The notes under the pieces: model-generated | Told to the model about the DNA's origin: nothing | Databases searched by the model: none | The model's input: the letters and a program-made list of their open reading frames with translations, nothing else | Made by a program: the position numbers and the translations under genes | DNA from: Mangrovimonas yunxiaonensis | GTDB lineage: Bacteria > Bacteroidota > Bacteroidia > Flavobacteriales > Flavobacteriaceae | Direction: 5' to 3' | DNA: 64,000 nucleotides | NCBI RefSeq assembly: GCF_000733475.1 | Contig: NZ_JPFK01000005.1 | Coordinates: 124,001 to 188,000, forward strand | Shown here: piece by piece, positions 1 through 64,000 of the stretch | Layout of the letters: every line of letters begins with the position of its first letter | Numbering within the stretch: the stretch's first letter is position 1

Positions 1-94
1 CGCCAACTACAAAGGCTTTGGAAAAACGTGTGCCCTAGAAATCCTGAACAATGGCGGCAAAGCATTAATGACCGCAATTAAGGCAGCATTATAA
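1..94 (+). CDS. hemC: Hydroxymethylbilane synthase, C-terminal fragment
   Basis: Only the last 30 codons are inside the window, read in frame from base 2 to the TAA at 92-94. The peptide contains an N-G-G-K-A-L-M stretch and an alanine/lysine-rich end, like the C-terminal domain of porphobilinogen deaminase. HemC polymerises four porphobilinogens into hydroxymethylbilane, the substrate of the next gene's product. The stop overlaps the hemD start (TAATG), which suggests translational coupling. The identification rests partly on position next to hemD and hemE; the fragment alone is too short to be certain. Confidence 0.8.
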   Translation, partial: ANYKGFGKTCALEILNNGGKALMTAIKAAL

Positions 95-759
95 TGAAAG
101 TGCTTTCTACCAAAATATTAACCAAGGAACAAAAAAACCTGTTCCAAAAGGCCAATATTGCTTTAGCTGAATACGACGCTATTAACATAAAAGCTTTAGA
201 TTTTGATGATGATATTATAGCCCATAATGCCATTATTACCAGTCAAAACACGGTAAAAGCACTCTTAGAAAAAAAAATCGTAATAAAGCACTGTTTTTGT
301 GTGGGTGAAAAAACAAAAGCACTTTTAGAAGAACATGGCCAACATGTTACAAAAATGACCCATTATGGCGCCGATTTAGCCAAACATCTTGTAAAAAACT
401 ACAAAAACGAACACTTTTGGTTGTTTTGCAGCAGCATTAGAAGAGACGAACTGCCCAATGCACTAACAAAAAACAACATTTCCTTTAAGGAAGTACACGT
501 TTACAAAACGGTTTTAAACCCCCAAACCATAGCAGCTCCTGTTGATGCCGTTTTATTTTTTAGCCCCAGTGGCGTTGAAAGCTACATAACAAACAACACT
601 TTAGAGCATAAAACGGTATTTTGTATTGGTAACACAACAGCCGATGCTGTAAAACCCTATGCCAAAGACATTTATATCGCCAAAAAGCCAACTATTGAAA
701 GTGTTATACAGCACGTTATAAAACAACTTGGCAACAAACACAAACATAAAACCGAGTAA
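94..759 (+). CDS. hemD: Uroporphyrinogen-III synthase HemD
   Basis: This cytoplasmic enzyme closes and inverts ring D of hydroxymethylbilane to give uroporphyrinogen III. The 221-residue protein has the length of a two-lobed HemD. This family is poorly conserved, but two typical stretches are visible: N-A-I-I-T-S-Q-N near residue 46 in the first lobe and L-F-F-S-P-S-G-V-E near residue 152, where HemD proteins bind the tetrapyrrole. Its place between hemC (overlapping by one base) and hemE supports the call more strongly than sequence alone. The ATG at 94 is the first possible start after the hemC stop. Confidence 0.9.
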   Translation: MKVLSTKILTKEQKNLFQKANIALAEYDAINIKALDFDDDIIAHNAIITSQNTVKALLEKKIVIKHCFCVGEKTKALLEEHGQHVTKMTHYGADLAKHLVKNYKNEHFWLFCSSIRRDELPNALTKNNISFKEVHVYKTVLNPQTIAAPVDAVLFFSPSGVESYITNNTLEHKTVFCIGNTTADAVKPYAKDIYIAKKPTIESVIQHVIKQLGNKHKHKTE

Positions 760-830
760 AAAAACATGACGCTTTAAGGGCGGCCTTAAACATTTAAGCC
801 CCCATTTAGCGGGCATAACACTAAAACATT

Positions 831-1856
831 ATGATAAAAAACGATCTGTTCTTAAAAGCACTAAAGGGAGAAACCGTACAACGCCCTCCCGTTTGGATGA
901 TGCGCCAAGCAGGACGCTACCTGCCAGAATTCATGGCCATTCGTGAAAAATACGATTTTTTTACCCGTTGTCGCACTCCTGAACTGGCAAGCGAGATTAC
1001 CGTGCAACCCATTCATCGTTACGGCATGGATGCTGCTATTTTATTTAGCGATATTTTGGTGATTCCTCAGGCTATGAACATTGAGGTAGAAATGAAACCA
1101 AACTTTGGGCCTTATTTACCCAACCCTATCCGCACACAAAGCGACGTAGACCGTGTTGTTGTTCCCGATGTAACCGTAGAATTAGATTATGTTTACCAAG
1201 CCATTAAAGCCACAAAAGAGCTTCTTAATAACGAGGTGCCGTTAATTGGTTTTGCAGGATCGCCTTGGACCATTTTATGTTACTGTGTTCAAGGGCAAGG
1301 CAGCAAAACATTCGACAAAGCCAAGGAGTTCTGTTTTACCAACCCAATGGCAGCACACCTACTGCTTCAAAAAATAACCGACACAACCATTGCTTATCTT
1401 AAGGAAAAGGTAAAAGCGGGTTGCGATGTTGTTCAAATTTTCGATTCTTGGGGCGGCATGCTGTCACCAACAGATTACCAAACGTTTTCTTGGCAATACA
1501 TCAATCAAATTATTGAAGCCCTTAAAGACGATGCTCCTGTAATTGCCTTTGCTAAAGGCTGCTGGTTTGCACTACCAGAAATGGCAAAATCTAATGCTTC
1601 TGCTCTTGGTGTAGACTGGACCTGCTCTCCAGAGAATGCCCGTTACCTAACTGGTGGCAACATAACCCTACAAGGCAACTTTGACCCTGCCAGATTGTTA
1701 TCACCTCCATCGGAGATTAAAAAAATGGTACATCAAATGATCGATGCTTTTGGAAAAGATAAATATATTGTAAATTTAGGTCATGGTATCCTGCCCAATA
1801 TTCCTTTGGATAACGCCAAAGCGTTTATTGATGCGGTAAAAGAATACAATGCTTAA
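831..1856 (+). CDS. hemE: Uroporphyrinogen decarboxylase HemE
   Basis: HemE removes four acetate carboxyls from uroporphyrinogen III to give coproporphyrinogen III in the cytoplasm. At 341 residues it has the family length. The N-terminal signature [15 protein letters not shown] spans residues 18-32, the conserved Asp lies in F-S-D-I-L near residue 74, and the C-terminal N-L-G-H-G-I motif is near residue 317. A 71-bp gap without an obvious terminator separates it from hemD, so co-transcription is likely. Its last 8 bases overlap the next gene. Confidence 0.97.
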
Positions 1857-2619
1857 ACACATCTTTAAAGGTATACAAGCATATTTTGGGGCTTTTGGAT
1901 TAATCTCCAAACTTAGGCTCTGGAAATTTTTTGCTATCCCTATTTTAATTAGCCTTGTTACAGCCATTACCATTGGTTTTTTGGCCTACGGTTGGTCTGA
2001 TAATCTTGGGCATTTAATTTCTAAACTTTGGGTTTGGGAGTGGGGCAAAGACACTTTTGCTAAGGTGGGCAGTATTATTGGCGGATTGTTTATTGTTGCT
2101 CTTGGGCTAATCCTTTATAAGCATATTGTCATGGCACTTTCTGCACCGTTTATGAGTCCGGTTTCAGAAAAAATTGAAGCCTACCTGTTAAACACCCCCA
2201 CCTATAAGCATCGCCAAACTACTTTTGGCCAACAACTTTGGCGGGGTGTTAAAATAAACCTCAGAAATTTGGGTATGGAACTGTTTTGGACCATCCCCAT
2301 TTTACTCATTGGGTTTGTTCCAGTTATTGGCCTTATTTCGTCTGTTTTGTTGCTCTTGCTCCAAGCGTATTACGCTGGTTTTGGTAATATGGACTACACC
2401 TTGGAACGCCATTTTAATTACCGCGATAGCATTGTGTTTGTAAAACAAAATACTGGCCATGCCATTGGCAATGGTCTTGTATTTATGCTAGGTATATTAA
2501 TTCCTGTTTTGGGTATTGTTTTGGTTTTACCCCTATCGGTAACAGCAGCAACCAAAACGACCGTTTCTGCCTTACAAGCAGATAACCATTACAAATTAGA
2601 AGCAAATGCATTTAATTAA
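1849..2619 (+). CDS. EI24-domain (CysZ-like) membrane protein
   Basis: This 256-residue inner-membrane protein has about four hydrophobic segments (roughly residues 25-50, 75-100, 145-175 and 205-235), with an amphipathic middle region containing L-S-A-P-F-M-S-P. That pattern matches the EI24/CysZ family. CysZ is a sulfate permease in gamma-proteobacteria, but the Bacteroidota members are of unknown substrate, so sulfate should not be assumed. It overlaps hemE by 8 bases and the next gene by 14, so it is part of the heme operon transcript. A role in heme or precursor handling is only an inference from position. Confidence 0.8.
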
Positions 2620-3139
2620 CGAAACCTTTTACATAGACACCCTTAAACCTGTCGATGCCATGAGTTTAAATCAACTCATGATAAGGAATGCGAGAAATTT
2701 TCAGCAGTTTTTACCTAAAACTCTAGCTCAAAACCTTTCAAAAGAGGCTTCGGAAAATTATATAAACCATAAAGCTGAAGCCCTTAACAACAAGTTAGAG
2801 TACACCTTTGCCATAAAAGAAAAGGACACCCATAAAGTTGCTGGACTGGTCATCCTTAAAAATATTAACTGGGCTAACAAACAGGGCGAATTTGCCTACT
2901 GCCTAGGCCAGGAATACTCTGGCAATGGCTGGATGAGCAAAAGCATTAAAGCGGCAAAGCATTATGCCTTTTCCAAACTAGGCCTAGAAAGCCTCCAGAT
3001 TTTAATCCATAAATCGAATACAAAAAGCATAAACGTGGCCAAACGTGCTGGTTTTGTCTGGAAAGCAACCTTAAAACAAGAATTTATCTCAGAAAAACAA
3101 GAATGGGATATGGAATTGTTTGAAATTGAAAACAACTAA
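2606..3139 (+). CDS. GNAT N-acetyltransferase, RimJ/RimL-like
   Basis: The 177-residue protein has the GNAT fold pattern of the RimJ/RimL type: a beta strand ending A-G-L-V-I-L near residue 75, the acyl-CoA loop region around Q-E-Y-S-G-N-G-W-M-S-K (residues 101-111), and a C-terminal N-V-A-K-R-A-G-F motif near residue 143 that is common in ribosomal-protein-type acetyltransferases. It probably transfers acetyl from acetyl-CoA to an amine; the substrate is not deducible. It overlaps the EI24 gene by 14 bases. The unusual overlap and shared strand indicate co-expression with hemC-D-E. Confidence 0.85.
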   Translation: MHLINETFYIDTLKPVDAMSLNQLMIRNARNFQQFLPKTLAQNLSKEASENYINHKAEALNNKLEYTFAIKEKDTHKVAGLVILKNINWANKQGEFAYCLGQEYSGNGWMSKSIKAAKHYAFSKLGLESLQILIHKSNTKSINVAKRAGFVWKATLKQEFISEKQEWDMELFEIENN

Positions 3140-3154
3140 ACAATCCTATCTTGC

Positions 3155-3162
3155 TATTTTTG
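3155..3162 (+). promoter_or_regulatory. Candidate -7 box for nhaA
   Basis: TATTTTTG fits the Bacteroidota -7 consensus TAnnTTTG and ends 23 bases before the chosen nhaA ATG at 3186. No good TTTG -33 element is seen at the usual 18-21 base spacing, so the box is a candidate only. It also argues against a start at 3120, which would lie upstream of the transcript. Confidence 0.45.
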
Positions 3163-3185
3163 TAAAAAAACTACACGAAATAACA

Positions 3186-4475
3186 ATGACAGATAAAAAA
3201 ATTCTATCCCCGTTTCAAAAGTTTGTTAAGATCGAAAGTGTTGGTGGCCTGTTGCTATTTATGGCAACCGTTTTGGCACTTGTTTGGTCCAATTCGCCTT
3301 TTTCAGAAAGTTATACAGCCCTTTGGGAGTACAACCTAGGCATTACCACCGAAGATTTCGAACTAAGTAAACCCCTTATTTTATGGATAAACGATGGGCT
3401 AATGGCCATCTTTTTCTTTTTAATCGGTCTGGAAATTAAACGTGAATTTCTTATCGGAGAGCTTAATTCACCAAAAAAAATAGGCTTCCCGCTAGTAGGT
3501 GCTTTTGGGGGCATGCTTGTGCCTGTACTGTGTTACTTTTTGTTAAATAACAACCCCGAAACCCTAAAAGGTTGGGGGATCCCTATGGCTACAGACATTG
3601 CTTTCTCGTTGGCCATACTTACCACATTAGGCAAGCGCATTCCTTTAAGTCTAAAGGTTTTTTTAACGGCTTTTGCCATTGTAGACGACCTTGGTGCCGT
3701 ACTGGTTATTGCCATATTTTATAGCAGCGCAATACAGTTTAGCCTATTAGGCATGGCCCTTTTGTTACTGGCCTTGTTATATTTCTTATCGTACAGAGGG
3801 TATTATTCAAAATTTTTAACCATAAGCTTAGGGATTGTCGTTTGGGTGCTTTTCTTAAAAGCCGGCATACACCCAACTTTAGCTGGGGTTTTACTGGCTT
3901 TTTCTGTACCTATTAGGCAGCGAATAGACACACCAAAGTTTATAGACAACCTTGTTGCCATAACCAATAACATTAAACAAGCCTCGGTATTAAACACCCC
4001 TATTCTATCAAAAGAACAAATTCAGGAAATAGACGATCTGGAAGATTGGACATGCAAATACCAATCCCCATTACAGAAAATAGAACACAACCTTCACGAT
4101 TGGGTAGCCTACTTTATTATTCCTGTATTTGCATTTGCCAATGCTGGAGTGGTTATTAACAGCTCGGTTCCCTTAGAGTTTAATTTGGTTACGGCCATCG
4201 TGGTTAGTTTGGTCATAGGGAAAAGCATCGGAATCACATCATTTGTGCTTTTCGCCAAAAAAATAAAGCTTATTACCATTCCTTCGGAAATCTCTACCTG
4301 GCACATTCTGGGCGTTTCGTTCTTGGCTGGTATAGGCTTTACCATGTCTATTTTTATAGCTGGCTTGGCATTTTCTGGAGACACTGCCAATATCGACTCG
4401 GCAAAGGTAGGCATTTTAATAGGGTCGTTGATAGCGGCCATTATTGGATACCTTATTTTAAAGTTTAAACGATAA
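3186..4475 (+). CDS. nhaA: Na+/H+ antiporter NhaA
   Basis: NhaA exchanges sodium for protons across the inner membrane and protects against salt and alkali. The 429-residue protein is strongly hydrophobic with about twelve membrane segments. The two key ion-binding motifs are visible: A-T-D-I-A-F (equivalent of Asp133 in E. coli) and V-D-D-L-G-A (Asp163/164 pair). A hydrophilic loop between about residues 245 and 310 is usual for this subfamily. I chose the ATG at 3186 because upstream residues are hydrophilic and lie over the GNAT stop and the promoter-like box. It sits inside a heme gene cluster, which is an unexpected neighbourhood. Confidence 0.95.
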   Translation: MTDKKILSPFQKFVKIESVGGLLLFMATVLALVWSNSPFSESYTALWEYNLGITTEDFELSKPLILWINDGLMAIFFFLIGLEIKREFLIGELNSPKKIGFPLVGAFGGMLVPVLCYFLLNNNPETLKGWGIPMATDIAFSLAILTTLGKRIPLSLKVFLTAFAIVDDLGAVLVIAIFYSSAIQFSLLGMALLLLALLYFLSYRGYYSKFLTISLGIVVWVLFLKAGIHPTLAGVLLAFSVPIRQRIDTPKFIDNLVAITNNIKQASVLNTPILSKEQIQEIDDLEDWTCKYQSPLQKIEHNLHDWVAYFIIPVFAFANAGVVINSSVPLEFNLVTAIVVSLVIGKSIGITSFVLFAKKIKLITIPSEISTWHILGVSFLAGIGFTMSIFIAGLAFSGDTANIDSAKVGILIGSLIAAIIGYLILKFKR

Positions 4476-4477
4476 CA

Positions 4478-5380
4478 ATGAAACACACATTCTATCAATA
4501 CATACAAGATTTACAAAATACCATTACCGCCAAACTAGAGGCTATTGATGGTAAGGCGCGTTTTCACGAAGACCTTTGGGAGCGCCCCGAAGGCGGTGGC
4601 GGACGTACGCGTGTTATTCAAAACGGTCATGTGTTTGAAAAAGGAGGTGTTAACATTTCTGCTGTACACGGCCAGCTGCCCGAAAGCATGCAAACCTATT
4701 TTGGTGTTAAAGACGCCCATTTTTTTGCTTGCGGCCTAAGCTTGGTCCTTCATCCTAAAAACCCATTTGTTCCAACGGTACATGCCAACTGGCGCTATTT
4801 TGAAATGTATAACAACCAAGGCGACTTGGTTGACCAATGGTTTGGCGGCGGACAAGATTTAACCCCTTACTATCTTTTTGAAAGTGACGCCAAACACTTT
4901 CACCAGGTGTGTAAAGTTGCCTGCGACAAACACCACCCCGAGTTTTACGAAACCTACAAAAACCGTTGCGATGACTATTTTTGGAATGCACATCGCAATG
5001 AAGCCCGTGGTATTGGCGGCTTATTTTTCGATTACTGCAAAGCCCAGGAAGACTTTACAATGAACCACTGGTACAATTTTGTAACCGAAGTTGGCGATAG
5101 CTTTTTAGACGCCTACGTCCCCATTGTAGAAAAACGAAAAAACACACCTTATACAAAAGCCCACAGAACCTGGCAAGAAATTCGCCGTGGGCGTTATGTC
5201 GAATTTAATTTGGTTCACGACAAAGGCACCCTATTTGGCTTAAAAACCAATGGCCGGATTGAAAGCATTTTAATGAGCCTGCCCCCACACGTACAGTGGG
5301 CCTACGATCATCACCCAAAACCTGGAAGCGAAGAAGAAAAGTTAATCGATGTGCTGAAACAGCCAAAATCATGGGCTTAA
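4478..5380 (+). CDS. hemF: Oxygen-dependent coproporphyrinogen III oxidase HemF
   Basis: HemF oxidatively decarboxylates coproporphyrinogen III to protoporphyrinogen IX using molecular oxygen. The 300-residue protein is full length. Diagnostic motifs include H-A-N-W-R-Y-F (about residue 104), G-G-G-Q-D-L-T-P-Y-Y (about 122), and R-R-G-R-Y-V-E-F-N-L near residue 236. It starts two bases after the nhaA stop. Presence of the aerobic enzyme points to an oxygen-respiring organism. The last 10 bases overlap the next reading frame. Confidence 0.97.
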   Translation: MKHTFYQYIQDLQNTITAKLEAIDGKARFHEDLWERPEGGGGRTRVIQNGHVFEKGGVNISAVHGQLPESMQTYFGVKDAHFFACGLSLVLHPKNPFVPTVHANWRYFEMYNNQGDLVDQWFGGGQDLTPYYLFESDAKHFHQVCKVACDKHHPEFYETYKNRCDDYFWNAHRNEARGIGGLFFDYCKAQEDFTMNHWYNFVTEVGDSFLDAYVPIVEKRKNTPYTKAHRTWQEIRRGRYVEFNLVHDKGTLFGLKTNGRIESILMSLPPHVQWAYDHHPKPGSEEEKLIDVLKQPKSWA

Positions 5381-6294
5381 AAACAAGGCATATTACTTTA
5401 GTATTCTTACTTGCCTACTTTAAGGCACACACACAAGCACACGATGTAATGCCACAACCTAAACTAGATTATATTGCGCCTATTACCAACAAAATAACCG
5501 CTCGTTTGTTTTTTACAAACACCTATAATTCGTTTACCATTAACGATAGGGATTCTAACCTGAGTATTAAAATGGAACCCAACAAACAAAATAAAATTGG
5601 CGCCTCTTTATCGTATAGGTTTATTACGGCTTCTTTTGCTTTCGCCCCGAATTTTTTAGCTGAAAATAAGGATAACGAAAACTCCAAACTGTTTAATTTA
5701 AACCTCCGAACTTATTTTGGTAAATGGATGCAAACATTAGATATCTTTAACGAGAAAGGTTTCTATTTAAAACACGCTAGTGCCAATGTGTATTTTTCAA
5801 ATTTGAAAGCGTTTAAAATTGGTGGTGCAACCTCGTACATCGTTAACGAAAACCTGTCTTTTAAGGCCATTGTTCCCCAACACGAAAAGCAACTAAAGAG
5901 CGCCGGGAGTTTTATTCCGCGTGTGCTTTATTACGTTACTAAATACGACATAGATGATGCGCCTACGGCTACTAAATTAGACATGTATTCATACGATATT
6001 GCTTTTGCCCCTTCGTATTACTACAATGTTGTGCCTTTTAACAACCTGTTGCTGTCAGCAGGGGTTTCGGCTGGTATTGGCTTAAATCATACCCACTCAA
6101 AATCTAATGGTAATAAAGAAAACTTAACCTCTTTATTAACCGAATTTAATTTTAGAACCTCAACCTCATATAACATAAATAATGCGTATTTTGGAGCGCA
6201 TTACAGCTATCTCATAATTAACCACAATACAGATAGATCGTCTTATGTAAACGACAACATTCCTTTCCTTCAAGTATTTTTGGGTATCGTTTAG
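5371..6294 (+). CDS. Probable outer-membrane beta-barrel protein, DUF4421-like
   Basis: The 307-residue protein begins with a basic, hydrophobic signal peptide (about residues 1-22, cleavage near A-Q-A) and continues with alternating aromatic strands typical of small outer-membrane barrels. The stretch Q-L-K-S-A-G-S-F-I-P near residue 165 recalls the DUF4421 family as I remember it. The function is unknown. A longer reading frame begins at 5296, but that extension lies in the hemF coding frame shadow and lacks signal-peptide character, so the ATG at 5371 (10-base overlap with hemF) is preferred. Co-transcription with hemF is likely; whether it handles porphyrin is open. Confidence 0.75.
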   Translation: MGLKTRHITLVFLLAYFKAHTQAHDVMPQPKLDYIAPITNKITARLFFTNTYNSFTINDRDSNLSIKMEPNKQNKIGASLSYRFITASFAFAPNFLAENKDNENSKLFNLNLRTYFGKWMQTLDIFNEKGFYLKHASANVYFSNLKAFKIGGATSYIVNENLSFKAIVPQHEKQLKSAGSFIPRVLYYVTKYDIDDAPTATKLDMYSYDIAFAPSYYYNVVPFNNLLLSAGVSAGIGLNHTHSKSNGNKENLTSLLTEFNFRTSTSYNINNAYFGAHYSYLIINHNTDRSSYVNDNIPFLQVFLGIV

Positions 6295-6360
6295 AAGCCC
6301 CAAAAAAAATGAACGAAAAATTCGATAAAATCAACGAAAAACTCAAGTTAAAAAAATAAC

Positions 6361-7350
6361 ATGTACCCACTACAACGCCATAGAAGATTAAGACAGAACA
6401 GCACCATAAGAAACCTTGTTCGAGAAACTATTATTACACCTAACGACTTTTTAGTACCTCTTTTTGTAGTGGAAGGCAAAGGCGTTAAAGAAGAGATTGC
6501 CTCTATGCCCAATTACTTTAGGTACAGTCTGGACCTTTTAGAAAACGAAGTTAAAACCCTTTGGAGCATGGGGTTAAAATCGGTGTTGCTGTTTGTTAAA
6601 GTGCCCGACAACTTAAAAGACAACGCTGGCACCGAAGCTCTAAACCCAAACGGCTTAATGCAACGCGCCGTAAAAACCGTAAAAAATGTATGTCCAGACA
6701 TGCTGGTCATGACCGATGTCGCCCTAGACCCATACTCCAGCTTTGGTCACGATGGCGTAGTTGCCAATGGGCAAATTTTAAACGACGACACGACAGCTAT
6801 CCTTGCAGAAATGGCGTTAAGTCACGCCAAGGCCGGAGCCGATTTTGTTGCCCCTAGCGATATGATGGATGGACGTATTTTTAAAATGCGTACTCTATTG
6901 GAAGAACAAGGCTTTTACAACACCGGTATTATGAGCTATTCAGCAAAATATGCCTCTGCCTTTTATGGCCCTTTTAGAGATGCGCTGGACTCTGCCCCGG
7001 TAAACATGCAAGATGTCCCTAAAGACAAACAAACCTACCAAATGGATCCGGCTAATCGTATGGAAGCCCTTAAAGAAACCCAAACCGATATTGCCGAAGG
7101 CGCCGATATTGTTATGGTTAAACCAGGACTATGTTATTTAGATATTGTTCGCGACATTAAAAATATAAGCGATGTTCCCGTAGCTGTTTATCAAGTTTCC
7201 GGCGAATATGCCATGCTAAAAGCCGCCGCCGAAAAAGGCTGGCTAGACCACGATGCCGTTATGATGGAACAAGTTACTGCCATTAAGCGCGCCGGGGGCG
7301 ATATTATTGCAAGCTATTTTGCTAAGGATGTTGTAAAATTGATTTCGTAA
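6361..7350 (+). CDS. hemB: Delta-aminolevulinic acid dehydratase (porphobilinogen synthase) HemB
   Basis: HemB condenses two 5-aminolevulinates into porphobilinogen. The 329-residue protein shows the Schiff-base lysine in M-V-K-P-G (about residues 252-256) and the second active-site lysine in S-A-K-Y-A-S-A-F (about residue 195). The metal-site segment near residues 119-132 reads D-V-A-L-D-P-Y-S-S-F-G-H-D-G, the aspartate-type site of magnesium/zinc-independent enzymes rather than the three-cysteine zinc site. It is separated by 66 bp from the barrel gene, with no clear terminator, and closes the heme cluster. Confidence 0.97.
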   Translation: MYPLQRHRRLRQNSTIRNLVRETIITPNDFLVPLFVVEGKGVKEEIASMPNYFRYSLDLLENEVKTLWSMGLKSVLLFVKVPDNLKDNAGTEALNPNGLMQRAVKTVKNVCPDMLVMTDVALDPYSSFGHDGVVANGQILNDDTTAILAEMALSHAKAGADFVAPSDMMDGRIFKMRTLLEEQGFYNTGIMSYSAKYASAFYGPFRDALDSAPVNMQDVPKDKQTYQMDPANRMEALKETQTDIAEGADIVMVKPGLCYLDIVRDIKNISDVPVAVYQVSGEYAMLKAAAEKGWLDHDAVMMEQVTAIKRAGGDIIASYFAKDVVKLIS

Positions 7351-7379
7351 CTTCGCAAGAACCAAACTAAAACACAATA

Positions 7380-8498
7380 ATGGGTTTACTCATTTTTTAC
7401 GCCATAATTTCTATTTTCTTTTCGTTTTTATGCTCTATCCTTGAGGCTGTTTTGCTTAGCATTACTCCAACATTCATCAATGTTAAGGAAAAGGAAGGCA
7501 AAGCTTACGCCAAAACCCTTAAAGACTTAAAAACCGATGTCGATAAGCCACTTATTGCCATACTTACCCTAAATACCATCGCACACACCGTAGGCGCTAT
7601 TTTGGTAGGGGTTCAGGCAAAAGTCGCTTATGCCGAAATGTACGGCACCCAAACCCGAAAAATTTTAGGAATTGTACTTACCGAGGATCTTATGGTTGGA
7701 ATTGTTTCAACCATAATGACCATCTTCATATTGGTCGCTTCCGAAATTATTCCAAAAACCATTGGTGCCACCTATTGGAAAAAGCTGGCTCATTTTACAG
7801 CCAAGGCCTTAACCATCATGATTTGGCCCCTGCGTGTAATGGGCATTTTATGGCTCTTGCAACTTACCACCAAACTTATTGGTGGCAAAGAACATCACGG
7901 CAGCGTATTAAGTCGTGAGGATTTCCATGCCATGACCGATCTAGCCGAAGAAAAAGGCGTGTTCCTAGAATCTGAAAGTAAGGTTATTAAAAACATGCTT
8001 ACCTTTAAGGATGTTCAGGCCAAAGACATCATGACCCCTAGAACGGTTATGAAAATAGAGGATGAAGCCATGACTATAGAGGCCTTTTTCAATAAGAACT
8101 CCAACATTAGGTTTTCTAGAATTCCTGTTTATAAAGACGATTCCGATAACATTTCCGGCCTCGTTTTAAAAGATGAAATTTTTAGGGAAATGGCCTTTGG
8201 AAACGGCAACAAGCAACTTCTGGAAATTAAGCGCGACATCATTATCATTAATCGCACCATGCCCATCCCTAAATTGTTCGAGCAATTGGTAGAAAGCAAA
8301 AACCACATGGCCTTGGTGGTAGACGAGTATGGCACTGTAGGCGGCCTAGTTACCATGGAGGATGTTATAGAAACCCTTTTAGGCATGGAAATTATGGATG
8401 AAAGCGACAACATTCCAGACCTGCAGCTTTTGGCTAGACGCAGTTGGGAAACACGGGCAAAACGTCTGGGACTTATAGACAATGATTCTGATGACTAA
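7380..8498 (+). CDS. CNNM/DUF21 membrane protein with CBS pair (hemolysin-like family)
   Basis: This 372-residue protein has an N-terminal CNNM/DUF21 domain with about four membrane segments (residues 1-185; S-E-I-I-P-K-T-I-G near residue 121) followed by a CBS pair (about 205-330; I-M-T-P-R-T-V-M opens the first). Relatives bind Mg2+ or Co2+ and take part in divalent-cation homeostasis; the hemolysin label is historical. The C-terminal CorC/HlyC domain of longer family members is missing, leaving about 40 residues after the second CBS motif. It overlaps the next gene by one base (TAATG). Confidence 0.9.
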   Translation: MGLLIFYAIISIFFSFLCSILEAVLLSITPTFINVKEKEGKAYAKTLKDLKTDVDKPLIAILTLNTIAHTVGAILVGVQAKVAYAEMYGTQTRKILGIVLTEDLMVGIVSTIMTIFILVASEIIPKTIGATYWKKLAHFTAKALTIMIWPLRVMGILWLLQLTTKLIGGKEHHGSVLSREDFHAMTDLAEEKGVFLESESKVIKNMLTFKDVQAKDIMTPRTVMKIEDEAMTIEAFFNKNSNIRFSRIPVYKDDSDNISGLVLKDEIFREMAFGNGNKQLLEIKRDIIIINRTMPIPKLFEQLVESKNHMALVVDEYGTVGGLVTMEDVIETLLGMEIMDESDNIPDLQLLARRSWETRAKRLGLIDNDSDD

Positions 8499-8971
8499 TG
8501 GAAAGCTGTATTATAAATACGCCCTTAGGTTACACCAAAATTACTGGTGACAGCAATGGCATTTGTAATATTACTGTTTTAAACTCTAAAGAAGAAGCCA
8601 CCAACATCATCCCACAACCCTTGCAGGAATGCGCCTGCCAACTCCACGATTATTTTCAGGGTAAGCGCTCCCATTTTCACTTAAAATTAAACCCTAAAGG
8701 CACCCCTTTTCAAAAAACCGTGTGGAAAGCTTTGCTTAACATTCCTTATGGCAAAACCATTTCGTACTTAGAACTATCCCGACAGTTAGGCGACGAAAAA
8801 GCCATTCGGGCAGTAGCCAGCGCCAATGGCAAAAACCCCATCTGGATTGTAATTCCCTGCCACCGCGTTATTGGTAGCGATGGCAGCTTAACAGGTTATG
8901 CAGGAGGGTTACACCGCAAACAATGGTTACTAGAACACGAAAGCCCCTATAAACAGCAAGCTTTATTTTAA
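8498..8971 (+). CDS. ogt: Methylated-DNA--[protein]-cysteine S-methyltransferase
   Basis: This suicide repair protein transfers alkyl groups from O6-alkylguanine in DNA to its own cysteine. The 157-residue length fits an Ogt-type enzyme without an AdaA domain. The acceptor motif P-C-H-R-V-I-G is at residues 119-125 (Cys120), preceded by the DNA-recognition helix region A-I-R-A-V-A-S-A-N. The start overlaps the stop of the CNNM gene, so the pair is probably co-transcribed. Confidence 0.95.
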   Translation: MESCIINTPLGYTKITGDSNGICNITVLNSKEEATNIIPQPLQECACQLHDYFQGKRSHFHLKLNPKGTPFQKTVWKALLNIPYGKTISYLELSRQLGDEKAIRAVASANGKNPIWIVIPCHRVIGSDGSLTGYAGGLHRKQWLLEHESPYKQQALF

Positions 8972-8979
8972 TTTTTTAC

Positions 8980-8987
8980 TATCTTTA
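8980..8987 (+). promoter_or_regulatory. Candidate -7 box for the serine hydrolase gene
   Basis: TATCTTTA differs from TAnnTTTG only in its last base and ends 20 bases before the ATG at 9008. No clear -33 element was found, so support is weak. Confidence 0.3.
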
Positions 8988-9007
8988 GTTTTAAACTAAA
9001 AGCCACC

Positions 9008-10165
9008 ATGAAATACATTAAAAAACTAGGCCAGTGGTTAGCTGCTTTAATCGCTTTGCTTATTCTTGCCCTTTACAGTACCGACACCGATTACCTCCTT
9101 AAAGCCGTTAGAACCATTTATTTTAATGGCCATACCACCGCTTTTTTAGATGACTACAAATATTTTGAAAACAAGCCACTAAACATTACCACCACACAAC
9201 CTTGGCCCAACCATAAAAATTACAATACGGCACAAGAAACACCCAAACTGGCTGAAACCAATAAAGATTTAGGAACCGTTGCCTATGTTATTATTAAAAA
9301 TGATAGCATTTGGTATGAAAACTATTACGACGGGTATGATGAAAGCTCCAAATCCAACTCTTTTTCTATGGCCAAGAGCTATGTTTCTGCCCTTCTGGGC
9401 AAGGCCATAATGGACGGCTACATTAAAAGTCTAGACCAGCCTGTTTGCGACTTTATGCCCGAGTTTTGCGAAGGCGAAGCCGCAAAAATGACCGTAGGCG
9501 ATTTATCCAGCATGGCTTCTGGCACCAATTGGGACGAACGCTACTATTCGCCATTCTCTATTACAACTCGCGCCTATTTTGATGACGATTTAACCAAAGT
9601 AATGTCTGGACTTAAAGTTGTTAACACCCCAGGAAAAGCATTTAAGTATGCCAGTGGCGACACACAAATGCTCGCCATAGTTATAGAACGTGCCACCGGA
9701 AAAAAGCTTTACAACTATCTTACAGAAAGCTTCTGGAAACCATTGGGCAGCGAAAACCAAGCCCTCTGGCAGTTAGACAGCGATGGCCACGACCTAGTTA
9801 AGGCCTATTGTTGTATTGCCAGCAACGCTAAAGACTTTGCGCGTATGGGCAAACTCTATAAGGATTACGGAAAATGGCAAGGAAAACAAATTCTAGATTC
9901 GGCTTTTATTGCAAAATCTATAACCCCCCGTTTTAAAGAAAGCCCCCAGTATGGTTACGGTTGGTGGTTGCGAAACATGGGAGACAAGTCCTTTTTCATG
10001 ATGCGGGGCCACTTGGGGCAATATGTTATTGTAGAGCCCAACGACAATGTTATTATTGTGCGTTTAGGGCACTCTAAAGGTCCCGGCGATGCCGTAGCCA
10101 CCTTTACACCAGACATTACAACCTATATAGAAGAAGCTTATAACATGTTAAACAATGCTCTCTAA
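9008..10165 (+). CDS. Serine hydrolase, beta-lactamase/DD-peptidase fold (family S12 type)
   Basis: The 385-residue protein starts with a membrane anchor or signal (residues 11-25 hydrophobic) and then carries class C beta-lactamase-like motifs: S-M-A-K (nucleophile Ser about 120, Lys about 123), Y-A-S (Tyr about 214) and a late G-H-L-G-Q that takes the place of K-T-G near residue 334. Such proteins include esterases, D-amino-acid peptidases and carboxypeptidases; true beta-lactamase activity should not be assumed. It overlaps the following exonuclease gene by 11 bases. Confidence 0.88.
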   Translation: MKYIKKLGQWLAALIALLILALYSTDTDYLLKAVRTIYFNGHTTAFLDDYKYFENKPLNITTTQPWPNHKNYNTAQETPKLAETNKDLGTVAYVIIKNDSIWYENYYDGYDESSKSNSFSMAKSYVSALLGKAIMDGYIKSLDQPVCDFMPEFCEGEAAKMTVGDLSSMASGTNWDERYYSPFSITTRAYFDDDLTKVMSGLKVVNTPGKAFKYASGDTQMLAIVIERATGKKLYNYLTESFWKPLGSENQALWQLDSDGHDLVKAYCCIASNAKDFARMGKLYKDYGKWQGKQILDSAFIAKSITPRFKESPQYGYGWWLRNMGDKSFFMMRGHLGQYVIVEPNDNVIIVRLGHSKGPGDAVATFTPDITTYIEEAYNMLNNAL

Positions 10166-10868
10166 ACTACATTTAGAAAACATATTATTCCTAGATATTG
10201 AAACCGTTCCGGAAACGCCAAAATTTTCAGATTTGGACACCACCAAGCAACTGCTATGGGAAACCAAATCGAAATACCAACGCAAGGACGAGTTTACTGC
10301 CGAAGCATTTTACGACCGCGCCGGTATTTGGGCCGAATTTGGAAAAATTGTCTGCATTTCTGTCGGATATTTTAAGATTACCAACGATGTAAGAACGTTT
10401 CGGGTAACCTCCTTCTACGGCGATGAAATAACTATTTTAAAAGACTTTAAAGCCCTTTTAACAACACACTTTCACCAAGCAAAACACTTGCTGTGCGCCC
10501 ACAACGGAAAGGAATTCGACTTTCCTTATATTGCCAGAAGAATGATTATCCACGGCATACAGCTTCCTCATAAATTAAACCTGTTTGGAAAAAAACCGTG
10601 GGAAGTTCCTCATTTAGACACCTTAGAACTATGGAAATTTGGCGACTATAAAAATTACACCTCCCTAAAATTACTAACCCATGTTTTAGGCATTCCGTCG
10701 CCAAAAGACGATATAGATGGCAGTGAAGTTTACCGTGTGTTTTACGAAGAACAGGACATAGACCGCATTATAAAATACTGCGAAAAAGATACCGTGGCCG
10801 TGGCTCAAATTTTGCTGCGTTTACGCGGAGACACCCTTCTACATGACAATGAAATTACCCATATATAA
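10155..10868 (+). CDS. 3'-5' exonuclease of the PolB-like DEDD superfamily
   Basis: The 237-residue protein shows the first exonuclease motif F-L-D-I-E-T-V-P (about residues 13-20), the second around A-H-N-G-K-E-F-D-F-P (about 116-125), and the third near Y-C-E-K-D-T-V-A, which gives the four acidic metal ligands expected of a DEDDy nuclease. It resembles stand-alone predicted exonucleases related to the proofreading domain of DNA polymerase B. There is no polymerase domain. Its substrate in the cell is not known. Confidence 0.85.
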   Translation: MLSKLHLENILFLDIETVPETPKFSDLDTTKQLLWETKSKYQRKDEFTAEAFYDRAGIWAEFGKIVCISVGYFKITNDVRTFRVTSFYGDEITILKDFKALLTTHFHQAKHLLCAHNGKEFDFPYIARRMIIHGIQLPHKLNLFGKKPWEVPHLDTLELWKFGDYKNYTSLKLLTHVLGIPSPKDDIDGSEVYRVFYEEQDIDRIIKYCEKDTVAVAQILLRLRGDTLLHDNEITHI

Positions 10869-10875
10869 CATTTAA

Positions 10876-12567
10876 ATGACCCATAACCCCATACTTTCTG
10901 TAACCGACCTAGCCATTTCATTTACCTCCCAAAAAGAGACCAATCAGGTTATTCATGGCATATCCTATCAACTTTACCCCAACGAAATTCTGGGTATTGT
11001 AGGCGAGTCTGGTTCTGGAAAATCGGTGTCTTCCTTAGCGATTATGGGCCTGCTACCCAAGCGTATTACTCGTATAACCCAAGGAAAAATAACCTATTTG
11101 GGGCAAAACCTTACCACATTAACAAACAAAGCATTTCAAACCATACGCGGCCGTGAAATTGCCATGATTTTTCAAGAACCTATGAGTTCGCTAAACCCTT
11201 CTATGATATGTGGCAAACAGGTTGAAGAAATTTTATTGCAACACACAACCCTGTCCAAAACAGAGGCAAAAGCTGAAACCCTATCGTTATTCGAAAAAGT
11301 AAAACTCCCCGACCCCAAACGAGTGTATACGGCCTACCCTCACGAAATTTCCGGTGGGCAAAAGCAACGTGTTATGATTGCCATGGCCATTGCTTGTAAA
11401 CCTAAAATATTAATTGCCGACGAACCTACGACCGCTTTGGATGTTACCGTTCAAAAAGAGATTATCCAATTGCTAAAAACGCTTCAGAAAGAAACTAAAA
11501 TGAGCATTATCTTTATATCTCACGATTTGTCTCTAGTTTCTGAAATTGCCCATAGGGTTCTGGTCATGTACCAAGGCCATATTGTAGAACAAGGCCATTG
11601 CCAGGATATTTTTAAAGCGCCAACACACCTCTATACCCAAGCTCTCATCGCCTCTAAACCAACTTTTGGCGAGCGTTTACAGCAATTACCAACCATTAAG
11701 GATTACATAGAAGGCACTACAAAAACCGCCATTGTTACCAAAGCAGAACGCGACAAACGCCATCAGGCCATTTATGCCAAGCCCCCTTTATTGGAGGTTG
11801 TTAATCTTGAAAAGGCGTATTTTTCGAAAACAGGCTGGTTTACAAAACCCGATGTGTTTAAAGCCGTAAACCAGGTGAGTTTTAAGCTTTATGAAGGAGA
11901 AACCCTAGGTTTGGTTGGCGAATCGGGCTGCGGAAAATCTACGCTATCTAACGCCATTTTACTGTTAGACAAAGCCACCTCTGGGGCTATTTTATACAAA
12001 GGCCGGGACATTACACAACTTAATAAGGCCGAGGAGCGCGCTTTACGAAAAGACATCCAAATTATTTTTCAAGATCCTTACGCCTCGTTAAACCCACGCA
12101 TTCCCGTTGGTAGGGCTATTTTAGAACCCATGCAGGTTCATGGCATAGAACAGACAAACAGCGCTAGAAAAAACAAGGTTATTGATTTGTTGGAGCGTGT
12201 TGGGCTTTCGGCTTCCGATTTTAATAAGTACCCCCACGAGTTTTCCGGTGGGCAAAGACAACGTATTGGTATTGCTAGGGCCATTGCATTAAATCCTAAG
12301 CTTATTATTTGCGACGAATCGGTTTCGGCTTTGGATATTTCAGTGCAGGCGCAGGTTCTTAATTTGCTTAACGACCTGAAAGCGAACTACAACTTCACCT
12401 ACATTTTTATTTCGCACGACCTATCGGTTGTAAAGTATATGTCGGATCAATTGTTGGTGATGAACCAAGGTAAGATTGAAGAATTGGGCGATGCCGATGC
12501 GATTTATGCGGCGCCCAAAAAAGCGTACACCAAAAAACTAATTAATGCTATCCCAAAAGGGTTATAG
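10876..12567 (+). CDS. Fused dipeptide/oligopeptide ABC transporter ATP-binding protein
   Basis: Two ABC ATPase halves are joined in one 563-residue chain, as in YejF or a DppD-DppF fusion. The first Walker A, G-E-S-G-S-G-K-S, is at residues 43-50 with signature I-S-G-G-Q; the second, G-E-S-G-C-G-K-S, is near 349-356 with signature F-S-G-G-Q. Both Walker B/switch His regions (I-F-I-S-H-D-L-S) are intact. The peptide-transporter C-terminal extension follows each half. No permease or binding-protein gene lies nearby, so its membrane partners must be encoded elsewhere. Confidence 0.95.
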   Translation: MTHNPILSVTDLAISFTSQKETNQVIHGISYQLYPNEILGIVGESGSGKSVSSLAIMGLLPKRITRITQGKITYLGQNLTTLTNKAFQTIRGREIAMIFQEPMSSLNPSMICGKQVEEILLQHTTLSKTEAKAETLSLFEKVKLPDPKRVYTAYPHEISGGQKQRVMIAMAIACKPKILIADEPTTALDVTVQKEIIQLLKTLQKETKMSIIFISHDLSLVSEIAHRVLVMYQGHIVEQGHCQDIFKAPTHLYTQALIASKPTFGERLQQLPTIKDYIEGTTKTAIVTKAERDKRHQAIYAKPPLLEVVNLEKAYFSKTGWFTKPDVFKAVNQVSFKLYEGETLGLVGESGCGKSTLSNAILLLDKATSGAILYKGRDITQLNKAEERALRKDIQIIFQDPYASLNPRIPVGRAILEPMQVHGIEQTNSARKNKVIDLLERVGLSASDFNKYPHEFSGGQRQRIGIARAIALNPKLIICDESVSALDISVQAQVLNLLNDLKANYNFTYIFISHDLSVVKYMSDQLLVMNQGKIEELGDADAIYAAPKKAYTKKLINAIPKGL

Positions 12568-12687
12568 CATTAATAGCTTTTTAGTTAAATAGACCATTCC
12601 TTTAAAAAACTGAAAATGTTCCTTAATCGTTTCTTGGAATTTACTTGTTGTAGGTTGTTTAGGTAGATTTGTTGCTGTTTCATTCAT
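12562..12687 (-). CDS. Possible 41-residue peptide gene
   Basis: An ATG at 12687-12685 opens a 41-codon frame that ends at TAA 12564-12562, overlapping the ABC gene's end by 6 bases in convergent orientation. The peptide is polar and Thr/Pro-rich at first and basic-hydrophobic at its end (T-K-K-L-L-M-L). I do not recognise it. No consensus TAnnTTTG box is seen upstream, but a perfect 8-bp dyad is present at 12716-12736. It may be chance coding potential; comparison with related genomes would decide. Confidence 0.25.
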   Translation of the reverse strand: MNETATNLPKQPTTSKFQETIKEHFQFFKGMVYLTKKLLML

Positions 12688-12715
12688 AAGTACAATTCAT
12701 GATTATGTTATGAAC

Positions 12716-12736
12716 ATCATAAATTAAGTTTATGAT
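12716..12736. promoter_or_regulatory. Perfect 8-bp inverted repeat, possible operator
   Basis: Arms ATCATAAA and TTTATGAT are separated by 5 bases. Additional TTCAT/ATGAA half-sites lie at 12696-12715. The arrangement would suit a dimeric regulator or a short RNA stem. It lies about 30 bases upstream of the possible 41-codon minus-strand ORF. Confidence 0.35.
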
Positions 12737-12862
12737 AGATTTGGTTTAGTTTGGGACTACTAATATGAAAAAGTTTTTTGAAAAAATCTGCTGAAACACC
12801 ATAAATTTCGTTGAAATACATATTTTTTTAACATTTAGGCTATTTTTGAAAATTTATTCCTA

Positions 12863-12890
12863 CAAAAAAAAGCCGCTTGTAGCGGCCTTT
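12863..12890 (-). terminator. Rho-independent terminator of the scoAB unit
   Basis: A G+C-rich stem (GCCGCT, loop TGT, AGCGGC at 12872-12886) is followed on the minus strand by a run of eight Us (A-run 12863-12871 on the plus strand). It lies 33 bases beyond the scoB stop. Confidence 0.85.
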
Positions 12891-12918
12891 ACTTTTTAAT
12901 GTGTTGTTGTTGTGGTAT

Positions 12919-13572
12919 TTATAACTGCATTTCGGGCACTTCACCATCAATTATTAGGGTACCTTCTGTAGCTTGCTTAATATCTTCTACGCTCACACCA
13001 GGAGCTCTTTCTACCAAATAAAAGGCATTATCCTTAATTTCTAGTACTGCCAAATTGGTAACAATTTTGGTTACACAGCCCACGCCTGTTAAGGGCAAGC
13101 TACATTGTTTTAACAACTTCGATTCGCCTTTCTTGTTGGTATGCATCATGGCTACGATAATATTTTCTGCGCTTGCTACCAAATCCATGGCGCCGCCCAT
13201 ACCCTTTACCATTTTCCCCGGAATTTTCCAGTTGGCGATGTCGCCATTTTGAGCCACTTCCATAGCCCCTAATATGGTTAGGTCTACGTGCTGGCCGCGA
13301 ATCATGGAGAAACTCATGGAGGAATCGAAAAAACTAGCGCCTGGTAACGCTGTTATGGTCTGCTTTCCTGCATTTATCAAATCGGCATCTTCTTCACCTT
13401 CAAAAGGAAACGGTCCCATGCCCAATATGCCATTTTCACTTTGAAATTCAACTTCTATATCGTCTCTTACAAAATTGGCCACTAGGGTTGGAATTCCTAT
13501 TCCTAAATTCACGTAATACCCGTTTTTCACTTCTTTGGCAATACGTTGTGCTATTCCGTTTTTATCTAACAT
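12919..13572 (-). CDS. scoB: 3-oxoacid CoA-transferase subunit B
   Basis: This is the catalytic subunit of a type I CoA-transferase that moves CoA from succinyl-CoA (or acetyl-CoA) to acetoacetate or another short acid. The 217-residue length fits subunit B. The catalytic glutamate sits in S-E-N-G-I-L-G-M-G-P near residue 48, and L-G-I-G-I-P-T-L-V is near residue 23. Only two bases separate it from the subunit A gene upstream. Acetoacetate is the usual substrate of such pairs, but neighbours do not prove it. Confidence 0.93.
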   Translation of the reverse strand: MLDKNGIAQRIAKEVKNGYYVNLGIGIPTLVANFVRDDIEVEFQSENGILGMGPFPFEGEEDADLINAGKQTITALPGASFFDSSMSFSMIRGQHVDLTILGAMEVAQNGDIANWKIPGKMVKGMGGAMDLVASAENIIVAMMHTNKKGESKLLKQCSLPLTGVGCVTKIVTNLAVLEIKDNAFYLVERAPGVSVEDIKQATEGTLIIDGEVPEMQL

Positions 13573-13574
13573 AA

Positions 13575-14276
13575 CTAAGCTTTTTGTCTTACTGTTCGTT
13601 GTTCAATGCGCTTTTCGTAATCTGCTCCTTGGAAAATACGCTGCACAAAAATTCCCGGGATATGGATTTGGTTAGGGTCTAATGTGCCAGCCGGCACCAA
13701 TTCTTCTACCTCTGCCACAGTTATTGTAGCGGCACCACACATGCTGGGGTTAAAATTTCTGGCTGTTCCTTTAAAGATTAAATTTCCGGCCTCGTCGCCT
13801 TTCCAAGCCTTAACAAAAGCAAAATCGGCTTTAAACGCTTCCTCTAACACATACATTTTCCCGTTAAACGCTCTAGTTTCCTTGCCTTCGGCAACTTCGG
13901 TACCATAGCCTGCCGGGGTGTAAAACGCTGGAAAGCCCGATTGTGCAGCTTTACACCTTTCGGCCAAAGTGCCCTGCGGAACTAGTTCGACATCCAACTC
14001 GCCCGATAGCATTTGGCGCTCAAACTCGTCGTTTTCACCAACATAGGAAGAAATCATTTTTTTTATTTGTCGCTTTTGAAGCAATAAGCCCAAGCCAAAA
14101 TCGTCTACACCTGCGTTGTTTGAAATGCAGGTCAGCCCTTTAATGTTTAATTTTACGAGTTCTGAAATGGCATTTTCTGGAATACCGCACAAGCCAAACC
14201 CCCCTAACATAAGGGTCATGTTGTCCTGAATACCCTGTAATGCTTCAGAAACATTCGCCACTTTTTTATTTATCAT
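13575..14276 (-). CDS. scoA: 3-oxoacid CoA-transferase subunit A
   Basis: The 233-residue subunit A of the same enzyme carries the CoA-binding loop [10 protein letters not shown] near residue 26 and the family's [11 protein letters not shown] segment near residue 53. It is the first gene of a two-gene unit with scoB. A TATTTTTG box lies 30 bases upstream, and a strong terminator follows scoB, so the pair looks like a self-contained transcription unit used in ketone-body or short-chain acyl-CoA metabolism. Confidence 0.93.
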
Positions 14277-14306
14277 TTTTTAAACCTTTTTTACTAGCGA
14301 AAAATA

Positions 14307-14336
14307 CAAAAATACGAGGAGATGTGTTAATTGAAA
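14307..14336 (-). promoter_or_regulatory. Candidate promoter of scoAB
   Basis: On the minus strand a TATTTTTG box (plus 14307-14314) is preceded by TTTC (plus 14333-14336) at 18-base spacing, close to the Bacteroidota TTTG-N19-TAnnTTTG arrangement. Confidence 0.5.
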
Positions 14337-14389
14337 GCTTTAAAAATTGTTGCATGTCTTTTATTAAACCTGCTGCTACAAGTAGTCAT

Positions 14390-14423
14390 AAAAAAACCAC
14401 TTCGTTTTTTGAAGTGGTTTTTA
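14390..14423 (-). terminator. Terminator of the PBP/gldH/ricT unit
   Basis: A 12-bp stem (arms 14392-14403 and 14411-14422) with a T-rich loop ends in Us on the minus strand. It begins 4 bases after the end of the class A PBP gene. Confidence 0.85.
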
Positions 14424-14426
14424 GTA

Positions 14427-16760
14427 TTAAAATTCTAGTTCTTCTGGAATATCCTCTTCTGGAGAGGCATCGCCTTGCCCCTCTGGGTCGTACTTGGCGC
14501 AGTTTACCTCTATTGTTAGGTCTTGGGGTTTTAAAAACTCGCCTTTCGAGACATTAAGCTGGTCGTCTTGGTAACAACTTTTCATAAACATGCCCCAAAT
14601 GGGTAAAGCCATTGAGGCGCCTTGCCCATAGGTAATGGTTCTAAAGTGCGCAGCACGATCTTCGGCTCCTACCCAAACACCTGTCACTAAATTTGGCACC
14701 ATGCCCATAAACCAACCATCACTCTGGTTTTGGGTGGTTCCTGTTTTTCCGGCTATGGGGTTTGACAATTCGTATGGATAGCCTGTAATAATCTCCTTGT
14801 AAACGGCGCTCCATTTATCGGCGCCTTTATGCCTTAGCCTTCTACCAGAGCCGCTTTCTGTAACACCTTCTAATAAGTTTACCGTAACATAGGCTGTTTC
14901 GGCACTTAGTACATCTTTAGATTCTGGTTTAAATTGGTATAAGATGGTACCATTTTTATCCTCGATATGGGTTACCATAACGGGTTTGTTGTAAACACCT
15001 TGGTTAGCAAAGGTGGCATAAGCGGCTACCATTTCGTATACGCTTAAATCTGCCGAGCCCAAACCTATGGAAGGAACTACTGGTATTTCGGCTTCGACTC
15101 CTAATTTTTTCACTAGGTCTACCACGGGCTGTGGCCCAACCTTATCCATTAGTCTTGCTGTAATGGTGTTTACAGAATTGGCCAAAGCACTTTTTAAGGT
15201 AATGCTTCCGCCGTATTCGCCACCAGCATTTTTTGGGGTCCAAGCTTTAGTATTGCCATATTTACCTGCCTCTATGGTAATTTGTGTGTTTGGCAGTTTA
15301 TCGCATGGCGAAAGGTGAAGTTGGTCTATGGCTGTGGCATAAACAAAGGGTTTAAATGTAGACCCTACCTGACGCTTGCTCTGTTTTACATGGTCGTACT
15401 GAAAGTGTTTGTAGTTCATGCCGCCTACCCAAACTTTTACATGGCCAGTTTGGGGGTCCATGGACATCATACCGGGGTGCAAAAAGGATTTATAGTACCT
15501 CATAGAGTCTAGAGGTTTCATAATGGTATCTATTTCGCCTTTCCACGAAAACACGGTCATTTGTGTGGGCTGGCTAAACGATTTGATAATCTCTTCATCA
15601 GATTTCTTTAAATCGTATTTCATGTGTCGCCAACGTTCAGACTGTTTCATCGAGCGCTTTAACAGGCCGTCTATTTCGCTTTGTGTTAGCCCTAAAAACG
15701 GGGCTGTTGGGTTTCGCTGTGGGGTATTTTGGTGGTCGAACTCGGCCTGCAACCTTGGCATGTGCTGTTGTACAGCATACTCGGCATGTTGTTGCATACG
15801 CGAGTCTATGGTGGTGTACACTTTTAACCCATCGCCATAAAGGTTGTATTTTGAGCCATCTGGTTTTGGGTTATCCTCGATCCACTGTTTCATAAAGTCG
15901 CGCAAAAACTCCCTAAAATAGGTTGCTACCCCTTCTTTATGCGATTCTGGCGAGTAGTTTAAATCTAGTTTGGTGCTTTGCAGCGAATCTTTTACGGCTT
16001 CGTTAATATATCCGTATTTTTCCATTTGACTTAACACCACATCGCGCCTATTTCTGGTTCCAATGGGATTGCGGTGTGGTCTTGGATTATAGAGAGAGGA
16101 GTTTTTAAACATCCCAACCAACATGGCCGATTCCTTAATGTTTAAGTCCCTTGGCTCCTTGTTAAAGTAAATTCTCGAGGCAGAGCGAATACCATCGGCA
16201 TTATTGCCAAAATCGTAAATATTAAAATACATGGCAATAATTTCTTCCTTGGTATACTGGCGCTCCAAACGAATGGCTATAATCCATTCTTTTATTTTTT
16301 GAATGATCCTTTCGGCTATGTTGCTAGAGCCTTCGCCATGAAACAACTGTTTTGCCAACTGCTGTGAAATTGTACTGGCACCGCCGCCACTTCCCATTTT
16401 TACAACGGCTCTTAGGGTTCCCCAGGCGTCAATTCCAGAATGGCTATAATAGCGGGCATCTTCTGTAGCGATTAGGGCATCTATTAAATGTTGTGGCAGG
16501 TCTTCGTAACCAACGGGGGTTCTGTTGTCGTTAAAATAAAATTTTCCCAGAGTTTGGCCATCTGCAGAGATAACTTCGGTTGCCAAATTGGTTTTTGGAT
16601 TTTCTAAAACAGTATGGTCTGGCATGTCGCCAAACACCTCAAAACGCGCCAATAAAAATAACAGGGCGATAAAAACGAGACCCGCTAAAAAAAGCCCCCA
16701 AAACCATTTTACATAGGTCGAAAAATCGTGTTCTTGTTTAACTTGTTTTTTCTTTGCCAT
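14427..16760 (-). CDS. Class A penicillin-binding protein (glycosyltransferase/transpeptidase)
   Basis: This bifunctional peptidoglycan synthase polymerises lipid II and cross-links stems. The 777-residue chain has one membrane anchor (about residues 17-40), a GT51 domain with the catalytic E-D in A-T-E-D-A-R-Y-Y-S-H-S-G-I-D (about 94-107), and a transpeptidase domain with S-T-F-K (Ser about 467), S-V-N and K-T-G-T (about 670). It resembles PBP1a. It starts 5 bases after gldH, so it is read from the same message. The acidic C-terminal tail is short and low-complexity. Confidence 0.95.
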   Translation of the reverse strand: MAKKKQVKQEHDFSTYVKWFWGLFLAGLVFIALLFLLARFEVFGDMPDHTVLENPKTNLATEVISADGQTLGKFYFNDNRTPVGYEDLPQHLIDALIATEDARYYSHSGIDAWGTLRAVVKMGSGGGASTISQQLAKQLFHGEGSSNIAERIIQKIKEWIIAIRLERQYTKEEIIAMYFNIYDFGNNADGIRSASRIYFNKEPRDLNIKESAMLVGMFKNSSLYNPRPHRNPIGTRNRRDVVLSQMEKYGYINEAVKDSLQSTKLDLNYSPESHKEGVATYFREFLRDFMKQWIEDNPKPDGSKYNLYGDGLKVYTTIDSRMQQHAEYAVQQHMPRLQAEFDHQNTPQRNPTAPFLGLTQSEIDGLLKRSMKQSERWRHMKYDLKKSDEEIIKSFSQPTQMTVFSWKGEIDTIMKPLDSMRYYKSFLHPGMMSMDPQTGHVKVWVGGMNYKHFQYDHVKQSKRQVGSTFKPFVYATAIDQLHLSPCDKLPNTQITIEAGKYGNTKAWTPKNAGGEYGGSITLKSALANSVNTITARLMDKVGPQPVVDLVKKLGVEAEIPVVPSIGLGSADLSVYEMVAAYATFANQGVYNKPVMVTHIEDKNGTILYQFKPESKDVLSAETAYVTVNLLEGVTESGSGRRLRHKGADKWSAVYKEIITGYPYELSNPIAGKTGTTQNQSDGWFMGMVPNLVTGVWVGAEDRAAHFRTITYGQGASMALPIWGMFMKSCYQDDQLNVSKGEFLKPQDLTIEVNCAKYDPEGQGDASPEEDIPEELEF

Positions 16761-16765
16761 ACATG

Positions 16766-17254
16766 CTATTTTATTTCTGGTATTTCTATGCTAAACCCTA
16801 CATCCGATACCCCTTCTAGGTTTACTACACCGTTTATTTTGCCGTTTTCGCGCATGGCCTGTTGAATGTTTAGGGTATACGTTCCTGGTTCTTTAAAGAT
16901 AACACCTTCTTTATACCACAGCTTGTTTTCCTTAATGTCTGAAAATCCAGTTCCTAGCAGTTCGCCATTGGGCTTGGCCATTTTATACTCTAAGGTATCT
17001 TTTATGGTTTTCCCATGCGGAAAGTTCATTTCAACAATTAAAAACAAGTTGTTGTACTTGTATTTTTGTGTGTTTCTTAAGTTAACGTATACATTATACG
17101 GCTGTAAGGTGTCTGGCGGATGTATTTTAAAAGACACCACAGAATCTTTATGCCATTTTAATTCTGGAATGGTTTTGTACGAACTAAGCGCCACCTTGTT
17201 ATTACACGCTAAAACTAACAAGCAACTAAAAAAAAGGACGATGCTATTTCGCAT
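16766..17254 (-). CDS. gldH: Gliding motility lipoprotein GldH
   Basis: GldH is a lipoprotein needed for gliding and associated with the type IX secretion/gliding machinery in flavobacteria. The 162-residue product has a lipoprotein signal with L-V-L-A-C and lipidated Cys17. I chose the ATG at 17254 rather than an upstream frame opening at 17332, because only this start places the signal peptide at the N terminus. It overlaps the ricT end by 11 bases. The gldH-ricT neighbourhood is familiar to me from other flavobacteria. Confidence 0.88.
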   Translation of the reverse strand: MRNSIVLFFSCLLVLACNNKVALSSYKTIPELKWHKDSVVSFKIHPPDTLQPYNVYVNLRNTQKYKYNNLFLIVEMNFPHGKTIKDTLEYKMAKPNGELLGTGFSDIKENKLWYKEGVIFKEPGTYTLNIQQAMRENGKINGVVNLEGVSDVGFSIEIPEIK

Positions 17255-18422
17255 TGTTTTTCTTGTTTTGTGGGGGTCTTCTCCTATTTTTATTTCGGCG
17301 TCTTTTGGGTTTTTTTCGTTTGGTTCCAACATTATCGAACCGTGTTAAACTATCTTGACCTACAACGTTTTCAAAGTCTGTTTTAGTATCTTCCTCTAGC
17401 AATTCTGATGCAAACTCCTCTAAACTTGCAACTTTCTTATTGGTTTTATTAAGCGCAATAATTTCTTTTGCTTGGTCTTTGGTAATTTTATGCCAATTGG
17501 CCCATTCGCCTTCGTAGGCATACCACATAATGCCTTTAAAAATATCTGTTTTTTGGCAAACAGCGGTTCCTTTTTGGGTTTCTAGTTTTATGTCGGTTTT
17601 AGGGAACTTGTTAATGGCCTCCAGATAGGTATCCAATTCGTAATTCAAGCAGCATTTTAATTTGCCACATTGGCCTGCTAATTTTAGTGGGTTTAAGGAA
17701 AGCTGTTGGTACCTTGCCGCCGCGGTGCTTACCGAACGGAAATCGGTTAGCCATGTAGAACAGCACAGCTCTCTACCACAAGAACCAATACCTCCTAAAC
17801 GCGCGGCTTCTTGGCGGAAGCCTACCTGTTTCATTTCGATTCTTGTTTTAAACTCTCTGGCAAATACTTTAATAAGCTCTCTAAAGTCTACACGCTCTTC
17901 GGCGGTATAATAAAACGTGGCCTTGCTGCCATCGCCTTGGTACTCGATATCGGAGATTTTCATTTTCAAATTAAGGTCTATCGCAAATCGACGTGCCCTA
18001 ACTTTCATTTTATCTTCTTTCTCCCGAGCTTCAATCCAGATGTCTATATCTTTTTGTGATGCTTTTCGGTAAATTTTATAGATTTCCTCGCCATTAAGCG
18101 GGATTTTTTTTCGTTTCATTTGAACCCGAACCAATTCGCCTGTTAGGGTTACAGCACCCACATCGTGGCCGTATTGCGCCTGTGTGGCCACAACGTCGCC
18201 TATGGCAAGGGTTAGGTTTTCGGTATTTTTATAATAGTGTTTTCTGCCATTTTTAAAGCGCACCTCAACCCACTCGAATGGCTTTTCGCCGTTGGGGAGG
18301 TTCATGTTAGACAACCAATCGAACACCGTAAGTTTATTGCAGCTATCGGTACCGCAAGTCCCGTTGTTCTTGCATCCTTTTGGTTGGCCATCTTTTCCAG
18401 TTGAACAACTGTTACAACCCAT
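17244..18422 (-). CDS. ricT: PSP1-domain protein RicT/YaaT
   Basis: RicT (YaaT) in Bacillus is part of the RicAFT complex, which carries iron-sulfur clusters and promotes RNase Y-dependent mRNA maturation. The 392-residue protein has the PSP1 core (about residues 50-310) with the double-cysteine motifs C-G-R-E-L-C-C and K-L-K-C-C-L-N-Y. It also has an unusual N-terminal segment with cysteines at residues 3, 6, 17, 23 and 28, and a long Lys/Arg-rich C-terminal tail that could bind nucleic acid. RicA and RicF are not encoded nearby, so its partners here are unknown. Confidence 0.88.
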   Translation of the reverse strand: MGCNSCSTGKDGQPKGCKNNGTCGTDSCNKLTVFDWLSNMNLPNGEKPFEWVEVRFKNGRKHYYKNTENLTLAIGDVVATQAQYGHDVGAVTLTGELVRVQMKRKKIPLNGEEIYKIYRKASQKDIDIWIEAREKEDKMKVRARRFAIDLNLKMKISDIEYQGDGSKATFYYTAEERVDFRELIKVFAREFKTRIEMKQVGFRQEAARLGGIGSCGRELCCSTWLTDFRSVSTAAARYQQLSLNPLKLAGQCGKLKCCLNYELDTYLEAINKFPKTDIKLETQKGTAVCQKTDIFKGIMWYAYEGEWANWHKITKDQAKEIIALNKTNKKVASLEEFASELLEEDTKTDFENVVGQDSLTRFDNVGTKRKKPKRRRNKNRRRPPQNKKNNAK

Positions 18423-18440
18423 AAAATGTATGTATATTGA

Positions 18441-18470
18441 TTCTGAAAAACGGCAACCGCCATTTCAGAA
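18441..18470 (-). promoter_or_regulatory. Nested hairpin in the ricT leader
   Basis: Outer arms TTCTGAAA and TTTCAGAA enclose an inner GGC/GCC stem. The structure lies 18 bases upstream of the ricT ATG and downstream of a TATCTTTA box at 18502-18509 (minus), so it would be in the 5' leader. It lacks a U-tract and is therefore not an ordinary terminator. Confidence 0.4.
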
Positions 18471-18542
18471 GGAGATTAATAATTAGGTTTCATTTAATAT
18501 GTAAAGATAAGATTATTCCAACGACTTTAAAATTTTGGCGTT

Positions 18543-19547
18543 TTAATTAAGATCTACTTCATAATTAAGGCGGTAACTACGCGATCTTAACGCCGATTTC
18601 GATTTAAAGATATTTGAAAACAAGGTCTTGCTCCACCCTATTCTTTTTGAGTACTGATTAAAGGTTTCTGCTTTCCAATTAAAGTCCTCTTTCCATACTT
18701 TTTGCGGTGATATGTAGCAAAACGTATAATCGTAAATAAGGCTGGAATTGTTCATTGCACTTTTTTCCGGAATGTTTTTTGAAGCCAACAACACAATGTG
18801 GTGTTCCTTGCAATTATCCTGTATTTGCTTTATTACCCTAGGATAATCTTCGCGAAGGACCTCCAGATCGAAGTCGTTATACTCGGTATTTCCAATTTTT
18901 TGAATGGGTCTTATTTGAAGGATATCGAAACTTTTCCCATCAAAACGGTCAAAAAGCTCCTTCAGCTCGTAAAAATTATCTTTGTTGAAGGTATAGTTAA
19001 TACGAACCTTAAAATCGTACTTCTGTTTTAGCTTGGCAAAGGCCTTAAAAGCCTGGTGAAATTTTTCGTAGCTCGCCTTTTTCATAAAGCCCTCGTAGCT
19101 TTCCTTGGTTACCCCATGCAAGGAAATGGTAAATTCATTTAAACCTGCTTGTAAGAGGTCTTCTATTTTTTCCTCGGTTAACAAATTGGCATTTGTGGTA
19201 AGCGAGATGTAAGGCACCTTATACGCCTTTCCTAGGGCTACCAATTCTGGCAAGCCTTTGTAAAGTGTAGGCTCTGTACCGCAGCCTATTTGCAGTTTTA
19301 AGGCGCGGCTAAAGATAACCTTGGCTATCTGGTTTAGTTCTTCTGGCTTAAATTGCCCTTTTAGGGTTTTTACATAATCGGCATCTGTAAAATAGCACAT
19401 CTTACAGCGCAAGTTACAGGCCAACACGGGATCTAGATTTACGGCCAGATAACGTTGGTTAAATTTATGCAAGAGGTAAAGCCCTAGGAATTTAATCCTA
19501 TGACTTTTAATTTTCCTGTTAACTTGCAATAGTTTATATATGTTCAT
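18543..19547 (-). CDS. Radical SAM protein of unknown substrate
   Basis: The 334-residue protein has the radical SAM cluster motif C-N-L-R-C-K-M-C (Cys44, 48 and 51) and the SAM-binding G-C-G-T-E-P-T-L-Y segment. No C-terminal SPASM cysteine cluster is seen, only isolated cysteines. The frame can be opened 7 codons earlier by GTG at 19568, overlapping the ferredoxin gene, but the ATG at 19547 is preferred. It follows ferredoxin, trhP and trhO, so it may draw electrons from that ferredoxin; a part in RNA or protein modification is inference only. Confidence 0.88.
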   Translation of the reverse strand: MNIYKLLQVNRKIKSHRIKFLGLYLLHKFNQRYLAVNLDPVLACNLRCKMCYFTDADYVKTLKGQFKPEELNQIAKVIFSRALKLQIGCGTEPTLYKGLPELVALGKAYKVPYISLTTNANLLTEEKIEDLLQAGLNEFTISLHGVTKESYEGFMKKASYEKFHQAFKAFAKLKQKYDFKVRINYTFNKDNFYELKELFDRFDGKSFDILQIRPIQKIGNTEYNDFDLEVLREDYPRVIKQIQDNCKEHHIVLLASKNIPEKSAMNNSSLIYDYTFCYISPQKVWKEDFNWKAETFNQYSKRIGWSKTLFSNIFKSKSALRSRSYRLNYEVDLN

Positions 19548-19560
19548 GAAATCGCCTGTA

Positions 19561-19791
19561 TTAAACACGTTTAACGGTTATTATGTGCACCGGGCATGCT
19601 TTGGCTGCTTGGTCACAACTTTCAAAAATAGTTTCATCTGGCGACTTTAAGGTATAAAATCCTTTTTTTTCTTGGCTTCTAAGCAATACAGATTTGCCGT
19701 CTTTTTTAGACATTTGAAATTGCTCTGGGGCCAATTCTACACAATAATTACAGCCTATGCATTTGTTTCTTTGCAGCGTAACAACAACCAT
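19561..19791 (-). CDS. Small single-cluster 4Fe-4S ferredoxin
   Basis: The 76-residue protein has C-I-G-C-N-Y-C at residues 11-17 and cysteines at 59 and 66 (A-C-P), the pattern of a monocluster ferredoxin like those of Thermotoga or Bacillus. It is an electron carrier. Its ATG overlaps the trhP stop by one base and it ends 13 bases before the radical SAM gene, so it is placed exactly between two enzymes that contain, or are expected to contain, Fe-S clusters. Confidence 0.9.
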   Translation of the reverse strand: MVVVTLQRNKCIGCNYCVELAPEQFQMSKKDGKSVLLRSQEKKGFYTLKSPDETIFESCDQAAKACPVHIITVKRV

Positions 19792-21035
19792 TAGGCTTCT
19801 ACTTTGTTTTCTACAATTTTGTACAATTTGTCCGAAGGCCTTATTCTAAACGGTATAGGAATGGTTACCGAGTCGCCTTTAGCGCCTTTTTCCAGCTGTT
19901 CGCCATTAATTAACATGGTATCTACGCTAACCTCCTTAGCCCCTGTTGTTGGACCTGTTATAAGAATGGTATCGCCCAAAGACAACTCGTAAGCTTCTAT
20001 TTTAAACTCGCCTACGCCTGCTTTAGGGTAATAGTGTACCCCTTTGCCAAGGTATACTTTTCGTTGAGTGGCATGAGACCCAGAGCCTTTGCTCCATTCG
20101 CCCAATTTTTGCCCCAAGTAATATCCGCTCCAAAACCCTCGGTTGTACACTTTCTCTAACGCTTGCATCCAGGCAATCACTTTGTCTTTGCTGTACGTGC
20201 CATTAGCCACACTATCAATTGCTTCGCGGTAGCATTTAATCACGCTAGCCACGTATTCTGGTGCTCTACCACGGCCTTCAATTTTTAAAACCGTAATGCC
20301 AGCTTCTATAACTTCTTCCAGAAAATCGATGGTACACAAATCTTTAGGCGACATAATGTACTCGTTGTCCAGTTCCATTTCAAACCCAGATTCTTGATCG
20401 ATAACGGTATATTTTTTACGGCAATTTTGCTTACAGGCACCTCGATTTGCAGAAGAGTTATACGCATGCAGGCTTAAATAACATTTCCCGGAAACCGCCA
20501 TACACAGGGCGCCATGCCCAAAAATTTCGATTTCTACCAAACGTCCAGACGGGCCTTTTATTTGCTCTTTTTTTATCTGCTCGGTAATTTTTTTAACCTG
20601 TCTTAAGCTCAACTCCCGGCTTAGCACCATTGTATCGGCAAACATGGCATAAAATTTTACCGTTTCTATATTGGTAATGTTAATTTGGGTAGAAATGTGC
20701 ACTTCCATCCCATGTTCTCTTGCCATGCCAATCACAGCCTGATCCATAGCTATTACAGCCGTAATACCCGAGGCCTTGGCTGCTTTAATAAGTGTTTTTA
20801 CAATAGATAGGTCGTGATCGTAAATAATGGTATTTAATGTTAAATACGTTCGCACCTTTTTTTCCTGACACCTTTTAGCAATCTCCGGCAAGTCCTCTAA
20901 GGTAAAATTAATCGAGGCTCTTGCACGCATGTTTAATTGCTCTACACCAAAATACACCGAATCTGCGCCATTATCTAAAGCTGCCTGTAACGATTCGAAA
21001 TTACCCGCTGGGGCCATTAGCTCTATATGCTGCAT
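19791..21035 (-). CDS. trhP: Peptidase U32 family tRNA wobble hydroxylation protein, TrhP-like
   Basis: The U32 family was named as collagenases, but E. coli YegQ/TrhP and Bacillus homologues make 5-hydroxyuridine at tRNA position 34 using a prephenate-linked pathway. The 414-residue protein has the N-terminal A-P-A-G-N-F-E-S-L, the G-A-L-C-M-A-V-S-G segment and four conserved-looking cysteines at 185, 201, 205 and 234 that suit an Fe-S cluster. The immediate neighbour trhO performs the oxygen-dependent version of the same reaction, which strongly favours the tRNA function over a peptidase. Confidence 0.85.
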   Translation of the reverse strand: MQHIELMAPAGNFESLQAALDNGADSVYFGVEQLNMRARASINFTLEDLPEIAKRCQEKKVRTYLTLNTIIYDHDLSIVKTLIKAAKASGITAVIAMDQAVIGMAREHGMEVHISTQINITNIETVKFYAMFADTMVLSRELSLRQVKKITEQIKKEQIKGPSGRLVEIEIFGHGALCMAVSGKCYLSLHAYNSSANRGACKQNCRKKYTVIDQESGFEMELDNEYIMSPKDLCTIDFLEEVIEAGITVLKIEGRGRAPEYVASVIKCYREAIDSVANGTYSKDKVIAWMQALEKVYNRGFWSGYYLGQKLGEWSKGSGSHATQRKVYLGKGVHYYPKAGVGEFKIEAYELSLGDTILITGPTTGAKEVSVDTMLINGEQLEKGAKGDSVTIPIPFRIRPSDKLYKIVENKVEA

Positions 21036-21044
21036 TGTTTTAAC

Positions 21045-22124
21045 TTATTTAGAGGTGGTTGGCGTTTGTAAGGTTTCGAAAATATTTCTTAAATCCTTTT
21101 TATAAGGCAAATGGTCTGCACGACCTTTCTTAAAAATATCGTTGCTGTTCCCTTGTCCTTTTCTTAGAGCTTTTTGCTCTTCGTAAGGCAAATGGGTAAT
21201 TTCCTGGCAGGTTGAAGAGCAACAATTCTCCATTTTTTCCTTGCAGGCTTCACATTGTATAAACAGCAAGTGGCAGGCCTCGTTGGCACAGTTGGTATGC
21301 ACATCGGCTGGGCTGCCGCATTGGTGGCATTGGGCAATGATGTGGTCTGAAATGCGTTCGGCACGACGGTCGTCAAACACAAAATTCTTTCCTATAAACT
21401 TGTTTTCCAAGCCTTTTTCGTTTACCTGGTGCACATAATTTATTATACCGCCTTCTAACTGAAACACCTTTTTAAACCCTTTGTGCTTGTAATAGGCACT
21501 AGCTTTTTCGCAACGGATGCCCCCAGTACAATACATTACCAGGTTTTTATCTTCTTTATGTGCTTTTAGGTCGTCCTCTATAATTGGCAACGATTCCCTA
21601 AATGTATCTACATCGGGTGTAATGGCATTTTTAAAATGGCCTATTTCGCTCTCGTAGTGGTTTCGCATATCGACCAAAACGGTGTTAGGGTCTTCTATTA
21701 AAGCGTTAAACTTTTCGGCATCGACGTGTTCTCCTTTATTGGTCACATCAAAAGTGGCATCATTTAAGCCATCGGCCAAAATTTTAGAACGCACTTTTAT
21801 TTTCAGTTTTAAAAATGAAAAATTATCCTGCTCTACGGCAATATTCAATCTTACGTTTTCTAAAAACACAATAGAGTCCAGATGCGCCTTAAAAGCATGG
21901 AAGTTTTCGGCCGGCAAGGATAGCTGGGCGTTTATACCTTCTTGGGCCACGTAAATACGCCCCAAAACCTCTAGGTGGTCCCAGGCCATAAATAAATGGT
22001 TTCTAAAAATTTTTGGGTTGCCTATTTTGGCATACTTATAGAAAGAGACTGTCAGGCGGTCTTTTCCGGCCTGCTCGATAAGTTTTGCTCTTTCTTTAGC
22101 GCTTAAGTTATTGTACAGTTGCAT
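21045..22124 (-). CDS. trhO: Oxygen-dependent tRNA uridine(34) hydroxylase TrhO
   Basis: TrhO (YceA) is a rhodanese-domain enzyme that hydroxylates uridine 34 of tRNA with oxygen. The 359-residue protein has the YceA N-terminal ferredoxin-like domain, a rhodanese domain with the catalytic loop Y-C-T-G-G-I-R-C (Cys199 nucleophile, Cys205), and a C-terminal Cys-rich segment (C-H-Q-C, then C-E-A-C-K, C-C and C) that may bind zinc. It is the first gene of the trhO-trhP-ferredoxin-radical SAM unit, ten bases upstream of trhP, behind a near-consensus promoter. Confidence 0.93.
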   Translation of the reverse strand: MQLYNNLSAKERAKLIEQAGKDRLTVSFYKYAKIGNPKIFRNHLFMAWDHLEVLGRIYVAQEGINAQLSLPAENFHAFKAHLDSIVFLENVRLNIAVEQDNFSFLKLKIKVRSKILADGLNDATFDVTNKGEHVDAEKFNALIEDPNTVLVDMRNHYESEIGHFKNAITPDVDTFRESLPIIEDDLKAHKEDKNLVMYCTGGIRCEKASAYYKHKGFKKVFQLEGGIINYVHQVNEKGLENKFIGKNFVFDDRRAERISDHIIAQCHQCGSPADVHTNCANEACHLLFIQCEACKEKMENCCSSTCQEITHLPYEEQKALRKGQGNSNDIFKKGRADHLPYKKDLRNIFETLQTPTTSK

Positions 22125-22169
22125 GCTATACTAATGGTTTAAGGTTAAAGATGTTATTAAAATGTGGTG

Positions 22170-22199
22170 CAAAGGTACGCTTTTTAGTTTTGTTGCAAA
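22170..22199 (-). promoter_or_regulatory. Promoter of the trhO-trhP unit
   Basis: Minus-strand TACCTTTG (plus 22170-22177) preceded by TTTG (plus 22196-22199) at 18-base spacing. Both elements match the Bacteroidota -7/-33 consensus. The -7 box ends 45 bases before the trhO ATG. Confidence 0.75.
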
Positions 22200-22236
22200 C
22201 AAAAAGCACTTTGTACCTTATACAAAGTGCTTTAAG
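22200..22236 (-). terminator. Strong hairpin terminator between trhO and recA
   Basis: A perfect 13-bp stem (arms 22203-22215 and 22221-22233, loop 5) is followed on the minus strand by TTTTTG. No annotated gene ends here: trhO and recA are divergent. It therefore implies a minus-strand transcript that begins within 22240-22500. Confidence 0.8.
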
Positions 22237-22293
22237 TAGACTAACTCGTTATTATTTTTAATTTCTAAATTCAAATCAAAACATCTAAACGAG

Positions 22294-22461
22294 TTAACCT
22301 CCATCGGCTTTACAGCTACTATTTATAAGTATAGTGGCCGAAACGCCTAATGCCGAATTTTTAATAATTTTTCTAAAAAACCGCATTTCATTTGTTGTTG
22401 TTAAACATGTAACTTGCGGGAAGTATGGCATGACCAAAAGCATCATGCCATACGTTTTCAT
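22294..22461 (-). CDS. Unannotated small peptide gene between trhO and recA
   Basis: A minus-strand frame runs from ATG 22461-22459 to TAA 22296-22294 (55 residues), with an internal ATG at 22386 that would give 30 residues. The 30-residue form begins M-R-F-F-R-K-I-I-K, continues with a hydrophobic A-L-G-V-S-A-T-I-L-I, and ends S-S-C-K-A-D-G-G. This resembles a minimal signal or lipoprotein-like peptide, although the residue at -3 of the cysteine is Asn, not a classical lipobox. It lies between a candidate promoter (22475-22506) and a strong terminator (22200-22236). I do not recognise the family. Confidence 0.45.
   Translation of the reverse strand: MKTYGMMLLVMPYFPQVTCLTTTNEMRFFRKIIKNSALGVSATILINSSCKADGG
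22423..22453. repeat. 11-bp perfect inverted repeat
   Basis: Arms of 11 bp (22423-22433 and 22443-22453) enclose a 9-base loop. On the minus strand it covers the first codons of the 55-residue frame, or lies in the leader if translation begins at 22386. There it could hide or expose a start codon. On the plus strand it is followed only by GTTTTC and is a poor terminator. Confidence 0.6.
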
Positions 22462-22474
22462 AGCAAAACTTTCC

Positions 22475-22506
22475 CAATTTTAATATGTAGATGCACAAAC
22501 CCCAAA
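22475..22506 (-). promoter_or_regulatory. Candidate promoter of the small peptide gene
   Basis: Minus-strand TAAAATTG (plus 22475-22482; one mismatch to TAnnTTTG) with TTTG (plus 22503-22506) at 20-base spacing. A start about six bases downstream would put the 5' end just before ATG 22461. Confidence 0.4.
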
Positions 22507-22523
22507 AAGGTTGCGTGACAAGA

Positions 22524-22554
22524 TTGAAAAAGATGAAAACTTATCGTATTTTAG
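22524..22554 (+). promoter_or_regulatory. Candidate recA promoter
   Basis: TTG (22524-22526), a 20-base spacer and TATTTTAG (22547-22554, one mismatch to TAnnTTTG), ending 29 bases before the recA ATG. I see no convincing LexA-type operator in the region. Confidence 0.45.
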
Positions 22555-22583
22555 CATGAATTTTTTAACGCAAAAGACGAGAA

Positions 22584-23591
22584 ATGAGTAACGAGAAAGA
22601 AGCAAAACTAAAAGCCCTAAAGCTTACTTTAGATAAATTAGACAAAGCCTACGGAAAAGGCACCGTGATGAAAATGAGCGACCAAGCCATTGTAGATGTC
22701 GATGCTATTCCTACAGGTTCCTTAGGTTTAGATTTGGCCTTAGGTGTTGGCGGTTATCCTAGAGGCCGTGTTATAGAAATTTACGGCCCAGAATCCTCTG
22801 GTAAAACCACCTTAACCCTACACGCCATAGCCGAAGCCCAAAAAGCGGGCGGAATTGCTGCTTTTATTGATGCCGAACATGCTTTTGACCGATTTTATGC
22901 CGAAAAACTAGGTGTCGATTTAGACAACTTAATTATTTCGCAACCCGACCACGGAGAGCAAGCCCTAGAAATTGCAGACAACTTAGTACGCTCTGGAGCT
23001 ATAGATATTGTTGTTATCGACTCGGTAGCGGCCTTAACGCCAAAAAGTGAAATTGAAGGCGAAATGGGCGACTCTAAAATGGGACTGCATGCCAGACTAA
23101 TGTCGCAAGCCTTAAGAAAGCTTACCGCATCGATAAGCAAAACCAATTGCACCATGATTTTTATTAACCAATTACGTGAAAAAATTGGGGTTATGTTTGG
23201 CAATCCAGAAACAACAACCGGAGGTAACGCTCTAAAGTTTTACGCATCGGTACGACTAGACATAAGACGTTCAACACAAATAAAGGATAGCAATGGAGAT
23301 GTTTCGGGTAACAAAACCAGAGTTAAGGTTGTAAAAAACAAAGTGGCTCCGCCATTTAAAACTGCCGAATTCGATATTATGTACGGCGAAGGGGTCTCTA
23401 AAGTTGGCGAGGTCTTGGATATTGCCGTAGATTACGACATTATTAAAAAGAGCGGCTCGTGGTTTAGCTATGGCGACACCAAATTAGGCCAAGGAAGAGA
23501 TGCCGTTAAAGCCTTGATTAAAGACAATCCAGAACTTATGGACGAGCTGGAAGATAAAATTAAAGAAGAAATAAAAGCTTCGAAAGAATAG
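22584..23591 (+). CDS. recA: Recombinase RecA
   Basis: RecA forms filaments on single-stranded DNA and drives strand exchange and SOS co-protease activity. The 335-residue protein shows Walker A G-P-E-S-S-G-K-T (about 68-75), the Walker B region V-V-I-D-S-V-A-A-L, the L2 loop start near [10 protein letters not shown], and [10 protein letters not shown]. The acidic C-terminal tail is short. It stands as a single gene with its own promoter-like sequence and a terminator directly behind it. Confidence 0.98.
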
Positions 23592-23596
23592 CCCTT

Positions 23597-23624
23597 AAAA
23601 ATCCCATTTGTTTGGGATTTTTTT
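23597..23624 (+). terminator. recA terminator
   Basis: A 10-bp stem (23597-23606 with 23613-23622) is followed by Ts; it begins 6 bases after the recA stop. Confidence 0.85.
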
Positions 23625-23690
23625 GTTTTACTACGCAACCTTTTTAGCAATCCCGCATCTACAAACCGAAGATTGTATTTATTTTTTATA

Positions 23691-24107
23691 ATGAAGCGCC
23701 TTTTTGCCATAGTTTTTAGCGTATTGCTTTGGTCTTGTTCTATAGATGACGACCATGTTACCTATACTGGTTACCATGAAATTTTACCCATAGCATCTGT
23801 AACCATGCCCGAAGAATTTCAGCTTGGCCAGAGCCATGAAATCACATTAAATTATATTAATCCAACAACATGTCATGTTTTTAACGACATTTATTACGTA
23901 AAAAACGACTATGTAAGAACCGTAGCCATAATTGCGTTCGTGCACCAAGACAATGCCATAGCATGTACACCCCAAGAGGTTGAGAAAGACGTTACCTTTA
24001 ACTTTAAACCAATTGCAAGCGGCTTGTACACTTTTAAATTTTGGCAGGGCGAAAACGACGCTGGCGAAGATGACTATTTAATTATAGAAGTACCTGTTAT
24101 TGATTAA
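23691..24107 (+). CDS. Small secreted lipoprotein of unknown function
   Basis: The 138-residue protein has a lipoprotein signal with L-L-W-S-C (Cys16) followed by S-I-D-D-D, an acidic stretch of the kind that marks surface or outer-membrane lipoproteins in Bacteroidota. The remainder looks like a single beta-sandwich, with two cysteines (in T-T-C-H and A-C-T-P) that could form a disulfide. The ATG at 23691 is chosen because it places the signal at the N terminus. It is 20 bases upstream of the sigma factor gene and may be its co-transcribed neighbour. Function unknown. Confidence 0.75.
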   Translation: MKRLFAIVFSVLLWSCSIDDDHVTYTGYHEILPIASVTMPEEFQLGQSHEITLNYINPTTCHVFNDIYYVKNDYVRTVAIIAFVHQDNAIACTPQEVEKDVTFNFKPIASGLYTFKFWQGENDAGEDDYLIIEVPVID

Positions 24108-24127
24108 AAAAACTAATACAATTTCAT

Positions 24128-24673
24128 TTGGGTTTAAAAAAACTCATACAAAAATGTAGTGAAAATGATACTAAAGCGCAGGGCGAACTATACCACCTCT
24201 ATTCGAGAGTATTGTTTTCTGTTTCCTTAAAGTACTCTAGAAACTATGCCGAAGCAGAAGATAATCTGCAAGACGCTTTTGTGACCATTTTTAAAAAAAT
24301 AGCGCAGTACCAAGCCAAAGGATCGTTTGAAGGTTGGTTAAAGCGCATTGTTATTAATACAGCCCTGCAACGTTATAGAAAACAGGACGTTTTTGAAATT
24401 ATAGATGAAGAAAAAATAAAAAACCCAAGTGTAGAGGTGCAGGGCGATGAGGACATTCCGTTGGATTACCTCCTATCGTGCATTCAAAAACTGCCCGACA
24501 GATACAGACTGGTTTTTAACCTTTATGTTATGGATGGTTATTCCCATAAAGACATTGCAGAAATGCTCACCATCTCTACCGGGACATCAAAATCGAACTT
24601 GGCCAGGGCTAGGCTAATTTTAAAAGAAAATATTGAACAGTATTTAACCCAGTTAAATTCTCAATCTTTATAA
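24128..24673 (+). CDS. ECF-type RNA polymerase sigma factor
   Basis: The 181-residue protein has the sigma-70 region 2 core (L-F-S-V-S-L-K-Y-S-R-N-Y-A-E-A-E-D, about 29-45) and a region 4 helix-turn-helix (H-K-D-I-A-E-M-L, about 141). There is no region 1 or 3, so it is an ECF sigma factor. The frame has no upstream ATG before an in-frame TGA, so TTG at 24128 is the likely start. It is followed after 3 bases by a protein with an N-terminal cytoplasmic segment and membrane anchor that is a likely anti-sigma partner. Confidence 0.9.
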   Translation: MGLKKLIQKCSENDTKAQGELYHLYSRVLFSVSLKYSRNYAEAEDNLQDAFVTIFKKIAQYQAKGSFEGWLKRIVINTALQRYRKQDVFEIIDEEKIKNPSVEVQGDEDIPLDYLLSCIQKLPDRYRLVFNLYVMDGYSHKDIAEMLTISTGTSKSNLARARLILKENIEQYLTQLNSQSL

Positions 24674-24676
24674 TAG

Positions 24677-26197
24677 ATGAGTGATAAAAAACATATCGAT
24701 AGAGTCTTTCAGGAGAAATTCAAGGACTTCGAAGTTCCTCCCAACGAACGGGTTTGGGAAAACATTAAAAAAGAACTAGACCAACCCAAACGCAACAAAC
24801 CAAGGATTGTTCCGTTTTGGCTTAAACTTACTGGAGCGGCCGCCGTTTTGCTGCTGTTAGTAACTTTTAGCACGCGCGTATTAAATACAAACACCCCAAA
24901 AACAAACAACACCCCGGTTGTTAAAACAAATAGCAGCCCTGCCCTAAAAAAAGATTCGTTTTATACCAACACCCCTATAACCAACAAAACACCACAAGGC
25001 GCTAGCGCTCATGAAAGTGAAAACGACCTGCGTTTACAAAATACAACACCACAAAGTACCGCTGCTGCCCATAAAACCACTTTTGAGCACACAACAGATA
25101 CCCAAAACCCCTCTAACGTTAAACAAAATAACAATACGGCAACCAACACATCTAACCAGTATAAACTAGCGACTTCAAATAAAAACACATTAAAAGAGAC
25201 GCAGAAATCTCCAAAAAAAGCGCAGGTTAGCTCTTTCTCTAGCAACGATATCCTTTTAGCTGAAAAGGCCAACCCTACCCCTAAAACCCAGAAACAATCT
25301 ACTGCTTTAAGCCAAAGCAGCTTCTTAAAAGCCTACAGCAATAGCATGGCCAAAATACTGCCTGTTATAGACACAGCAGCCATTGTTAAAACCCGCCTAA
25401 AAAGCACTTTATCTATAGAAGACGCCATAGCAATGGCTAAAGCAGCCAAACAAGGCCACGAAAAAGAAAAACCAACAGACAGGTGGCAGGTTAGCGCCAA
25501 TATTGCCCCCGTTTATTACAACACTTTTGGCGATGGCTCTCACATTGATGATCAATTTGTTGGCAGCTCGAAAACCGGAGAAGTCAATACCAGTTACGGC
25601 GTTCATGTAAGCTACACCATAACCAAAAAACTTCAACTAAGAACCGGTGTTAGTAATGTAACCCTTAGTTACGACACCAACGATGTGGTTTTATACGAAA
25701 ACGTCGCTTCCTTAGGCAACAACAACTCAACCACCTTAAAAAACATTACTCTTTCTAACGGCAACCAATCTTTAACCGCATTAAGCGCAAACCACCTAAG
25801 TGTGCAACAAATTGACAGCAACCTACTACCCAATGCCAATGCGGCCATTAGCCAAAGAATAAACTATTACGAAATTCCTATAGAGCTTGGCTACAAACTT
25901 CTTGACAGACGAACAGGCATCCAAATTATTGGTGGGTTTAGCTCATTTTTCTTAAACAATAACGATGTCTATTCTGAAATAGAAGACAACAAAACCTACA
26001 TTGGCAAGGCCAATAACATTAACAACCTAAGCTTTAGTGGCAATCTGGGCATTGGTATTGACTATAAGTTTACTAAGGCCTTTAAATTTAATATAGAACC
26101 CTCTTTTAAATACCAGTTTAACGCCTATGAAAATACTTCGGGCACGTTTAACCCCTACATCATTGGTGTTTATACCGGGTTTAGTTATAATTTTTAG
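24677..26197 (+). CDS. Sigma-factor-linked protein with membrane anchor, long linker and C-terminal outer-membrane-type barrel
   Basis: The 506-residue protein has a charged cytoplasmic-like N-terminus (about residues 1-47), one membrane helix (about 48-67, L-T-G-A-A-A-V-L-L-L-L-V), a very Thr/Asn/Ser/Lys-rich linker (about 68-235), and a region of alternating strands ending in aromatic-X-Phe (Y-N-F), as in outer-membrane barrels (about 265-506). Directly behind an ECF sigma gene, the N-terminus is placed like an anti-sigma domain. Whether one chain spans both membranes, or the C-terminal domain is periplasmic, cannot be told from sequence. Confidence 0.75.
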   Translation: MSDKKHIDRVFQEKFKDFEVPPNERVWENIKKELDQPKRNKPRIVPFWLKLTGAAAVLLLLVTFSTRVLNTNTPKTNNTPVVKTNSSPALKKDSFYTNTPITNKTPQGASAHESENDLRLQNTTPQSTAAAHKTTFEHTTDTQNPSNVKQNNNTATNTSNQYKLATSNKNTLKETQKSPKKAQVSSFSSNDILLAEKANPTPKTQKQSTALSQSSFLKAYSNSMAKILPVIDTAAIVKTRLKSTLSIEDAIAMAKAAKQGHEKEKPTDRWQVSANIAPVYYNTFGDGSHIDDQFVGSSKTGEVNTSYGVHVSYTITKKLQLRTGVSNVTLSYDTNDVVLYENVASLGNNNSTTLKNITLSNGNQSLTALSANHLSVQQIDSNLLPNANAAISQRINYYEIPIELGYKLLDRRTGIQIIGGFSSFFLNNNDVYSEIEDNKTYIGKANNINNLSFSGNLGIGIDYKFTKAFKFNIEPSFKYQFNAYENTSGTFNPYIIGVYTGFSYNF

Positions 26198-26240
26198 TTG
26201 TTTAGTTGATTTTTTTTGATCTCCTGCCATAGAGATCAAC

Positions 26241-26276
26241 ATGGAAAACCACTCATATCCGGGTGGTTTTTCCATT
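26241..26276. terminator. Bidirectional terminator between the sigma unit and plsC
   Basis: An imperfect stem of about 12 bp with one bulged base and a T-rich side on both strands lies between the convergent gene ends at 26197 and 26278. Confidence 0.75.
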
Positions 26277-26277
26277 T

Positions 26278-27012
26278 TTAATGAAACGCCTTTAGCTGCG
26301 TTAAAATAACCTGTCTCGCCTTTTGGTTTAGGGCTTTGGTATCTTTAACCTCCAACCCCTTGGTTTGTAAAAACGCATGTACCTTTACACGCATTTTTCC
26401 TGGGCTTCCACTAAAAAACGTATAGGAAAATCGCCTTTTATTATCGGCAAAGGTTAATGGCACAATAGGAATTTGATGATTAATAGCCAACCTAAACGCC
26501 CCGTCCTTAAACGCATCTAGAACAACATGCTCTTCGGGTACGCCTCCCTCGGGGAAAATACAAATACTAAGTCCTTGCTTTAACCGCCTTTGCGCCCTTA
26601 AAAACACGGCTTTTCTGCTTTTTTCTGATGTTCTATCAACCAAAATACACGTCCGCTTGTAAAAAAAACCAAATAGGGGAATTTTAGCCAACTCTTTTTT
26701 TCCTACAAAAACAAAGGGGTTTTTAACAGAAACCAACATCAGCATAATATCGGTCATCGAGGTGTGGTTCGCTATAAACATATAGCTTTCTTTAGGCGCT
26801 GGCATTTGCTCGCGTGTTACCTTCCACCTAAACCCCATGCCCAACAAAATAATCTTTGCCCACAACCTAGCCAGTTTAAAGAAGAACGGGTACCAGGCCT
26901 CTTTTAAAATAGAAATCAACAAAACAGGAAACAGGACCAAGATAGGCAGGGCCACTAAAATGTAAAACCAAATGCGGTACAACAACCACAACGGGTATTT
27001 AAATACTTTCAT
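26278..27012 (-). CDS. plsC: 1-acyl-sn-glycerol-3-phosphate acyltransferase PlsC
   Basis: This membrane enzyme acylates lysophosphatidic acid in phospholipid synthesis. The 244-residue protein has two N-terminal membrane segments, the H-X4-D catalytic motif in N-H-T-S-M-T-D (about residue 84) and the substrate motif F-P-E-G-G near residue 152. The ATG at 27012 is chosen because the alternative TTG at 27021 lies inside a TATTTTTG promoter box. The downstream gene end meets a shared terminator. Confidence 0.9.
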   Translation of the reverse strand: MKVFKYPLWLLYRIWFYILVALPILVLFPVLLISILKEAWYPFFFKLARLWAKIILLGMGFRWKVTREQMPAPKESYMFIANHTSMTDIMLMLVSVKNPFVFVGKKELAKIPLFGFFYKRTCILVDRTSEKSRKAVFLRAQRRLKQGLSICIFPEGGVPEEHVVLDAFKDGAFRLAINHQIPIVPLTFADNKRRFSYTFFSGSPGKMRVKVHAFLQTKGLEVKDTKALNQKARQVILTQLKAFH

Positions 27013-27018
27013 CGTGAA

Positions 27019-27026
27019 CAAAAATA
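27019..27026 (-). promoter_or_regulatory. plsC -7 box, leaderless arrangement
   Basis: TATTTTTG on the minus strand ends 6 bases before the plsC ATG (27012), so transcription would start at or next to the A of the start codon. No clear -33 element is seen. Confidence 0.5.
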
Positions 27027-27079
27027 GTATTTATAAATTGATTATATTTAAAACATACTAACATTAAAAAAACACAATT

Positions 27080-27322
27080 ATGAGTTTACTTTATGCGTTG
27101 TTAATAGGAGCCATTGCTGGCTGGTTAGCCGGAAAACTAATGAAAGGCGGCGGTTTTGGCGCCTTAATAAATATTATTTTAGGTATTGTTGGTGGTATTG
27201 TTGGCAACTGGGCCTTTGGAGCCTTGGGCATTTCTGTTTCCGATGGTATTTTTGGCGACATTTTAACAGGAGCCATTGGCGCCATCATTATCCTGTTTGT
27301 TGCCGGGCTTTTTAAAAAATAA
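27080..27322 (+). CDS. GlsB/YeaQ/YmgE family small membrane protein
   Basis: This 80-residue, glycine-rich protein has three hydrophobic segments and the family pattern I-A-G-W-L-A-G-K (about 12-19). It is of the transglycosylase-associated family, linked to stress responses in other bacteria, with no proven biochemical role. It is a single gene with its own terminator. Confidence 0.9.
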   Translation: MSLLYALLIGAIAGWLAGKLMKGGGFGALINIILGIVGGIVGNWAFGALGISVSDGIFGDILTGAIGAIIILFVAGLFKK

Positions 27323-27345
27323 GCGGTTAACGCTACTTTAAATAC

Positions 27346-27378
27346 AAAAAAGCGGTTCTAACGAACCGCTTTTTTTTA
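27346..27378 (+). terminator. Terminator after the GlsB-type gene
   Basis: An 8-bp G+C-containing stem (27351-27358 with 27363-27370, loop TAAC), flanked by an A-run and followed by eight Ts. Confidence 0.9.
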
Positions 27379-27392
27379 TACATAACTATACC

Positions 27393-27400
27393 TACCTTTG
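27393..27400 (+). promoter_or_regulatory. trpS -7 box
   Basis: TACCTTTG, a consensus Bacteroidota -7 element, with a T-run at the -33 position (27371-27374, 18 bases upstream) that partly coincides with the preceding terminator's T-tract. The box ends 47 bases before the trpS ATG. Confidence 0.6.
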
Positions 27401-27447
27401 CCCTTTATTTAACTTAAAAAGACCCTCCACTAGGTGGACTACGGATT

Positions 27448-28416
27448 ATGGCACGAATACTTACAGGAATACAAAGTACGGGAATACCCCATTTAGGCAA
27501 TATTTTAGGCGCTATTTTACCAGCCATAGAATTGGCCAATGACGAGGCCAACGAATCGTTTTTGTTTATTGCCAACATGCATACGCTTACCCAAATTAAA
27601 GATGCCGAGGCCTTAAAATTTAACACCTATGCCGTAGCAGCAACTTGGTTGGCTTTTGGGCTGGATATAGAAAAAACCGTTTTTTACAGACAAAGCGATA
27701 TTCCTCAAGTTACCGAATTAACCTGGTACTTAAGCTGTTTTTTTCCGTACCAACGCTTAACTCTAGCCCACGGCTTTAAAGACAAAGCCGACAGGTTGGC
27801 CGATGTTAACACCGGGCTTTTTACTTATCCCATGCTTATGGCCGCCGATATCTTGGCTTACGACGCCGAGTTTGTGCCTGTTGGAAAAGACCAATTACAG
27901 CACCTGGAAATGACCCGCGATGTCGCGTCGCGTTTCCATACCAAAATGGGCGAAACCTTTGTTTTGCCTGAAGCTAAAATTAGAGAAAATACCAAATTGG
28001 TTCCCGGAACAGACGGCGAAAAAATGAGCAAAAGCCGCAATAATTTTATCAACATCTTTTTAGACAATAAAAAACTTCGCAAACAAATCATGTCTATCCA
28101 AACCGATAGTACGCCGCTTGAAGCCCCTAAAAATTGGGAGACCTGTAATTGCTTTGCCATATACAGCCTATTGGCTTCTGAAGCGCAAACCGCCGAAATG
28201 AAAGCCAATTACGAAAAAGGCGGTTACGGTTATGGCCATGCCAAGCAAGCTCTATTTGAATTGATTATAGAAAAATTTGCCGAACCCCGCGAGCGCTTTC
28301 ATTATTACATGAATAACCTTGAGGAAATTGATAAAGCTCTGGCCATTGGTGCCCAAAAGGCCCAAGTAATTGCTAATAGTGTTATTGAAAGGGTTAGAAA
28401 AAAAGTAGGCTTTTAA
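27448..28416 (+). CDS. trpS: Tryptophan--tRNA ligase
   Basis: TrpS charges tRNA-Trp. The 322-residue length fits the bacterial class I enzyme. The HIGH-like motif appears as H-L-G-N near residue 15, G-I-Q-S-T-G-I-P before it is the usual N-terminal substrate loop, and K-M-S-K-S-R-N-N is near residue 192. Its last 4 bases overlap the end of convergent dprA, so the two messages are antisense at their 3' ends. Confidence 0.97.
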   Translation: MARILTGIQSTGIPHLGNILGAILPAIELANDEANESFLFIANMHTLTQIKDAEALKFNTYAVAATWLAFGLDIEKTVFYRQSDIPQVTELTWYLSCFFPYQRLTLAHGFKDKADRLADVNTGLFTYPMLMAADILAYDAEFVPVGKDQLQHLEMTRDVASRFHTKMGETFVLPEAKIRENTKLVPGTDGEKMSKSRNNFINIFLDNKKLRKQIMSIQTDSTPLEAPKNWETCNCFAIYSLLASEAQTAEMKANYEKGGYGYGHAKQALFELIIEKFAEPRERFHYYMNNLEEIDKALAIGAQKAQVIANSVIERVRKKVGF

Positions 28417-29519
28417 ATTAGCTCGAACTGCTTTCCGGGTAGTGGCCTTACCACGCCTTTTAATTCCATATTCAACAAAATGCTGGCTGTTTTGTAAGTA
28501 GGAATTTGGCATTCTAGAGCAATGGCATCCAAAAGTTGCTTGTTGTGTTGTTTTAAATAGTTAAACACCTTTTTTTCATCTTCATCTAACTCGACAAACA
28601 ATTGTTTTTGTATGGGCGGGGGTACCGATTCTGTTTCTAATTTCCAATTCAGCATAATGGGAAGATCCAACGGATTGGACAACAGATGCGCCTTTTGAAA
28701 CTTGATTAAATTGTTACAGCCTTCGCTCATTTTATCGGTTACCCGCCCGGGCACAGCAAACACATCGCGGTTGTAAGAGTTCGCAATATCGGCTGTTACC
28801 AAACTCCCGCCTTTTGCCGCCGACTCGATAACTACCGTGGCTTCGCTTAGTCCGGCAATAATACGATTACGTTTTAAAAAGTTGTTTCTGTCAAAAACAT
28901 CGGTGCTCCAAAAATCTGTAAAAAACCCGCCGTGCTTTTCAACATCGGGCACATACTTTTCGTGGGGTTTGGGATAAACTTGATTAAGCCCGTGCGCCAA
29001 GCAACCAATGGTTTGCAAATTATACTTTAAGGCCGCTTTTTGCGCTGTAATATCGGTCCCGTAGGCAAAGCCCGAAACAATAATAGGGTTATAAACCGCT
29101 AGTTTTTCTATTAATTTTTCACAAAAAGCTATCCCGCTAACCGTAATTTTTCTTGCACCAACCACGCTTATCACAGGTTGGTTCTTTATGTTAATGCACC
29201 CTCTTTGAAACATTAAAATAGGTCCATCAATACAGTGTTTTAAACGCTCGGGGTAATTGGCATCCATAAAATAAAGCCATGCAATGTTATTGGCTTTTAT
29301 ATATTTCAACTCGGCCTCAGCAGCTTTTAGGTGGTGCGTACCAAACAAATCGCGAATGGTGCTGGTACCAATACCATCAATCTTTAGCAGGCGGTGCTTT
29401 TTTTCGGTTAAAACAGCTTGGGGCGATCCGCAATGGCCAATAAGCTTCTTAGCCGTAATATCGCCAATATTAGGAACGTGCTGTAATGCCAAGGTGTAAA
29501 GAAGTTCTTGCTCTGTCAT
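28413..29519 (-). CDS. dprA: DNA-processing protein DprA
   Basis: DprA loads RecA on incoming single-stranded DNA during natural transformation. The 368-residue protein has an N-terminal helix-hairpin-helix-like region (G-D-I-T-A-K-K-L, and I-D-G-I-G near residue 47), the Rossmann core with S-G-F-A-Y-G-T-D (about residue 140), the G-C-L-A-H-G-L segment, and a C-terminal winged-helix-like domain. It is a single gene convergent with trpS. The presence of dprA suggests but does not prove competence. Confidence 0.96.
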   Translation of the reverse strand: MTEQELLYTLALQHVPNIGDITAKKLIGHCGSPQAVLTEKKHRLLKIDGIGTSTIRDLFGTHHLKAAEAELKYIKANNIAWLYFMDANYPERLKHCIDGPILMFQRGCINIKNQPVISVVGARKITVSGIAFCEKLIEKLAVYNPIIVSGFAYGTDITAQKAALKYNLQTIGCLAHGLNQVYPKPHEKYVPDVEKHGGFFTDFWSTDVFDRNNFLKRNRIIAGLSEATVVIESAAKGGSLVTADIANSYNRDVFAVPGRVTDKMSEGCNNLIKFQKAHLLSNPLDLPIMLNWKLETESVPPPIQKQLFVELDEDEKKVFNYLKQHNKQLLDAIALECQIPTYKTASILLNMELKGVVRPLPGKQFELI

Positions 29520-29612
29520 AAAGTACCCTACTCATTTTCAACCTACAAGAAACTAAATTTTACGATGTTAATAAATAGTTAAGCCGTATTTTTATTCGAA
29601 AGCAAAAATTTA

Positions 29613-29620
29613 TACATTTG
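29613..29620 (+). promoter_or_regulatory. -7 box directly before the HU/SPOR gene
   Basis: TACATTTG matches TAnnTTTG and ends 4 bases before the ATG at 29625, so a leaderless message is predicted. Confidence 0.55.
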
Positions 29621-29624
29621 TTTT

Positions 29625-30566
29625 ATGCACATAGACTCTTACATAAGCGATTTATTATACCGTTACGATTGTGTGACCATTCCTGGGTTTGGAGCCTTTT
29701 TAACCACTCGTGTTTCTGCTAAGGTTCATGAGACCACCAACTCCTTTTACCCCCCAAAAAAAGTCTTGTCTTTTAACGAGCAAGTACACCACAACGATGG
29801 CTTGCTGTGCAGCTACATTGCCGACGTTGAAAAAATCCCTTACGAGTCTGCCGTAAAAAAGCTTAACAAACACGTTAAAGCCATTAAAGCCTATTTGGTA
29901 GAAGGCGAAACCATCACTTTTGAAAACATTGGCGATTTAACCCTAAATGAAGAAGGCAAAATGGTTTTTGATCCTTCGTATCATATTAACTATTTAACCG
30001 ATGCGTTTGGGTTGGCCCAGTTTGTATCTCAAAACGTAACTCGCGAAGCTTACAAGCAAGAAGTTGAAGCTATTGAAGAAACGGTCCCTTTAACCATTAC
30101 CCCAGAAAAGCGCCAAGCAAGACCATACTTAAAATATGCTGCTATTGCCCTTATAGCTTTAGGCTTGGGAGGTTATTTAGGAGCCGATTACTACGTTGGA
30201 CAAATAGAGGCGCAAAACCAAGTGGCCCAAGAAACAGCCCACAAACAATTGGAGCACAAAATACAAGAAGCTACATTTGTTATAGACAACCCTTTGCCCG
30301 CTGTTACCCTAAACGCCGTAAAAAAGCAAACCGGCAAATACCATATTATTGCCGGAGCATTTCGAGTGGAAGAGAATAGCGATAAAAAGGTCTCAGAATT
30401 AAAGGCTCTAGGCTATCCTGCAAGAAAAATTGGGCAAAACCGCTACGGACTGCACGAAGTGGTTTATGCAAGTTACCAAGATCGACTGGAAGCTTTAAAC
30501 GCCTTGCGCGAGGTAAAAAACAACCACAACACTGCTGCTTGGTTGTTGGTTAAAACCTTAGACTAA
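29625..30566 (+). CDS. HU-CCDC81 and SPOR domain cell-envelope protein
   Basis: The 313-residue protein begins with a Bacteroidota CCDC81-like HU domain pair (H-I-D-S-Y-I-S-D-L-L at the start and V-T-I-P-G-F-G-A-F near residue 17; second domain to about 135), then has one membrane helix (about 165-185), a short coiled segment, and a C-terminal SPOR domain (Y-H-I-I-A-G-A-F, about 240-313) that binds glycan-stripped peptidoglycan at septa. The HU-like part would be cytoplasmic and the SPOR part periplasmic. The exact role is not established; a cell-division link is inferred from SPOR. Confidence 0.88.
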   Translation: MHIDSYISDLLYRYDCVTIPGFGAFLTTRVSAKVHETTNSFYPPKKVLSFNEQVHHNDGLLCSYIADVEKIPYESAVKKLNKHVKAIKAYLVEGETITFENIGDLTLNEEGKMVFDPSYHINYLTDAFGLAQFVSQNVTREAYKQEVEAIEETVPLTITPEKRQARPYLKYAAIALIALGLGGYLGADYYVGQIEAQNQVAQETAHKQLEHKIQEATFVIDNPLPAVTLNAVKKQTGKYHIIAGAFRVEENSDKKVSELKALGYPARKIGQNRYGLHEVVYASYQDRLEALNALREVKNNHNTAAWLLVKTLD

Positions 30567-30617
30567 CCCCTTTTTAATTTTAATTAAATTTTAATACGGT
30601 GTCTTTTTTATTCGCCT

Positions 30618-30625
30618 TACCTTTG
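30618..30625 (+). promoter_or_regulatory. -7 box for the acyl-CoA thioesterase gene
   Basis: TACCTTTG, a full consensus match, ends 22 bases before the ATG at 30648. A T-rich stretch lies upstream, but no clear -33 TTTG. Confidence 0.55.
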
Positions 30626-30647
30626 CCTTCTCAATTTTTAACATGTT

Positions 30648-31157
30648 ATGGCACCTAAAACACCGGAACAATCTAAAACAACAATGACCGACTTGGTTTT
30701 ACCAAGTGAAACCAACCCGTTAAACAATTTATTTGGTGGTGAATTATTAGCGCGTATGGATCGTGCGGCTAGTATTGCTGCTAGACGTCATTCCAGACGT
30801 ATTGTAGTCACCGCATCGGTAAACCATGTGGCGTTTAATCGTGCCGTGCCTTTAGGAAGCGTGGTTACTGTTGAGGCTAAAGTATCGCGTGCGTTTAAAA
30901 CCTCGATGGAAGTGTTTTTAGATGTTTGGATTGAAGACCGCGAGTCTGGCGTGCGCACCAAAGCCAACGAAGCCATTTACACCTTTGTTGCCGTTGATGA
31001 AACAGGACGTCCTGTTGCCGTGCCAGAAGTTACCCCAGAAAGCGAACTGGAAATTTCCCGTTACGACGCAGCTTTACGCCGTAAGCAACTTAGCTTGGTG
31101 CTTGCTGGTAAAATGAAAGCCCACGATGCTACCGAGCTTAAAGCACTTTTTGAGTAG
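30648..31157 (+). CDS. Acyl-CoA thioesterase, hotdog fold (YciA/ACOT type)
   Basis: The 169-residue protein has a single hotdog domain of the acyl-CoA hydrolase type, with N-H-V-A-F-N near residue 61 and G-S-V-V-T-V-E-A-K-V after it, plus the N-P-L-N-N-L-F-G-G-E-L-L-A-R-M-D active-site helix (about 22-37). It would hydrolyse acyl-CoA to free acid and CoA in the cytoplasm. It is a single gene followed by a very strong terminator. Confidence 0.92.
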   Translation: MAPKTPEQSKTTMTDLVLPSETNPLNNLFGGELLARMDRAASIAARRHSRRIVVTASVNHVAFNRAVPLGSVVTVEAKVSRAFKTSMEVFLDVWIEDRESGVRTKANEAIYTFVAVDETGRPVAVPEVTPESELEISRYDAALRRKQLSLVLAGKMKAHDATELKALFE

Positions 31158-31196
31158 TCTTATTTTGATGGTTTAAAACCTGTTAACGCTATAAAG

Positions 31197-31236
31197 AACC
31201 CCAAGCAGTAAAATTTTACTGCTTGGGGTTTTCTAT
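31197..31236. terminator. Strong palindromic terminator after the thioesterase gene
   Basis: A perfect palindrome of 17 bp per arm (31197-31213 and 31214-31230), with the centre TTTT/AAAA forming the loop, followed by TTTTC on the plus strand. Confidence 0.85.
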
Positions 31237-31357
31237 TTTAAACGCTGCTGCACAAATCCTCTCGTGTGGCCTCCTAGCTCTTTACAAGCAATTGCAAAAC
31301 ATAAAGAATTCTCCAACAAATTTTACTTTTATGCTTTTTTGTAAAAAAAGAAAACTA

Positions 31358-32590
31358 TTACATTCTATAAATCCAATGGGCGGGGTCTTGGGTTGTGGTT
31401 TCCTTAAACACGCTAAACCTTAAAATACTTTCGCCATTGGCTGGGTTGGTAAACACCTCGCCAATAGGTTGCTTTGTGGTTACGTTATCGCCTGTTTTTA
31501 CAAATACCTTAGAGAGGTTGGTGTACGAGGTAATGTAGTTACCATGCTGTACCATAACCGTTAAATTACCGTGTTTTATGGCTTGAACACGCATCACACG
31601 CCCCTTGTAAACGGCGCGTACTTTGGCGCTTTCCTCGGTGGCAATACGCACGCCATTGCTTTGTATCATAACGGTTGGCACTATAGGCGATGGCTGCCTA
31701 CCATACCGCAATTTAACCACGCCTTTTTCTACTGGCCAGGGCAATTTGCCCTTGTTAGACACAAAACTATTTGCCAAAGCCCTATCTTCTGGAGTTAATG
31801 AGAAGGTGCTTGTGGCCTTTGTGGTTTTACCGGCTGCTTTATTCGACTTTGCAATCGCTTCGCGGATAATCTTTTCTATCTCACGATCTATGGCTCTTGC
31901 CTCTTGTTGTTTTTGTTTAATTTGGCGACTGTACTTGCTCAGGTTTTGATTAATAGAGGCCATTAGCACCCTGTGCTGCGACAGTTCCTTTTCCAGCTCG
32001 CGTTGCGCTACCCGGTTTTCTTCAATCAGTTTTTGTTTGTCCTTTTTTTGGCGCAGTAAATCCTGATTTATAGTCTGCAGCTCGGCGGTTTTGGTTTTTA
32101 TGGCTTCGCCCTGCTCTCGCTGGTACTTGGCGTATTGGGCAAGATACTGAAGGCGCTTATAGGCTTGTTTAAAATTGCTTGACGACAGCAAAAACATAAT
32201 CCTACTTTGCTCACTCTTGCTTTTGTAAGCATGCACAATCATTTTAGCGTAGTTCGCTTTTAGAGTTTCAAGCTCTTCGCGCAACTCGGTTATTTTTTTC
32301 TGATTGGCATTAATTTCCCGCGTTAATAAGTTTGCCTGCTGGTTGGTGATCTTAATTAGGTTTTTTTGAACACTAATCTTATAGTTTACGTCCTCAATTA
32401 AGGTAGTTTGCGATTTTTTCTTGCTCTTGTTTGTAAAAAGCAAATTGTTAATTTGTTGAATTTCTTTGCGTAGTTCTTGGCGGCGCGCCTCTAATTCCTG
32501 CTGTTTTTTACTTTGCGAATACGATAGCGTACTGCCTAACAGCAAGAAAAAAAGAAAAAAAACGTATGGGCTTTTATGGATATTTATCAT
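31358..32590 (-). CDS. EnvC-like murein hydrolase activator with degenerate LytM domain
   Basis: The 410-residue protein has a signal peptide (residues 1-25), a long coiled coil (about 28-260), and a C-terminal LytM/M23 domain (about 290-410). The zinc ligands of active M23 peptidases are missing: where an active enzyme has H-x-H it reads S-Y-T-N-L, and the last motif reads I-L-R-F-S-V. Coiled coil plus catalytically dead LytM is the plan of EnvC, which activates cell-wall amidases at division. It starts one base after the DUF4292 gene ends, so the two are co-transcribed. Confidence 0.9.
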   Translation of the reverse strand: MINIHKSPYVFFLFFLLLGSTLSYSQSKKQQELEARRQELRKEIQQINNLLFTNKSKKKSQTTLIEDVNYKISVQKNLIKITNQQANLLTREINANQKKITELREELETLKANYAKMIVHAYKSKSEQSRIMFLLSSSNFKQAYKRLQYLAQYAKYQREQGEAIKTKTAELQTINQDLLRQKKDKQKLIEENRVAQRELEKELSQHRVLMASINQNLSKYSRQIKQKQQEARAIDREIEKIIREAIAKSNKAAGKTTKATSTFSLTPEDRALANSFVSNKGKLPWPVEKGVVKLRYGRQPSPIVPTVMIQSNGVRIATEESAKVRAVYKGRVMRVQAIKHGNLTVMVQHGNYITSYTNLSKVFVKTGDNVTTKQPIGEVFTNPANGESILRFSVFKETTTQDPAHWIYRM

Positions 32591-33370
32591 TTATTCGAGC
32601 TCAATTTCATCATATCCTGACGGAATTTTAAACGGATATCTTAAATCTTGGTTCAAAGATACCGATTTGAATTCTAGTTCTATTAAAATTTCCTGGTCGC
32701 CTTCTAAAGAAATCACCTTTATGGCCTGTGGCAGCTGTTGGCGCTCTACAGTTTGGTATTCTAAATAATCTATTTGTAAAAAGCGCTGGGTGCTTATTTG
32801 GGCCAATTGCTGCGACTCCAGCTTTAGGGCCGTATTTATAATGTAAAAAAGCTCAAAAAAAGTTGATTGCTCGTTGGGCTGAATCAAATAGCTGTTTTCG
32901 TGCAGAGACATGGTGTAATTGGTTTTATCTACACCAAATAGTGGCTGCCCAAGCAATAGGTTTTGTACTTTTCCGAAATCGACCTCGGTGCCCAAAATAT
33001 CACTAATATAATCAAACCCACCCTTAAAATAGGTGTTGTCTAGCTTGTTGTAAAACCCCACGCCCTCTGGAGTTATTTTAGCACGCACAATGTTTAAAGG
33101 GGCCGTTAGCCAAATAACCTCGTCTTTTAACATGCGTAGGGTTACGGTATGCGATTGCGCATTAGTTTCTTGGGTATAGGTAATGCGTACTTTGGCCTGT
33201 AGGGTTTTAAACTCGGGCTGCGTTTTGGAATTTGCCTTAATAACCTCTTTTATGGACAGGTTGGGGTTTACAGTTGCTGTGGTAACGCCCTGCTTGGTTT
33301 TACACCCAAAAAGCACTGCCGTAAAAACCACAGCCATCCAGACCTGTTTTTTATAAAATCTTGTTTTCAT
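32591..33370 (-). CDS. DUF4292 lipoprotein
   Basis: The 259-residue protein has a lipoprotein signal ending V-L-F-G-C (Cys23) and a beta-rich body resembling the LolB/LppX fold that I associate with DUF4292. The function is unknown; a lipid- or lipoprotein-carrier role is a guess from the fold. It lies between the TPR gene (one-base overlap at 33370) and the EnvC-like gene in a compact envelope operon. Confidence 0.82.
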   Translation of the reverse strand: MKTRFYKKQVWMAVVFTAVLFGCKTKQGVTTATVNPNLSIKEVIKANSKTQPEFKTLQAKVRITYTQETNAQSHTVTLRMLKDEVIWLTAPLNIVRAKITPEGVGFYNKLDNTYFKGGFDYISDILGTEVDFGKVQNLLLGQPLFGVDKTNYTMSLHENSYLIQPNEQSTFFELFYIINTALKLESQQLAQISTQRFLQIDYLEYQTVERQQLPQAIKVISLEGDQEILIELEFKSVSLNQDLRYPFKIPSGYDEIELE

Positions 33371-34728
33371 TAGTCTGTAGGTTGAAGTTTTTGGGCTTTA
33401 TCGCGAAAACGTTTTCCTTTTTCTATGTGGTTTAACTGGGTATGGGCAATGCTAAGTTGCATGTAGAAATCCGATAGCATGTTATCATCTTCTACAATGT
33501 AGTCCACCCCCATATTTAAGACCTCTATGGCTTGCTGGTGCTGGTTTAGGTTGCTTAAAGCAACCCCGTTAATTAGGTAAATAACTGGCTGCGAGGGGTA
33601 CATAACCAAAGCGTCGGTGCTTTGTTTGGCCACCTCGTCATAACGCTTTAAGTCTATTTTAAGCAACAGGATGTTCCGTAGCAGTCCAAAATTGTTTCCT
33701 TCTAGGCTTAAAGCCTTTTCAAAGTATGTTAGTGCTTTTTCCTTTTGACCTTTTAAAAGGAAATACTGCGCCACTTCTTCGTAGCTTTCTGGGCTGTTAG
33801 TGTTGGCTAGGGTTGTGGCTTCAACCAAATGGGACTCGTACTCGGGGTGAGCCTTTGCGAACTTAACAAAATCGGTTAGGACCATTGTTTTGGCCTGAGG
33901 CTTAATTTGCATGCTTTTTAACACCACCTGCATTGAGGCAATTGCTTTTTCGGCATCGCCATCTTCCAAATAAAATTTATACAAAGCCAAGTGCACCAAT
34001 TCTGAATTCGGCTTGATTTCCAAAAGCTTTTTAGCGGTTTTAAAGGCTTCTTCCTTTTGGTTGTTTTCGCTATAACGGTAAATTAAGGCCAGGTAATTAG
34101 ACTCCTCATCGGGATTGCCCTCGACACGTTCCTCTAAATTTTCAATTTGATCTTTTTTCTTTCCTGTGGCCTTATACACTTGGTTTCTTAAAATATCGCG
34201 ACTTGTCGACACCCCATAAGCCGCATCCAGTTCGTCCAACAGCTTTAAGGCATCCTTATATTTTTCGGTTTTAACATATAGGGTTGCCAGATCTTCTTTG
34301 TAGTCGGGGTGATACTTAACCAATTGCTCAACGGTCTTTATGGCGTGTTTAAGATCGTTTTGCTGAATGTAAACATCGTAAAGCTCATCTAAGTACCATT
34401 CGTTGTCTTCGTCTATAGAAATAGCTTCTTTTAAAGCATTTTCCGCTTCGCCAAAGTTTTTAAGCTTGTTGTAGTTTTTGCCCAACTCGTAATAGACTAC
34501 CGCAAGATCGCTTTTAATATTAAGGCATTTTTTTAGGGCCTCGATGGCGCGGTCGTAATTTTCTATGCCTTTTTGTTTTAAGGCTTCGAAAAAATGTTGC
34601 TGAAACTCGTCTTCAACATTACCAAGATCGTCGTCTGGAGTTTTGTTAAAATCGACTTGCGCCATAGTAAAACTTGGCACTAAAAACAGTACGATTAAGA
34701 GTTTTACTAGGTGTTGTTTTAGTTTCAT
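33370..34728 (-). CDS. Periplasmic tetratricopeptide-repeat protein
   Basis: The 452-residue protein has a signal peptide (about 1-23, cut near T-M-A-Q) and at least seven TPR-like helical pairs (for example A-V-V-Y-Y-E-L-G-K-N-Y and Y-L-A-L-I-Y-R-Y-S). Such proteins scaffold complexes. It overlaps the DUF4292 gene by one base. A TAAGTTTG box lies upstream at 34781-34788. No specific partner can be named from sequence. Confidence 0.88.
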   Translation of the reverse strand: MKLKQHLVKLLIVLFLVPSFTMAQVDFNKTPDDDLGNVEDEFQQHFFEALKQKGIENYDRAIEALKKCLNIKSDLAVVYYELGKNYNKLKNFGEAENALKEAISIDEDNEWYLDELYDVYIQQNDLKHAIKTVEQLVKYHPDYKEDLATLYVKTEKYKDALKLLDELDAAYGVSTSRDILRNQVYKATGKKKDQIENLEERVEGNPDEESNYLALIYRYSENNQKEEAFKTAKKLLEIKPNSELVHLALYKFYLEDGDAEKAIASMQVVLKSMQIKPQAKTMVLTDFVKFAKAHPEYESHLVEATTLANTNSPESYEEVAQYFLLKGQKEKALTYFEKALSLEGNNFGLLRNILLLKIDLKRYDEVAKQSTDALVMYPSQPVIYLINGVALSNLNQHQQAIEVLNMGVDYIVEDDNMLSDFYMQLSIAHTQLNHIEKGKRFRDKAQKLQPTD

Positions 34729-34780
34729 ATTAAATGCTTCGCTAACGCTCTGAATGGCTCATTGATTTCAAAAGTTGTTC

Positions 34781-34788
34781 CAAACTTA
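34781..34788 (-). promoter_or_regulatory. Candidate -7 box for the TPR-DUF4292-EnvC unit
   Basis: Minus-strand TAAGTTTG fits TAnnTTTG and ends 52 bases upstream of the TPR gene's ATG. No -33 element is clear. A short 6-bp hairpin at 34802-34817, next to the preceding gene's stop, may be a weak terminator. Confidence 0.45.
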
Positions 34789-34817
34789 TAAATAAGGTTC
34801 CTGCCTAAGCAGGAGTT

Positions 34818-35834
34818 TTATTCCAAAACAGAATAATCGCCAATGCTTATTGATGTAAACTCGCCATTGTAGATAACATGGTTCCCTATCATAGCGTTAT
34901 CTAAATTAGCATTTTTAATACTAGTTTGGTTTTGAATTAAGCTATTTTTAACGGTTGAATTTTCTAGGGTTGTATTGTTTCCTATAGAAACGTTTGGTCC
35001 TACAGTTGTATTGTTCAGCACCACATTTTCGCCTATAAAACAAGGAGGAATGATTTTGGCGTTATTTAACGTCACCGAATCGCTCACCAGTTTTTCACCT
35101 TCCTGATCTAAAAAATGAAGCATTTTGGTGTTGGTTTCTATGGTTACGGTTTTGTTGCCACAGTCCATCCACTCATCGACCGTTCCTGTTTTAAACACCT
35201 TACCGTCTGCCATCATGCGTTTAATGCCATCGTTAATTTGGTATTCGCCACCGTGCATGATGTTTTCGTCTAGGATTTGTTGCAGTTTTTGTTTTAAAAG
35301 GCCTATATCCTTAAAATAGTAAATGCCTATCACGGCTTGGTCGCTTACAAACTGTTTTGGTTTTTCGACCAATTCGGTAATCTCGTTCTTGCTGTTTAAA
35401 TTAACAACGCCATACGCTTCTGGGTTTTCTACTTGCTTGGTCCAAATTACGGCATCGGCTTGGGGGTCTAAATCGAAATCGGCACGAATTAGTGTATCGG
35501 CATAGGCCACAACAGCCGGACCTGACAACGATGCTTTGGCGCTCATAATCGCGTGTCCGGTTCCTAGGGGTTTATCTTGGCGGTAAATTGAGGTTTTTGC
35601 GCCTAAGCTTGCGCCTAATGCCTGAAGGCTTTCTACCACATCATCGCCAAAAAAAGCGGGATCGCCCAACACAAAGGCCACTTCTTCTATGGGTTGTTTT
35701 AATATTTTCGCAATATCCCTAACCAAACGATGCACAATAGGCATCCCGGCCACAGGAATTAATGGTTTGGGTACGGTTAGTGTATGTGGGCGCAGTCGAG
35801 AACCACGACCCGCCATAGGTACAATTATTTTCAT
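34818..35834 (-). CDS. Sugar-1-phosphate nucleotidyltransferase with left-handed beta-helix tail
   Basis: The 338-residue protein starts with the nucleotidyltransferase signature M-A-G-R-G-S-R-L-R-P-H-T (about 7-18) and the metal-binding A-Y-A-D-T-L near residue 110. The C-terminal third contains hexapeptide-type repeats (I-G-E-N-V-V-L, V-G-P-N-V-S-I-G-N) of a left-handed beta helix. It makes an NDP-sugar, probably dTDP- or UDP-glucose type, for surface polysaccharides; the exact sugar is not clear. A 114-bp gap with repeats separates it from dut. Confidence 0.88.
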   Translation of the reverse strand: MKIIVPMAGRGSRLRPHTLTVPKPLIPVAGMPIVHRLVRDIAKILKQPIEEVAFVLGDPAFFGDDVVESLQALGASLGAKTSIYRQDKPLGTGHAIMSAKASLSGPAVVAYADTLIRADFDLDPQADAVIWTKQVENPEAYGVVNLNSKNEITELVEKPKQFVSDQAVIGIYYFKDIGLLKQKLQQILDENIMHGGEYQINDGIKRMMADGKVFKTGTVDEWMDCGNKTVTIETNTKMLHFLDQEGEKLVSDSVTLNNAKIIPPCFIGENVVLNNTTVGPNVSIGNNTTLENSTVKNSLIQNQTSIKNANLDNAMIGNHVIYNGEFTSISIGDYSVLE

Positions 35835-35840
35835 GTTTTT

Positions 35841-35883
35841 TTAGATGTTAGACCGCTTCGCTACTAGATATTAGAAGTTAGAC
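35841..35883. repeat. Short TTAGA-rich repeat between dut and the nucleotidyltransferase gene
   Basis: Four copies of TTAGA or TAGATATTAGA-like words surround CCGCTTCGCTAC. A similar repeat lies between atpA and atpH. No coding potential. Confidence 0.55.
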
Positions 35884-35948
35884 AGTTTTCTTTTCTTTAA
35901 TATTTTTTAAAATCTTGATATCGTAAATCAAAAATCTTAACTCGTTAA

Positions 35949-36383
35949 TCATTTTGTTCCTGTACTTCCAAAACCGCCTTCACCTCTATCGGTTTCGGTA
36001 AGTTCGGTTACTTGTTGCCATTCGGCGCGTTCGTGTTTGGCGATGACCATTTGAGCAATACGCTCGCCGTTGTTAATGGTAAATTCTTCGTTGGATAAAT
36101 TCACTAAAATCACGCCTATTTCGCCACGATAATCGGCATCGATAGTTCCTGGGGCATTTAAAACGGTAATGCCCTTTTTTGCGGCCAAACCACTACGCGG
36201 ACGCACTTGGGCTTCGTAACCTACGGGCAATTCTATAAACAAGCCTGTACCAACAATAGTACGCTCCAGAGGCTTTAATGTTCTAGGCTCTGAAAGGTTG
36301 GCACGCAAGTCCATACCTGCCGAGGCTAGGGTTTCGTAATGTGGTAAGTCGTGATTGGATTTATTGATGATTTTTATGGTCAT
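35949..36383 (-). CDS. dut: dUTP diphosphatase
   Basis: Dut hydrolyses dUTP to dUMP and keeps uracil out of DNA. The 144-residue protein has the five trimeric dUTPase motifs, including A-G-M-D-L-R-A (1), P-R-S-G-L-A-A (2), [10 protein letters not shown] (3), R-I-A-Q-M-V (4) and [10 protein letters not shown] (5). The start overlaps the stop of the upstream flippase gene by 4 bases. Confidence 0.98.
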
Positions 36384-37846
36384 TGTTTTCTGTTTAATAG
36401 TTGTTTAATGTCGTTTTTCTCTAATAGGAAAACGATACTCAAAAATACAATTAAGAGGGAAATACCAATAGCGTAATTGTATCTAAATTGATAAAAACTT
36501 ATGAAGGAAAACCCTACGGAGAGCAATAAATACAGGCCTATTTTTTTTAGATTGTACGGTATTGGGTAATATTTCTTTCCAAAGTAATACGACAGCAGCA
36601 TCATGGTTGCATAGGCTAACAATGTAGCCACAGCCGATGCTTTGTAGCCATAGGTTTTGATAAACAACAGGTTTATTAATAGGGTTATTATTGCCCCAAC
36701 AACCGAAATGTATGCTCCAAATTTAGTGCGGTCGGTAATTTTATACCACACCGAAAGATTGTGATAAATGCCCAAGCAAAAATTGGCCAATAAAATAATG
36801 GGTACAATCCACATGGCCTCCCAATAGGCTTCACTTCTTACAATAATTGGTTTTAAAAAGTCTGCAAAAACAACTACAAAAAGCAAAATAACGGCTCCAA
36901 AAGCCACGAAAAATTCTAAAATCCGCGCATAATTTTTTTGCGGATTGGCACTTTTGGCATGGCTAAAAAAGAAGGGCTCGATCCCCAACCTGTAAGCTGT
37001 TGCAAACAACGTCATGAATACGGCTATTTTATAACAGGCAGAATACATGCCTATTTCGGTTTCGGCAATGCTTTCTGGCAGTAGCTTATCTAACAAAATA
37101 CGGTCGAAGGTTTCATTTACCGAAAAGGCTATACCAGCGATTAATACCGGCATTCCGTATTGCATCATTTTTTTCCAAAGCACCTTATCAAACTTAAACG
37201 TTATCTTGGTGTAAAATGAAAGCATAAACAGTAAGGTAACGGCACTTGCTACTAGGTTTGCAATAAAGATGTAGTTTATTTCAAAATTTGGTGTGTATAT
37301 GCTATTAAAAAGCGCATTTTGAGCTGCCAGCTTTTTTAACGCTATTAAAAAGAAAAGGTTTAAGCCTAGGCTTATGGCCACATTAAGTATTTTTATTACG
37401 GCGTAGCGCATGGGTTGTTGTGTCGCTCGTAGCCAAGCAAAAGGAATAATAACCAAGGCATCGAGGAGTAAAATCCAAATAACGAGTTTAATGTAAGCAA
37501 CATCTATATCTATAAATGTTGCGATTTGCGTATTAAGTAATAATGCTAAAATAAAAAAGCCTAAGGAAGACACCATTAATGAAATGGCCGAAGTGTTAAT
37601 TACGTTCTGTTTGTCTTTTTCCTTATTGAAAAACCTGAAAAAAGCAGTTTCCATACCATAGGCCAAAACCACGTTAAACAAAACAAAATAGGAAAAAATA
37701 ACCGATACTTTCCCATACTCTGCTACCGATGACAAAACGCCTTCTGTTGTATATAGCGGGACAAGTAAAAAACTTAACATGCGTGGTAAAACCGTGGCTA
37801 AACCATAAATGAATGTTTGTTTAAAAAGTTTTTGAAAGGCGCTCAA
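36380..37846 (-). CDS. Oligosaccharide flippase (Wzx/MATE-like) family protein
   Basis: The 488-residue protein has about 14 membrane segments and the N-terminal [11 protein letters not shown] region typical of Wzx-type flippases, which move undecaprenyl-linked oligosaccharides across the inner membrane. It reads from TTG at 37846, with no nearby in-frame ATG before residue 22. It heads an operon with dut (4-base overlap) and probably the nucleotidyltransferase. Confidence 0.85.
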
Positions 37847-37903
37847 ACGTTTATTTTTAACTCTGCTAAATATAGGGTTTTAATCAAGGAAATGCAATGC
37901 GAA

Positions 37904-38407
37904 TTACGGTTGCTTTGGAGGCGCCGAAGGATATTGAAATGGCTGCTTTTCTACCAGCTCATCTGCTTTATAATAGCGGCGTTTGTTATCCTGCAGGTAG
38001 CTTATTAGAATTTCGCCTTCCAAAATAGGAAAGGGAGGCACAACTTTAACGGCTACGGTATTGCCATACTCACTTTTAGGGTCGCTACTAATAACCAAAT
38101 CGTTTTGGTTGTCTGGCATAGAAAACCTAGCAATATACATTGCCGGCTGCTCTGGCTTGGTTTCTAGTTTTGCAACTTGGTCTTTATAATAAACACTATC
38201 CAATACCACATTGGCAGGTTTGTTTGTCACTGGAATAAATATATTTATCCCAGATCCACCGCCTTGAATTCCGGCTACCCACTTTTGGTAAGACACTTCG
38301 CCCAAGGTAAAAGGCGCTGTGTCTTGAAGTGTTTTAGTGCTTGAACATTGCGAAAATCCGGTTAAAAATATCATTGTTGTTATTGCAAGAAGCAGCTTTT
38401 TAAACAT
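37904..38407 (-). CDS. Lipoprotein of unknown function
   Basis: The 167-residue protein has a signal with G-F-S-Q-C (Cys21), followed by S-S-T-K and a beta-rich domain; the tail is Pro-rich. I do not recognise a named family. A TACCTTTG-like box (TACCTTTA, 38431-38438, minus) lies 23 bases upstream of the ATG. It is separate from the atp operon, which ends in a terminator just upstream. Confidence 0.7.
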   Translation of the reverse strand: MFKKLLLAITTMIFLTGFSQCSSTKTLQDTAPFTLGEVSYQKWVAGIQGGGSGINIFIPVTNKPANVVLDSVYYKDQVAKLETKPEQPAMYIARFSMPDNQNDLVISSDPKSEYGNTVAVKVVPPFPILEGEILISYLQDNKRRYYKADELVEKQPFQYPSAPPKQP

Positions 38408-38457
38408 GGCTACAAGGGTTTCTGTTTTTATAAAGGTACAACTTCAAACATAATGCC

Positions 38458-38493
38458 ATAAAAAAACCTCACCAAATTGGTGAGGTTTCTTTT
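38458..38493 (-). terminator. Terminator of the atp operon
   Basis: A 12-bp perfect stem (38464-38475 with 38477-38488) is followed by a U-run on the minus strand (A-run at 38461-38466), 40 bases beyond the atpG stop. Confidence 0.9.
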
Positions 38494-38532
38494 GTATTAT
38501 GAGATGCTGAAGTTAAGTTCAGCATGACACTT

Positions 38533-39393
38533 TTAGTTATTTAAAGCTTCTGCACCACCAACAATTTCAAGGATTTCGTTGGTAATAGCAGCCTGACGTG
38601 CTTTGTTATACGTCAGTTTTAACTGATCTCTTAATTCTGTTGCATTATCGGTTGCTTTGTGCATGGCCGTCATACGGGCACCGTGCTCAGAAGCAAACGA
38701 GTCTCTAATAGCTTTGTACAACTGTGTTTTTAACGACTTAGGGATAAGTGTTTCTACGATTTCCAGCTTCGAAGGCTCAAAAATGTAATCTAAATTTACA
38801 TTTTTATCGTTCGCTACAGGGACAATTGGTAAAAACTGCTCTGTCATTACAATTTGCGTGGCGGCATTTTTAAAACGGTTGTAAACAACTTCTACTTTAT
38901 CAAATTCGCCAGCAATAAATTTATCCATAATTGTTTGGGCTATTTCTGCAACATTATCGAATGTTAAGTCATCAAAAACGCTACTGTTATTTGCAATAAC
39001 TTGTTGCTTTTTTGCTAAGGCATCGTTTGCCTTTTTACCTATAACAACAAACGAAACGTCCTTACCAGAATAGGTTTCATTAGTTAAACGATTAACCTCT
39101 TTAATGATGTTTGAGTTGAATGCCCCACACAGTCCTCTATTAGAGGTAATGGCAACAATAAGAACCTTCTTTACCTCACGTTGTGCCGCAAAAGCACTTC
39201 CAGAGTCACCTTCTAACGTGGCGCTTAAACTTTGTAAAAGCTCGGTTAATTTGTCTGCATATGGACGCATGGCAGTAATAGCATCTTGGGCTTTTTTCAA
39301 CTTAGCAGCCGATACCATTTTCATGGCACTGGTAATCTGCATGGTTGAAGACACCGATGATATTCTGTTACGTATTTCTTTTAAGTTAGCCAT
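38533..39393 (-). CDS. atpG: ATP synthase F1 gamma subunit
   Basis: The 286-residue rotor stalk protein has the N-terminal A-N-L-K-E-I-R-N-R-I and the C-terminal I-T-N-E-I-L-E-I-V-G-G-A motif that are standard for gamma. It is the last gene of this operon. Beta (atpD) and epsilon (atpC) do not follow, so these two must lie elsewhere, as is common in Bacteroidota. Confidence 0.98.
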   Translation of the reverse strand: MANLKEIRNRISSVSSTMQITSAMKMVSAAKLKKAQDAITAMRPYADKLTELLQSLSATLEGDSGSAFAAQREVKKVLIVAITSNRGLCGAFNSNIIKEVNRLTNETYSGKDVSFVVIGKKANDALAKKQQVIANNSSVFDDLTFDNVAEIAQTIMDKFIAGEFDKVEVVYNRFKNAATQIVMTEQFLPIVPVANDKNVNLDYIFEPSKLEIVETLIPKSLKTQLYKAIRDSFASEHGARMTAMHKATDNATELRDQLKLTYNKARQAAITNEILEIVGGAEALNN

Positions 39394-39405
39394 ATTTCAG
39401 TAATT

Positions 39406-39452
39406 AGTATTGAGTATTCAGTAGTGAGCAAAAACACTCACTACTCAATACT
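39406..39452 (-). repeat. Large hairpin between atpA and atpG
   Basis: Two stems (39406-39413 with 39445-39452 and 39421-39428 with 39437-39444) form one long hairpin with a 7-base bulge. It lies 11 bases from the atpA stop. On the minus strand it has no U-tract, so it may stabilise the upstream atpA message rather than terminate it. Confidence 0.6.
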
Positions 39453-39462
39453 AAAATCTTTG

Positions 39463-41043
39463 TTATGCTTTATATTTAGCCGATAAGTCTTTTGCTACAG
39501 AAGCTAGAGTATCTGTAACCTCGTCGGTTAATTTTCCTGCTTTAAGCGTATCTAAAATACCTCTGTGCTTTGCATTTAGGAATTCTAGGAAGTCTCTTTC
39601 AAATTCTTTTACTTTCTCTACAGGAACATCTCTTAATAGGTTTTTAGAACCTGCATAGATAATGGCTACCTGATCTTCTACTGTAAACGGATCGTTTTGC
39701 GCTTGCTTTAAGATCTCTACGTTACGCTTCCCTTTTTCAATTACGTTAAGTGTTGCAGCATCTAGGTCTGAACCAAACTTAGCAAACGCTTCTAATTCGC
39801 GGAACTGTGCTTGGTCTAATTTTAAGGTACCTGCTACTTTTTTCATGGATTTAATCTGAGCCGAACCACCTACACGAGATACCGAAATACCTACGTTAAT
39901 CGCTGGTCGCACACCAGAGTTAAATAAATCTGATTCTAAGAAGATCTGACCATCGGTAATCGAAATTACGTTGGTTGGGATATATGCCGATACGTCTCCT
40001 GCTTGTGTTTCGATAATTGGAAGTGCCGTTAACGACCCGCCTCCTTTTACGATTGGCTTTAACGAATCTGGTAAATCGTTCATGTTCTTAGCAATCTCAT
40101 CATCGGCAATTACTTTAGCCGAACGCTCTAATAAACGCGAGTGTAAGTAGAAAACGTCTCCAGGATACGCCTCACGTCCTGGTGGACGACGTAATAATAA
40201 CGATACCTCACGATACGCAACCGCTTGTTTAGATAAATCATCGTAAATAATTAATGCTGGACGACCAGTATCTCTAAAATACTCACCAATTGCAGCACCT
40301 GCGAAAGGGGCATATACCTGCATAGGTGCAGGGTCTGATGCGTTTGCAGCAACTATAGTGGTATACGCTAAAGCACCTTTGTCTTCTAAGGTTTTAGCAA
40401 TGTTTGCTACGGTAGAAGCCTTTTGGCCTACAGCAACATATATACAGTATACAGGCTCGCCTGCATCGTAAAATTCTTTTTGGTTTAAGATGGTATCGAT
40501 ACACACCGTAGTTTTACCAGTTTGACGGTCACCAATTACCAACTCACGTTGTCCACGACCTACAGGAATCATCGCATCGATAGATTTAATACCTGTTTGT
40601 AGTGGTTCGTTTACTGGCTGACGGTAAATTACACCAGGTGCTTTACGCTCTAATGGCATTTCGTAAGTTTTCCCTTCAATAGGACCTTTTCCGTCTATTG
40701 GGTTCCCTAATGTATCAACAACACGTCCAACAATACCTTCACCTACATTAATAGAGGCAATACGCGTGGTACGTTTTACTGTAGCGCCTTCTTTAATTTC
40801 TTTTGAAGGCCCTAACAATACAACCCCTACGTTATCTTCTTCTAAGTTTAAAACGATTCCTTCAAGACCATTTTCAAACTCTACCAACTCGCCGTATTGT
40901 GCGTTTGATAAGCCGTAAACACGTGCAATACCATCACCTACGGTTAGTACTGTTCCTACTTCGTCTAATGAAGCACCTGCTTCAAAACCTGATAGTTGTT
41001 GTTTTAAGATTGCTGATATTTCAGCTGGTTTAACTTCTGCCAT
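39463..41043 (-). CDS. atpA: ATP synthase F1 alpha subunit
   Basis: The 526-residue protein carries the P-loop G-D-R-Q-T-G-K-T (about 169-176) and the ATP synthase alpha/beta signature [14 protein letters not shown] near residue 377. It forms the alternating alpha-beta ring with AtpD. The gap before it (toward atpH) contains a 14-bp tandem repeat. Confidence 0.99.
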
Positions 41044-41050
41044 CTTATTT

Positions 41051-41078
41051 AGATATTAGATGTTAGATATTAGATGTA
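41051..41078. repeat. Two tandem 14-bp repeats before atpA
   Basis: AGATATTAGATGTT is followed directly by AGATATTAGATGTA (13/14 identical). Related TTAGA words occur in the gap next to dut at 35841-35883, so this is probably a common intergenic repeat of this genome. Confidence 0.7.
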
Positions 41079-41095
41079 AACTAATCCTAACGTTT

Positions 41096-41632
41096 TTAAT
41101 TTAATGTAAATTCTCTTTTTAATCTGTTTAATTTGTTGGCGATACTTGCATTGTACTGAATGTCGCCTACACGTAAAATGAAACCTCCTAAAATGCTTTC
41201 ATCTACAATGTTTTCTATGTTTACAGCTTTTCCTGTAAGCTCGGTTACCTTAGCCAATACTTTTTGCTCTAGCTCACCGCTTAAAGGCACTGCTGTAGTT
41301 ACTTTAGCTGTTTGGGTACCTTGTAACTGGGCAAAAAGTTGTGTGTAGCTTTTGGCTACAGCGCCCAACAGGGCAATACGCTTATTGTCCATTAAAAGCG
41401 CTACCAATTTCCCGGTAATGTCGTGCGTCCCTTTAAACACTTCTGTCAAGGCTGCTTGTTTAACAGATGATCGTACGACTGGGTTTTGAAGAAAATCGTT
41501 TAACTCCTGACTTTCTGCTATGGTTTGCGATATGGTTAGCATATCGTTATTGATAGCCTCTGCAGCGTTTTGGCTTTGGGCCAAATCCAATACTGCTTTT
41601 GCGTAACGTACTGCTGCTCTTGCTCCTGCCAT
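41096..41632 (-). CDS. atpH: ATP synthase F1 delta subunit
   Basis: The 178-residue delta subunit (OSCP) links F1 to the peripheral stalk. It has N-terminal helices (A-R-A-A-V-R-Y-A-K-A-V-L) and the C-terminal I-L-G-G-F-I-L-R-V-G-D motif. It begins two bases after the atpF stop. Confidence 0.97.
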   Translation of the reverse strand: MAGARAAVRYAKAVLDLAQSQNAAEAINNDMLTISQTIAESQELNDFLQNPVVRSSVKQAALTEVFKGTHDITGKLVALLMDNKRIALLGAVAKSYTQLFAQLQGTQTAKVTTAVPLSGELEQKVLAKVTELTGKAVNIENIVDESILGGFILRVGDIQYNASIANKLNRLKREFTLN

Positions 41633-41634
41633 AA

Positions 41635-42135
41635 TTAGTTTAATTTAGCGTCAACCAACATCGACTCTACCAACTCCATTTGCTTGTCTTTGCTCGACAA
41701 CTCGTCGCGAACCACTTTTTCGGCAATCTCTAAAGATAAGGTTGCCACGTGGTTTTTAAGTTCTGCCATGGCAGCTTTTTTCTCTCCCTCGATAGCCGCT
41801 TGAGCTTGCTCGATCATTTTGTTTGCTTTTGCTTGAGCATCTTCTTCTGCATCGGCAATCATTTTAGCCTTAAGCTCTCTGGCATCTTTAAGCATGGCCT
41901 CGCGCTCGGCACGGGCTTCTTGCAATAAACGCTCGTTGTCTGCTTGCAGGTTTTGCATTTCCAACTTAGCATTCTCTGCTGCTTTCAATGCATTTTCAAT
42001 ACCGCTCTCTCTGGTTTCTACAGCGTCGAGTATCGGTTTCCAGGCAAATTTTCTTAACAAGAATACCAATGCTACAAAAAGCACTAACATCCAGAAGAAC
42101 AAGCCAATCGAAAATTCGTTAATTAATTTTTCCAT
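41635..42135 (-). CDS. atpF: ATP synthase F0 b subunit
   Basis: The 166-residue peripheral-stalk protein has one N-terminal membrane helix (about 10-28) followed by a long charged helix (A-E-N-A-K-L-E-M-Q-N-L-Q) and the A-E-K-V-V-R-D-E end. A gap of 82 bp to atpE contains a terminator-like hairpin. Confidence 0.97.
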   Translation of the reverse strand: MEKLINEFSIGLFFWMLVLFVALVFLLRKFAWKPILDAVETRESGIENALKAAENAKLEMQNLQADNERLLQEARAEREAMLKDARELKAKMIADAEEDAQAKANKMIEQAQAAIEGEKKAAMAELKNHVATLSLEIAEKVVRDELSSKDKQMELVESMLVDAKLN

Positions 42136-42172
42136 TTATATTATTGTTGTAATACCCTTAATTTTTCTTTTT

Positions 42173-42219
42173 AAAAACAACAGTTATAACCAACCGTTAT
42201 AACTGTTGTTTGTGTTTTT
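42173..42219 (-). terminator. Terminator-like hairpin between atpE and atpF
   Basis: A perfect 15-bp stem (42176-42190 with 42196-42210, loop CAACC) is followed on the minus strand by TTTTT. It sits directly after atpE, inside the operon, and could let atpE be transcribed more often than the genes behind it. Confidence 0.75.
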
Positions 42220-42409
42220 AAGCTGCGAATAAAGCAGCAAATCCAATACCTTCAATAAGTGCAGCTGCAATAAGCATAGCTGTTTGGATTTTTCCAGAAG
42301 CTTCTGGTTGGCGAGCAATAGCGTCCATTGCTTGACCACCGATTCTACCGATACCTAAAGCAGCACCGATAACGATTAATCCAGCTCCAATGAAATTTAA
42401 ACCTGTCAT
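42218..42409 (-). CDS. atpE: ATP synthase F0 c subunit
   Basis: This 63-residue proteolipid is two membrane helices joined by a polar loop. The glycine-rich first helix (G-A-A-L-G-I-G) and the R-Q-P-E loop are visible, and the proton-carrying Glu lies in A-L-I-E-G-I-G-F-A. I see no extended sodium-type site, but the ion cannot be settled by eye. Confidence 0.97.
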   Translation of the reverse strand: MTGLNFIGAGLIVIGAALGIGRIGGQAMDAIARQPEASGKIQTAMLIAAALIEGIGFAALFAA

Positions 42410-42442
42410 AATATATATATTAAAAAATTAAACATTCAACTT

Positions 42443-43519
42443 TTAGTGGTCGTCGTGCTCTTCTACCGCTTGACCAAAATACAGGGCCGATAGCATGGTG
42501 AAGATGTAAGCTTGTAAAGCCGCAACCAACAACTCTAACAACGATAGGGCAAACGCTAATCCGAAAGACAACGAGCTTCCTATCCAGTTTTTAAAGATAA
42601 ACATCATACCTATAATACTCATTAGTACAATATGGCCCGCTGTAATGTTTGCATACAAACGGATTAATAATGAGAACGGCTTAATGAATATCCCCAACAA
42701 TTCGATTGGTGCTAACACAATACGCATTAGTTTTGGCACACCTGGCATCCAGAAAATGTGTCCCCAATAGCTTTTGTTGGCTGTAAAATTTGTAATTAAA
42801 AACGTTAATAAGGCCAAGGCCAATGTAACAGCTATGTTGTTTGTTACATTTACTCCAAGTGGTGTTAATCCTAACAGGTTAACAATCCAGATAAAGAAGA
42901 AAATGGTTAACAAGAAGCTCATATAACGCTTGTAGTGTTTTTTACCAATATTTGGAATGGCAATATCGTCGCGAATATAAAGTACGATAGGCTCTAAAAA
43001 GCGCCCCATACCTTTTGGCAAGGCACCGTTTTTGTAAGATTTTGCCATAGAACCGAACATCAAGAACATAAGCAACCCTACTATTAATATGGTAAATACG
43101 TTTTTGGTGATTGAAAAATCCAACGGCTTTACATTGGTTGGGTGATGGGCCTCGTCGTAAGTAATTGTCCCTTCGGCATCGGTCTTGTAAATCTTACCGT
43201 GGTACGACTTGTAGTAATTACCACCTACCTCAGCAACGGTTTCACCATGCTTTAATTTTGAAGACGAGAATACCTTTAAGCCATCATCCCACAAAATTAC
43301 AGGTAACGGAAACCCCACGTACACGTGCTCTCCGTTATCTTTGGTGTAAGAAAATAAACTGAAATCGTATGAGTCTAACAAGTGGTGATCAATATATTCT
43401 TTGATCTCTGTTTTAATGTCGTTTTCCCCTGCTTCTGCCTTGGTCTCTTTCGCAAACGAAAAAGTCGTTACAAAAACGAACAGTAAGCAAATGGTCTTTA
43501 ACGAAAATATGTTTTGCAT
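42443..43519 (-). CDS. atpB: ATP synthase F0 a subunit with N-terminal export-like extension
   Basis: The a subunit forms the ion half-channels. The 358-residue protein is longer than the usual 250-270. The N-terminal 120 residues start with a signal-like helix (S-L-K-T-I-C-L-L-F-V-F) and are otherwise polar; the transmembrane core follows with the conserved Arg in P-F-S-L-L-I-R-L-Y-A-N-I (about residue 285). The ATG at 43519 is chosen because a consensus promoter box lies at 43553-43560, upstream of any longer start. This extension is common in Bacteroidota AtpB. Confidence 0.95.
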   Translation of the reverse strand: MQNIFSLKTICLLFVFVTTFSFAKETKAEAGENDIKTEIKEYIDHHLLDSYDFSLFSYTKDNGEHVYVGFPLPVILWDDGLKVFSSSKLKHGETVAEVGGNYYKSYHGKIYKTDAEGTITYDEAHHPTNVKPLDFSITKNVFTILIVGLLMFLMFGSMAKSYKNGALPKGMGRFLEPIVLYIRDDIAIPNIGKKHYKRYMSFLLTIFFFIWIVNLLGLTPLGVNVTNNIAVTLALALLTFLITNFTANKSYWGHIFWMPGVPKLMRIVLAPIELLGIFIKPFSLLIRLYANITAGHIVLMSIIGMMFIFKNWIGSSLSFGLAFALSLLELLVAALQAYIFTMLSALYFGQAVEEHDDH

Positions 43520-43552
43520 ATCACTTAAATAATAGTGGCCTAAAAATCGGTG

Positions 43553-43581
43553 CAAAGGTATGCTTTTCTATCAAAATCAAA
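43553..43581 (-). promoter_or_regulatory. Promoter of the main atp operon
   Basis: Minus-strand TACCTTTG (plus 43553-43560) with TTTG (plus 43578-43581) at 17-base spacing. The -7 box ends 33 bases before the atpB ATG. Confidence 0.65.
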
Positions 43582-43622
43582 AAACAAAATTCCACATTAT
43601 TTTTTTAAGGCTGCTTCCTGCT

Positions 43623-44012
43623 TTATTCTATTGTGCTTAAGAGTTTAATGGCACTGTAAGTTTCTGTAAATAAACAGGTAGCATACGGAATGAAAAACGT
43701 AACAAACTCGAGCCGACTTAAATCGCCATCGGCATTGTATATTGGGAAAAAAACGATAAAGAAAACGGCAAACTTTAAAAGGCTGCCCGCCATAAACAAA
43801 AACCCCAACTGATCCTTCAACCGCTTTCTAAGCAAAAACAAAAGCGCCAATACCGCTATGGCTAGTAGGGTGTTAATCACGTAGGAAAGCACAATGCTAT
43901 TGGCATAGGGCGGAATTTCTAATTGCACCAATACAAACTGATGGATAAAAAAAGCAATTGCAGAAGCAATTGCTATACCGAGTATATAACCCAAAAACCG
44001 TTTAGTCTTCAT
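43623..44012 (-). CDS. DUF6168-like four-helix membrane protein beside the ATP synthase genes
   Basis: The 129-residue protein has four hydrophobic helices and sits between atpI/Z and atpB, where other bacteria encode AtpI-like assembly factors. I recall this family as DUF6168. It overlaps the upstream gene by 11 bases. A role in c-ring or a-subunit assembly, or Mg2+ uptake, is possible from position only. Confidence 0.75.
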   Translation of the reverse strand: MKTKRFLGYILGIAIASAIAFFIHQFVLVQLEIPPYANSIVLSYVINTLLAIAVLALLFLLRKRLKDQLGFLFMAGSLLKFAVFFIVFFPIYNADGDLSRLEFVTFFIPYATCLFTETYSAIKLLSTIE

Positions 44013-44232
44013 TAATTTTATTAAGCTGTTTTAAAACAACATAAAGCGACACCCCTACCCCTAAAAGGGTAAAAATAATTAGGCCCGCCTTTCCGCCCGG
44101 GTTGTACTTCGCGTCTAGCCATTTTCCTAATTTAACAAAAAGGTAAATGGTAACCCCCATTTGAATGGCCACCCCAGAAAGGATTGCGAAATTTTTAAGC
44201 TGACCGCCCTTGTTTGGTTTGTTTTTGTTCAC
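44002..44232 (-). CDS. AtpZ/AtpI family ATP synthase accessory protein
   Basis: The 76-residue protein has two membrane helices with the family's G-V-A-I-Q-M-G and G-K-W-L-D pattern. Members help assemble the c-ring or act as a Mg2+/Ca2+ channel with AtpI. The start is GTG at 44232, inside the bactofilin gene (38-base overlap); the only later Met is within the first helix. Confidence 0.8.
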   Translation of the reverse strand: MNKNKPNKGGQLKNFAILSGVAIQMGVTIYLFVKLGKWLDAKYNPGGKAGLIIFTLLGVGVSLYVVLKQLNKINED

Positions 44233-44611
44233 CTTGGTTAAAGTCCTTTACCGCACCTTTCATAGCGCAGGTTACATTAAACGTAGCCCCAGGCTCTACG
44301 GCTAGTTTGCCCACTTCTACCTCGCCTTCTATAAAGGCTGTAGCCTTAAGCGTTAGCGTGCCATTTACAGATAGTTTTCCAGAAAACTTGCCTTCAAAAT
44401 GAGCATCTGTGCCATTTAGCGTGCCATTTACATAGCCTGTTTTGCCAACAACCACCTTTCCCGGGGTATTTACATTGCCTTCTATTGTACCGTCTATTCT
44501 TAGGTCGCCTTCGCTTGTAAGGTCGCCTATTAGTTTTGTGCCTTTTGAGATTAAGTTCTGACTAGATTTGGGGTCTAACACACTTTTATCTTTTTGTTTT
44601 TCAGAGAACAT
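44195..44611 (-). CDS. Bactofilin family cytoskeletal protein
   Basis: Bactofilins form polymer scaffolds on the inner membrane. The 138-residue protein has a beta-helix core (D-L-R-I-D-G-T-I-E-G-N near residue 36, then repeating V-V-G-K-T-G-Y-V-N and L-K-A-T-A-F-I-E-G-E-V) flanked by flexible tails. It follows sprE after 17 bases and leads into the AtpZ gene with a 38-base overlap, tying cell-shape, gliding and ATP synthase genes into one stretch. Confidence 0.92.
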   Translation of the reverse strand: MFSEKQKDKSVLDPKSSQNLISKGTKLIGDLTSEGDLRIDGTIEGNVNTPGKVVVGKTGYVNGTLNGTDAHFEGKFSGKLSVNGTLTLKATAFIEGEVEVGKLAVEPGATFNVTCAMKGAVKDFNQGEQKQTKQGRSA

Positions 44612-44628
44612 GATAAACTGCTTTTTTT

Positions 44629-47193
44629 TTAATTATTGGTTTCTTGGGTGCCTAGGTAAGCTTCCAAGTTTTTATGTGTTTGTATGATTTTATAATTTGC
44701 CGAAGAGACTACAAAAAACGGATGTTTTACCGTATGCTCTTTCTTTTCCTGAAGCGACAAGGCATATCCTTTGGCGCCTTCAAAACTTGTTAGACCGTGT
44801 ATTAAAACCAGCACGGTGTCTGCCTGATACACATCTACAGATAACGTTAGATTAAAAATCTTAACGTCTTTTATGTTTGCCTCAAGTTCTTTTATAAAGG
44901 CACCTATAGCCTCTTCTGTTGGGTTATTAAAGCTGTAAGCCACTTTAAAATTACGCGCTTCATCCTCGTTTGTTACAAAGGTATCGTCTGCAAGTTTTGG
45001 CAAGACCTCGTCTACAATTTTCTGGGCTTGTATGCCTTCTGGGGTATTGGCATAATTAAGAGCTACATCGTTTATGGCTTTGGAGTAGTCTTGAAACCCG
45101 TACAACCGCCCTATAGCACGTGCCTTTAAAAGCTCGAACTTTGGCACCATGGGGTCGCCTTCAAAAGTGAGTAGTAAGGCATTGCAGCGCGCTATAATGT
45201 GTTGGTAGTTTTGATGGTCCAACTCGGCATACAACGTTTTGTAAATATGCTCTGGGCTATTTTCATCCTGCTGATTTGCCAGCTCTGGGTTTAAGAGAAT
45301 TTTAGCGTAGCGCGATTCCGGGTAATTGGCTATAATTTCATTTTTTGCAATCGCGGCTTCGTCGTTTTCTCCCAACAACTCGTAAATCTTGTACAAGTTA
45401 TATTTTGAAGGCAATACCAGTTTGTCCTCTGGATTGTTAGCCAACAGCTCGGTAAACTTGGTTTTAGAGAGCTGGTATTCTTTAAACTTTTCTTTGTAAA
45501 TCACCCCTAATTGGTAATACGCAAAGTTTCTCTCCTTTACAATACTATCGATTGCCTTTTGTTCTGTTGGCAATTGTTTTATGTAGAATTCTGGATCGAA
45601 AAGCGTCTCTTCCGATGCGACTACCGCGGTATCGGCTACTTGTTCTAGGTTAACTTTAGAGGTTTGCTTCGAGGCCCAGCGCCAATCATCTTCTAAAGGT
45701 CTGTCGCCCCAAATCTTAACAAATTCGTTTTTACCGTAAGCAACCGTGGTTAGGTTATAAAAATAAAAGCTCGCAGCTTGCCCACCAGGGCCTGCTCCTC
45801 TTGCTATTTGGTTATTAATCTCGTTATTTACCGTGGCCAAGCCTTGTTTTCTTTCGGCAATTTCTTGGCGTTCCTTTTCGGCCTCGGCTTGCTCCTTTAA
45901 CTGGGTGGTATAGGTGCTAAAAAAAGCCAAACGCGCTTGTTCGTCCATGCCTACCAATCTTAAAATACTGTCGTTGGCATTGGCAAGGTCTTCGTAATAA
46001 ATAACATCTTCCAAATTGTCTCGCTTGCGCTTAATAATGCGGTAGGGCTTTTTGTTTTTTTCCATGTTTAACATGGTGCTGTCGTAATAAGCCCCCGCAA
46101 GTTTGTACTTGGCGTGATCGAAGGCGTAATCGCCTAAAATCTCGTAATTTCTAGCAACCAGTTTTTTGTCTCTAGAGTTTGTTCTTAGCGATTTGTTGTA
46201 ATAGGCCAACCCTAGGGAATCTGCCGTGTTACTCATGTGGTATTCGGCTATTTGGTGGTAGATTTTATCTAAAAAAGGACGGTTTTCCCTGTTTTCCTCC
46301 AAATCGGTTAGGAGCTCTAAAAAGGCTAGTTTGTCTCCTTCGTTATAGTCAAAATTCTTGGCTTTTTCTATATGGGCGTTTATAAGGTAGGCTCTTGGTG
46401 TTTTTCGGTTTAAATCTATCACCCTATCAAAGGCATAATTTGCGCTATCTGTTTTGCCCAAGGCGTTATAAAGCTGTCCTTGAATAAAACGGTAGCGGCC
46501 GCGCTCGTCATGACTATTGGTGTTTTGGCTTGCAATCTCCAATTGCACAATAGCACTATCTAAATCTTTGGTATTAATGTATGCCTGGGCCAACATAGAG
46601 GTGGCGTCGGCTAGGTCTTGCCCATCTATATCTGGGGTGTCTTCTAGCAATTCCTTTAGGTTTTCTATGGCCAGATCATCATTTTCTAAACGGATGTTTG
46701 TTTTTTCCCGCCATACTTTAGCTTGGTTTATTTTATCGCTGGCGGGGTATTTGTACAGAATGTAGTTAAAAGCCTCTAAGGCAGGAATAAAACGCTGGTC
46801 GAAATACCTGGCTTTTCCCAACAGTAAATAGGCTTCGTCTATTTGCGGGTTTTTTTCCTTGCCATTAATGTTCATGCCGTGCATTTGCACCGCTTTAATG
46901 GCTTTTTCTTCGGCTCGTGTAAAATTTTCATTTTTGCTTTCTCCCGGCAACATCACCTCTTCCATAATTTGCATGCGCTCTATAGGAAGAATTTCCCAAT
47001 AATCGTCTTGGTAAGATTCGTTTACCGACATGCGGCCTAGCTCCAACGCACTGTACCCATTAAAAAGCGTATTATATTCTGCGGTTACGGCGTGGTAGTT
47101 TCGACTTAAAAAACGATCCTTTTTCCTAGAGCAGGAAACCACGATTAAAGTTGCTGATATTAAAACTATTATGGACTTAAAAGATGTCTTCAA
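44629..47193 (-). CDS. sprE: Type IX secretion system lipoprotein SprE/PorW
   Basis: SprE (PorW) is a TPR lipoprotein needed for gliding and type IX secretion. The 854-residue protein has a lipoprotein signal with I-V-V-S-C (Cys21), then N-terminal R-N-Y-H-A-V-T-A-E-Y-N-T-L-F-N-G and many TPR-like helices; the size and start match F. johnsoniae SprE as I remember it. The only usable start is TTG at 47193, with no ATG before the lipid Cys. The gene lies upstream of bactofilin, and the rest of the type IX genes are elsewhere. Confidence 0.88.
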   Translation of the reverse strand: MKTSFKSIIVLISATLIVVSCSRKKDRFLSRNYHAVTAEYNTLFNGYSALELGRMSVNESYQDDYWEILPIERMQIMEEVMLPGESKNENFTRAEEKAIKAVQMHGMNINGKEKNPQIDEAYLLLGKARYFDQRFIPALEAFNYILYKYPASDKINQAKVWREKTNIRLENDDLAIENLKELLEDTPDIDGQDLADATSMLAQAYINTKDLDSAIVQLEIASQNTNSHDERGRYRFIQGQLYNALGKTDSANYAFDRVIDLNRKTPRAYLINAHIEKAKNFDYNEGDKLAFLELLTDLEENRENRPFLDKIYHQIAEYHMSNTADSLGLAYYNKSLRTNSRDKKLVARNYEILGDYAFDHAKYKLAGAYYDSTMLNMEKNKKPYRIIKRKRDNLEDVIYYEDLANANDSILRLVGMDEQARLAFFSTYTTQLKEQAEAEKERQEIAERKQGLATVNNEINNQIARGAGPGGQAASFYFYNLTTVAYGKNEFVKIWGDRPLEDDWRWASKQTSKVNLEQVADTAVVASEETLFDPEFYIKQLPTEQKAIDSIVKERNFAYYQLGVIYKEKFKEYQLSKTKFTELLANNPEDKLVLPSKYNLYKIYELLGENDEAAIAKNEIIANYPESRYAKILLNPELANQQDENSPEHIYKTLYAELDHQNYQHIIARCNALLLTFEGDPMVPKFELLKARAIGRLYGFQDYSKAINDVALNYANTPEGIQAQKIVDEVLPKLADDTFVTNEDEARNFKVAYSFNNPTEEAIGAFIKELEANIKDVKIFNLTLSVDVYQADTVLVLIHGLTSFEGAKGYALSLQEKKEHTVKHPFFVVSSANYKIIQTHKNLEAYLGTQETNN

Positions 47194-47221
47194 CGTTGGT
47201 TGTATTAGGTTTATACATAAC

Positions 47222-47256
47222 TAAAAACAGCTACATATATTATGTGTAGCTGTAAA
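47222..47256 (-). terminator. Terminator of the PadR-ABC operon
   Basis: A 9-bp stem (47227-47235 with 47245-47253) is followed by TTTTTAG on the minus strand, between the ABC ATPase stop (47364) and the sprE start. Confidence 0.8.
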
Positions 47257-47363
47257 AATAAGCATCTTTTTGGATTTTATTCCAAATGAACTATAAAATG
47301 CAGGGTTGCCTAAAAAACTTTTTATTAAGCATGACCAACACCTGTTGTTGTATTCGTAAAAAA

Positions 47364-48071
47364 CTAAGCGTCTTCCGCACTAGAAAAATGCGCTTCTAAT
47401 GCGCTTAATGTTGCTTCGCTTGTTGCGAGGTCTTTAATTACCTCGCCTTTTTCTAGCACAACAATGCGTTCGCACACTTCTGTAATGTGCATTAAATCGT
47501 GGCTGGAAATTAAAACAGTTACCCCTTTGGTTTTGGCCAGATCCTTTATAAGTTCTTTTAAGCGTATTTGTGTGGTTGGATCTAGGTTGGCAAAAGGCTC
47601 GTCTAGAATAACAACTTCCGGATTCCCGATTAATGCTGCTACTATGCCCGCTTTCTTTTGATTGCCCTTACTTAAATCGCGCAAATATTTTTTCTGCTGT
47701 AAGATCTCGCCATTAAAAAGCGTTTCAAATTGAGTTAAAAAACCATCGATATCTGCCTTGTTTTGCCCGCGTAGCTCCCCAATAAAGTAGAAATATTCTT
47801 CTGGTGTGAGATACCCAATTAAAAAACTTTCGTCTATAAAAGCTGATGTGAATGGTTTCCAGTCTTCACTGTCATCAACTTTTATATCGTTGTTTTTTAC
47901 ATAGCCTGTCGTGGGCTTTATCAAGTCCAATAACAAACTAAAATAGGTCGTTTTTCCAGCACCGTTGTTTCCCACCAAACCAAAGCTTTGTCCTTTTGGG
48001 ATTTCAAGTTCATTTATGTTTAATACGGTTTTACTACCGTAGGTTTTTGAAAGGTTGGACGTTACAATCAT
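47364..48071 (-). CDS. ABC transporter ATP-binding protein
   Basis: The 235-residue ATPase has Walker A G-N-N-G-A-G-K-T (about 34-41), signature L-S-K-G-N-Q-K-K (a weak LSGGQ form), Walker B V-V-I-L-D-E-P, and the switch His in I-S-S-H-D-L-M-H. It would drive the DUF5687 permease encoded 12 bases upstream. The substrate is unknown. Confidence 0.93.
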   Translation of the reverse strand: MIVTSNLSKTYGSKTVLNINELEIPKGQSFGLVGNNGAGKTTYFSLLLDLIKPTTGYVKNNDIKVDDSEDWKPFTSAFIDESFLIGYLTPEEYFYFIGELRGQNKADIDGFLTQFETLFNGEILQQKKYLRDLSKGNQKKAGIVAALIGNPEVVILDEPFANLDPTTQIRLKELIKDLAKTKGVTVLISSHDLMHITEVCERIVVLEKGEVIKDLATSEATLSALEAHFSSAEDA

Positions 48072-48083
48072 CGTTTACGTTGT

Positions 48084-49565
48084 TTAAACATCTTCGCTAA
48101 AAGACGCAATCATTTTATATTTTGAAGTCAGGTATTTACCGACTATCGTTTTCATTAGTTTTTGATGAAACACAATGCCTACCACACCTATTAGTGCGAG
48201 TGTTAAGCAAGCTATCTCAAAATTAATCCACCAAGAAACTGCGCCAAAAATGGCCAATGGCACTAGCATTAACGGAATGCCTATAAGCCACTGCACCGCT
48301 CCCGTGCCTTGGTAATTAAATGCGGCACGCTGGTTTAGATCTATTTTTTTTCTGTTAAAAGAACCACCCCATAATATGACGTGTGTGTTAACACCAATGT
48401 TGTAAATGGCTGCTGCTAAATGCGCCAACAGTATGTTCCACCCAAAATACACATAGGGAATACTCAACACAAACATCACAACAACGCTAAATGCCATTAA
48501 ATTGAATTTGGATGTTAAATATTGCTTGTACTGAATGTTTTGGCTCATGAGCATTTTGTAATACCCACTATCCCAAGCGGGCACGAATTGCCCAAAATTA
48601 ATTAGGAAAATGCCGGTTACAAAAATCCCTACAAACCCATAAATCCAGGGCATTTCGTTGTATGTTGGATTGGGGTAAAAAAACAACCCATACAACAGGC
48701 CTACAATTAAAATAAATACCGATGACCGCGGCCGTTTGTTTCGCCAAATTAATCGTAAATCCAACTGCATGAACGGTGCCGAATCACCAAATTTTCTGGT
48801 CCATTCTAAATTGGAAGCACTAACCTCCTTTACTTTCGATTTTAGAGCACTATCCAAAAATAGCTGGTTGCGCAGCATTTTAAAATTCACGCCGTACAGC
48901 ACGATTAATAGTAATATTGGAACGCCAATTAATAATGGAGTCTTGTAAATTGCATTTATTCCGTTTGCCACCAAATTGGTAAATGAAATGATGTTAAAGT
49001 AATTCAATGCAAACACACCACCTGCCAATACCACAACGGGCAAGAAGGACAATTCGGTTTCAGCCGAAACGCTTTCCAAAATAAAATTCAGGAAATTGAT
49101 AATAAGCGTCACACACAACAAGGTAAGCATCCAAACAACCACCGAAACGGTTGGGTAATCGTTAATTAACAACATCACGCCAAACGGAATGACAGCAAAC
49201 ATGGGCAAAACGTTAAAAAACGACAAGGCCGATTTTCTCAAAACATAATTAATCACCTTACTGCGTTTTACAGGCAAGATTAGCAAAGGTTTTACGCTCA
49301 TTACCGGCAATTTCTGAAAGAAGAAGCGCATTAACACATCGGCTATAATCCAGTAAAACACATAGCTATTTACAATAACCAACGGGTCTTGGTCTGGAAA
49401 CCGATCTTTTAACAAAGGGTATAAGGCAATCCCTAGGGCTAAAAATGTTACCATAAAATACAAAGCAAAAAACACCAAAAGCATGTTAAGTGCCATATTT
49501 TTCTGCCAATAAGACGATCTAAAGTATTGCTTCCATTCGAGGTTAAGAAAGTGCTTTAATGTCAT
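48084..49565 (-). CDS. DUF5687 membrane protein (ABC permease-like)
   Basis: The 493-residue protein has about ten to twelve hydrophobic segments. DUF5687 proteins are ABC-2-type permease-like, and this one is followed directly by an ATPase gene. Together they form an exporter of unknown cargo. Upstream are a small membrane protein and a PadR regulator, 46 and about 800 bases away. Confidence 0.82.
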   Translation of the reverse strand: MTLKHFLNLEWKQYFRSSYWQKNMALNMLLVFFALYFMVTFLALGIALYPLLKDRFPDQDPLVIVNSYVFYWIIADVLMRFFFQKLPVMSVKPLLILPVKRSKVINYVLRKSALSFFNVLPMFAVIPFGVMLLINDYPTVSVVVWMLTLLCVTLIINFLNFILESVSAETELSFLPVVVLAGGVFALNYFNIISFTNLVANGINAIYKTPLLIGVPILLLIVLYGVNFKMLRNQLFLDSALKSKVKEVSASNLEWTRKFGDSAPFMQLDLRLIWRNKRPRSSVFILIVGLLYGLFFYPNPTYNEMPWIYGFVGIFVTGIFLINFGQFVPAWDSGYYKMLMSQNIQYKQYLTSKFNLMAFSVVVMFVLSIPYVYFGWNILLAHLAAAIYNIGVNTHVILWGGSFNRKKIDLNQRAAFNYQGTGAVQWLIGIPLMLVPLAIFGAVSWWINFEIACLTLALIGVVGIVFHQKLMKTIVGKYLTSKYKMIASFSEDV

Positions 49566-49611
49566 TTTTTAAAGGTGGTTTATTGCATTAGTACTATTAA
49601 ACCGCTTTTTG

Positions 49612-50301
49612 TTACATGCTGTACTCGGGATAGGTCTCTTTTAAATGAATGTGGGCGTTTTTCGGTATAACAACCGTACTGATGTAAACATAAATAATGG
49701 TCAACACATAAAATAGGGCAAATACAAATGCCATTAATCTTGAAAAGTGCTCAGCCTCAAACACATTAAAAAAATTATATACCTGCGGGAATAATAAGGC
49801 AGGCATGGTCAAGGCGTTGGTTAAAATAACTTGCTCCAACAGCCATAACTTCCTACCTTCCCTTTTTTGCCGTTTTCGTTTTAAGGAAAATTTAATTCCC
49901 ATTACAATACTATAAACCGTAATAACGAATAACATGACACCTAAAATCACGCTTCCAAACGCTGTTCTAAGCAAGGTGTAAAACCCAAGCAACAGACCTA
50001 TGGTCAATAAAATTTGTGGTAATCTAAACCAATCTTTGGCATAGCTTAACAATAGCTTGAAATACTTTTTATTCATAGCCTTTTCACGTGCTTCTACCAC
50101 TTCCATAAAACCAAATACACCAAACTTTTTAAAGGCTTTATCTCTAGCTTCTTCAAAACTTAAATGTGGGCTTGCTTCCCAAATGGTTTCAATATCGTTT
50201 GCCATATGGTCTACCAATTCGGTTTGTAAATCGTAGTACTCCACATAGTGTTGCCTAGTGAATTTGTATAACCGCTCGATATGTTGTTTTGTAATGGTCA
50301 C
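49612..50301 (-). CDS. Membrane protein with N-terminal soluble helix domain, PadR-linked
   Basis: The 229-residue protein begins with a soluble helical domain (I-E-R-L-Y-K-F-T-R-Q-H-Y-V-E-Y-Y-D-L-Q-T-E-L-V-D is its pattern near residues 9-30) of the kind seen before membrane domains in PadR-linked proteins (DUF1700/DUF1129-like), then four to five helices. The start is GTG at 50301: in-frame upstream codons reach a stop with no ATG. It lies between padR and the DUF5687 gene. Function unknown. Confidence 0.75.
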   Translation of the reverse strand: MTITKQHIERLYKFTRQHYVEYYDLQTELVDHMANDIETIWEASPHLSFEEARDKAFKKFGVFGFMEVVEAREKAMNKKYFKLLLSYAKDWFRLPQILLTIGLLLGFYTLLRTAFGSVILGVMLFVITVYSIVMGIKFSLKRKRQKREGRKLWLLEQVILTNALTMPALLFPQVYNFFNVFEAEHFSRLMAFVFALFYVLTIIYVYISTVVIPKNAHIHLKETYPEYSM

Positions 50302-50349
50302 GATATGTTTTGGAATTTGTTCTTACAATAGACGATATTAAACTTCATA

Positions 50350-50685
50350 TTAAGTCGCCCATTTAGGATTCAACAACGCCTGCATCGTTTCAATGTAACG
50401 TTCTAACTCATTAAGCTTGCTTACTGTTTCTCTATGTCCTTTTTCTGTAAGCTTGTAGTATTTTCGCAATCTGTTATCCACCCGCTGTACCTCAACATCC
50501 AGCAAGCCTTCGGCTTCCAATTTATGCAAGGCAGGATACAGCGCGCCTTCAGTAATTTTCAAGGCTCCTTTGGTAAGCTCTTTTACTTTCTGTGTAATTT
50601 CGTAACCATACATCTTACTGTTTTCAGACAAAAGCCTTAAGATTATCGTGTTTAAACTTCCTTTATATAATTTTGAGTTTGACAT
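50350..50685 (-). CDS. PadR family transcriptional regulator
   Basis: The 111-residue protein has a winged helix-turn-helix of the PadR type (G-S-L-N-T-I-I-L-R-L-L-S-E-N near residue 9, G-A-L-Y-P-A-L-H-K-L-E near residue 44) and a C-terminal dimerisation helix. It is the first gene of the operon with the membrane protein, DUF5687 permease and ATPase. Such regulators usually repress their own operon and are released by a small molecule. Confidence 0.93.
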   Translation of the reverse strand: MSNSKLYKGSLNTIILRLLSENSKMYGYEITQKVKELTKGALKITEGALYPALHKLEAEGLLDVEVQRVDNRLRKYYKLTEKGHRETVSKLNELERYIETMQALLNPKWAT

Positions 50686-50692
50686 AACAACT

Positions 50693-50718
50693 CAAATATA
50701 CATAATTTACTTATGCAT
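50693..50718 (-). promoter_or_regulatory. padR promoter overlapped by an inverted-repeat operator candidate
   Basis: TATATTTG (minus; plus 50693-50700) matches the -7 consensus and ends 7 bases before the padR ATG, so the message is nearly leaderless. An inverted repeat with arms ATACATAA and TTATGCAT (7/8 matched, spacer 5) at 50698-50718 overlaps the box. This suits autorepression by PadR. Confidence 0.55.
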
Positions 50719-50775
50719 AATTTGTTTAGTTCATTATTTTTTCCATAATTTAAACGGTATAAGCCTATGCTTCCT

Positions 50776-50783
50776 TATTTTTG
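50776..50783 (+). promoter_or_regulatory. -7 box of the PaaE-like reductase gene
   Basis: TATTTTTG fits the consensus and ends 15 bases before the ATG at 50799. A longer frame from 50781 would start inside this box and is rejected. Confidence 0.55.
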
Positions 50784-50798
50784 CTTAAAACTAATTTT

Positions 50799-51854
50799 AT
50801 GTCTCAGTTCCACACACTCACTATAAAAAACATTCAACGGGTAACCGATAAAGCTGTAACCATCAGCTTTTTAATTCCCGACGCCCTAAAAGAGCCGTTT
50901 TCGTTTCAAGCCGGACAATACATTACATTAAAAACAACCATTAACGGCCATGAGGTAAGGCGCGATTACTCGTTATGTACCTCACCTAAAAGTGGCGAGA
51001 TTAAAGTCGCCGTTAAAGAAGTTCAGGATGGCACCTTCTCAGCTTATGCCAACAACACCCTAAAGGCTGGAGACACTCTAGAAGTCGCATCGCCTAAAGG
51101 GCACTTTGTTTTTGAACCGAACGACAAAAAAACAAAAAACATCGCTCTTTTTGCTGCCGGAAGCGGTATTACTCCCATTTTAAGCATTATTAAATGTGCT
51201 CTTGAAGAAGAAGTATACAGCAAGATTATTTTGGTTTACGGCAACAAAACCACACAAGACACCATGTTTTTGGAGGAACTGCTTGAACTGCGACGCCAAT
51301 ATAAAGACCGGTTTTCCATACAATTTGTATTTAGCCAAGCCGATGAAGACGATGCCATGTTTGGCCGCATTGAAACAAGCACGGTTAATTACGTTGTAAA
51401 AAACAAATACAAGCACATCGAGGTCGATGCCTTTTATTTATGTGGCCCAGAAGCCATGATCCATACGGTAAAAGACGTGCTAACAGACCACGGCATTGCC
51501 AAAGAACGCATTTTCTTCGAGCTTTTTAAAGCCGCAAAACCCGCAAACATTGACGATACTGCCATTGGAAACGGCCAAACAAAAATCACGATAATTGTTG
51601 ATGATGAGGAAACCACCTTCGAAATGTCGCAAAAACAATCCATTCTTGAAGCGGCACTCGATGAAGATTTAGACGCCCCATATTCTTGCCAAGGCGGTAT
51701 TTGCAGCAGCTGTTTGGCCAGAATAAAAGAAGGCGAAGCCACCATGCGCCAAAACAATATTTTAACCGAAAACGAAGTTGCAGAAGGACTGATTTTAACT
51801 TGTCAAGCGCACCCTACCACACCAACGGTTATTGTGGATTATGATGATATTTAA
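50799..51854 (+). CDS. PaaE-like NAD(P)H-dependent ferredoxin reductase with C-terminal 2Fe-2S domain
   Basis: The 351-residue flavoprotein has an FAD-binding motif R-R-D-Y-S-L, a nucleotide-binding A-A-G-S-G-I-T-P and a plant-type 2Fe-2S domain with C-Q-G-G-I-C-S-S-C plus a later Cys. This is the PaaE/PaaK-type reductase that feeds electrons to ring-1,2-phenylacetyl-CoA epoxidase, but no paaABCD genes are in the window, so it may serve another oxygenase or desaturase. The ATG at 50799 is chosen by the promoter box. Confidence 0.9.
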   Translation: MSQFHTLTIKNIQRVTDKAVTISFLIPDALKEPFSFQAGQYITLKTTINGHEVRRDYSLCTSPKSGEIKVAVKEVQDGTFSAYANNTLKAGDTLEVASPKGHFVFEPNDKKTKNIALFAAGSGITPILSIIKCALEEEVYSKIILVYGNKTTQDTMFLEELLELRRQYKDRFSIQFVFSQADEDDAMFGRIETSTVNYVVKNKYKHIEVDAFYLCGPEAMIHTVKDVLTDHGIAKERIFFELFKAAKPANIDDTAIGNGQTKITIIVDDEETTFEMSQKQSILEAALDEDLDAPYSCQGGICSSCLARIKEGEATMRQNNILTENEVAEGLILTCQAHPTTPTVIVDYDDI

Positions 51855-51920
51855 TGCGCTTTGAAGATGAAGACGAGGATGAAGATGAAGACGAAATCGA
51901 AAAAATTGAGGAGACCAGTT

Positions 51921-52104
51921 CGTCATTGCGAATGAAGTATAACGGAATGAAGCAATCTTTTTGAAGACGAAGATGAAGATGAAAACTAATGAGATTATTT
52001 CGGCTAAAACCTTATAATAACGAGGCGTCACTGCGAGGACGTAGGACGTGGCAGTCTGCCCATTCCATTTAACAGATTACTTCGGCCAAAGCCTCGTAAT
52101 GACG
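51921..52104. repeat. MITE-like unit, copy A, with 11-bp terminal inverted repeats
   Basis: The unit begins CGTCATTGCGA (51921-51931) and ends TCGTAATGACG (52094-52104); the ends are inverted repeats matching at 10 of 11 bases. Inside are an outer ATTGC/GCAAT stem, a purine-rich GAAGATGAAGAT stretch, and a 3' half with an ACTGC/GCAGT stem. About 165 bases recur as copy B at 52429-52595. No transposase or obvious target-site duplication is seen. Confidence 0.7.
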
Positions 52105-52404
52105 TTAGTCAAAATAGAACAACCATCCATCAGATAAATCGTTCCATTCAGGATTTTCTTTATTTATCAACGCTTCTTTACGCTTTCTATTCCCTGATTT
52201 TAATTGCTTTTCTCTAGCTATGGCTTGATTTATATCGCTAAATTCTTCATAATAAACTAGTTTATCACAATTATACCTGTAGGTAAACCCTTTTCTTATC
52301 TTGGCTTTATGTTCATACATCCGTTTTAATAAGTTGGATGTCACCCCAATATAAATAACTGTATTGTTTTTGTTGGTCAACAAGTAAACATATGATTTTC
52401 GCAT
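52105..52404 (-). CDS. Single-domain GIY-YIG nuclease family protein
   Basis: The 99-residue protein is almost only a GIY-YIG domain: V-Y-L-L near residue 5, Y-I-G-V-T near residue 18, the catalytic-type Arg in L-L-K-R, and R-E-K-Q-L-K-S near residue 67 with the metal-site Glu. Such small proteins occur in many bacteria with poorly known roles. The frame can be opened as far back as 52542 through repeat copy B, but ATG 52404 begins the conserved domain. The stop codon touches the terminal inverted repeat of copy A. Confidence 0.9.
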   Translation of the reverse strand: MRKSYVYLLTNKNNTVIYIGVTSNLLKRMYEHKAKIRKGFTYRYNCDKLVYYEEFSDINQAIAREKQLKSGNRKRKEALINKENPEWNDLSDGWLFYFD

Positions 52405-52428
52405 GCTTAAAAATACACATTTTCTTAT

Positions 52429-52595
52429 CGTCATTGCGAAGCAACTTATTGCTGAAGCAATCTCTTTGAAAACGAAACCGAAGATGAAGATGAAAACCAA
52501 TAAGATTATTTCGGCTAAAACCTTATAATAACGAGGCGTCACTGCGAGGACGTAGGACGTGGCAGTCTGCCTATTTCATTTAACAGATTACTTCG
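52429..52595. repeat. MITE-like unit, copy B, truncated
   Basis: About 165 bases closely matching copy A in the same orientation: start CGTCATTGCGA, purine-rich middle, a run of 63 near-identical bases (about 52508-52571), and end AACAGATTACTTCG. Its first 37 bases form a REP-like nested palindrome: ATTGC, GA, AGCAA, CTTA, TTGCT, GA, AGCAAT. The far terminal repeat present in copy A is missing, and the unit runs into the GT9 stop codon. Confidence 0.75.
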
Positions 52596-53607
52596 TTACA
52601 ATAACAGACTGTATTTTCTCCACAACCGTCTCAACCGGAACACTCCCAGCGGCTTGGCCGTAATGTTCAGGGAATGCATTCCCGTAAACAGAGGTTGGTA
52701 TTAACGGATATTGGTTCCTATCGGCCAACAAACAGTAATCTTCTGGCTGGTTAAATGGCGCAAAACCGGCATATGGATGCGTGACCCCCCAAATGGTTAT
52801 GGTTTTTACACCCAACATAGCCGCCAAATGGGCGTTGCCAGAATCCATAGACAACATCACATCCAAATTGGAAATCACATCCAGTTCCTCCTCCAAGGGT
52901 AATTTTCCCGCAAGATTAACCAGATTTTTATCGCCACACCAAGAGGCCAACGTTTCGGCTTCGGCTTTGCCGCCAAAAAGAATGATTTTATATGTTTTAG
53001 AAAGTGTTTCAACCACTTGCCGCATCATATCCAACGGATATATTTTACTCTCGTGGGCCGCAAATGGCGCCACACCAATCCATTTTAAATGGTCTTGCCC
53101 AAGCAATTGCCTCGACGCTTCTGAAAGTTGCCTGCGCTCGGGAAACTCAGGGTTCGATATATCAACAGGAAAACCCAACGCCTCAAACACATCGGCATAA
53201 CGCTGGTGGGTGGTTTTTAATTGTTTGAAAGCCTTACCAGCTACCAATGCTTTTTTTTCGGCACGGCCTTTATCAATCTGTGCCGTTGGTATTCCAACCA
53301 AAAAGCGTTTCAAGATTTTTGACCGCAACACATTATGCAAATCTGCCATGGCATTAATTTGTAGAGCTTTAAGTTCTTTAGATAGTTTCCAAAGTCCTAA
53401 AATACCTTTGTGCTTTCCTTTTACATCGGCTTTATAAACAGACACATTAGGAATACCTTCAAACATAGGCGCAAAAAAACCGCGCGTAAGCACGGTTAGT
53501 TTTACTTGTGGGTATTGTTTTGCAAAAGCTCTTAAAACGGGAACTGTCATGGCTACATCGCCCATGGCTGAGAGACGAATGACAAGTATGTGTTTTGGTG
53601 TTGGCAT
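52588..53607 (-). CDS. Glycosyltransferase family 9 (heptosyltransferase-like)
   Basis: The 339-residue protein has the ADP-heptose transferase pattern: I-R-L-S-A-M-G-D-V-A-M-T near residue 8, and the C-terminal D-S-G-N-A-H-L-A-A near residue 255. It would add a heptose or related sugar to lipopolysaccharide core. The stop codon and last Lys codon lie in sequence shared with the repeat copy next to it, so the 3' end may have been changed by the repeat. The DUF4254 gene is 37 bases upstream. Confidence 0.93.
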   Translation of the reverse strand: MPTPKHILVIRLSAMGDVAMTVPVLRAFAKQYPQVKLTVLTRGFFAPMFEGIPNVSVYKADVKGKHKGILGLWKLSKELKALQINAMADLHNVLRSKILKRFLVGIPTAQIDKGRAEKKALVAGKAFKQLKTTHQRYADVFEALGFPVDISNPEFPERRQLSEASRQLLGQDHLKWIGVAPFAAHESKIYPLDMMRQVVETLSKTYKIILFGGKAEAETLASWCGDKNLVNLAGKLPLEEELDVISNLDVMLSMDSGNAHLAAMLGVKTITIWGVTHPYAGFAPFNQPEDYCLLADRNQYPLIPTSVYGNAFPEHYGQAAGSVPVETVVEKIQSVIVTK

Positions 53608-53644
53608 TTATACCTTAAAGAGATTCCTACTTTCGCAGGACGTT

Positions 53645-54253
53645 TTACTTTCTGGCACGTAGCACCGGGTTTAGCTCCTCGTCGTTGTACATTTTCATTT
53701 GCTTGTATACTTTCATATACTTATCGCCGTTGGCGATGTCGTTAAGCAAATCGTCTATGGCAGTCGATAAATCTACGCGTTGCTCTAGCAATACATCCAG
53801 TTTTTTCTGGCAGGCCTCACGGTGGGCTTCGCTAGCATCATCACGAGTGGCTTCTACATGCATGTGGTAAATTTTCAAGGCTAAAATAGATAACCTATCA
53901 ATGGCCCAAGCAGGGCTTTCAGAATTTATTTTAGCGTCGGATTTTACCGTAACATCTTTGTATTTATCAAGAAAATAGCTGTCTATAAACTCTACCGTAT
54001 CGGTTCTGTCTTGGTTAGAAGCGTCAATTTTTCGCTTTAAGGCCAAGGCGTCTACCGGATCGATATTAGGGTCTCTAATAATGTCTTCATAAGCCCATTG
54101 CACCGTGTCTATCCAACATTTTCGATACAACAGATGCGCAATTAAATCTTCATCTTTATCGTATTTGTTGGTAAAGGGTTGCTCAACCGTGTTCTTAATC
54201 TTGTAGGTGTTTATGGCTTCTTGGAAAATGCCATTGGCTTTGTCTGAAAACAT
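53645..54253 (-). CDS. DUF4254 protein
   Basis: The 202-residue soluble helical protein has the F-T-N-K-Y-D-K-D-E-D-L-I-A-H-L-L-Y-R-K stretch near residue 26 that I associate with DUF4254, and it lies next to a GT9 gene, the usual place for this family. Its function is unknown; a role with LPS-core glycosyltransferases is inferred from this linkage. TATATTTG at 54274-54281 (minus) lies 20 bases upstream. Confidence 0.85.
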   Translation of the reverse strand: MFSDKANGIFQEAINTYKIKNTVEQPFTNKYDKDEDLIAHLLYRKCWIDTVQWAYEDIIRDPNIDPVDALALKRKIDASNQDRTDTVEFIDSYFLDKYKDVTVKSDAKINSESPAWAIDRLSILALKIYHMHVEATRDDASEAHREACQKKLDVLLEQRVDLSTAIDDLLNDIANGDKYMKVYKQMKMYNDEELNPVLRARK

Positions 54254-54273
54254 ATCTTATAAATTTTGAAGTA

Positions 54274-54281
54274 CAAATATA
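54274..54281 (-). promoter_or_regulatory. -7 box of the DUF4254-GT9 unit
   Basis: Minus-strand TATATTTG fits TAnnTTTG and ends 20 bases before the DUF4254 ATG. Confidence 0.5.
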
Positions 54282-54324
54282 GGTCTATTTCTTAACTTTA
54301 CCGAAACCAAAAGCCGAACACCAC

Positions 54325-54984
54325 ATGCAGATTCATAACCTTTCTGAAACCAACTCGATCTTAAACACCTTTATTGCTGAGATGCGCGATGTAACCATTC
54401 AAAAAGATGCCATGCGCTTTCGAAAAAATATTGAGCGTACAGGCGAAATTTTAGGTTACGAATTAAGCAAAACCCTAACCTATAACAAGGCAAATATAGC
54501 CTCGCCATTGGGCACTGCGCAAACAAACCAGATTGACGACACCATTGTACTGTGCTCTATTTTACGTGCCGGCGTGCCTTTGCACAACGGACTGCTAAAT
54601 TATTTTGATCAAGCTGAAAACGCCTTTATTTCGGCCTATAGACACCACAAACACAATCCTGAAAGTTTTGAAATAATTGTGGAATATTTGGCTTGTCCAA
54701 CTCTTGAAGGCAAAACATTAATTTTAGCCGATCCCATGTTAGCCACAGGACAATCTATGGTCGCCACCTACGAAGCGCTTAAACCCTTTGGCACGCCAAA
54801 ATCTGTTCATTTAGTGAGTGTAATCGGCGCGCAACAAGGGGTCGATTTTGTTTCTAAACATTTTAATTCTGAAACGCATTTGTGGATTGCCACCATTGAT
54901 AAAGACCTGAATGAAAAGGGCTATATTGTTCCTGGCTTAGGGGATGCCGGCGATTTGGCCTTTGGGCAGAAACTACAAAATTAA
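54325..54984 (+). CDS. upp: Uracil phosphoribosyltransferase
   Basis: Upp salvages uracil to UMP using PRPP. The 219-residue protein shows the PRPP loop I-L-A-D-P-M-L-A-T-G (about 132-141), S-I-L-R-A-G-V-P near residue 77 and the C-terminal G-Y-I-V-P-G-L-G-D-A-G-D uracil-binding loop. It overlaps the end of the convergent DUF6427 gene by 12 bases. Confidence 0.97.
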   Translation: MQIHNLSETNSILNTFIAEMRDVTIQKDAMRFRKNIERTGEILGYELSKTLTYNKANIASPLGTAQTNQIDDTIVLCSILRAGVPLHNGLLNYFDQAENAFISAYRHHKHNPESFEIIVEYLACPTLEGKTLILADPMLATGQSMVATYEALKPFGTPKSVHLVSVIGAQQGVDFVSKHFNSETHLWIATIDKDLNEKGYIVPGLGDAGDLAFGQKLQN

Positions 54985-55896
54985 GCTCAAAAAAGGGGTT
55001 AAAATTAGTATCCAGATAAGAATTTCCTTAAACCATTTTTCTGACACAGTCTCAATATAATTGGTAAAGATAATGGCTAAAGGCGCAAACATAAACACAA
55101 ACTCGGCGCCTGTTTTTTCTGGCGACACCACTAAAATTATCGTTGCGATTAGCACGGCAATAAGCACCAACACATAGGCTGGTTTGTAACTTTTGGCCTT
55201 GGCCTTTAAACTTTTTAAATAGTAAAACAGCGACCACACAAAATACGATAAAATAATGGTTGTTGAAATGATAATGTGCTTGGCATTTAAGTTGGTAAAA
55301 TCGAAACTTATACCATAATCTAGCCAGTTAAAGAGCATCCTATTCTCTCCAACCACCAATTGAAAAGCCACCGCAATAATAGTCACGCATAAGGCACTGG
55401 TAAAGGGAATGATCCAGTTTTTTATATCGGCAATTCTATATACAAAAAGGGCGGCAAAAATCAGGATAAAAAACAAACAGGCCCAAAAGTAAAGCAGTGT
55501 TGCCAAGCTTATCCAAAAGGCGGCATCAAACAGTTTTTTCTTCAATTCCTTTTTAGAGCGCATGCTAATAATACGGCGCATAGCAAGCAATATGAACAAG
55601 TTGGCCATAAGAATTTCGGCCCTTAAAAAAGCTTGCGGAATCATGATTAAGAATAGGGTAAAGAACAAAATACGGTAGCTGTTTTTCTTGGTTAAGTTGT
55701 TCTTTCCCGTTACAAAATCGAACACAAAAACCGAAAACAAGCACACCAAAAACACACCCGTTTGTTGCAATACCGATAGGGGGCTTAACACCATGGTCGC
55801 CAAATGCACTTTAGCTAGCACAAAGGCCAGCAAGAGGGCGAGGCTAACCACTAAAAAATGAATGGGTTTTGCTTTGCTAAAAAAACTTGAAATCAT
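54973..55896 (-). CDS. DUF6427 membrane protein
   Basis: The 307-residue protein has about nine hydrophobic segments and few motifs; I associate it with DUF6427, usually near upp and purD in flavobacteria. Function unknown. Its 3' end overlaps convergent upp. Confidence 0.75.
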   Translation of the reverse strand: MISSFFSKAKPIHFLVVSLALLLAFVLAKVHLATMVLSPLSVLQQTGVFLVCLFSVFVFDFVTGKNNLTKKNSYRILFFTLFLIMIPQAFLRAEILMANLFILLAMRRIISMRSKKELKKKLFDAAFWISLATLLYFWACLFFILIFAALFVYRIADIKNWIIPFTSALCVTIIAVAFQLVVGENRMLFNWLDYGISFDFTNLNAKHIIISTTIILSYFVWSLFYYLKSLKAKAKSYKPAYVLVLIAVLIATIILVVSPEKTGAEFVFMFAPLAIIFTNYIETVSEKWFKEILIWILILTPFLSLIL

Positions 55897-55916
55897 TGAT
55901 ATTGTTCGTATATTTG
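55887..55916 (+). promoter_or_regulatory. Promoter of the DUF6341 gene
   Basis: TTG (55887-55889), a 19-base spacer and TATATTTG (55909-55916) match the Bacteroidota -33/-7 pattern. The box ends 62 bases before the ATG at 55979; a short GCGCT/AGCGC stem lies in the leader. Confidence 0.6.
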
Positions 55917-55978
55917 CTATGTAAATATATTGATAAACTTGTTACGCGCTATACAAGCGCCCTTAAATTACATATACA

Positions 55979-56206
55979 ATGAAAGATTTTTTCTACGCGA
56001 TTCAAGACCTTTTTGTAAACGTATTGTTTGCCCCACTTGATGCTATTGCAGCTCTTGAGCTAGAAAATTGGTTTGCGGCCAATGGCCTAAACTGGATTTT
56101 TATGCTTGTTGGTTTTGTTGCTTTTGTTTACTGGATGGGTCAGTTAAAAAAGTTTAATGACAATAACGAGGAAAACAAAAGCATTTCGGCCCACAACTAC
56201 TTATAA
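55979..56206 (+). CDS. DUF6341 small membrane protein
   Basis: This 75-residue protein has a central hydrophobic helix (about 38-55, W-I-F-M-L-V-G-F-V-A) and a charged C-terminal tail. It matches the pattern I associate with DUF6341. Function unknown. It overlaps the convergent end of purD by 6 bases. Confidence 0.78.
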   Translation: MKDFFYAIQDLFVNVLFAPLDAIAALELENWFAANGLNWIFMLVGFVAFVYWMGQLKKFNDNNEENKSISAHNYL

Positions 56207-57472
56207 GTCGAAACCAATATCCTTACGATAGTACATCTTATCAAAATGTAGTTTTTCTATGTTTTGATAAGATTTTTTTAGTGCCTCTTGGTACGTATTA
56301 CCATAGCTGGTCATGGCCAATACACGCCCGCCAGAGGTAACTATTTTACCTTCTTTCACCACCGCTCCAGCATGAAATGGAATGGCGTCTTCTACGTATT
56401 CCAATCCTGTAATTTCCTTGCCTTTCTCGTAAGCTTCTGGATAGCCTCCAGAAACCATCATAACCGTAGTTGCGGCACGCGCATCAATCTCTATATCGAT
56501 AGTCTCTAAAGTTTGGTTGGCCATGGCTTGGAAAACCTCAACCATGTCGTTTTTTAATCTGGGCAGGACCACCTCGGTTTCTGGGTCGCCCATACGCACG
56601 TTGTACTCAATGACCTTAGGGTCGTCCCCTACTTTTATCAGTCCAATAAAGATAAACCCTTTGTAAGGCAAGTTATCATCCTGAAGCCCCTGTACAGTAG
56701 GTTTTACAATGCGGTTTTCAATTTTGTTTAAAAACGCTTCTGTAGCAAAAGGCACTGGAGACACTGCGCCCATACCACCGGTATTCAAACCTGTATCGCC
56801 TTCGCCAATACGTTTGTAGTCTTTTGCTGTAGGAAGCATCTTATAGGTTTTACCATCGGTCAACACAAAACAGCTTAACTCAATGCCCTCTAAAAATTCT
56901 TCAATCACCACTTTAGTACTGGCTTGCCCAAATTTGGCATTGACCAACATGTTTTTAAGCTCGGTTTTGGCTTCTTCCAAATCGTTTAAAATCAACACAC
57001 CTTTCCCAGCCGCCAATCCGTCTGCTTTTAGCACATAGGGTGGTTGTAAAGTCTCTAAAAAGGCATAGCCTGCTTCTACATTGTCTGCGTTAAAACTTTG
57101 GTAGGCTGCAGTTGGAATGTTATGGCGCATCATAAATTCTTTGGCAAACTCTTTACTGCCTTCCAATGCGGCAGCGGCTTGCTGAGGACCAATCACGGCA
57201 ACGTGTTTTATTTCATCGTCATTCAAGAAAAAATCGTGCACCCCTTGCACCAACGGATCTTCTGGCCCAACTACTACCATATCAATTCCTTTAGACAGCA
57301 CCAACGCTTTAATGGCCGGAAAATCGGTAACGCTAAGGTTTACGTTTTCGGCAATATCTGCTGTTCCAGAGTTTCCTGGGGCAACATACAATTTATTACA
57401 CTTTGGGCTTTGGGCTATTTTCCAGGCGAAGGTATGCTCTCTTCCTCCCGAACCTAAAATAAGAATTGTCAT
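56201..57472 (-). CDS. purD: Phosphoribosylamine--glycine ligase
   Basis: PurD joins phosphoribosylamine and glycine in purine synthesis. The 423-residue protein has N-terminal L-I-L-G-S-G-G-R-E-H (about 3-12), ATP-grasp G-L-A-A-G-K-G-V near residue 145 and V-R-M-G-D-P-E-T-E near residue 284. The ATG at 57472 is the true start; a frame opening at 57493 adds only seven unrelated residues. Confidence 0.97.
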   Translation of the reverse strand: MTILILGSGGREHTFAWKIAQSPKCNKLYVAPGNSGTADIAENVNLSVTDFPAIKALVLSKGIDMVVVGPEDPLVQGVHDFFLNDDEIKHVAVIGPQQAAAALEGSKEFAKEFMMRHNIPTAAYQSFNADNVEAGYAFLETLQPPYVLKADGLAAGKGVLILNDLEEAKTELKNMLVNAKFGQASTKVVIEEFLEGIELSCFVLTDGKTYKMLPTAKDYKRIGEGDTGLNTGGMGAVSPVPFATEAFLNKIENRIVKPTVQGLQDDNLPYKGFIFIGLIKVGDDPKVIEYNVRMGDPETEVVLPRLKNDMVEVFQAMANQTLETIDIEIDARAATTVMMVSGGYPEAYEKGKEITGLEYVEDAIPFHAGAVVKEGKIVTSGGRVLAMTSYGNTYQEALKKSYQNIEKLHFDKMYYRKDIGFDL

Positions 57473-57523
57473 GATTTGTGTTGTTTGGCGCAAAAATAAT
57501 TGCTTTTGGGCGTAAAAAATAAT

Positions 57524-57531
57524 TAGATTTG
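57524..57531 (+). promoter_or_regulatory. -7 box of the CapK-like gene
   Basis: TAGATTTG fits TAnnTTTG and ends 12 bases before the ATG at 57544; an upstream TTG (57500-57502) is 21 bases away. The alternative TTG start at 57529 is inside this box. Confidence 0.5.
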
Positions 57532-57543
57532 AAAAAAGATCGC

Positions 57544-58863
57544 ATGGCCTTTTATAAATCGCTTCTTAAACACCTGATTTTGCCCTTGGGCAATACCATT
57601 TATGGCGGGCATTATTTAAGGTACTTAAAGGCTTGGAAAGCATTTGACAACATGTCTGAACCCGAGCTGGAGGCCATTCAAAAAAAACGATTAGACCATA
57701 TTTTAGAGCACGCCGTAAAGACGGTACCCTTTTATAAAGACGTTGCTTACGAGTCGTTAAGCGATTTTCCCATACTTACAAAAGCCCTTTTAAGAGCCCA
57801 TAAAAACGAGCTGGTTTCCAATTTATTCGACATTAAAACCTTGGATCAGCATTACAGCAGTGGCAGCAGTGGCCAGCAGTCGTTTACCTATATGGCACGC
57901 GAACATACCTTTTATTTACGCGCCTTACAAACCCATTGGTGGCAATGGAGCGGTTATGAGGTTGGAGACAAGCTGTTGCAATTTGGCATTTCGCAAAAAC
58001 GTTCGTTTGTAAAAAAAGCAAAGGACTTTTTTTACCACTGTTTTTACACCAAGGCTTTTGGCCTTTCGGAAACCGATTTAAAAGCTATTTTAAGGCGCAT
58101 AAGCAAGAAGAACGGGATTTATATTGCAGGCTATCCTTCTGTAATTAACCAATTGGCGCTCGCCGAAATGGATTTACGGGCGGCCCCAAATGTAAACGGC
58201 CTTATTTGTTTTGGCGATAAGTTATTTAAGCACTATCAGGAAAATATTGTCCAAGCGTTTGGCAAAGACGCAACATTAATAGACACTTATGGTTGTGCCG
58301 AAGGGCTGCTTATGGCCTGCAAGTACGACCTTGACTACTACTATATTATGTCGCCCCATGTGGTTATAGAACTTGTTGATGACGCTGGTCGTGCTGTTAA
58401 AGATGGCGAAATGGGTCATGTTTTAGTCACGTGCTTAACCAACAAGGCCATGCCTTTAATACGGTATAAACTTGGCGATTTGGCCATTAAGCTACCAAAG
58501 GATAAATACCCTGCCCAGCGCAAACTACAATACCCTTTGCTGCAAAAAGTGGTTGGGCGCGAAACCGATGTTATAAAAACCACCCAAGGCATTACACTTA
58601 ACGTGCATAGTTTTACAGGCGTTTTAGAGTACTTTCAGGAGATAAAACAATATAAAATCATCCAGAACGACTTGCATCATGTTGTGGTTCAATACATCCC
58701 CGATACTGATTTTAACGCTTCGCGGCTAGACCTACTTTCTGCTAAATTGCATCAGCTTACAAAAAACTGTCTTGACATTCGGTTTGAGCAAGTCACCCAT
58801 ATAACACCTACACGCTCTGGAAAGCCACAAATTATCGAATCGAACTTAACCCCTTTTATTTAA
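57544..58863 (+). CDS. CapK/phenylacetate-CoA ligase-like adenylate-forming protein
   Basis: The 439-residue protein is an ANL-superfamily member of the CapK/PaaK type: S-S-G-S-S-G-Q near residue 105 is the AMP-binding loop, and D-T-Y-G-C-A-E-G near residue 245 is the adenylation motif. CapK-type genes are found in capsule loci, with uncertain reactions. It is read into the next glycosyltransferase gene (4-base gap). The ATG at 57544 is preferred over TTG at 57529. Confidence 0.85.
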   Translation: MAFYKSLLKHLILPLGNTIYGGHYLRYLKAWKAFDNMSEPELEAIQKKRLDHILEHAVKTVPFYKDVAYESLSDFPILTKALLRAHKNELVSNLFDIKTLDQHYSSGSSGQQSFTYMAREHTFYLRALQTHWWQWSGYEVGDKLLQFGISQKRSFVKKAKDFFYHCFYTKAFGLSETDLKAILRRISKKNGIYIAGYPSVINQLALAEMDLRAAPNVNGLICFGDKLFKHYQENIVQAFGKDATLIDTYGCAEGLLMACKYDLDYYYIMSPHVVIELVDDAGRAVKDGEMGHVLVTCLTNKAMPLIRYKLGDLAIKLPKDKYPAQRKLQYPLLQKVVGRETDVIKTTQGITLNVHSFTGVLEYFQEIKQYKIIQNDLHHVVVQYIPDTDFNASRLDLLSAKLHQLTKNCLDIRFEQVTHITPTRSGKPQIIESNLTPFI

Positions 58864-58867
58864 CCCT

Positions 58868-60031
58868 ATGGCGGAAGACCTCTGCATTATAACCAACTAC
58901 TTTCCGCCGGAAACTGGCGCAGCTTCCAATAGGATTTTTCAATTGGCAAAAGGCTTGCAGCGGCACAACTTTAAGGTTACGGTGGTTACCCCTTTGCCCA
59001 ACTATCCCAAAGGCAGCGTTTTTGAAAACTATAAAGGCACATTTAAGCACACCTCAGAGGAAAGCAACATGACCATTCACCGGCTGTGGATTTACGCCAG
59101 TAATTCCAAAAACAAACTGCGGCGTTTACTGGCCATGTTGTCCTACAGTTTTAGCTTAGTTTGGTTTTTTATGTGGCACGACATCCCAAAAAAAGTAATT
59201 GTACAATCGCCACCTTTATTGGTTGCGTTTACCTGCATGTTGTTTTTAAACCGCAAAAACAGAACGCTTATTTTAAATGTAAGCGACTTATGGCCCATTG
59301 CAGGCCTAGAGCTGGGTGCCTTTAAAAAGAACTTTAGCTATAGACTTCTGGAACGCATTGAGCGCTTTAATTACTCTAGAGCCAACCTTATTTTAGGGCA
59401 AAGCCATGAAATTCTTGCACATGTTGGTACCATCGTGCCCCAAAAACAGACGTTTTTATACAGAAACTATCCCGATTTTAAACCGCCTGCAATTGACACG
59501 TTTGTTCCTGATGGGAAAATTAAACTTGTTTATGCCGGGCTGTTGGGCGTTGCCCAAGGAATTTATAAGCTGTGTGAAGCCTTGGATTATACGGCTATTG
59601 AATTCCATATTTATGGTGCTGGTGCCGAACAGAAAAAAATTGAAACGTTTATTTCTGAAAACCCCAAATTACCCATCACCTACCACGGCGAAGTTACTAG
59701 GAAACAACTACACCAAGCACTTATCGGGTACGATGTAACCCTTGTCCCATTGCTTAAGCACATATATGGCTCTGTGCCATCAAAGTTGTTTGAATATGCC
59801 TATTTGGGACTTCCAACACTCTATTTTGGTGGTGGCGAAGGTGAAAAATTGGTTTTGGATCACCAGCTGGGGTGGGTTGCTGAAGCGGGGAATTACTCCC
59901 ATTTAAACCAGGTGCTATCCCGCATAGATCCTTCATCGTTACACCTAGAAAACAGACTAAAATTACAGCAGCTTGCTTTAAACTGCTTTGACTTTAACAA
60001 GCAATTAACGGCCTTTGCAAAGCTTATTTAA
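58868..60031 (+). CDS. Glycosyltransferase family 4
   Basis: The 387-residue protein has an N-terminal domain opening I-I-T-N-Y-F-P-P-E-T-G-A-A (about 6-18) and a C-terminal GT-B domain with Y-A-G-L-L-G near residue 219 and the donor-site P-S-K-L-F-E-Y near residue 305. It adds a sugar to a polysaccharide intermediate. It is convergent with the glycosylphosphotransferase gene, overlapping by 4 bases. Confidence 0.9.
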   Translation: MAEDLCIITNYFPPETGAASNRIFQLAKGLQRHNFKVTVVTPLPNYPKGSVFENYKGTFKHTSEESNMTIHRLWIYASNSKNKLRRLLAMLSYSFSLVWFFMWHDIPKKVIVQSPPLLVAFTCMLFLNRKNRTLILNVSDLWPIAGLELGAFKKNFSYRLLERIERFNYSRANLILGQSHEILAHVGTIVPQKQTFLYRNYPDFKPPAIDTFVPDGKIKLVYAGLLGVAQGIYKLCEALDYTAIEFHIYGAGAEQKKIETFISENPKLPITYHGEVTRKQLHQALIGYDVTLVPLLKHIYGSVPSKLFEYAYLGLPTLYFGGGEGEKLVLDHQLGWVAEAGNYSHLNQVLSRIDPSSLHLENRLKLQQLALNCFDFNKQLTAFAKLI

Positions 60032-61386
60032 TAGGCTTTTTCTTCACCTTTAATCATGTTTAAAAAGGTGTTGTATATAATTTTTATATCCAAATAAACC
60101 GACCAGTTTTCAATGTAAAAGATGTCGTACTTTACCCGACCTATAATGTCCTTATCAGTTTCTACTTCTCCCCTAAAGCCGCTTACCTGTGCTAGGCCGG
60201 TAATGCCTGGTTTTACAAAGTGACGCACCATAAACTTATCTATTTTTTTGGCGTACATATTGGTATGGCTTACCATATGTGGTCTTGGCCCAACCACCGA
60301 CATGTCGCCAAACAACACATTAAAAAACTGCGGCAACTCGTCTATACTGGTTTTTCTAATAAAGCGCCCTACTTTGGTAACCCGTAGGTCGCCCCTTGTC
60401 GCTTGGTACAAATGGGCATCTTTATTGGGCATCATGGAGCGGAATTTGTAGCAATCGAACTCGCGGTAATTAAACCCATTACGGGATTGTTTAAAAAACA
60501 CGGGGCCCTTCGATTCCAACTTAATCAGTAGGGCTATAATGGGGGTTAACCAAGACAAGATAAAGACAATTACCAAACTGGAAAACACCATGTCGAACAC
60601 GCGCTTTACCACCTTATTTATAGGATCTTCCAACGGAATATTACGCATGGACAGAATAGGAATGTAATCGTAATATTCGTACTTAAGTTTTTTGGAATAA
60701 ATTTCTTTATTGTCTGGTAAAAACTTGAGGATTTTTAAATTGTTATCGGAAAAATCGACGATTTCGCTTATCTGGACATTCGATAGTTCTGAAATGGAAC
60801 AGTAAATCTCATCGATATTTTCTTCTATTATGTATTTAAAACACGCATGAAGATCGGTGTTTTTTTTATCGCTTAGGCTAAACGTTTTTTTATGCACGTA
60901 GCCATACTCTGGATTTTTATTGAAGAACGCCTCTAAAGCGAGGGTTTTTTTGTTTGCCCCAAAAATGACTGTGCGCCTATAATTCCCCCCAAATGCCGTA
61001 CGGTACTTTTGGAGTAAATAGTATAGGGCAAATTTAAAGCACGCAATAAGTGCAAACGTTAACAGCACATAATTAACCACTAGGCGTGGCCTAATGTTTA
61101 GGTCGTTAAACAAGCCCGAAAACGCAAACACAATAAGGGTAAACAACACCAGTTGCCTTATAATTAAGGACAATATGGTGGCTTCTCTTGTATAGCGATA
61201 CACCTCGTAAAACTTAGAGGGCAAAGACAATACCACCCAAGCCACCGAAAAGAACGTAACAAACAAGAAGGGATTTACAAAATCGAAAAAATACAGGATG
61301 CCAAGACCGTTAATCACACTTAGGTCTATTAAGTATGATAGCGGTCGTAAATAGCCCGAATATCTTCCGTGTTTAAATCCCGACAT
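60028..61386 (-). CDS. Undecaprenyl-phosphate sugar-1-phosphate transferase (initiating glycosyltransferase)
   Basis: The 452-residue protein has N-terminal membrane segments (about 1-130), a CoA-binding-like domain, and the C-terminal polyprenyl glycosylphosphotransferase domain with K-R-V-F-D-M near residue 262 and R-K-T-S-I-D-E-L-P-Q near residue 346. It starts a repeat unit on the lipid carrier for exopolysaccharide or O-antigen. It begins directly after the UXS stop. Confidence 0.93.
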   Translation of the reverse strand: MSGFKHGRYSGYLRPLSYLIDLSVINGLGILYFFDFVNPFLFVTFFSVAWVVLSLPSKFYEVYRYTREATILSLIIRQLVLFTLIVFAFSGLFNDLNIRPRLVVNYVLLTFALIACFKFALYYLLQKYRTAFGGNYRRTVIFGANKKTLALEAFFNKNPEYGYVHKKTFSLSDKKNTDLHACFKYIIEENIDEIYCSISELSNVQISEIVDFSDNNLKILKFLPDNKEIYSKKLKYEYYDYIPILSMRNIPLEDPINKVVKRVFDMVFSSLVIVFILSWLTPIIALLIKLESKGPVFFKQSRNGFNYREFDCYKFRSMMPNKDAHLYQATRGDLRVTKVGRFIRKTSIDELPQFFNVLFGDMSVVGPRPHMVSHTNMYAKKIDKFMVRHFVKPGITGLAQVSGFRGEVETDKDIIGRVKYDIFYIENWSVYLDIKIIYNTFLNMIKGEEKAY

Positions 61387-62373
61387 TTATTTAATAATGT
61401 GTTTGGTAAAGTCTTTGTGTTCGCTTCTAAACAGCTCGTCCTCGGTAAGGCCTTTAAAATACGCAAAGGTTTTTTGCATGCCTTCGGCGCGTTGCACCTT
61501 GGGTTCCCAGCCCAAAAGGGTTTTCGCCAAGCTTATGTCTGGTTGGCGTTGCATGGGGTCATCTTTTGGCAAATCTTTATAAATGATTTTTTGATCTGTG
61601 CCTGTTAGTTTAATGATTTCCTCAGCAAAATCCTTAATCGAGATTTCATGCGGATTTCCAATGTTTACCGGTAGGGCGTAGTCGCTTAGCAAAAGCCTGT
61701 ATATGCCTTCTATTTGATCGTCTACATAACAAAACGAACGGGTTTGGCTACCATCGCCAAACACTGTTAAGTCTTCTCCTCTAAGGGCCTGCCCCATAAA
61801 CGCGGGGATAACACGGCCGTCGTTTAGGCGCATTCTTGGACCATAAGTGTTAAAAATACGCACGATTCGGGTGTCTAGGCCATGAAACCTATGGTATGCC
61901 ATGGTGATGGACTCTTGAAACCGTTTGGCCTCGTCGTAAACCCCTCTAGGACCAATGGTATTAACGTTGCCATAATAGTCCTCAGATTGTGGGTGCACTA
62001 AGGGATCGCCATACACCTCGGAGGTTGAAGCGATTAAAATTCTAGCTTGTTTTGCCTTGGCAAGCCCCAATAAGTTATGCGTGCCCAGAGACCCTACCTT
62101 TAGGGTTTGAATGGGAATTTTTAAATAATCTATCGGACTGGCTGGTGAGGCAAAATGCAGGATGTAGTCTAAATTTCCCGAAACGTGGACAAATTTTGAC
62201 ACATCGTGGTTGTAAAACTCAAATTGCTCTAGCTTAAACAGGTGTTCAATGTTCTTTAAATCGCCCGTAATGAGGTTGTCCATGCCTATCACATGAAACC
62301 CCTCTTGTATAAAGCGGTCGCATAAATGCGAGCCCAAAAAGCCTGCGGCTCCTGTAATTAGTATTCTTTTCAT
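61387..62373 (-). CDS. uxs: UDP-glucuronate decarboxylase (UDP-xylose synthase)
   Basis: UXS converts UDP-glucuronate to UDP-xylose. The 328-residue SDR has the N-terminal [11 protein letters not shown] (about 6-16), catalytic Tyr146 and Lys150 in G-V-Y-D-E-A-K, and the family's [10 protein letters not shown]. Its substrate is made by the adjacent Ugd, overlapping by 4 bases, which supports UXS over a generic epimerase. Confidence 0.93.
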
Positions 62374-63683
62374 TGCGCTATGGTCTTTCGTCCTATCGAA
62401 CTGTAATAAAACCCTTGGTGTTCCACTTCTTTCAAATCGTATAAATTACGCCCGTCGAAAATAACTGGCTGGCTCATGTTGGCTTTTAACTTATCGAAAT
62501 CGGGGGTTCTAAAAATACTCCATTCTGTGCAGATAACCAATGCATCAACCCCTTTAGTGGCTTCGTACATGTTATTGGCATAGGTTAGGGTATTGCCAAA
62601 GCGCTTTTTTATGTTTGGCATGGCCTCGGGATCGAAAACCGTTATGTTTGCTCCTTTTTCTAAAAGCTGTTCCATGATGTAAATGGCTGGTGCTTCACGT
62701 ATGTCGTCGGTTTCAGGTTTAAATGCCAAGCCCCAAACAGCAAAGGTCTTTCCTTTTAAATCACCATCAAAATAAGATTCGATTCTTGGTAATAAAATGG
62801 TTTTTTGGGTGTCGTTAACTTGTATTACCGCATTTAAAATATCAAAGGTGTAATTGTTGTCCTTGCCCGATTTATGTAAGGCTTTCACGTCTTTAGGGAA
62901 GCAAGACCCACCATAGCCTATACCTGGGAAAAGGAAGCGTTTTCCTATACGGGAATCGGTTCCCATACCGCGTCTTACCATATCGACATCGGCGCCTACT
63001 TTTTCGCAGAAGTTGGCAATCTCGTTCATAAATGTAATCTTGGTTGCTAAAAATGAATTGGCGGCATACTTTGTAAGTTCGGCCGACTTTTCATCCATCA
63101 CGATAATGGGATTACCCGAGCGCACAAAAGGTTTATACAGGCGCTCCATGAGCTCTGTAGCCTTTTCTGAACTTGATCCAATTACAATACGCTCAGGTTT
63201 CAGAAAATCATCTACCGCAAAGCCTTCTCTTAAAAACTCTGGGTTAGACACCACATCGAAAGCCACTTGGGTTTCGTTAGCGATCACTTGGGTTACCTTA
63301 TCGGCAGTTCCTACGGGCACCGTACTCTTATCGACAATAACCTTGTAGTCTTTTATAAGTTTTCCGATGTCTTTGGCAGCTCCCAAAACATACGACAGGT
63401 CGGCCGAGCCATCTTCGTCTTCTGGGGTTGGTAGGGCCAAGAAAATAATATCGCCATGACTTACGCCTTCTTCCAATGAGGTAGAAAAGGTGAGCCTTCC
63501 GGCTTTTATATTGCGCTCGAAAAGGACGTCTAAGTGCGGCTCGTAAATGGGCACAACGCCTTCCTGCATTTGTTTCACCTTGTCTTTATTGATGTCTATA
63601 CATAGTACATCGTTACCGGTTTCGGCCAAACAGGTTCCGGTGACTAAACCTACGTAGCCTGTTCCTATGACTGAGATTTTCAT
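62370..63683 (-). CDS. ugd: UDP-glucose 6-dehydrogenase
   Basis: Ugd oxidises UDP-glucose to UDP-glucuronate with 2 NAD+. The 437-residue protein has [10 protein letters not shown] near residue 7 and the catalytic Cys261 in [10 protein letters not shown]. It directly precedes uxs (4-base overlap), giving a two-step supply of UDP-glucuronate and UDP-xylose. The ATG is 37 bases downstream of the truncated glycosyltransferase gene. Confidence 0.96.
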
Positions 63684-63720
63684 TAATTTTTAATTTATAA
63701 GGATTGATTTGTATTGTAAT

Positions 63721-64000
63721 TCAACCACCATATTCGTTTTTAATCTTATTCTTGTATTTTTCTTCAATAAAGTTTTTAATTTCTTCCTCAAAACGTTCTA
63801 TTGAAAATCTTAGAGCGTTTTTTCTAACGTCAACATAATTGAAATTAATCTTCTCAAACTTTTGAATAGATTTAATTAGAACCTCACTGCTTTGCTGACT
63901 AAAAAAAACCCCTGTTTTGTTATTTATTACTGTTTCTAAAACTCCTCCAAAACCATATGCGATGACTGGTGTTCCACATGCCTGAGCTTCTATAGGAGCT
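63721..64000 (-). CDS. Glycosyltransferase family 4, C-terminal fragment
   Basis: The visible 92 codons (stop TGA at 63723-63721) run off the window end, so the start is missing. The sequence A-P-I-E-A-Q-A-C-G-T-P-V-I-A (near the visible start) with Y-G-F-G-G-V-L-E-T-V and G-V-F-F is the donor-site part of a GT-B family 4 enzyme, and the rest is a charged C-terminal helix. It is more AT-rich than ugd, which may mean separate acquisition, but the sample is short. It is likely part of the same polysaccharide locus. Confidence 0.85.
   Translation of the reverse strand, partial: APIEAQACGTPVIAYGFGGVLETVINNKTGVFFSQQSSEVLIKSIQKFEKINFNYVDVRKNALRFSIERFEEEIKNFIEEKYKNKIKNEYGG

Follow-up and report, generated by a model that had tools for sequence, protein, structure and literature searches.

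A gene for a small GIY-YIG nuclease in Mangrovimonas yunxiaonensis lies between two direct repeats of about 165 bp, with its stop codon touching one of two inverted repeat ends, and this raises the question of whether nuclease and repeats belong together in the way of REP elements and their RAYT enzymes. Such a pairing had been proposed in a first-pass annotation of the window, i.e., the whole stretch of 64,000 nucleotides analysed here, in which the repeats were called MITE/REP-like.

The nuclease gene occupies the interval separating a ferredoxin-reductase-like gene (50781-51854, plus strand) from a glycosyltransferase-like gene (52588-53607, minus strand), both names being our own reading of the translations. 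Pfam analysis matched residues 3-76 of the protein to GIY-YIG (PF01541) with an E-value of 2.1e-18, and GIY-YIG and T5orf172 were the only Pfam matches. The mechanical list of open reading frames contained a longer call with a GTG start at 52542 (145 aa); judged from the sequence, an ATG at 52402-52404 fits as the putative start and agrees with the homologues. The stop codon at 52105-52107 abuts the left inverted end. The features of the site, in window coordinates, are as follows:

51921-52104, plus strand: direct-repeat copy A together with its right-hand end, composed of two inverted pairs of hairpins
51921-51957, plus strand: CGTC-tagged arm, stem ATTGC/GCAAT (pattern match)
51993-52022, minus strand: decayed arm, CGTT head, stem ATTAT/ATAAT (read from sequence), inverted relative to the arm at 51921-51957
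52026-52056, plus strand: CGTC-tagged arm, stem ACTGC/GCAGT (read from sequence)
52075-52104, minus strand: CGTC-tagged arm, stem ATTAC/GTAAT, head abutting the nuclease stop codon
52105-52404, minus strand: GIY-YIG nuclease gene, 99 aa (Pfam and homologue-consistent start)
52429-52595, plus strand: direct-repeat copy B, with 88% identity to copy A across 164 bases
52429-52462, plus strand: CGTC-tagged arm, stem ATTGC/GCAAT, head facing the nuclease start codon
52504-52533, minus strand: decayed arm, second copy, CGTT head (read from sequence)
52537-52567, plus strand: CGTC-tagged arm, second copy, stem ACTGC/GCAGT (read from sequence)
52586-52599, minus strand: truncated arm, overlapping the glycosyltransferase-like gene at its final codons and stop

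The identity of the direct repeats was determined between 51921-52084 and 52429-52595, with small gaps; an ungapped core of 122 bases was 95% identical. The architecture given in the first-pass annotation, with the 99-codon gene between the repeats, the inverted pair TCGTAATGACG / CGTCATTGCGA around it and copy A bounded by the same inverted ends, was recovered as described. Allowing one mismatch, CGTCATTGCGA was found six times in the window compared with 0.66 matches expected, a number reached by 0 of 100 shuffles, and five of the six matches lie at the nuclease site. The eight arms have the head CGTC in five cases and CGTT in two, while one is truncated; their tails are CTT, CTC or CTG and their stems are interrupted. 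The nearest heads face the gene, and a dimer pair is present on each side. Folding returned the CGTC head plus hairpin as the best structure for 52075-52104 (z = −1.58) and for 52429-52462 (z = −2.46, with 3 of 200 shuffles as good), and a different best fold for the other two of the four arms folded, namely 51921-51957 (z = −2.14), where the best single-strand fold differs from the ATTGC/GCAAT stem, and 52026-52056 (z = −1.66).

A search of the 2.67-Mb genome carrying the window (G000) returned only two long and five short matches to the 165-bp unit, implying that it is not a dispersed MITE; both long copies are those of the window site, and the MITE part of the earlier description was ruled out. 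The bare 11-mer CGTCATTGCGA was equally ruled out as a genome-wide repeat, with 38 matches at up to one mismatch versus 47 for the backwards control. In contrast, the longer arm pattern GTCATTGCGA-gap-GAAGCAATC (TGCGA-type) occurred seven times and its backwards control not at all. CTGAA-type arms were found eight times, with controls at 0. It is the CGTC hairpin arm, belonging to a known REP superfamily, that is dispersed, and the 165-bp units of the window are composites. Four more nuclease homologues are encoded in the same genome. GTCATTCCGCACTACGATGCGGAATCC-type arms border one of them and GTCATGCTGAACTTGTTTCAGCATC-type arms another two, of which one has an in-frame stop; the fourth is strongly decayed and has no clear arm beside it. 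Outside the window, several CGTC-type arms or partial arm matches were observed in two islands, C9:123332-132805 (L049) and C2:425541-437914 (L044), the latter including a decayed GIY-YIG gene at C2:431321.

CGTC-tagged REPs were described by Di Nocera et al. in 2013 (PMC3733652). In the portion of that paper available to us, the head is given as CGTC, TGTC or CCTC, the stem as nearly always starting with AT and the tails as mostly fitting CCA, with most copies arranged as HH dimers. The repeats are reported from five phyla including Bacteroidetes; named cases are Neisseria dRS3, Rickettsia RPE-4 and RPE-6, Sinorhizobium meliloti and Azospirillum lipoferum, and Caulobacter crescentus is counted as CGTC-positive. 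In the same portion, these REPs are said to "apparently lack a dedicated transposase", the authors reporting no association with a transposase gene; GIY-YIG is not mentioned in the main text of the paper. The window arms resemble CGTC-tagged REPs in the unpaired CGTC head (five of eight), the AT-starting stems (ATTGC, ATTAC) and the dispersed copies, but differ from them in their interrupted stems and their tails. The stem of 8-9 bp with a loop of 4-5 nt, a feature of CGTC-tagged REPs, is present in S. meliloti (locus L260). A further difference from the published picture, in the window and in its relatives, is the nuclease gene between or beside the arms.

No description of a GIY-YIG/REP pairing was found among the titles and abstracts listed, preprints and most subscription journals being outside the scope, and within these bounds the association is undescribed, as the first-pass annotation had supposed. 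In the available portions of three papers citing the 2013 work (PMC12306157, PMC6006769 and PMC5896051), CGTC appears only in the reference lists, and the titles among the matches listed for the bare motif GTCATTGCGA look unrelated. For Moraxella, RayT and a GIY-YIG gene are treated as separate accessory genes without a link in the portion available of PMC9465073.

The likeness to RAYT systems lies in the organisation of the locus. In REPtrons of RAYT/TnpA-REP enzymes with GTAG-tagged REPs, enzyme and repeat co-vary (PMC8266576, available in part), and the window gene is, as there, flanked by hairpins of its own repeat family. RAYTs, however, are HUH enzymes with a catalytic tyrosine and their repeats have a GTAG head, whereas the window protein is a GIY-YIG protein and window-type repeats have a GTC head. 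Membership of the RAYT family was ruled out by domain content (no HUH domain; GIY-YIG and T5orf172 only) and by the GTC head. The best reading is that the nuclease/CGTC-REP pair is analogous, but unrelated, to RAYTs. GIY-YIG enzymes act by hydrolysis of DNA, and a role as transposases is not known for them.

Conservation analysis of 130 armed proteins revealed Y7 (99%), Y18 (100%), R28 (98%), H32 (98%) and E65 (100%), which we take to be the GIY-YIG active-site residues of the window nuclease. A structure model built from three sequences had a mean pLDDT of 80 and a pTM of 0.71. In a Foldseek search with this model, UPF0213 was nearest at E = 3.6e-4, the sole match below 0.001, and the branched-DNA nuclease Slx1 was next-best at E = 0.02 and above; the nearest solved structure was BH0048 (1zg2), of the UPF0213/YhbQ type. 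Small UPF0213/YhbQ and COG2827 proteins are single-domain GIY-YIG proteins of similar length, and the window protein presumably carries the COG2827 label itself. In the available portions of PMC1839093 and PMC7017083, proteins of this type are discussed as repair or Slx1-like proteins, and no repeat partner is given there. Slx1 shares the GIY-YIG fold with the window protein but differs in having a zinc-finger domain and in acting with Slx4 (PMC7017083, available in part). Phage carriage was rejected, the window protein having no match in 50,697 phage records at E = 1e-5.

Comparison of the window site in four genomes of the genus showed gene and arms in G000 and G025, while the nuclease gene was absent in G060 (gap of 59 bp) and G061 (gap of 23 bp). 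The gene in the same place without repeats, which the first-pass annotation had named as a possible refutation, was not seen in these four genomes. One GTCATTTC-type sequence at the end of the glycosyltransferase gene of G060 may be a decayed arm of another class. Among 32 loci examined, with the gap measurable in 21 including the window, only G000 and G025 had the nuclease gene beside the glycosyltransferase-like neighbour. The two nuclease proteins are 90% identical, and dN/dS was 0.019 over 93 codons, an approximate value with dS saturated at 2.64; on these figures, selection has maintained the gene.

For the linkage analysis, one genome per species was scanned, and the best 80 of 536 confirmed relatives were chosen by protein similarity, ignoring repeats. 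An unbiased scan of all 64 three-base heads, counting hairpins with 5-bp stems that point outward on both sides of the gene, placed GTC first with 44 of 78 genes from this best 80 of 536, the next head reaching 14; outward GTC hairpins on both sides occurred in 0 of 133 distant control windows. A repeat of the scan in either direction discriminated weakly, the high-scoring set giving 30 of 44 for GTC and 28 for the next head. Under a strict arm rule (GTC-A head, 5-bp stem, within 300 bp), which also admits some chance hairpins and was applied identically to the controls, arms on both sides were found at 49 of the best 80 of 536 loci versus 2 of 163 other ORFs of these loci, and arms on any side at 69 of 80 versus 46 of 163. 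Linkage above chance, for which the first-pass annotation had proposed a test, is evident from the both-side counts.

By NCBI phylum, and again within the best 80 of 536, both-side arms were present at 30 of 50 loci of Bacteroidota and 19 of 30 loci of other or unplaced origin, among them Chloroflexota (4/4), Pseudomonadota (3/4), Verrucomicrobiota (2/2) and single loci of Actinomycetota, Nitrospirota, Omnitrophota and several candidate phyla; no strict arms were found in Bacillota (0/3) or Acidobacteriota (0/1). Judged by the nearest arms, the commonest layout in these best 80 of 536 was GTC-hairpin, gene, hairpin-GAC (26 loci), and the layout of the window, with the nearest heads facing the gene, was seen in eight. 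The stems in most armed loci are ATTGC, ATTAC and similar, with the variants ACTGC, ACCCC and GCCCC. When 100 loci were scanned on the plus strand, CCA was the commonest tail, accounting for 16 of 69 hairpins that bore one of the twelve commonest tails, and dimers occur in the window and in many flanks of relatives. A separate observation concerns Ningiella ruwaisensis (L119, gene 4001-4270), where GTCATCGTGG heads were present on both sides, eight of them downstream within 260 bp.

Sixty genomes of the window's family were drawn evenly, and 43 of them had a match to the nuclease family. The 45 high-scoring genes examined had strict arms on both sides in 27 cases and on any side in 34; the remaining 11 had none, one of these being the mis-registered locus L141, which was scored as unarmed through a coordinate error. 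At least six genes of at least 80 bits were not included (G006, G009, G035, G041 twice and G045), so a genome may hold an unseen family member. Of 43 low-scoring relatives, six had arms on both sides and 21 on any side, and as a group they showed no GTC excess in the head scan (9 of 40, with a median head at 8). Since 22 of these 43 have no arm and the group has no GTC excess, the wider proposition that all GIY-YIG genes are paired in this way was rejected.

Plasmids yielded 33 records with a relative of the window protein. Twelve of these loci were examined, and ten had GTC-A hairpins on both sides under the strict rule; at one plasmid locus (L260) the counted downstream arm is weak because the real arm has one extra base. 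A Novosphingobium plasmid (L266) carried GTC-G hairpins on both sides, and no convincing arms were found on a plasmid of Rhizobium tumorigenes (L263). The nuclease/REP pair was found in A. lipoferum, S. meliloti and Neisseria, which are among the CGTC-REP taxa named in the portion available of PMC3733652.

For a comparison of hairpin and enzyme, arms were sorted into classes (TGCGA, TTCC, CTGAA, TTCGAGT and others) by their first hairpin bases; the classes were set after inspection of the flanking heads, with GTCA as the only head sought. The nuclease tree was a quick LG+G4 estimate from 170 short proteins, with L141 and L148 left out, and 42 of 172 genes without an arm class were not counted. 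On this tree, 25 class changes were required for 129 labelled genes of 170, compared with a mean of 68.7 and a minimum of 60 after shuffling. The result was the same in kind for the window's family alone (9 vs 35.7, n = 56), for the high-scoring genes of that family (5 vs 17.4, n = 35) and for the best 80 of 536 loci (16 vs 26.2, n = 73), and in each of the four sets 0 of 1000 shuffles were as low as observed. Host ancestry alone does not explain this matching, because single genomes carry several nuclease/arm pairs: G000 (TGCGA, TTCC, CTGAA), G041 (TTCC, TGCGA), and G054 and G059 (CTGAA, TTCC, TTCGAGT).

The matching extends to co-occurrence within genomes, for which the CTGAA and TGCGA clades were defined as contiguous blocks of the tree. 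CTGAA-type arms were present in 20 of the 60 family genomes, with 0 control matches; they occurred in all 10 genomes carrying a CTGAA-clade nuclease, compared with 10 of the other 50 (p = 2.5e-6). For TGCGA-type arms, present in 22 of 60, the corresponding values were 9 of 10 and 13 of 50 (p = 2.6e-4), whereas mismatched combinations of clade and arm gave p = 1.0 and 0.07. Testing TGCGA-type arms against any high-scoring gene gave a weaker association than the clade-matched test (15 of 26 vs 7 of 34, p = 0.006). Two CTGAA-labelled genes, L158 (G049) and L216 (G025), fall elsewhere on the tree and were not counted; their inclusion changes the CTGAA values to 11 of 12 vs 9 of 48, G049 being without a CTGAA-type arm. 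Within 1 kb of the matching gene lie 35 of the 84 CTGAA-type arms (expected 0.06) and 15 of the 36 TGCGA-type arms (expected 0.03) of the nuclease-bearing genomes. Conversely, all 11 CTGAA-clade genes and 7 of 11 TGCGA-clade genes have a matching arm at this distance, the other four TGCGA-clade genes being without a pattern-matched arm within 1 kb.

Arms were also found in genomes without a nuclease-family match, namely 28 TGCGA-type arms in G014, seven of this type in G034 and four in G052, which suggests that arms outlive the gene, arrive without it or spread otherwise. For G014, the enzyme may have been lost or be missing from the assembly, or the REPs may have spread by other means. Many repeats unlinked to GIY-YIG genes, the other outcome named beforehand as a refutation, were not what was observed: linkage is present, though a nuclease of the matching clade is absent from 13 of the 22 family genomes in which TGCGA-type arms occur.

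Sites without the gene were found in other relatives as well as in G060 and G061; empty sites were among the checks suggested in the first-pass annotation. Among 11 Sphingobium plasmid records with both neighbours, the element was present in seven. TomTYG64, without the element, has one two-headed hairpin (GTC-hairpin-GAC) at the exact spot and TomTYG74, also without it, an imperfect one, and in TomTYG72 and TomTYG65 neither element nor two-headed hairpin was found at the site. Sinorhizobium K101 lacks the gene and has a two-headed hairpin with a CTC head at the site of the element in S. meliloti Ak57 (L260). In A. lipoferum 4B, the gene and two complete dimers stand between sufB and sufC, and neither gene nor REPs were found there in three aligned relatives. 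No target-site duplication was seen by eye at the compared sites, where flanks have diverged. The two-headed hairpins of gene-less relatives are compatible with insertion or with deletion. As a common unit the two-headed hairpin was rejected: a plus-strand scan of 100 loci found only four, three of which belong to a different, tandem repeat in L086, and we read two-headed hairpins as rare relics. The L086 repeat itself, at about 3636-3720, is a tandem palindrome GGTCAGACACTGTCTGACC unlike REP arms. At the Ak57 locus, a partial and a full nuclease element, similarly flanked, follow one another in tandem, an arrangement that recalls the direct repeats of the window.

Linkage and cognate matching of nuclease and repeat are well supported by these observations, and the REP/RAYT-like pairing proposed beforehand for the nuclease and its inverted ends is upheld by linkage, clade matching and empty sites. 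That the enzyme acts on the repeats, by recognition and cleavage, is a strong inference made without an assay; mobilisation of the repeats by the nuclease is inferred without direct data. We consider it probable that the gene and its flanking hairpins constitute one REP/enzyme pair and that a large group of small single-domain GIY-YIG nucleases provides the cognate enzymes of CGTC-tagged REPs, each clade recognising its own hairpin, with the reservation that recognition, cleavage and mobilisation are inferred. With somewhat less assurance, we lean towards the broader reading that CGTC-tagged REPs do have dedicated enzymes, namely these nucleases, which form a second, independently evolved REP-mobilising class in many phyla, in which a hydrolytic, structure-selective nuclease instead of an HUH transposase co-evolves with its own hairpins and spreads them.

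A possible course of events can be outlined. The cognate hairpin would consist of an unpaired GTC head and a stem usually starting with AT; extruded as a hairpin or cruciform, it would be bound by the nuclease through head and stem and nicked at the GTC head or close to it. The repeat could then be copied or moved as the arms are repaired or rejoined, and a nuclease gene lying between arms would be carried along. Gene-less dimers and single arms would represent non-autonomous copies.

The main rival of a REP/enzyme pair is homing, whereby the gene would be a parasite of REPs that are made and spread otherwise, its nuclease cutting the hairpins and repair copying the gene in. GIY-YIG homing enzymes are well known, and the inverted pair of nearest arms around the gene in 26 of the best 80 of 536 loci conforms with this explanation, as do the two-headed hairpins at gene-less sites of Sphingobium TomTYG64 and TomTYG74 (imperfect) and Sinorhizobium K101 and the existence of genomes with arms but no gene. 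However, cognate arm classes are found mainly in company with the matching clade, which would be expected if the arms were products of the enzyme; the protein consists of one 99-aa domain with no separate DNA-binding domain; and in the three aligned Azospirillum relatives the site is without REPs and without the gene. We therefore regard homing as possible but unlikely.

Two further explanations dispense with a specific partnership. If the proteins were UvrC-like host repair nucleases and the REPs terminators or passive neighbours, the purifying selection on the window gene would be accounted for, and three COG2827 genes of C. crescentus are indeed discussed as repair endonucleases, one having an SOS box (PMC1839093, available in part). 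Not predicted on these grounds, however, are the patchy presence with several copies and broken copies in one genome, the occurrence of gene and arms in some congeners and their absence in others, and the matching of arm type to nuclease clade, and a host repair role as the whole explanation appears very unlikely. Passive accumulation, with repeat-rich gaps collecting small orphan genes, could draw on the 46 of 163 control ORFs that have an arm on at least one side, but it is hardly credible in view of both-side arms at 2 of 163 controls vs 49 of the best 80 of 536 loci and of an arm class that matches the nuclease clade.

CGTC-tagged REPs are widespread, and what moves them is left open in the portion available of PMC3733652. 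With the REP/enzyme pair as the preferred reading, the nuclease family is a strong candidate for the enzyme, so far missing, by which this widespread class of bacterial repeats is spread, and the clade-by-clade match makes the question of the mover testable with cognate versus non-cognate hairpins. If true, a large family of small nucleases, most of them currently without a label or treated as repair proteins, would acquire a function, and there would be a second instance of co-evolution between an enzyme and a genomic hairpin family.

Some low-scoring subclades in the window's family have arm classes of their own. The subclade with YYVYILKCSD-TYYTG (L162, L217-L226) carries the class GTC-ACTTCGAGT / GTC-AGTTCGAGT in nine labelled genes, and A-x-x-CTGAGC arms were observed in seven genes of a neighbouring subclade. 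On plasmid p1 of Planktothrix agardhii (L268), the nuclease element lies between a gene for an MmeI-type restriction enzyme and the DISARM gene drmA.
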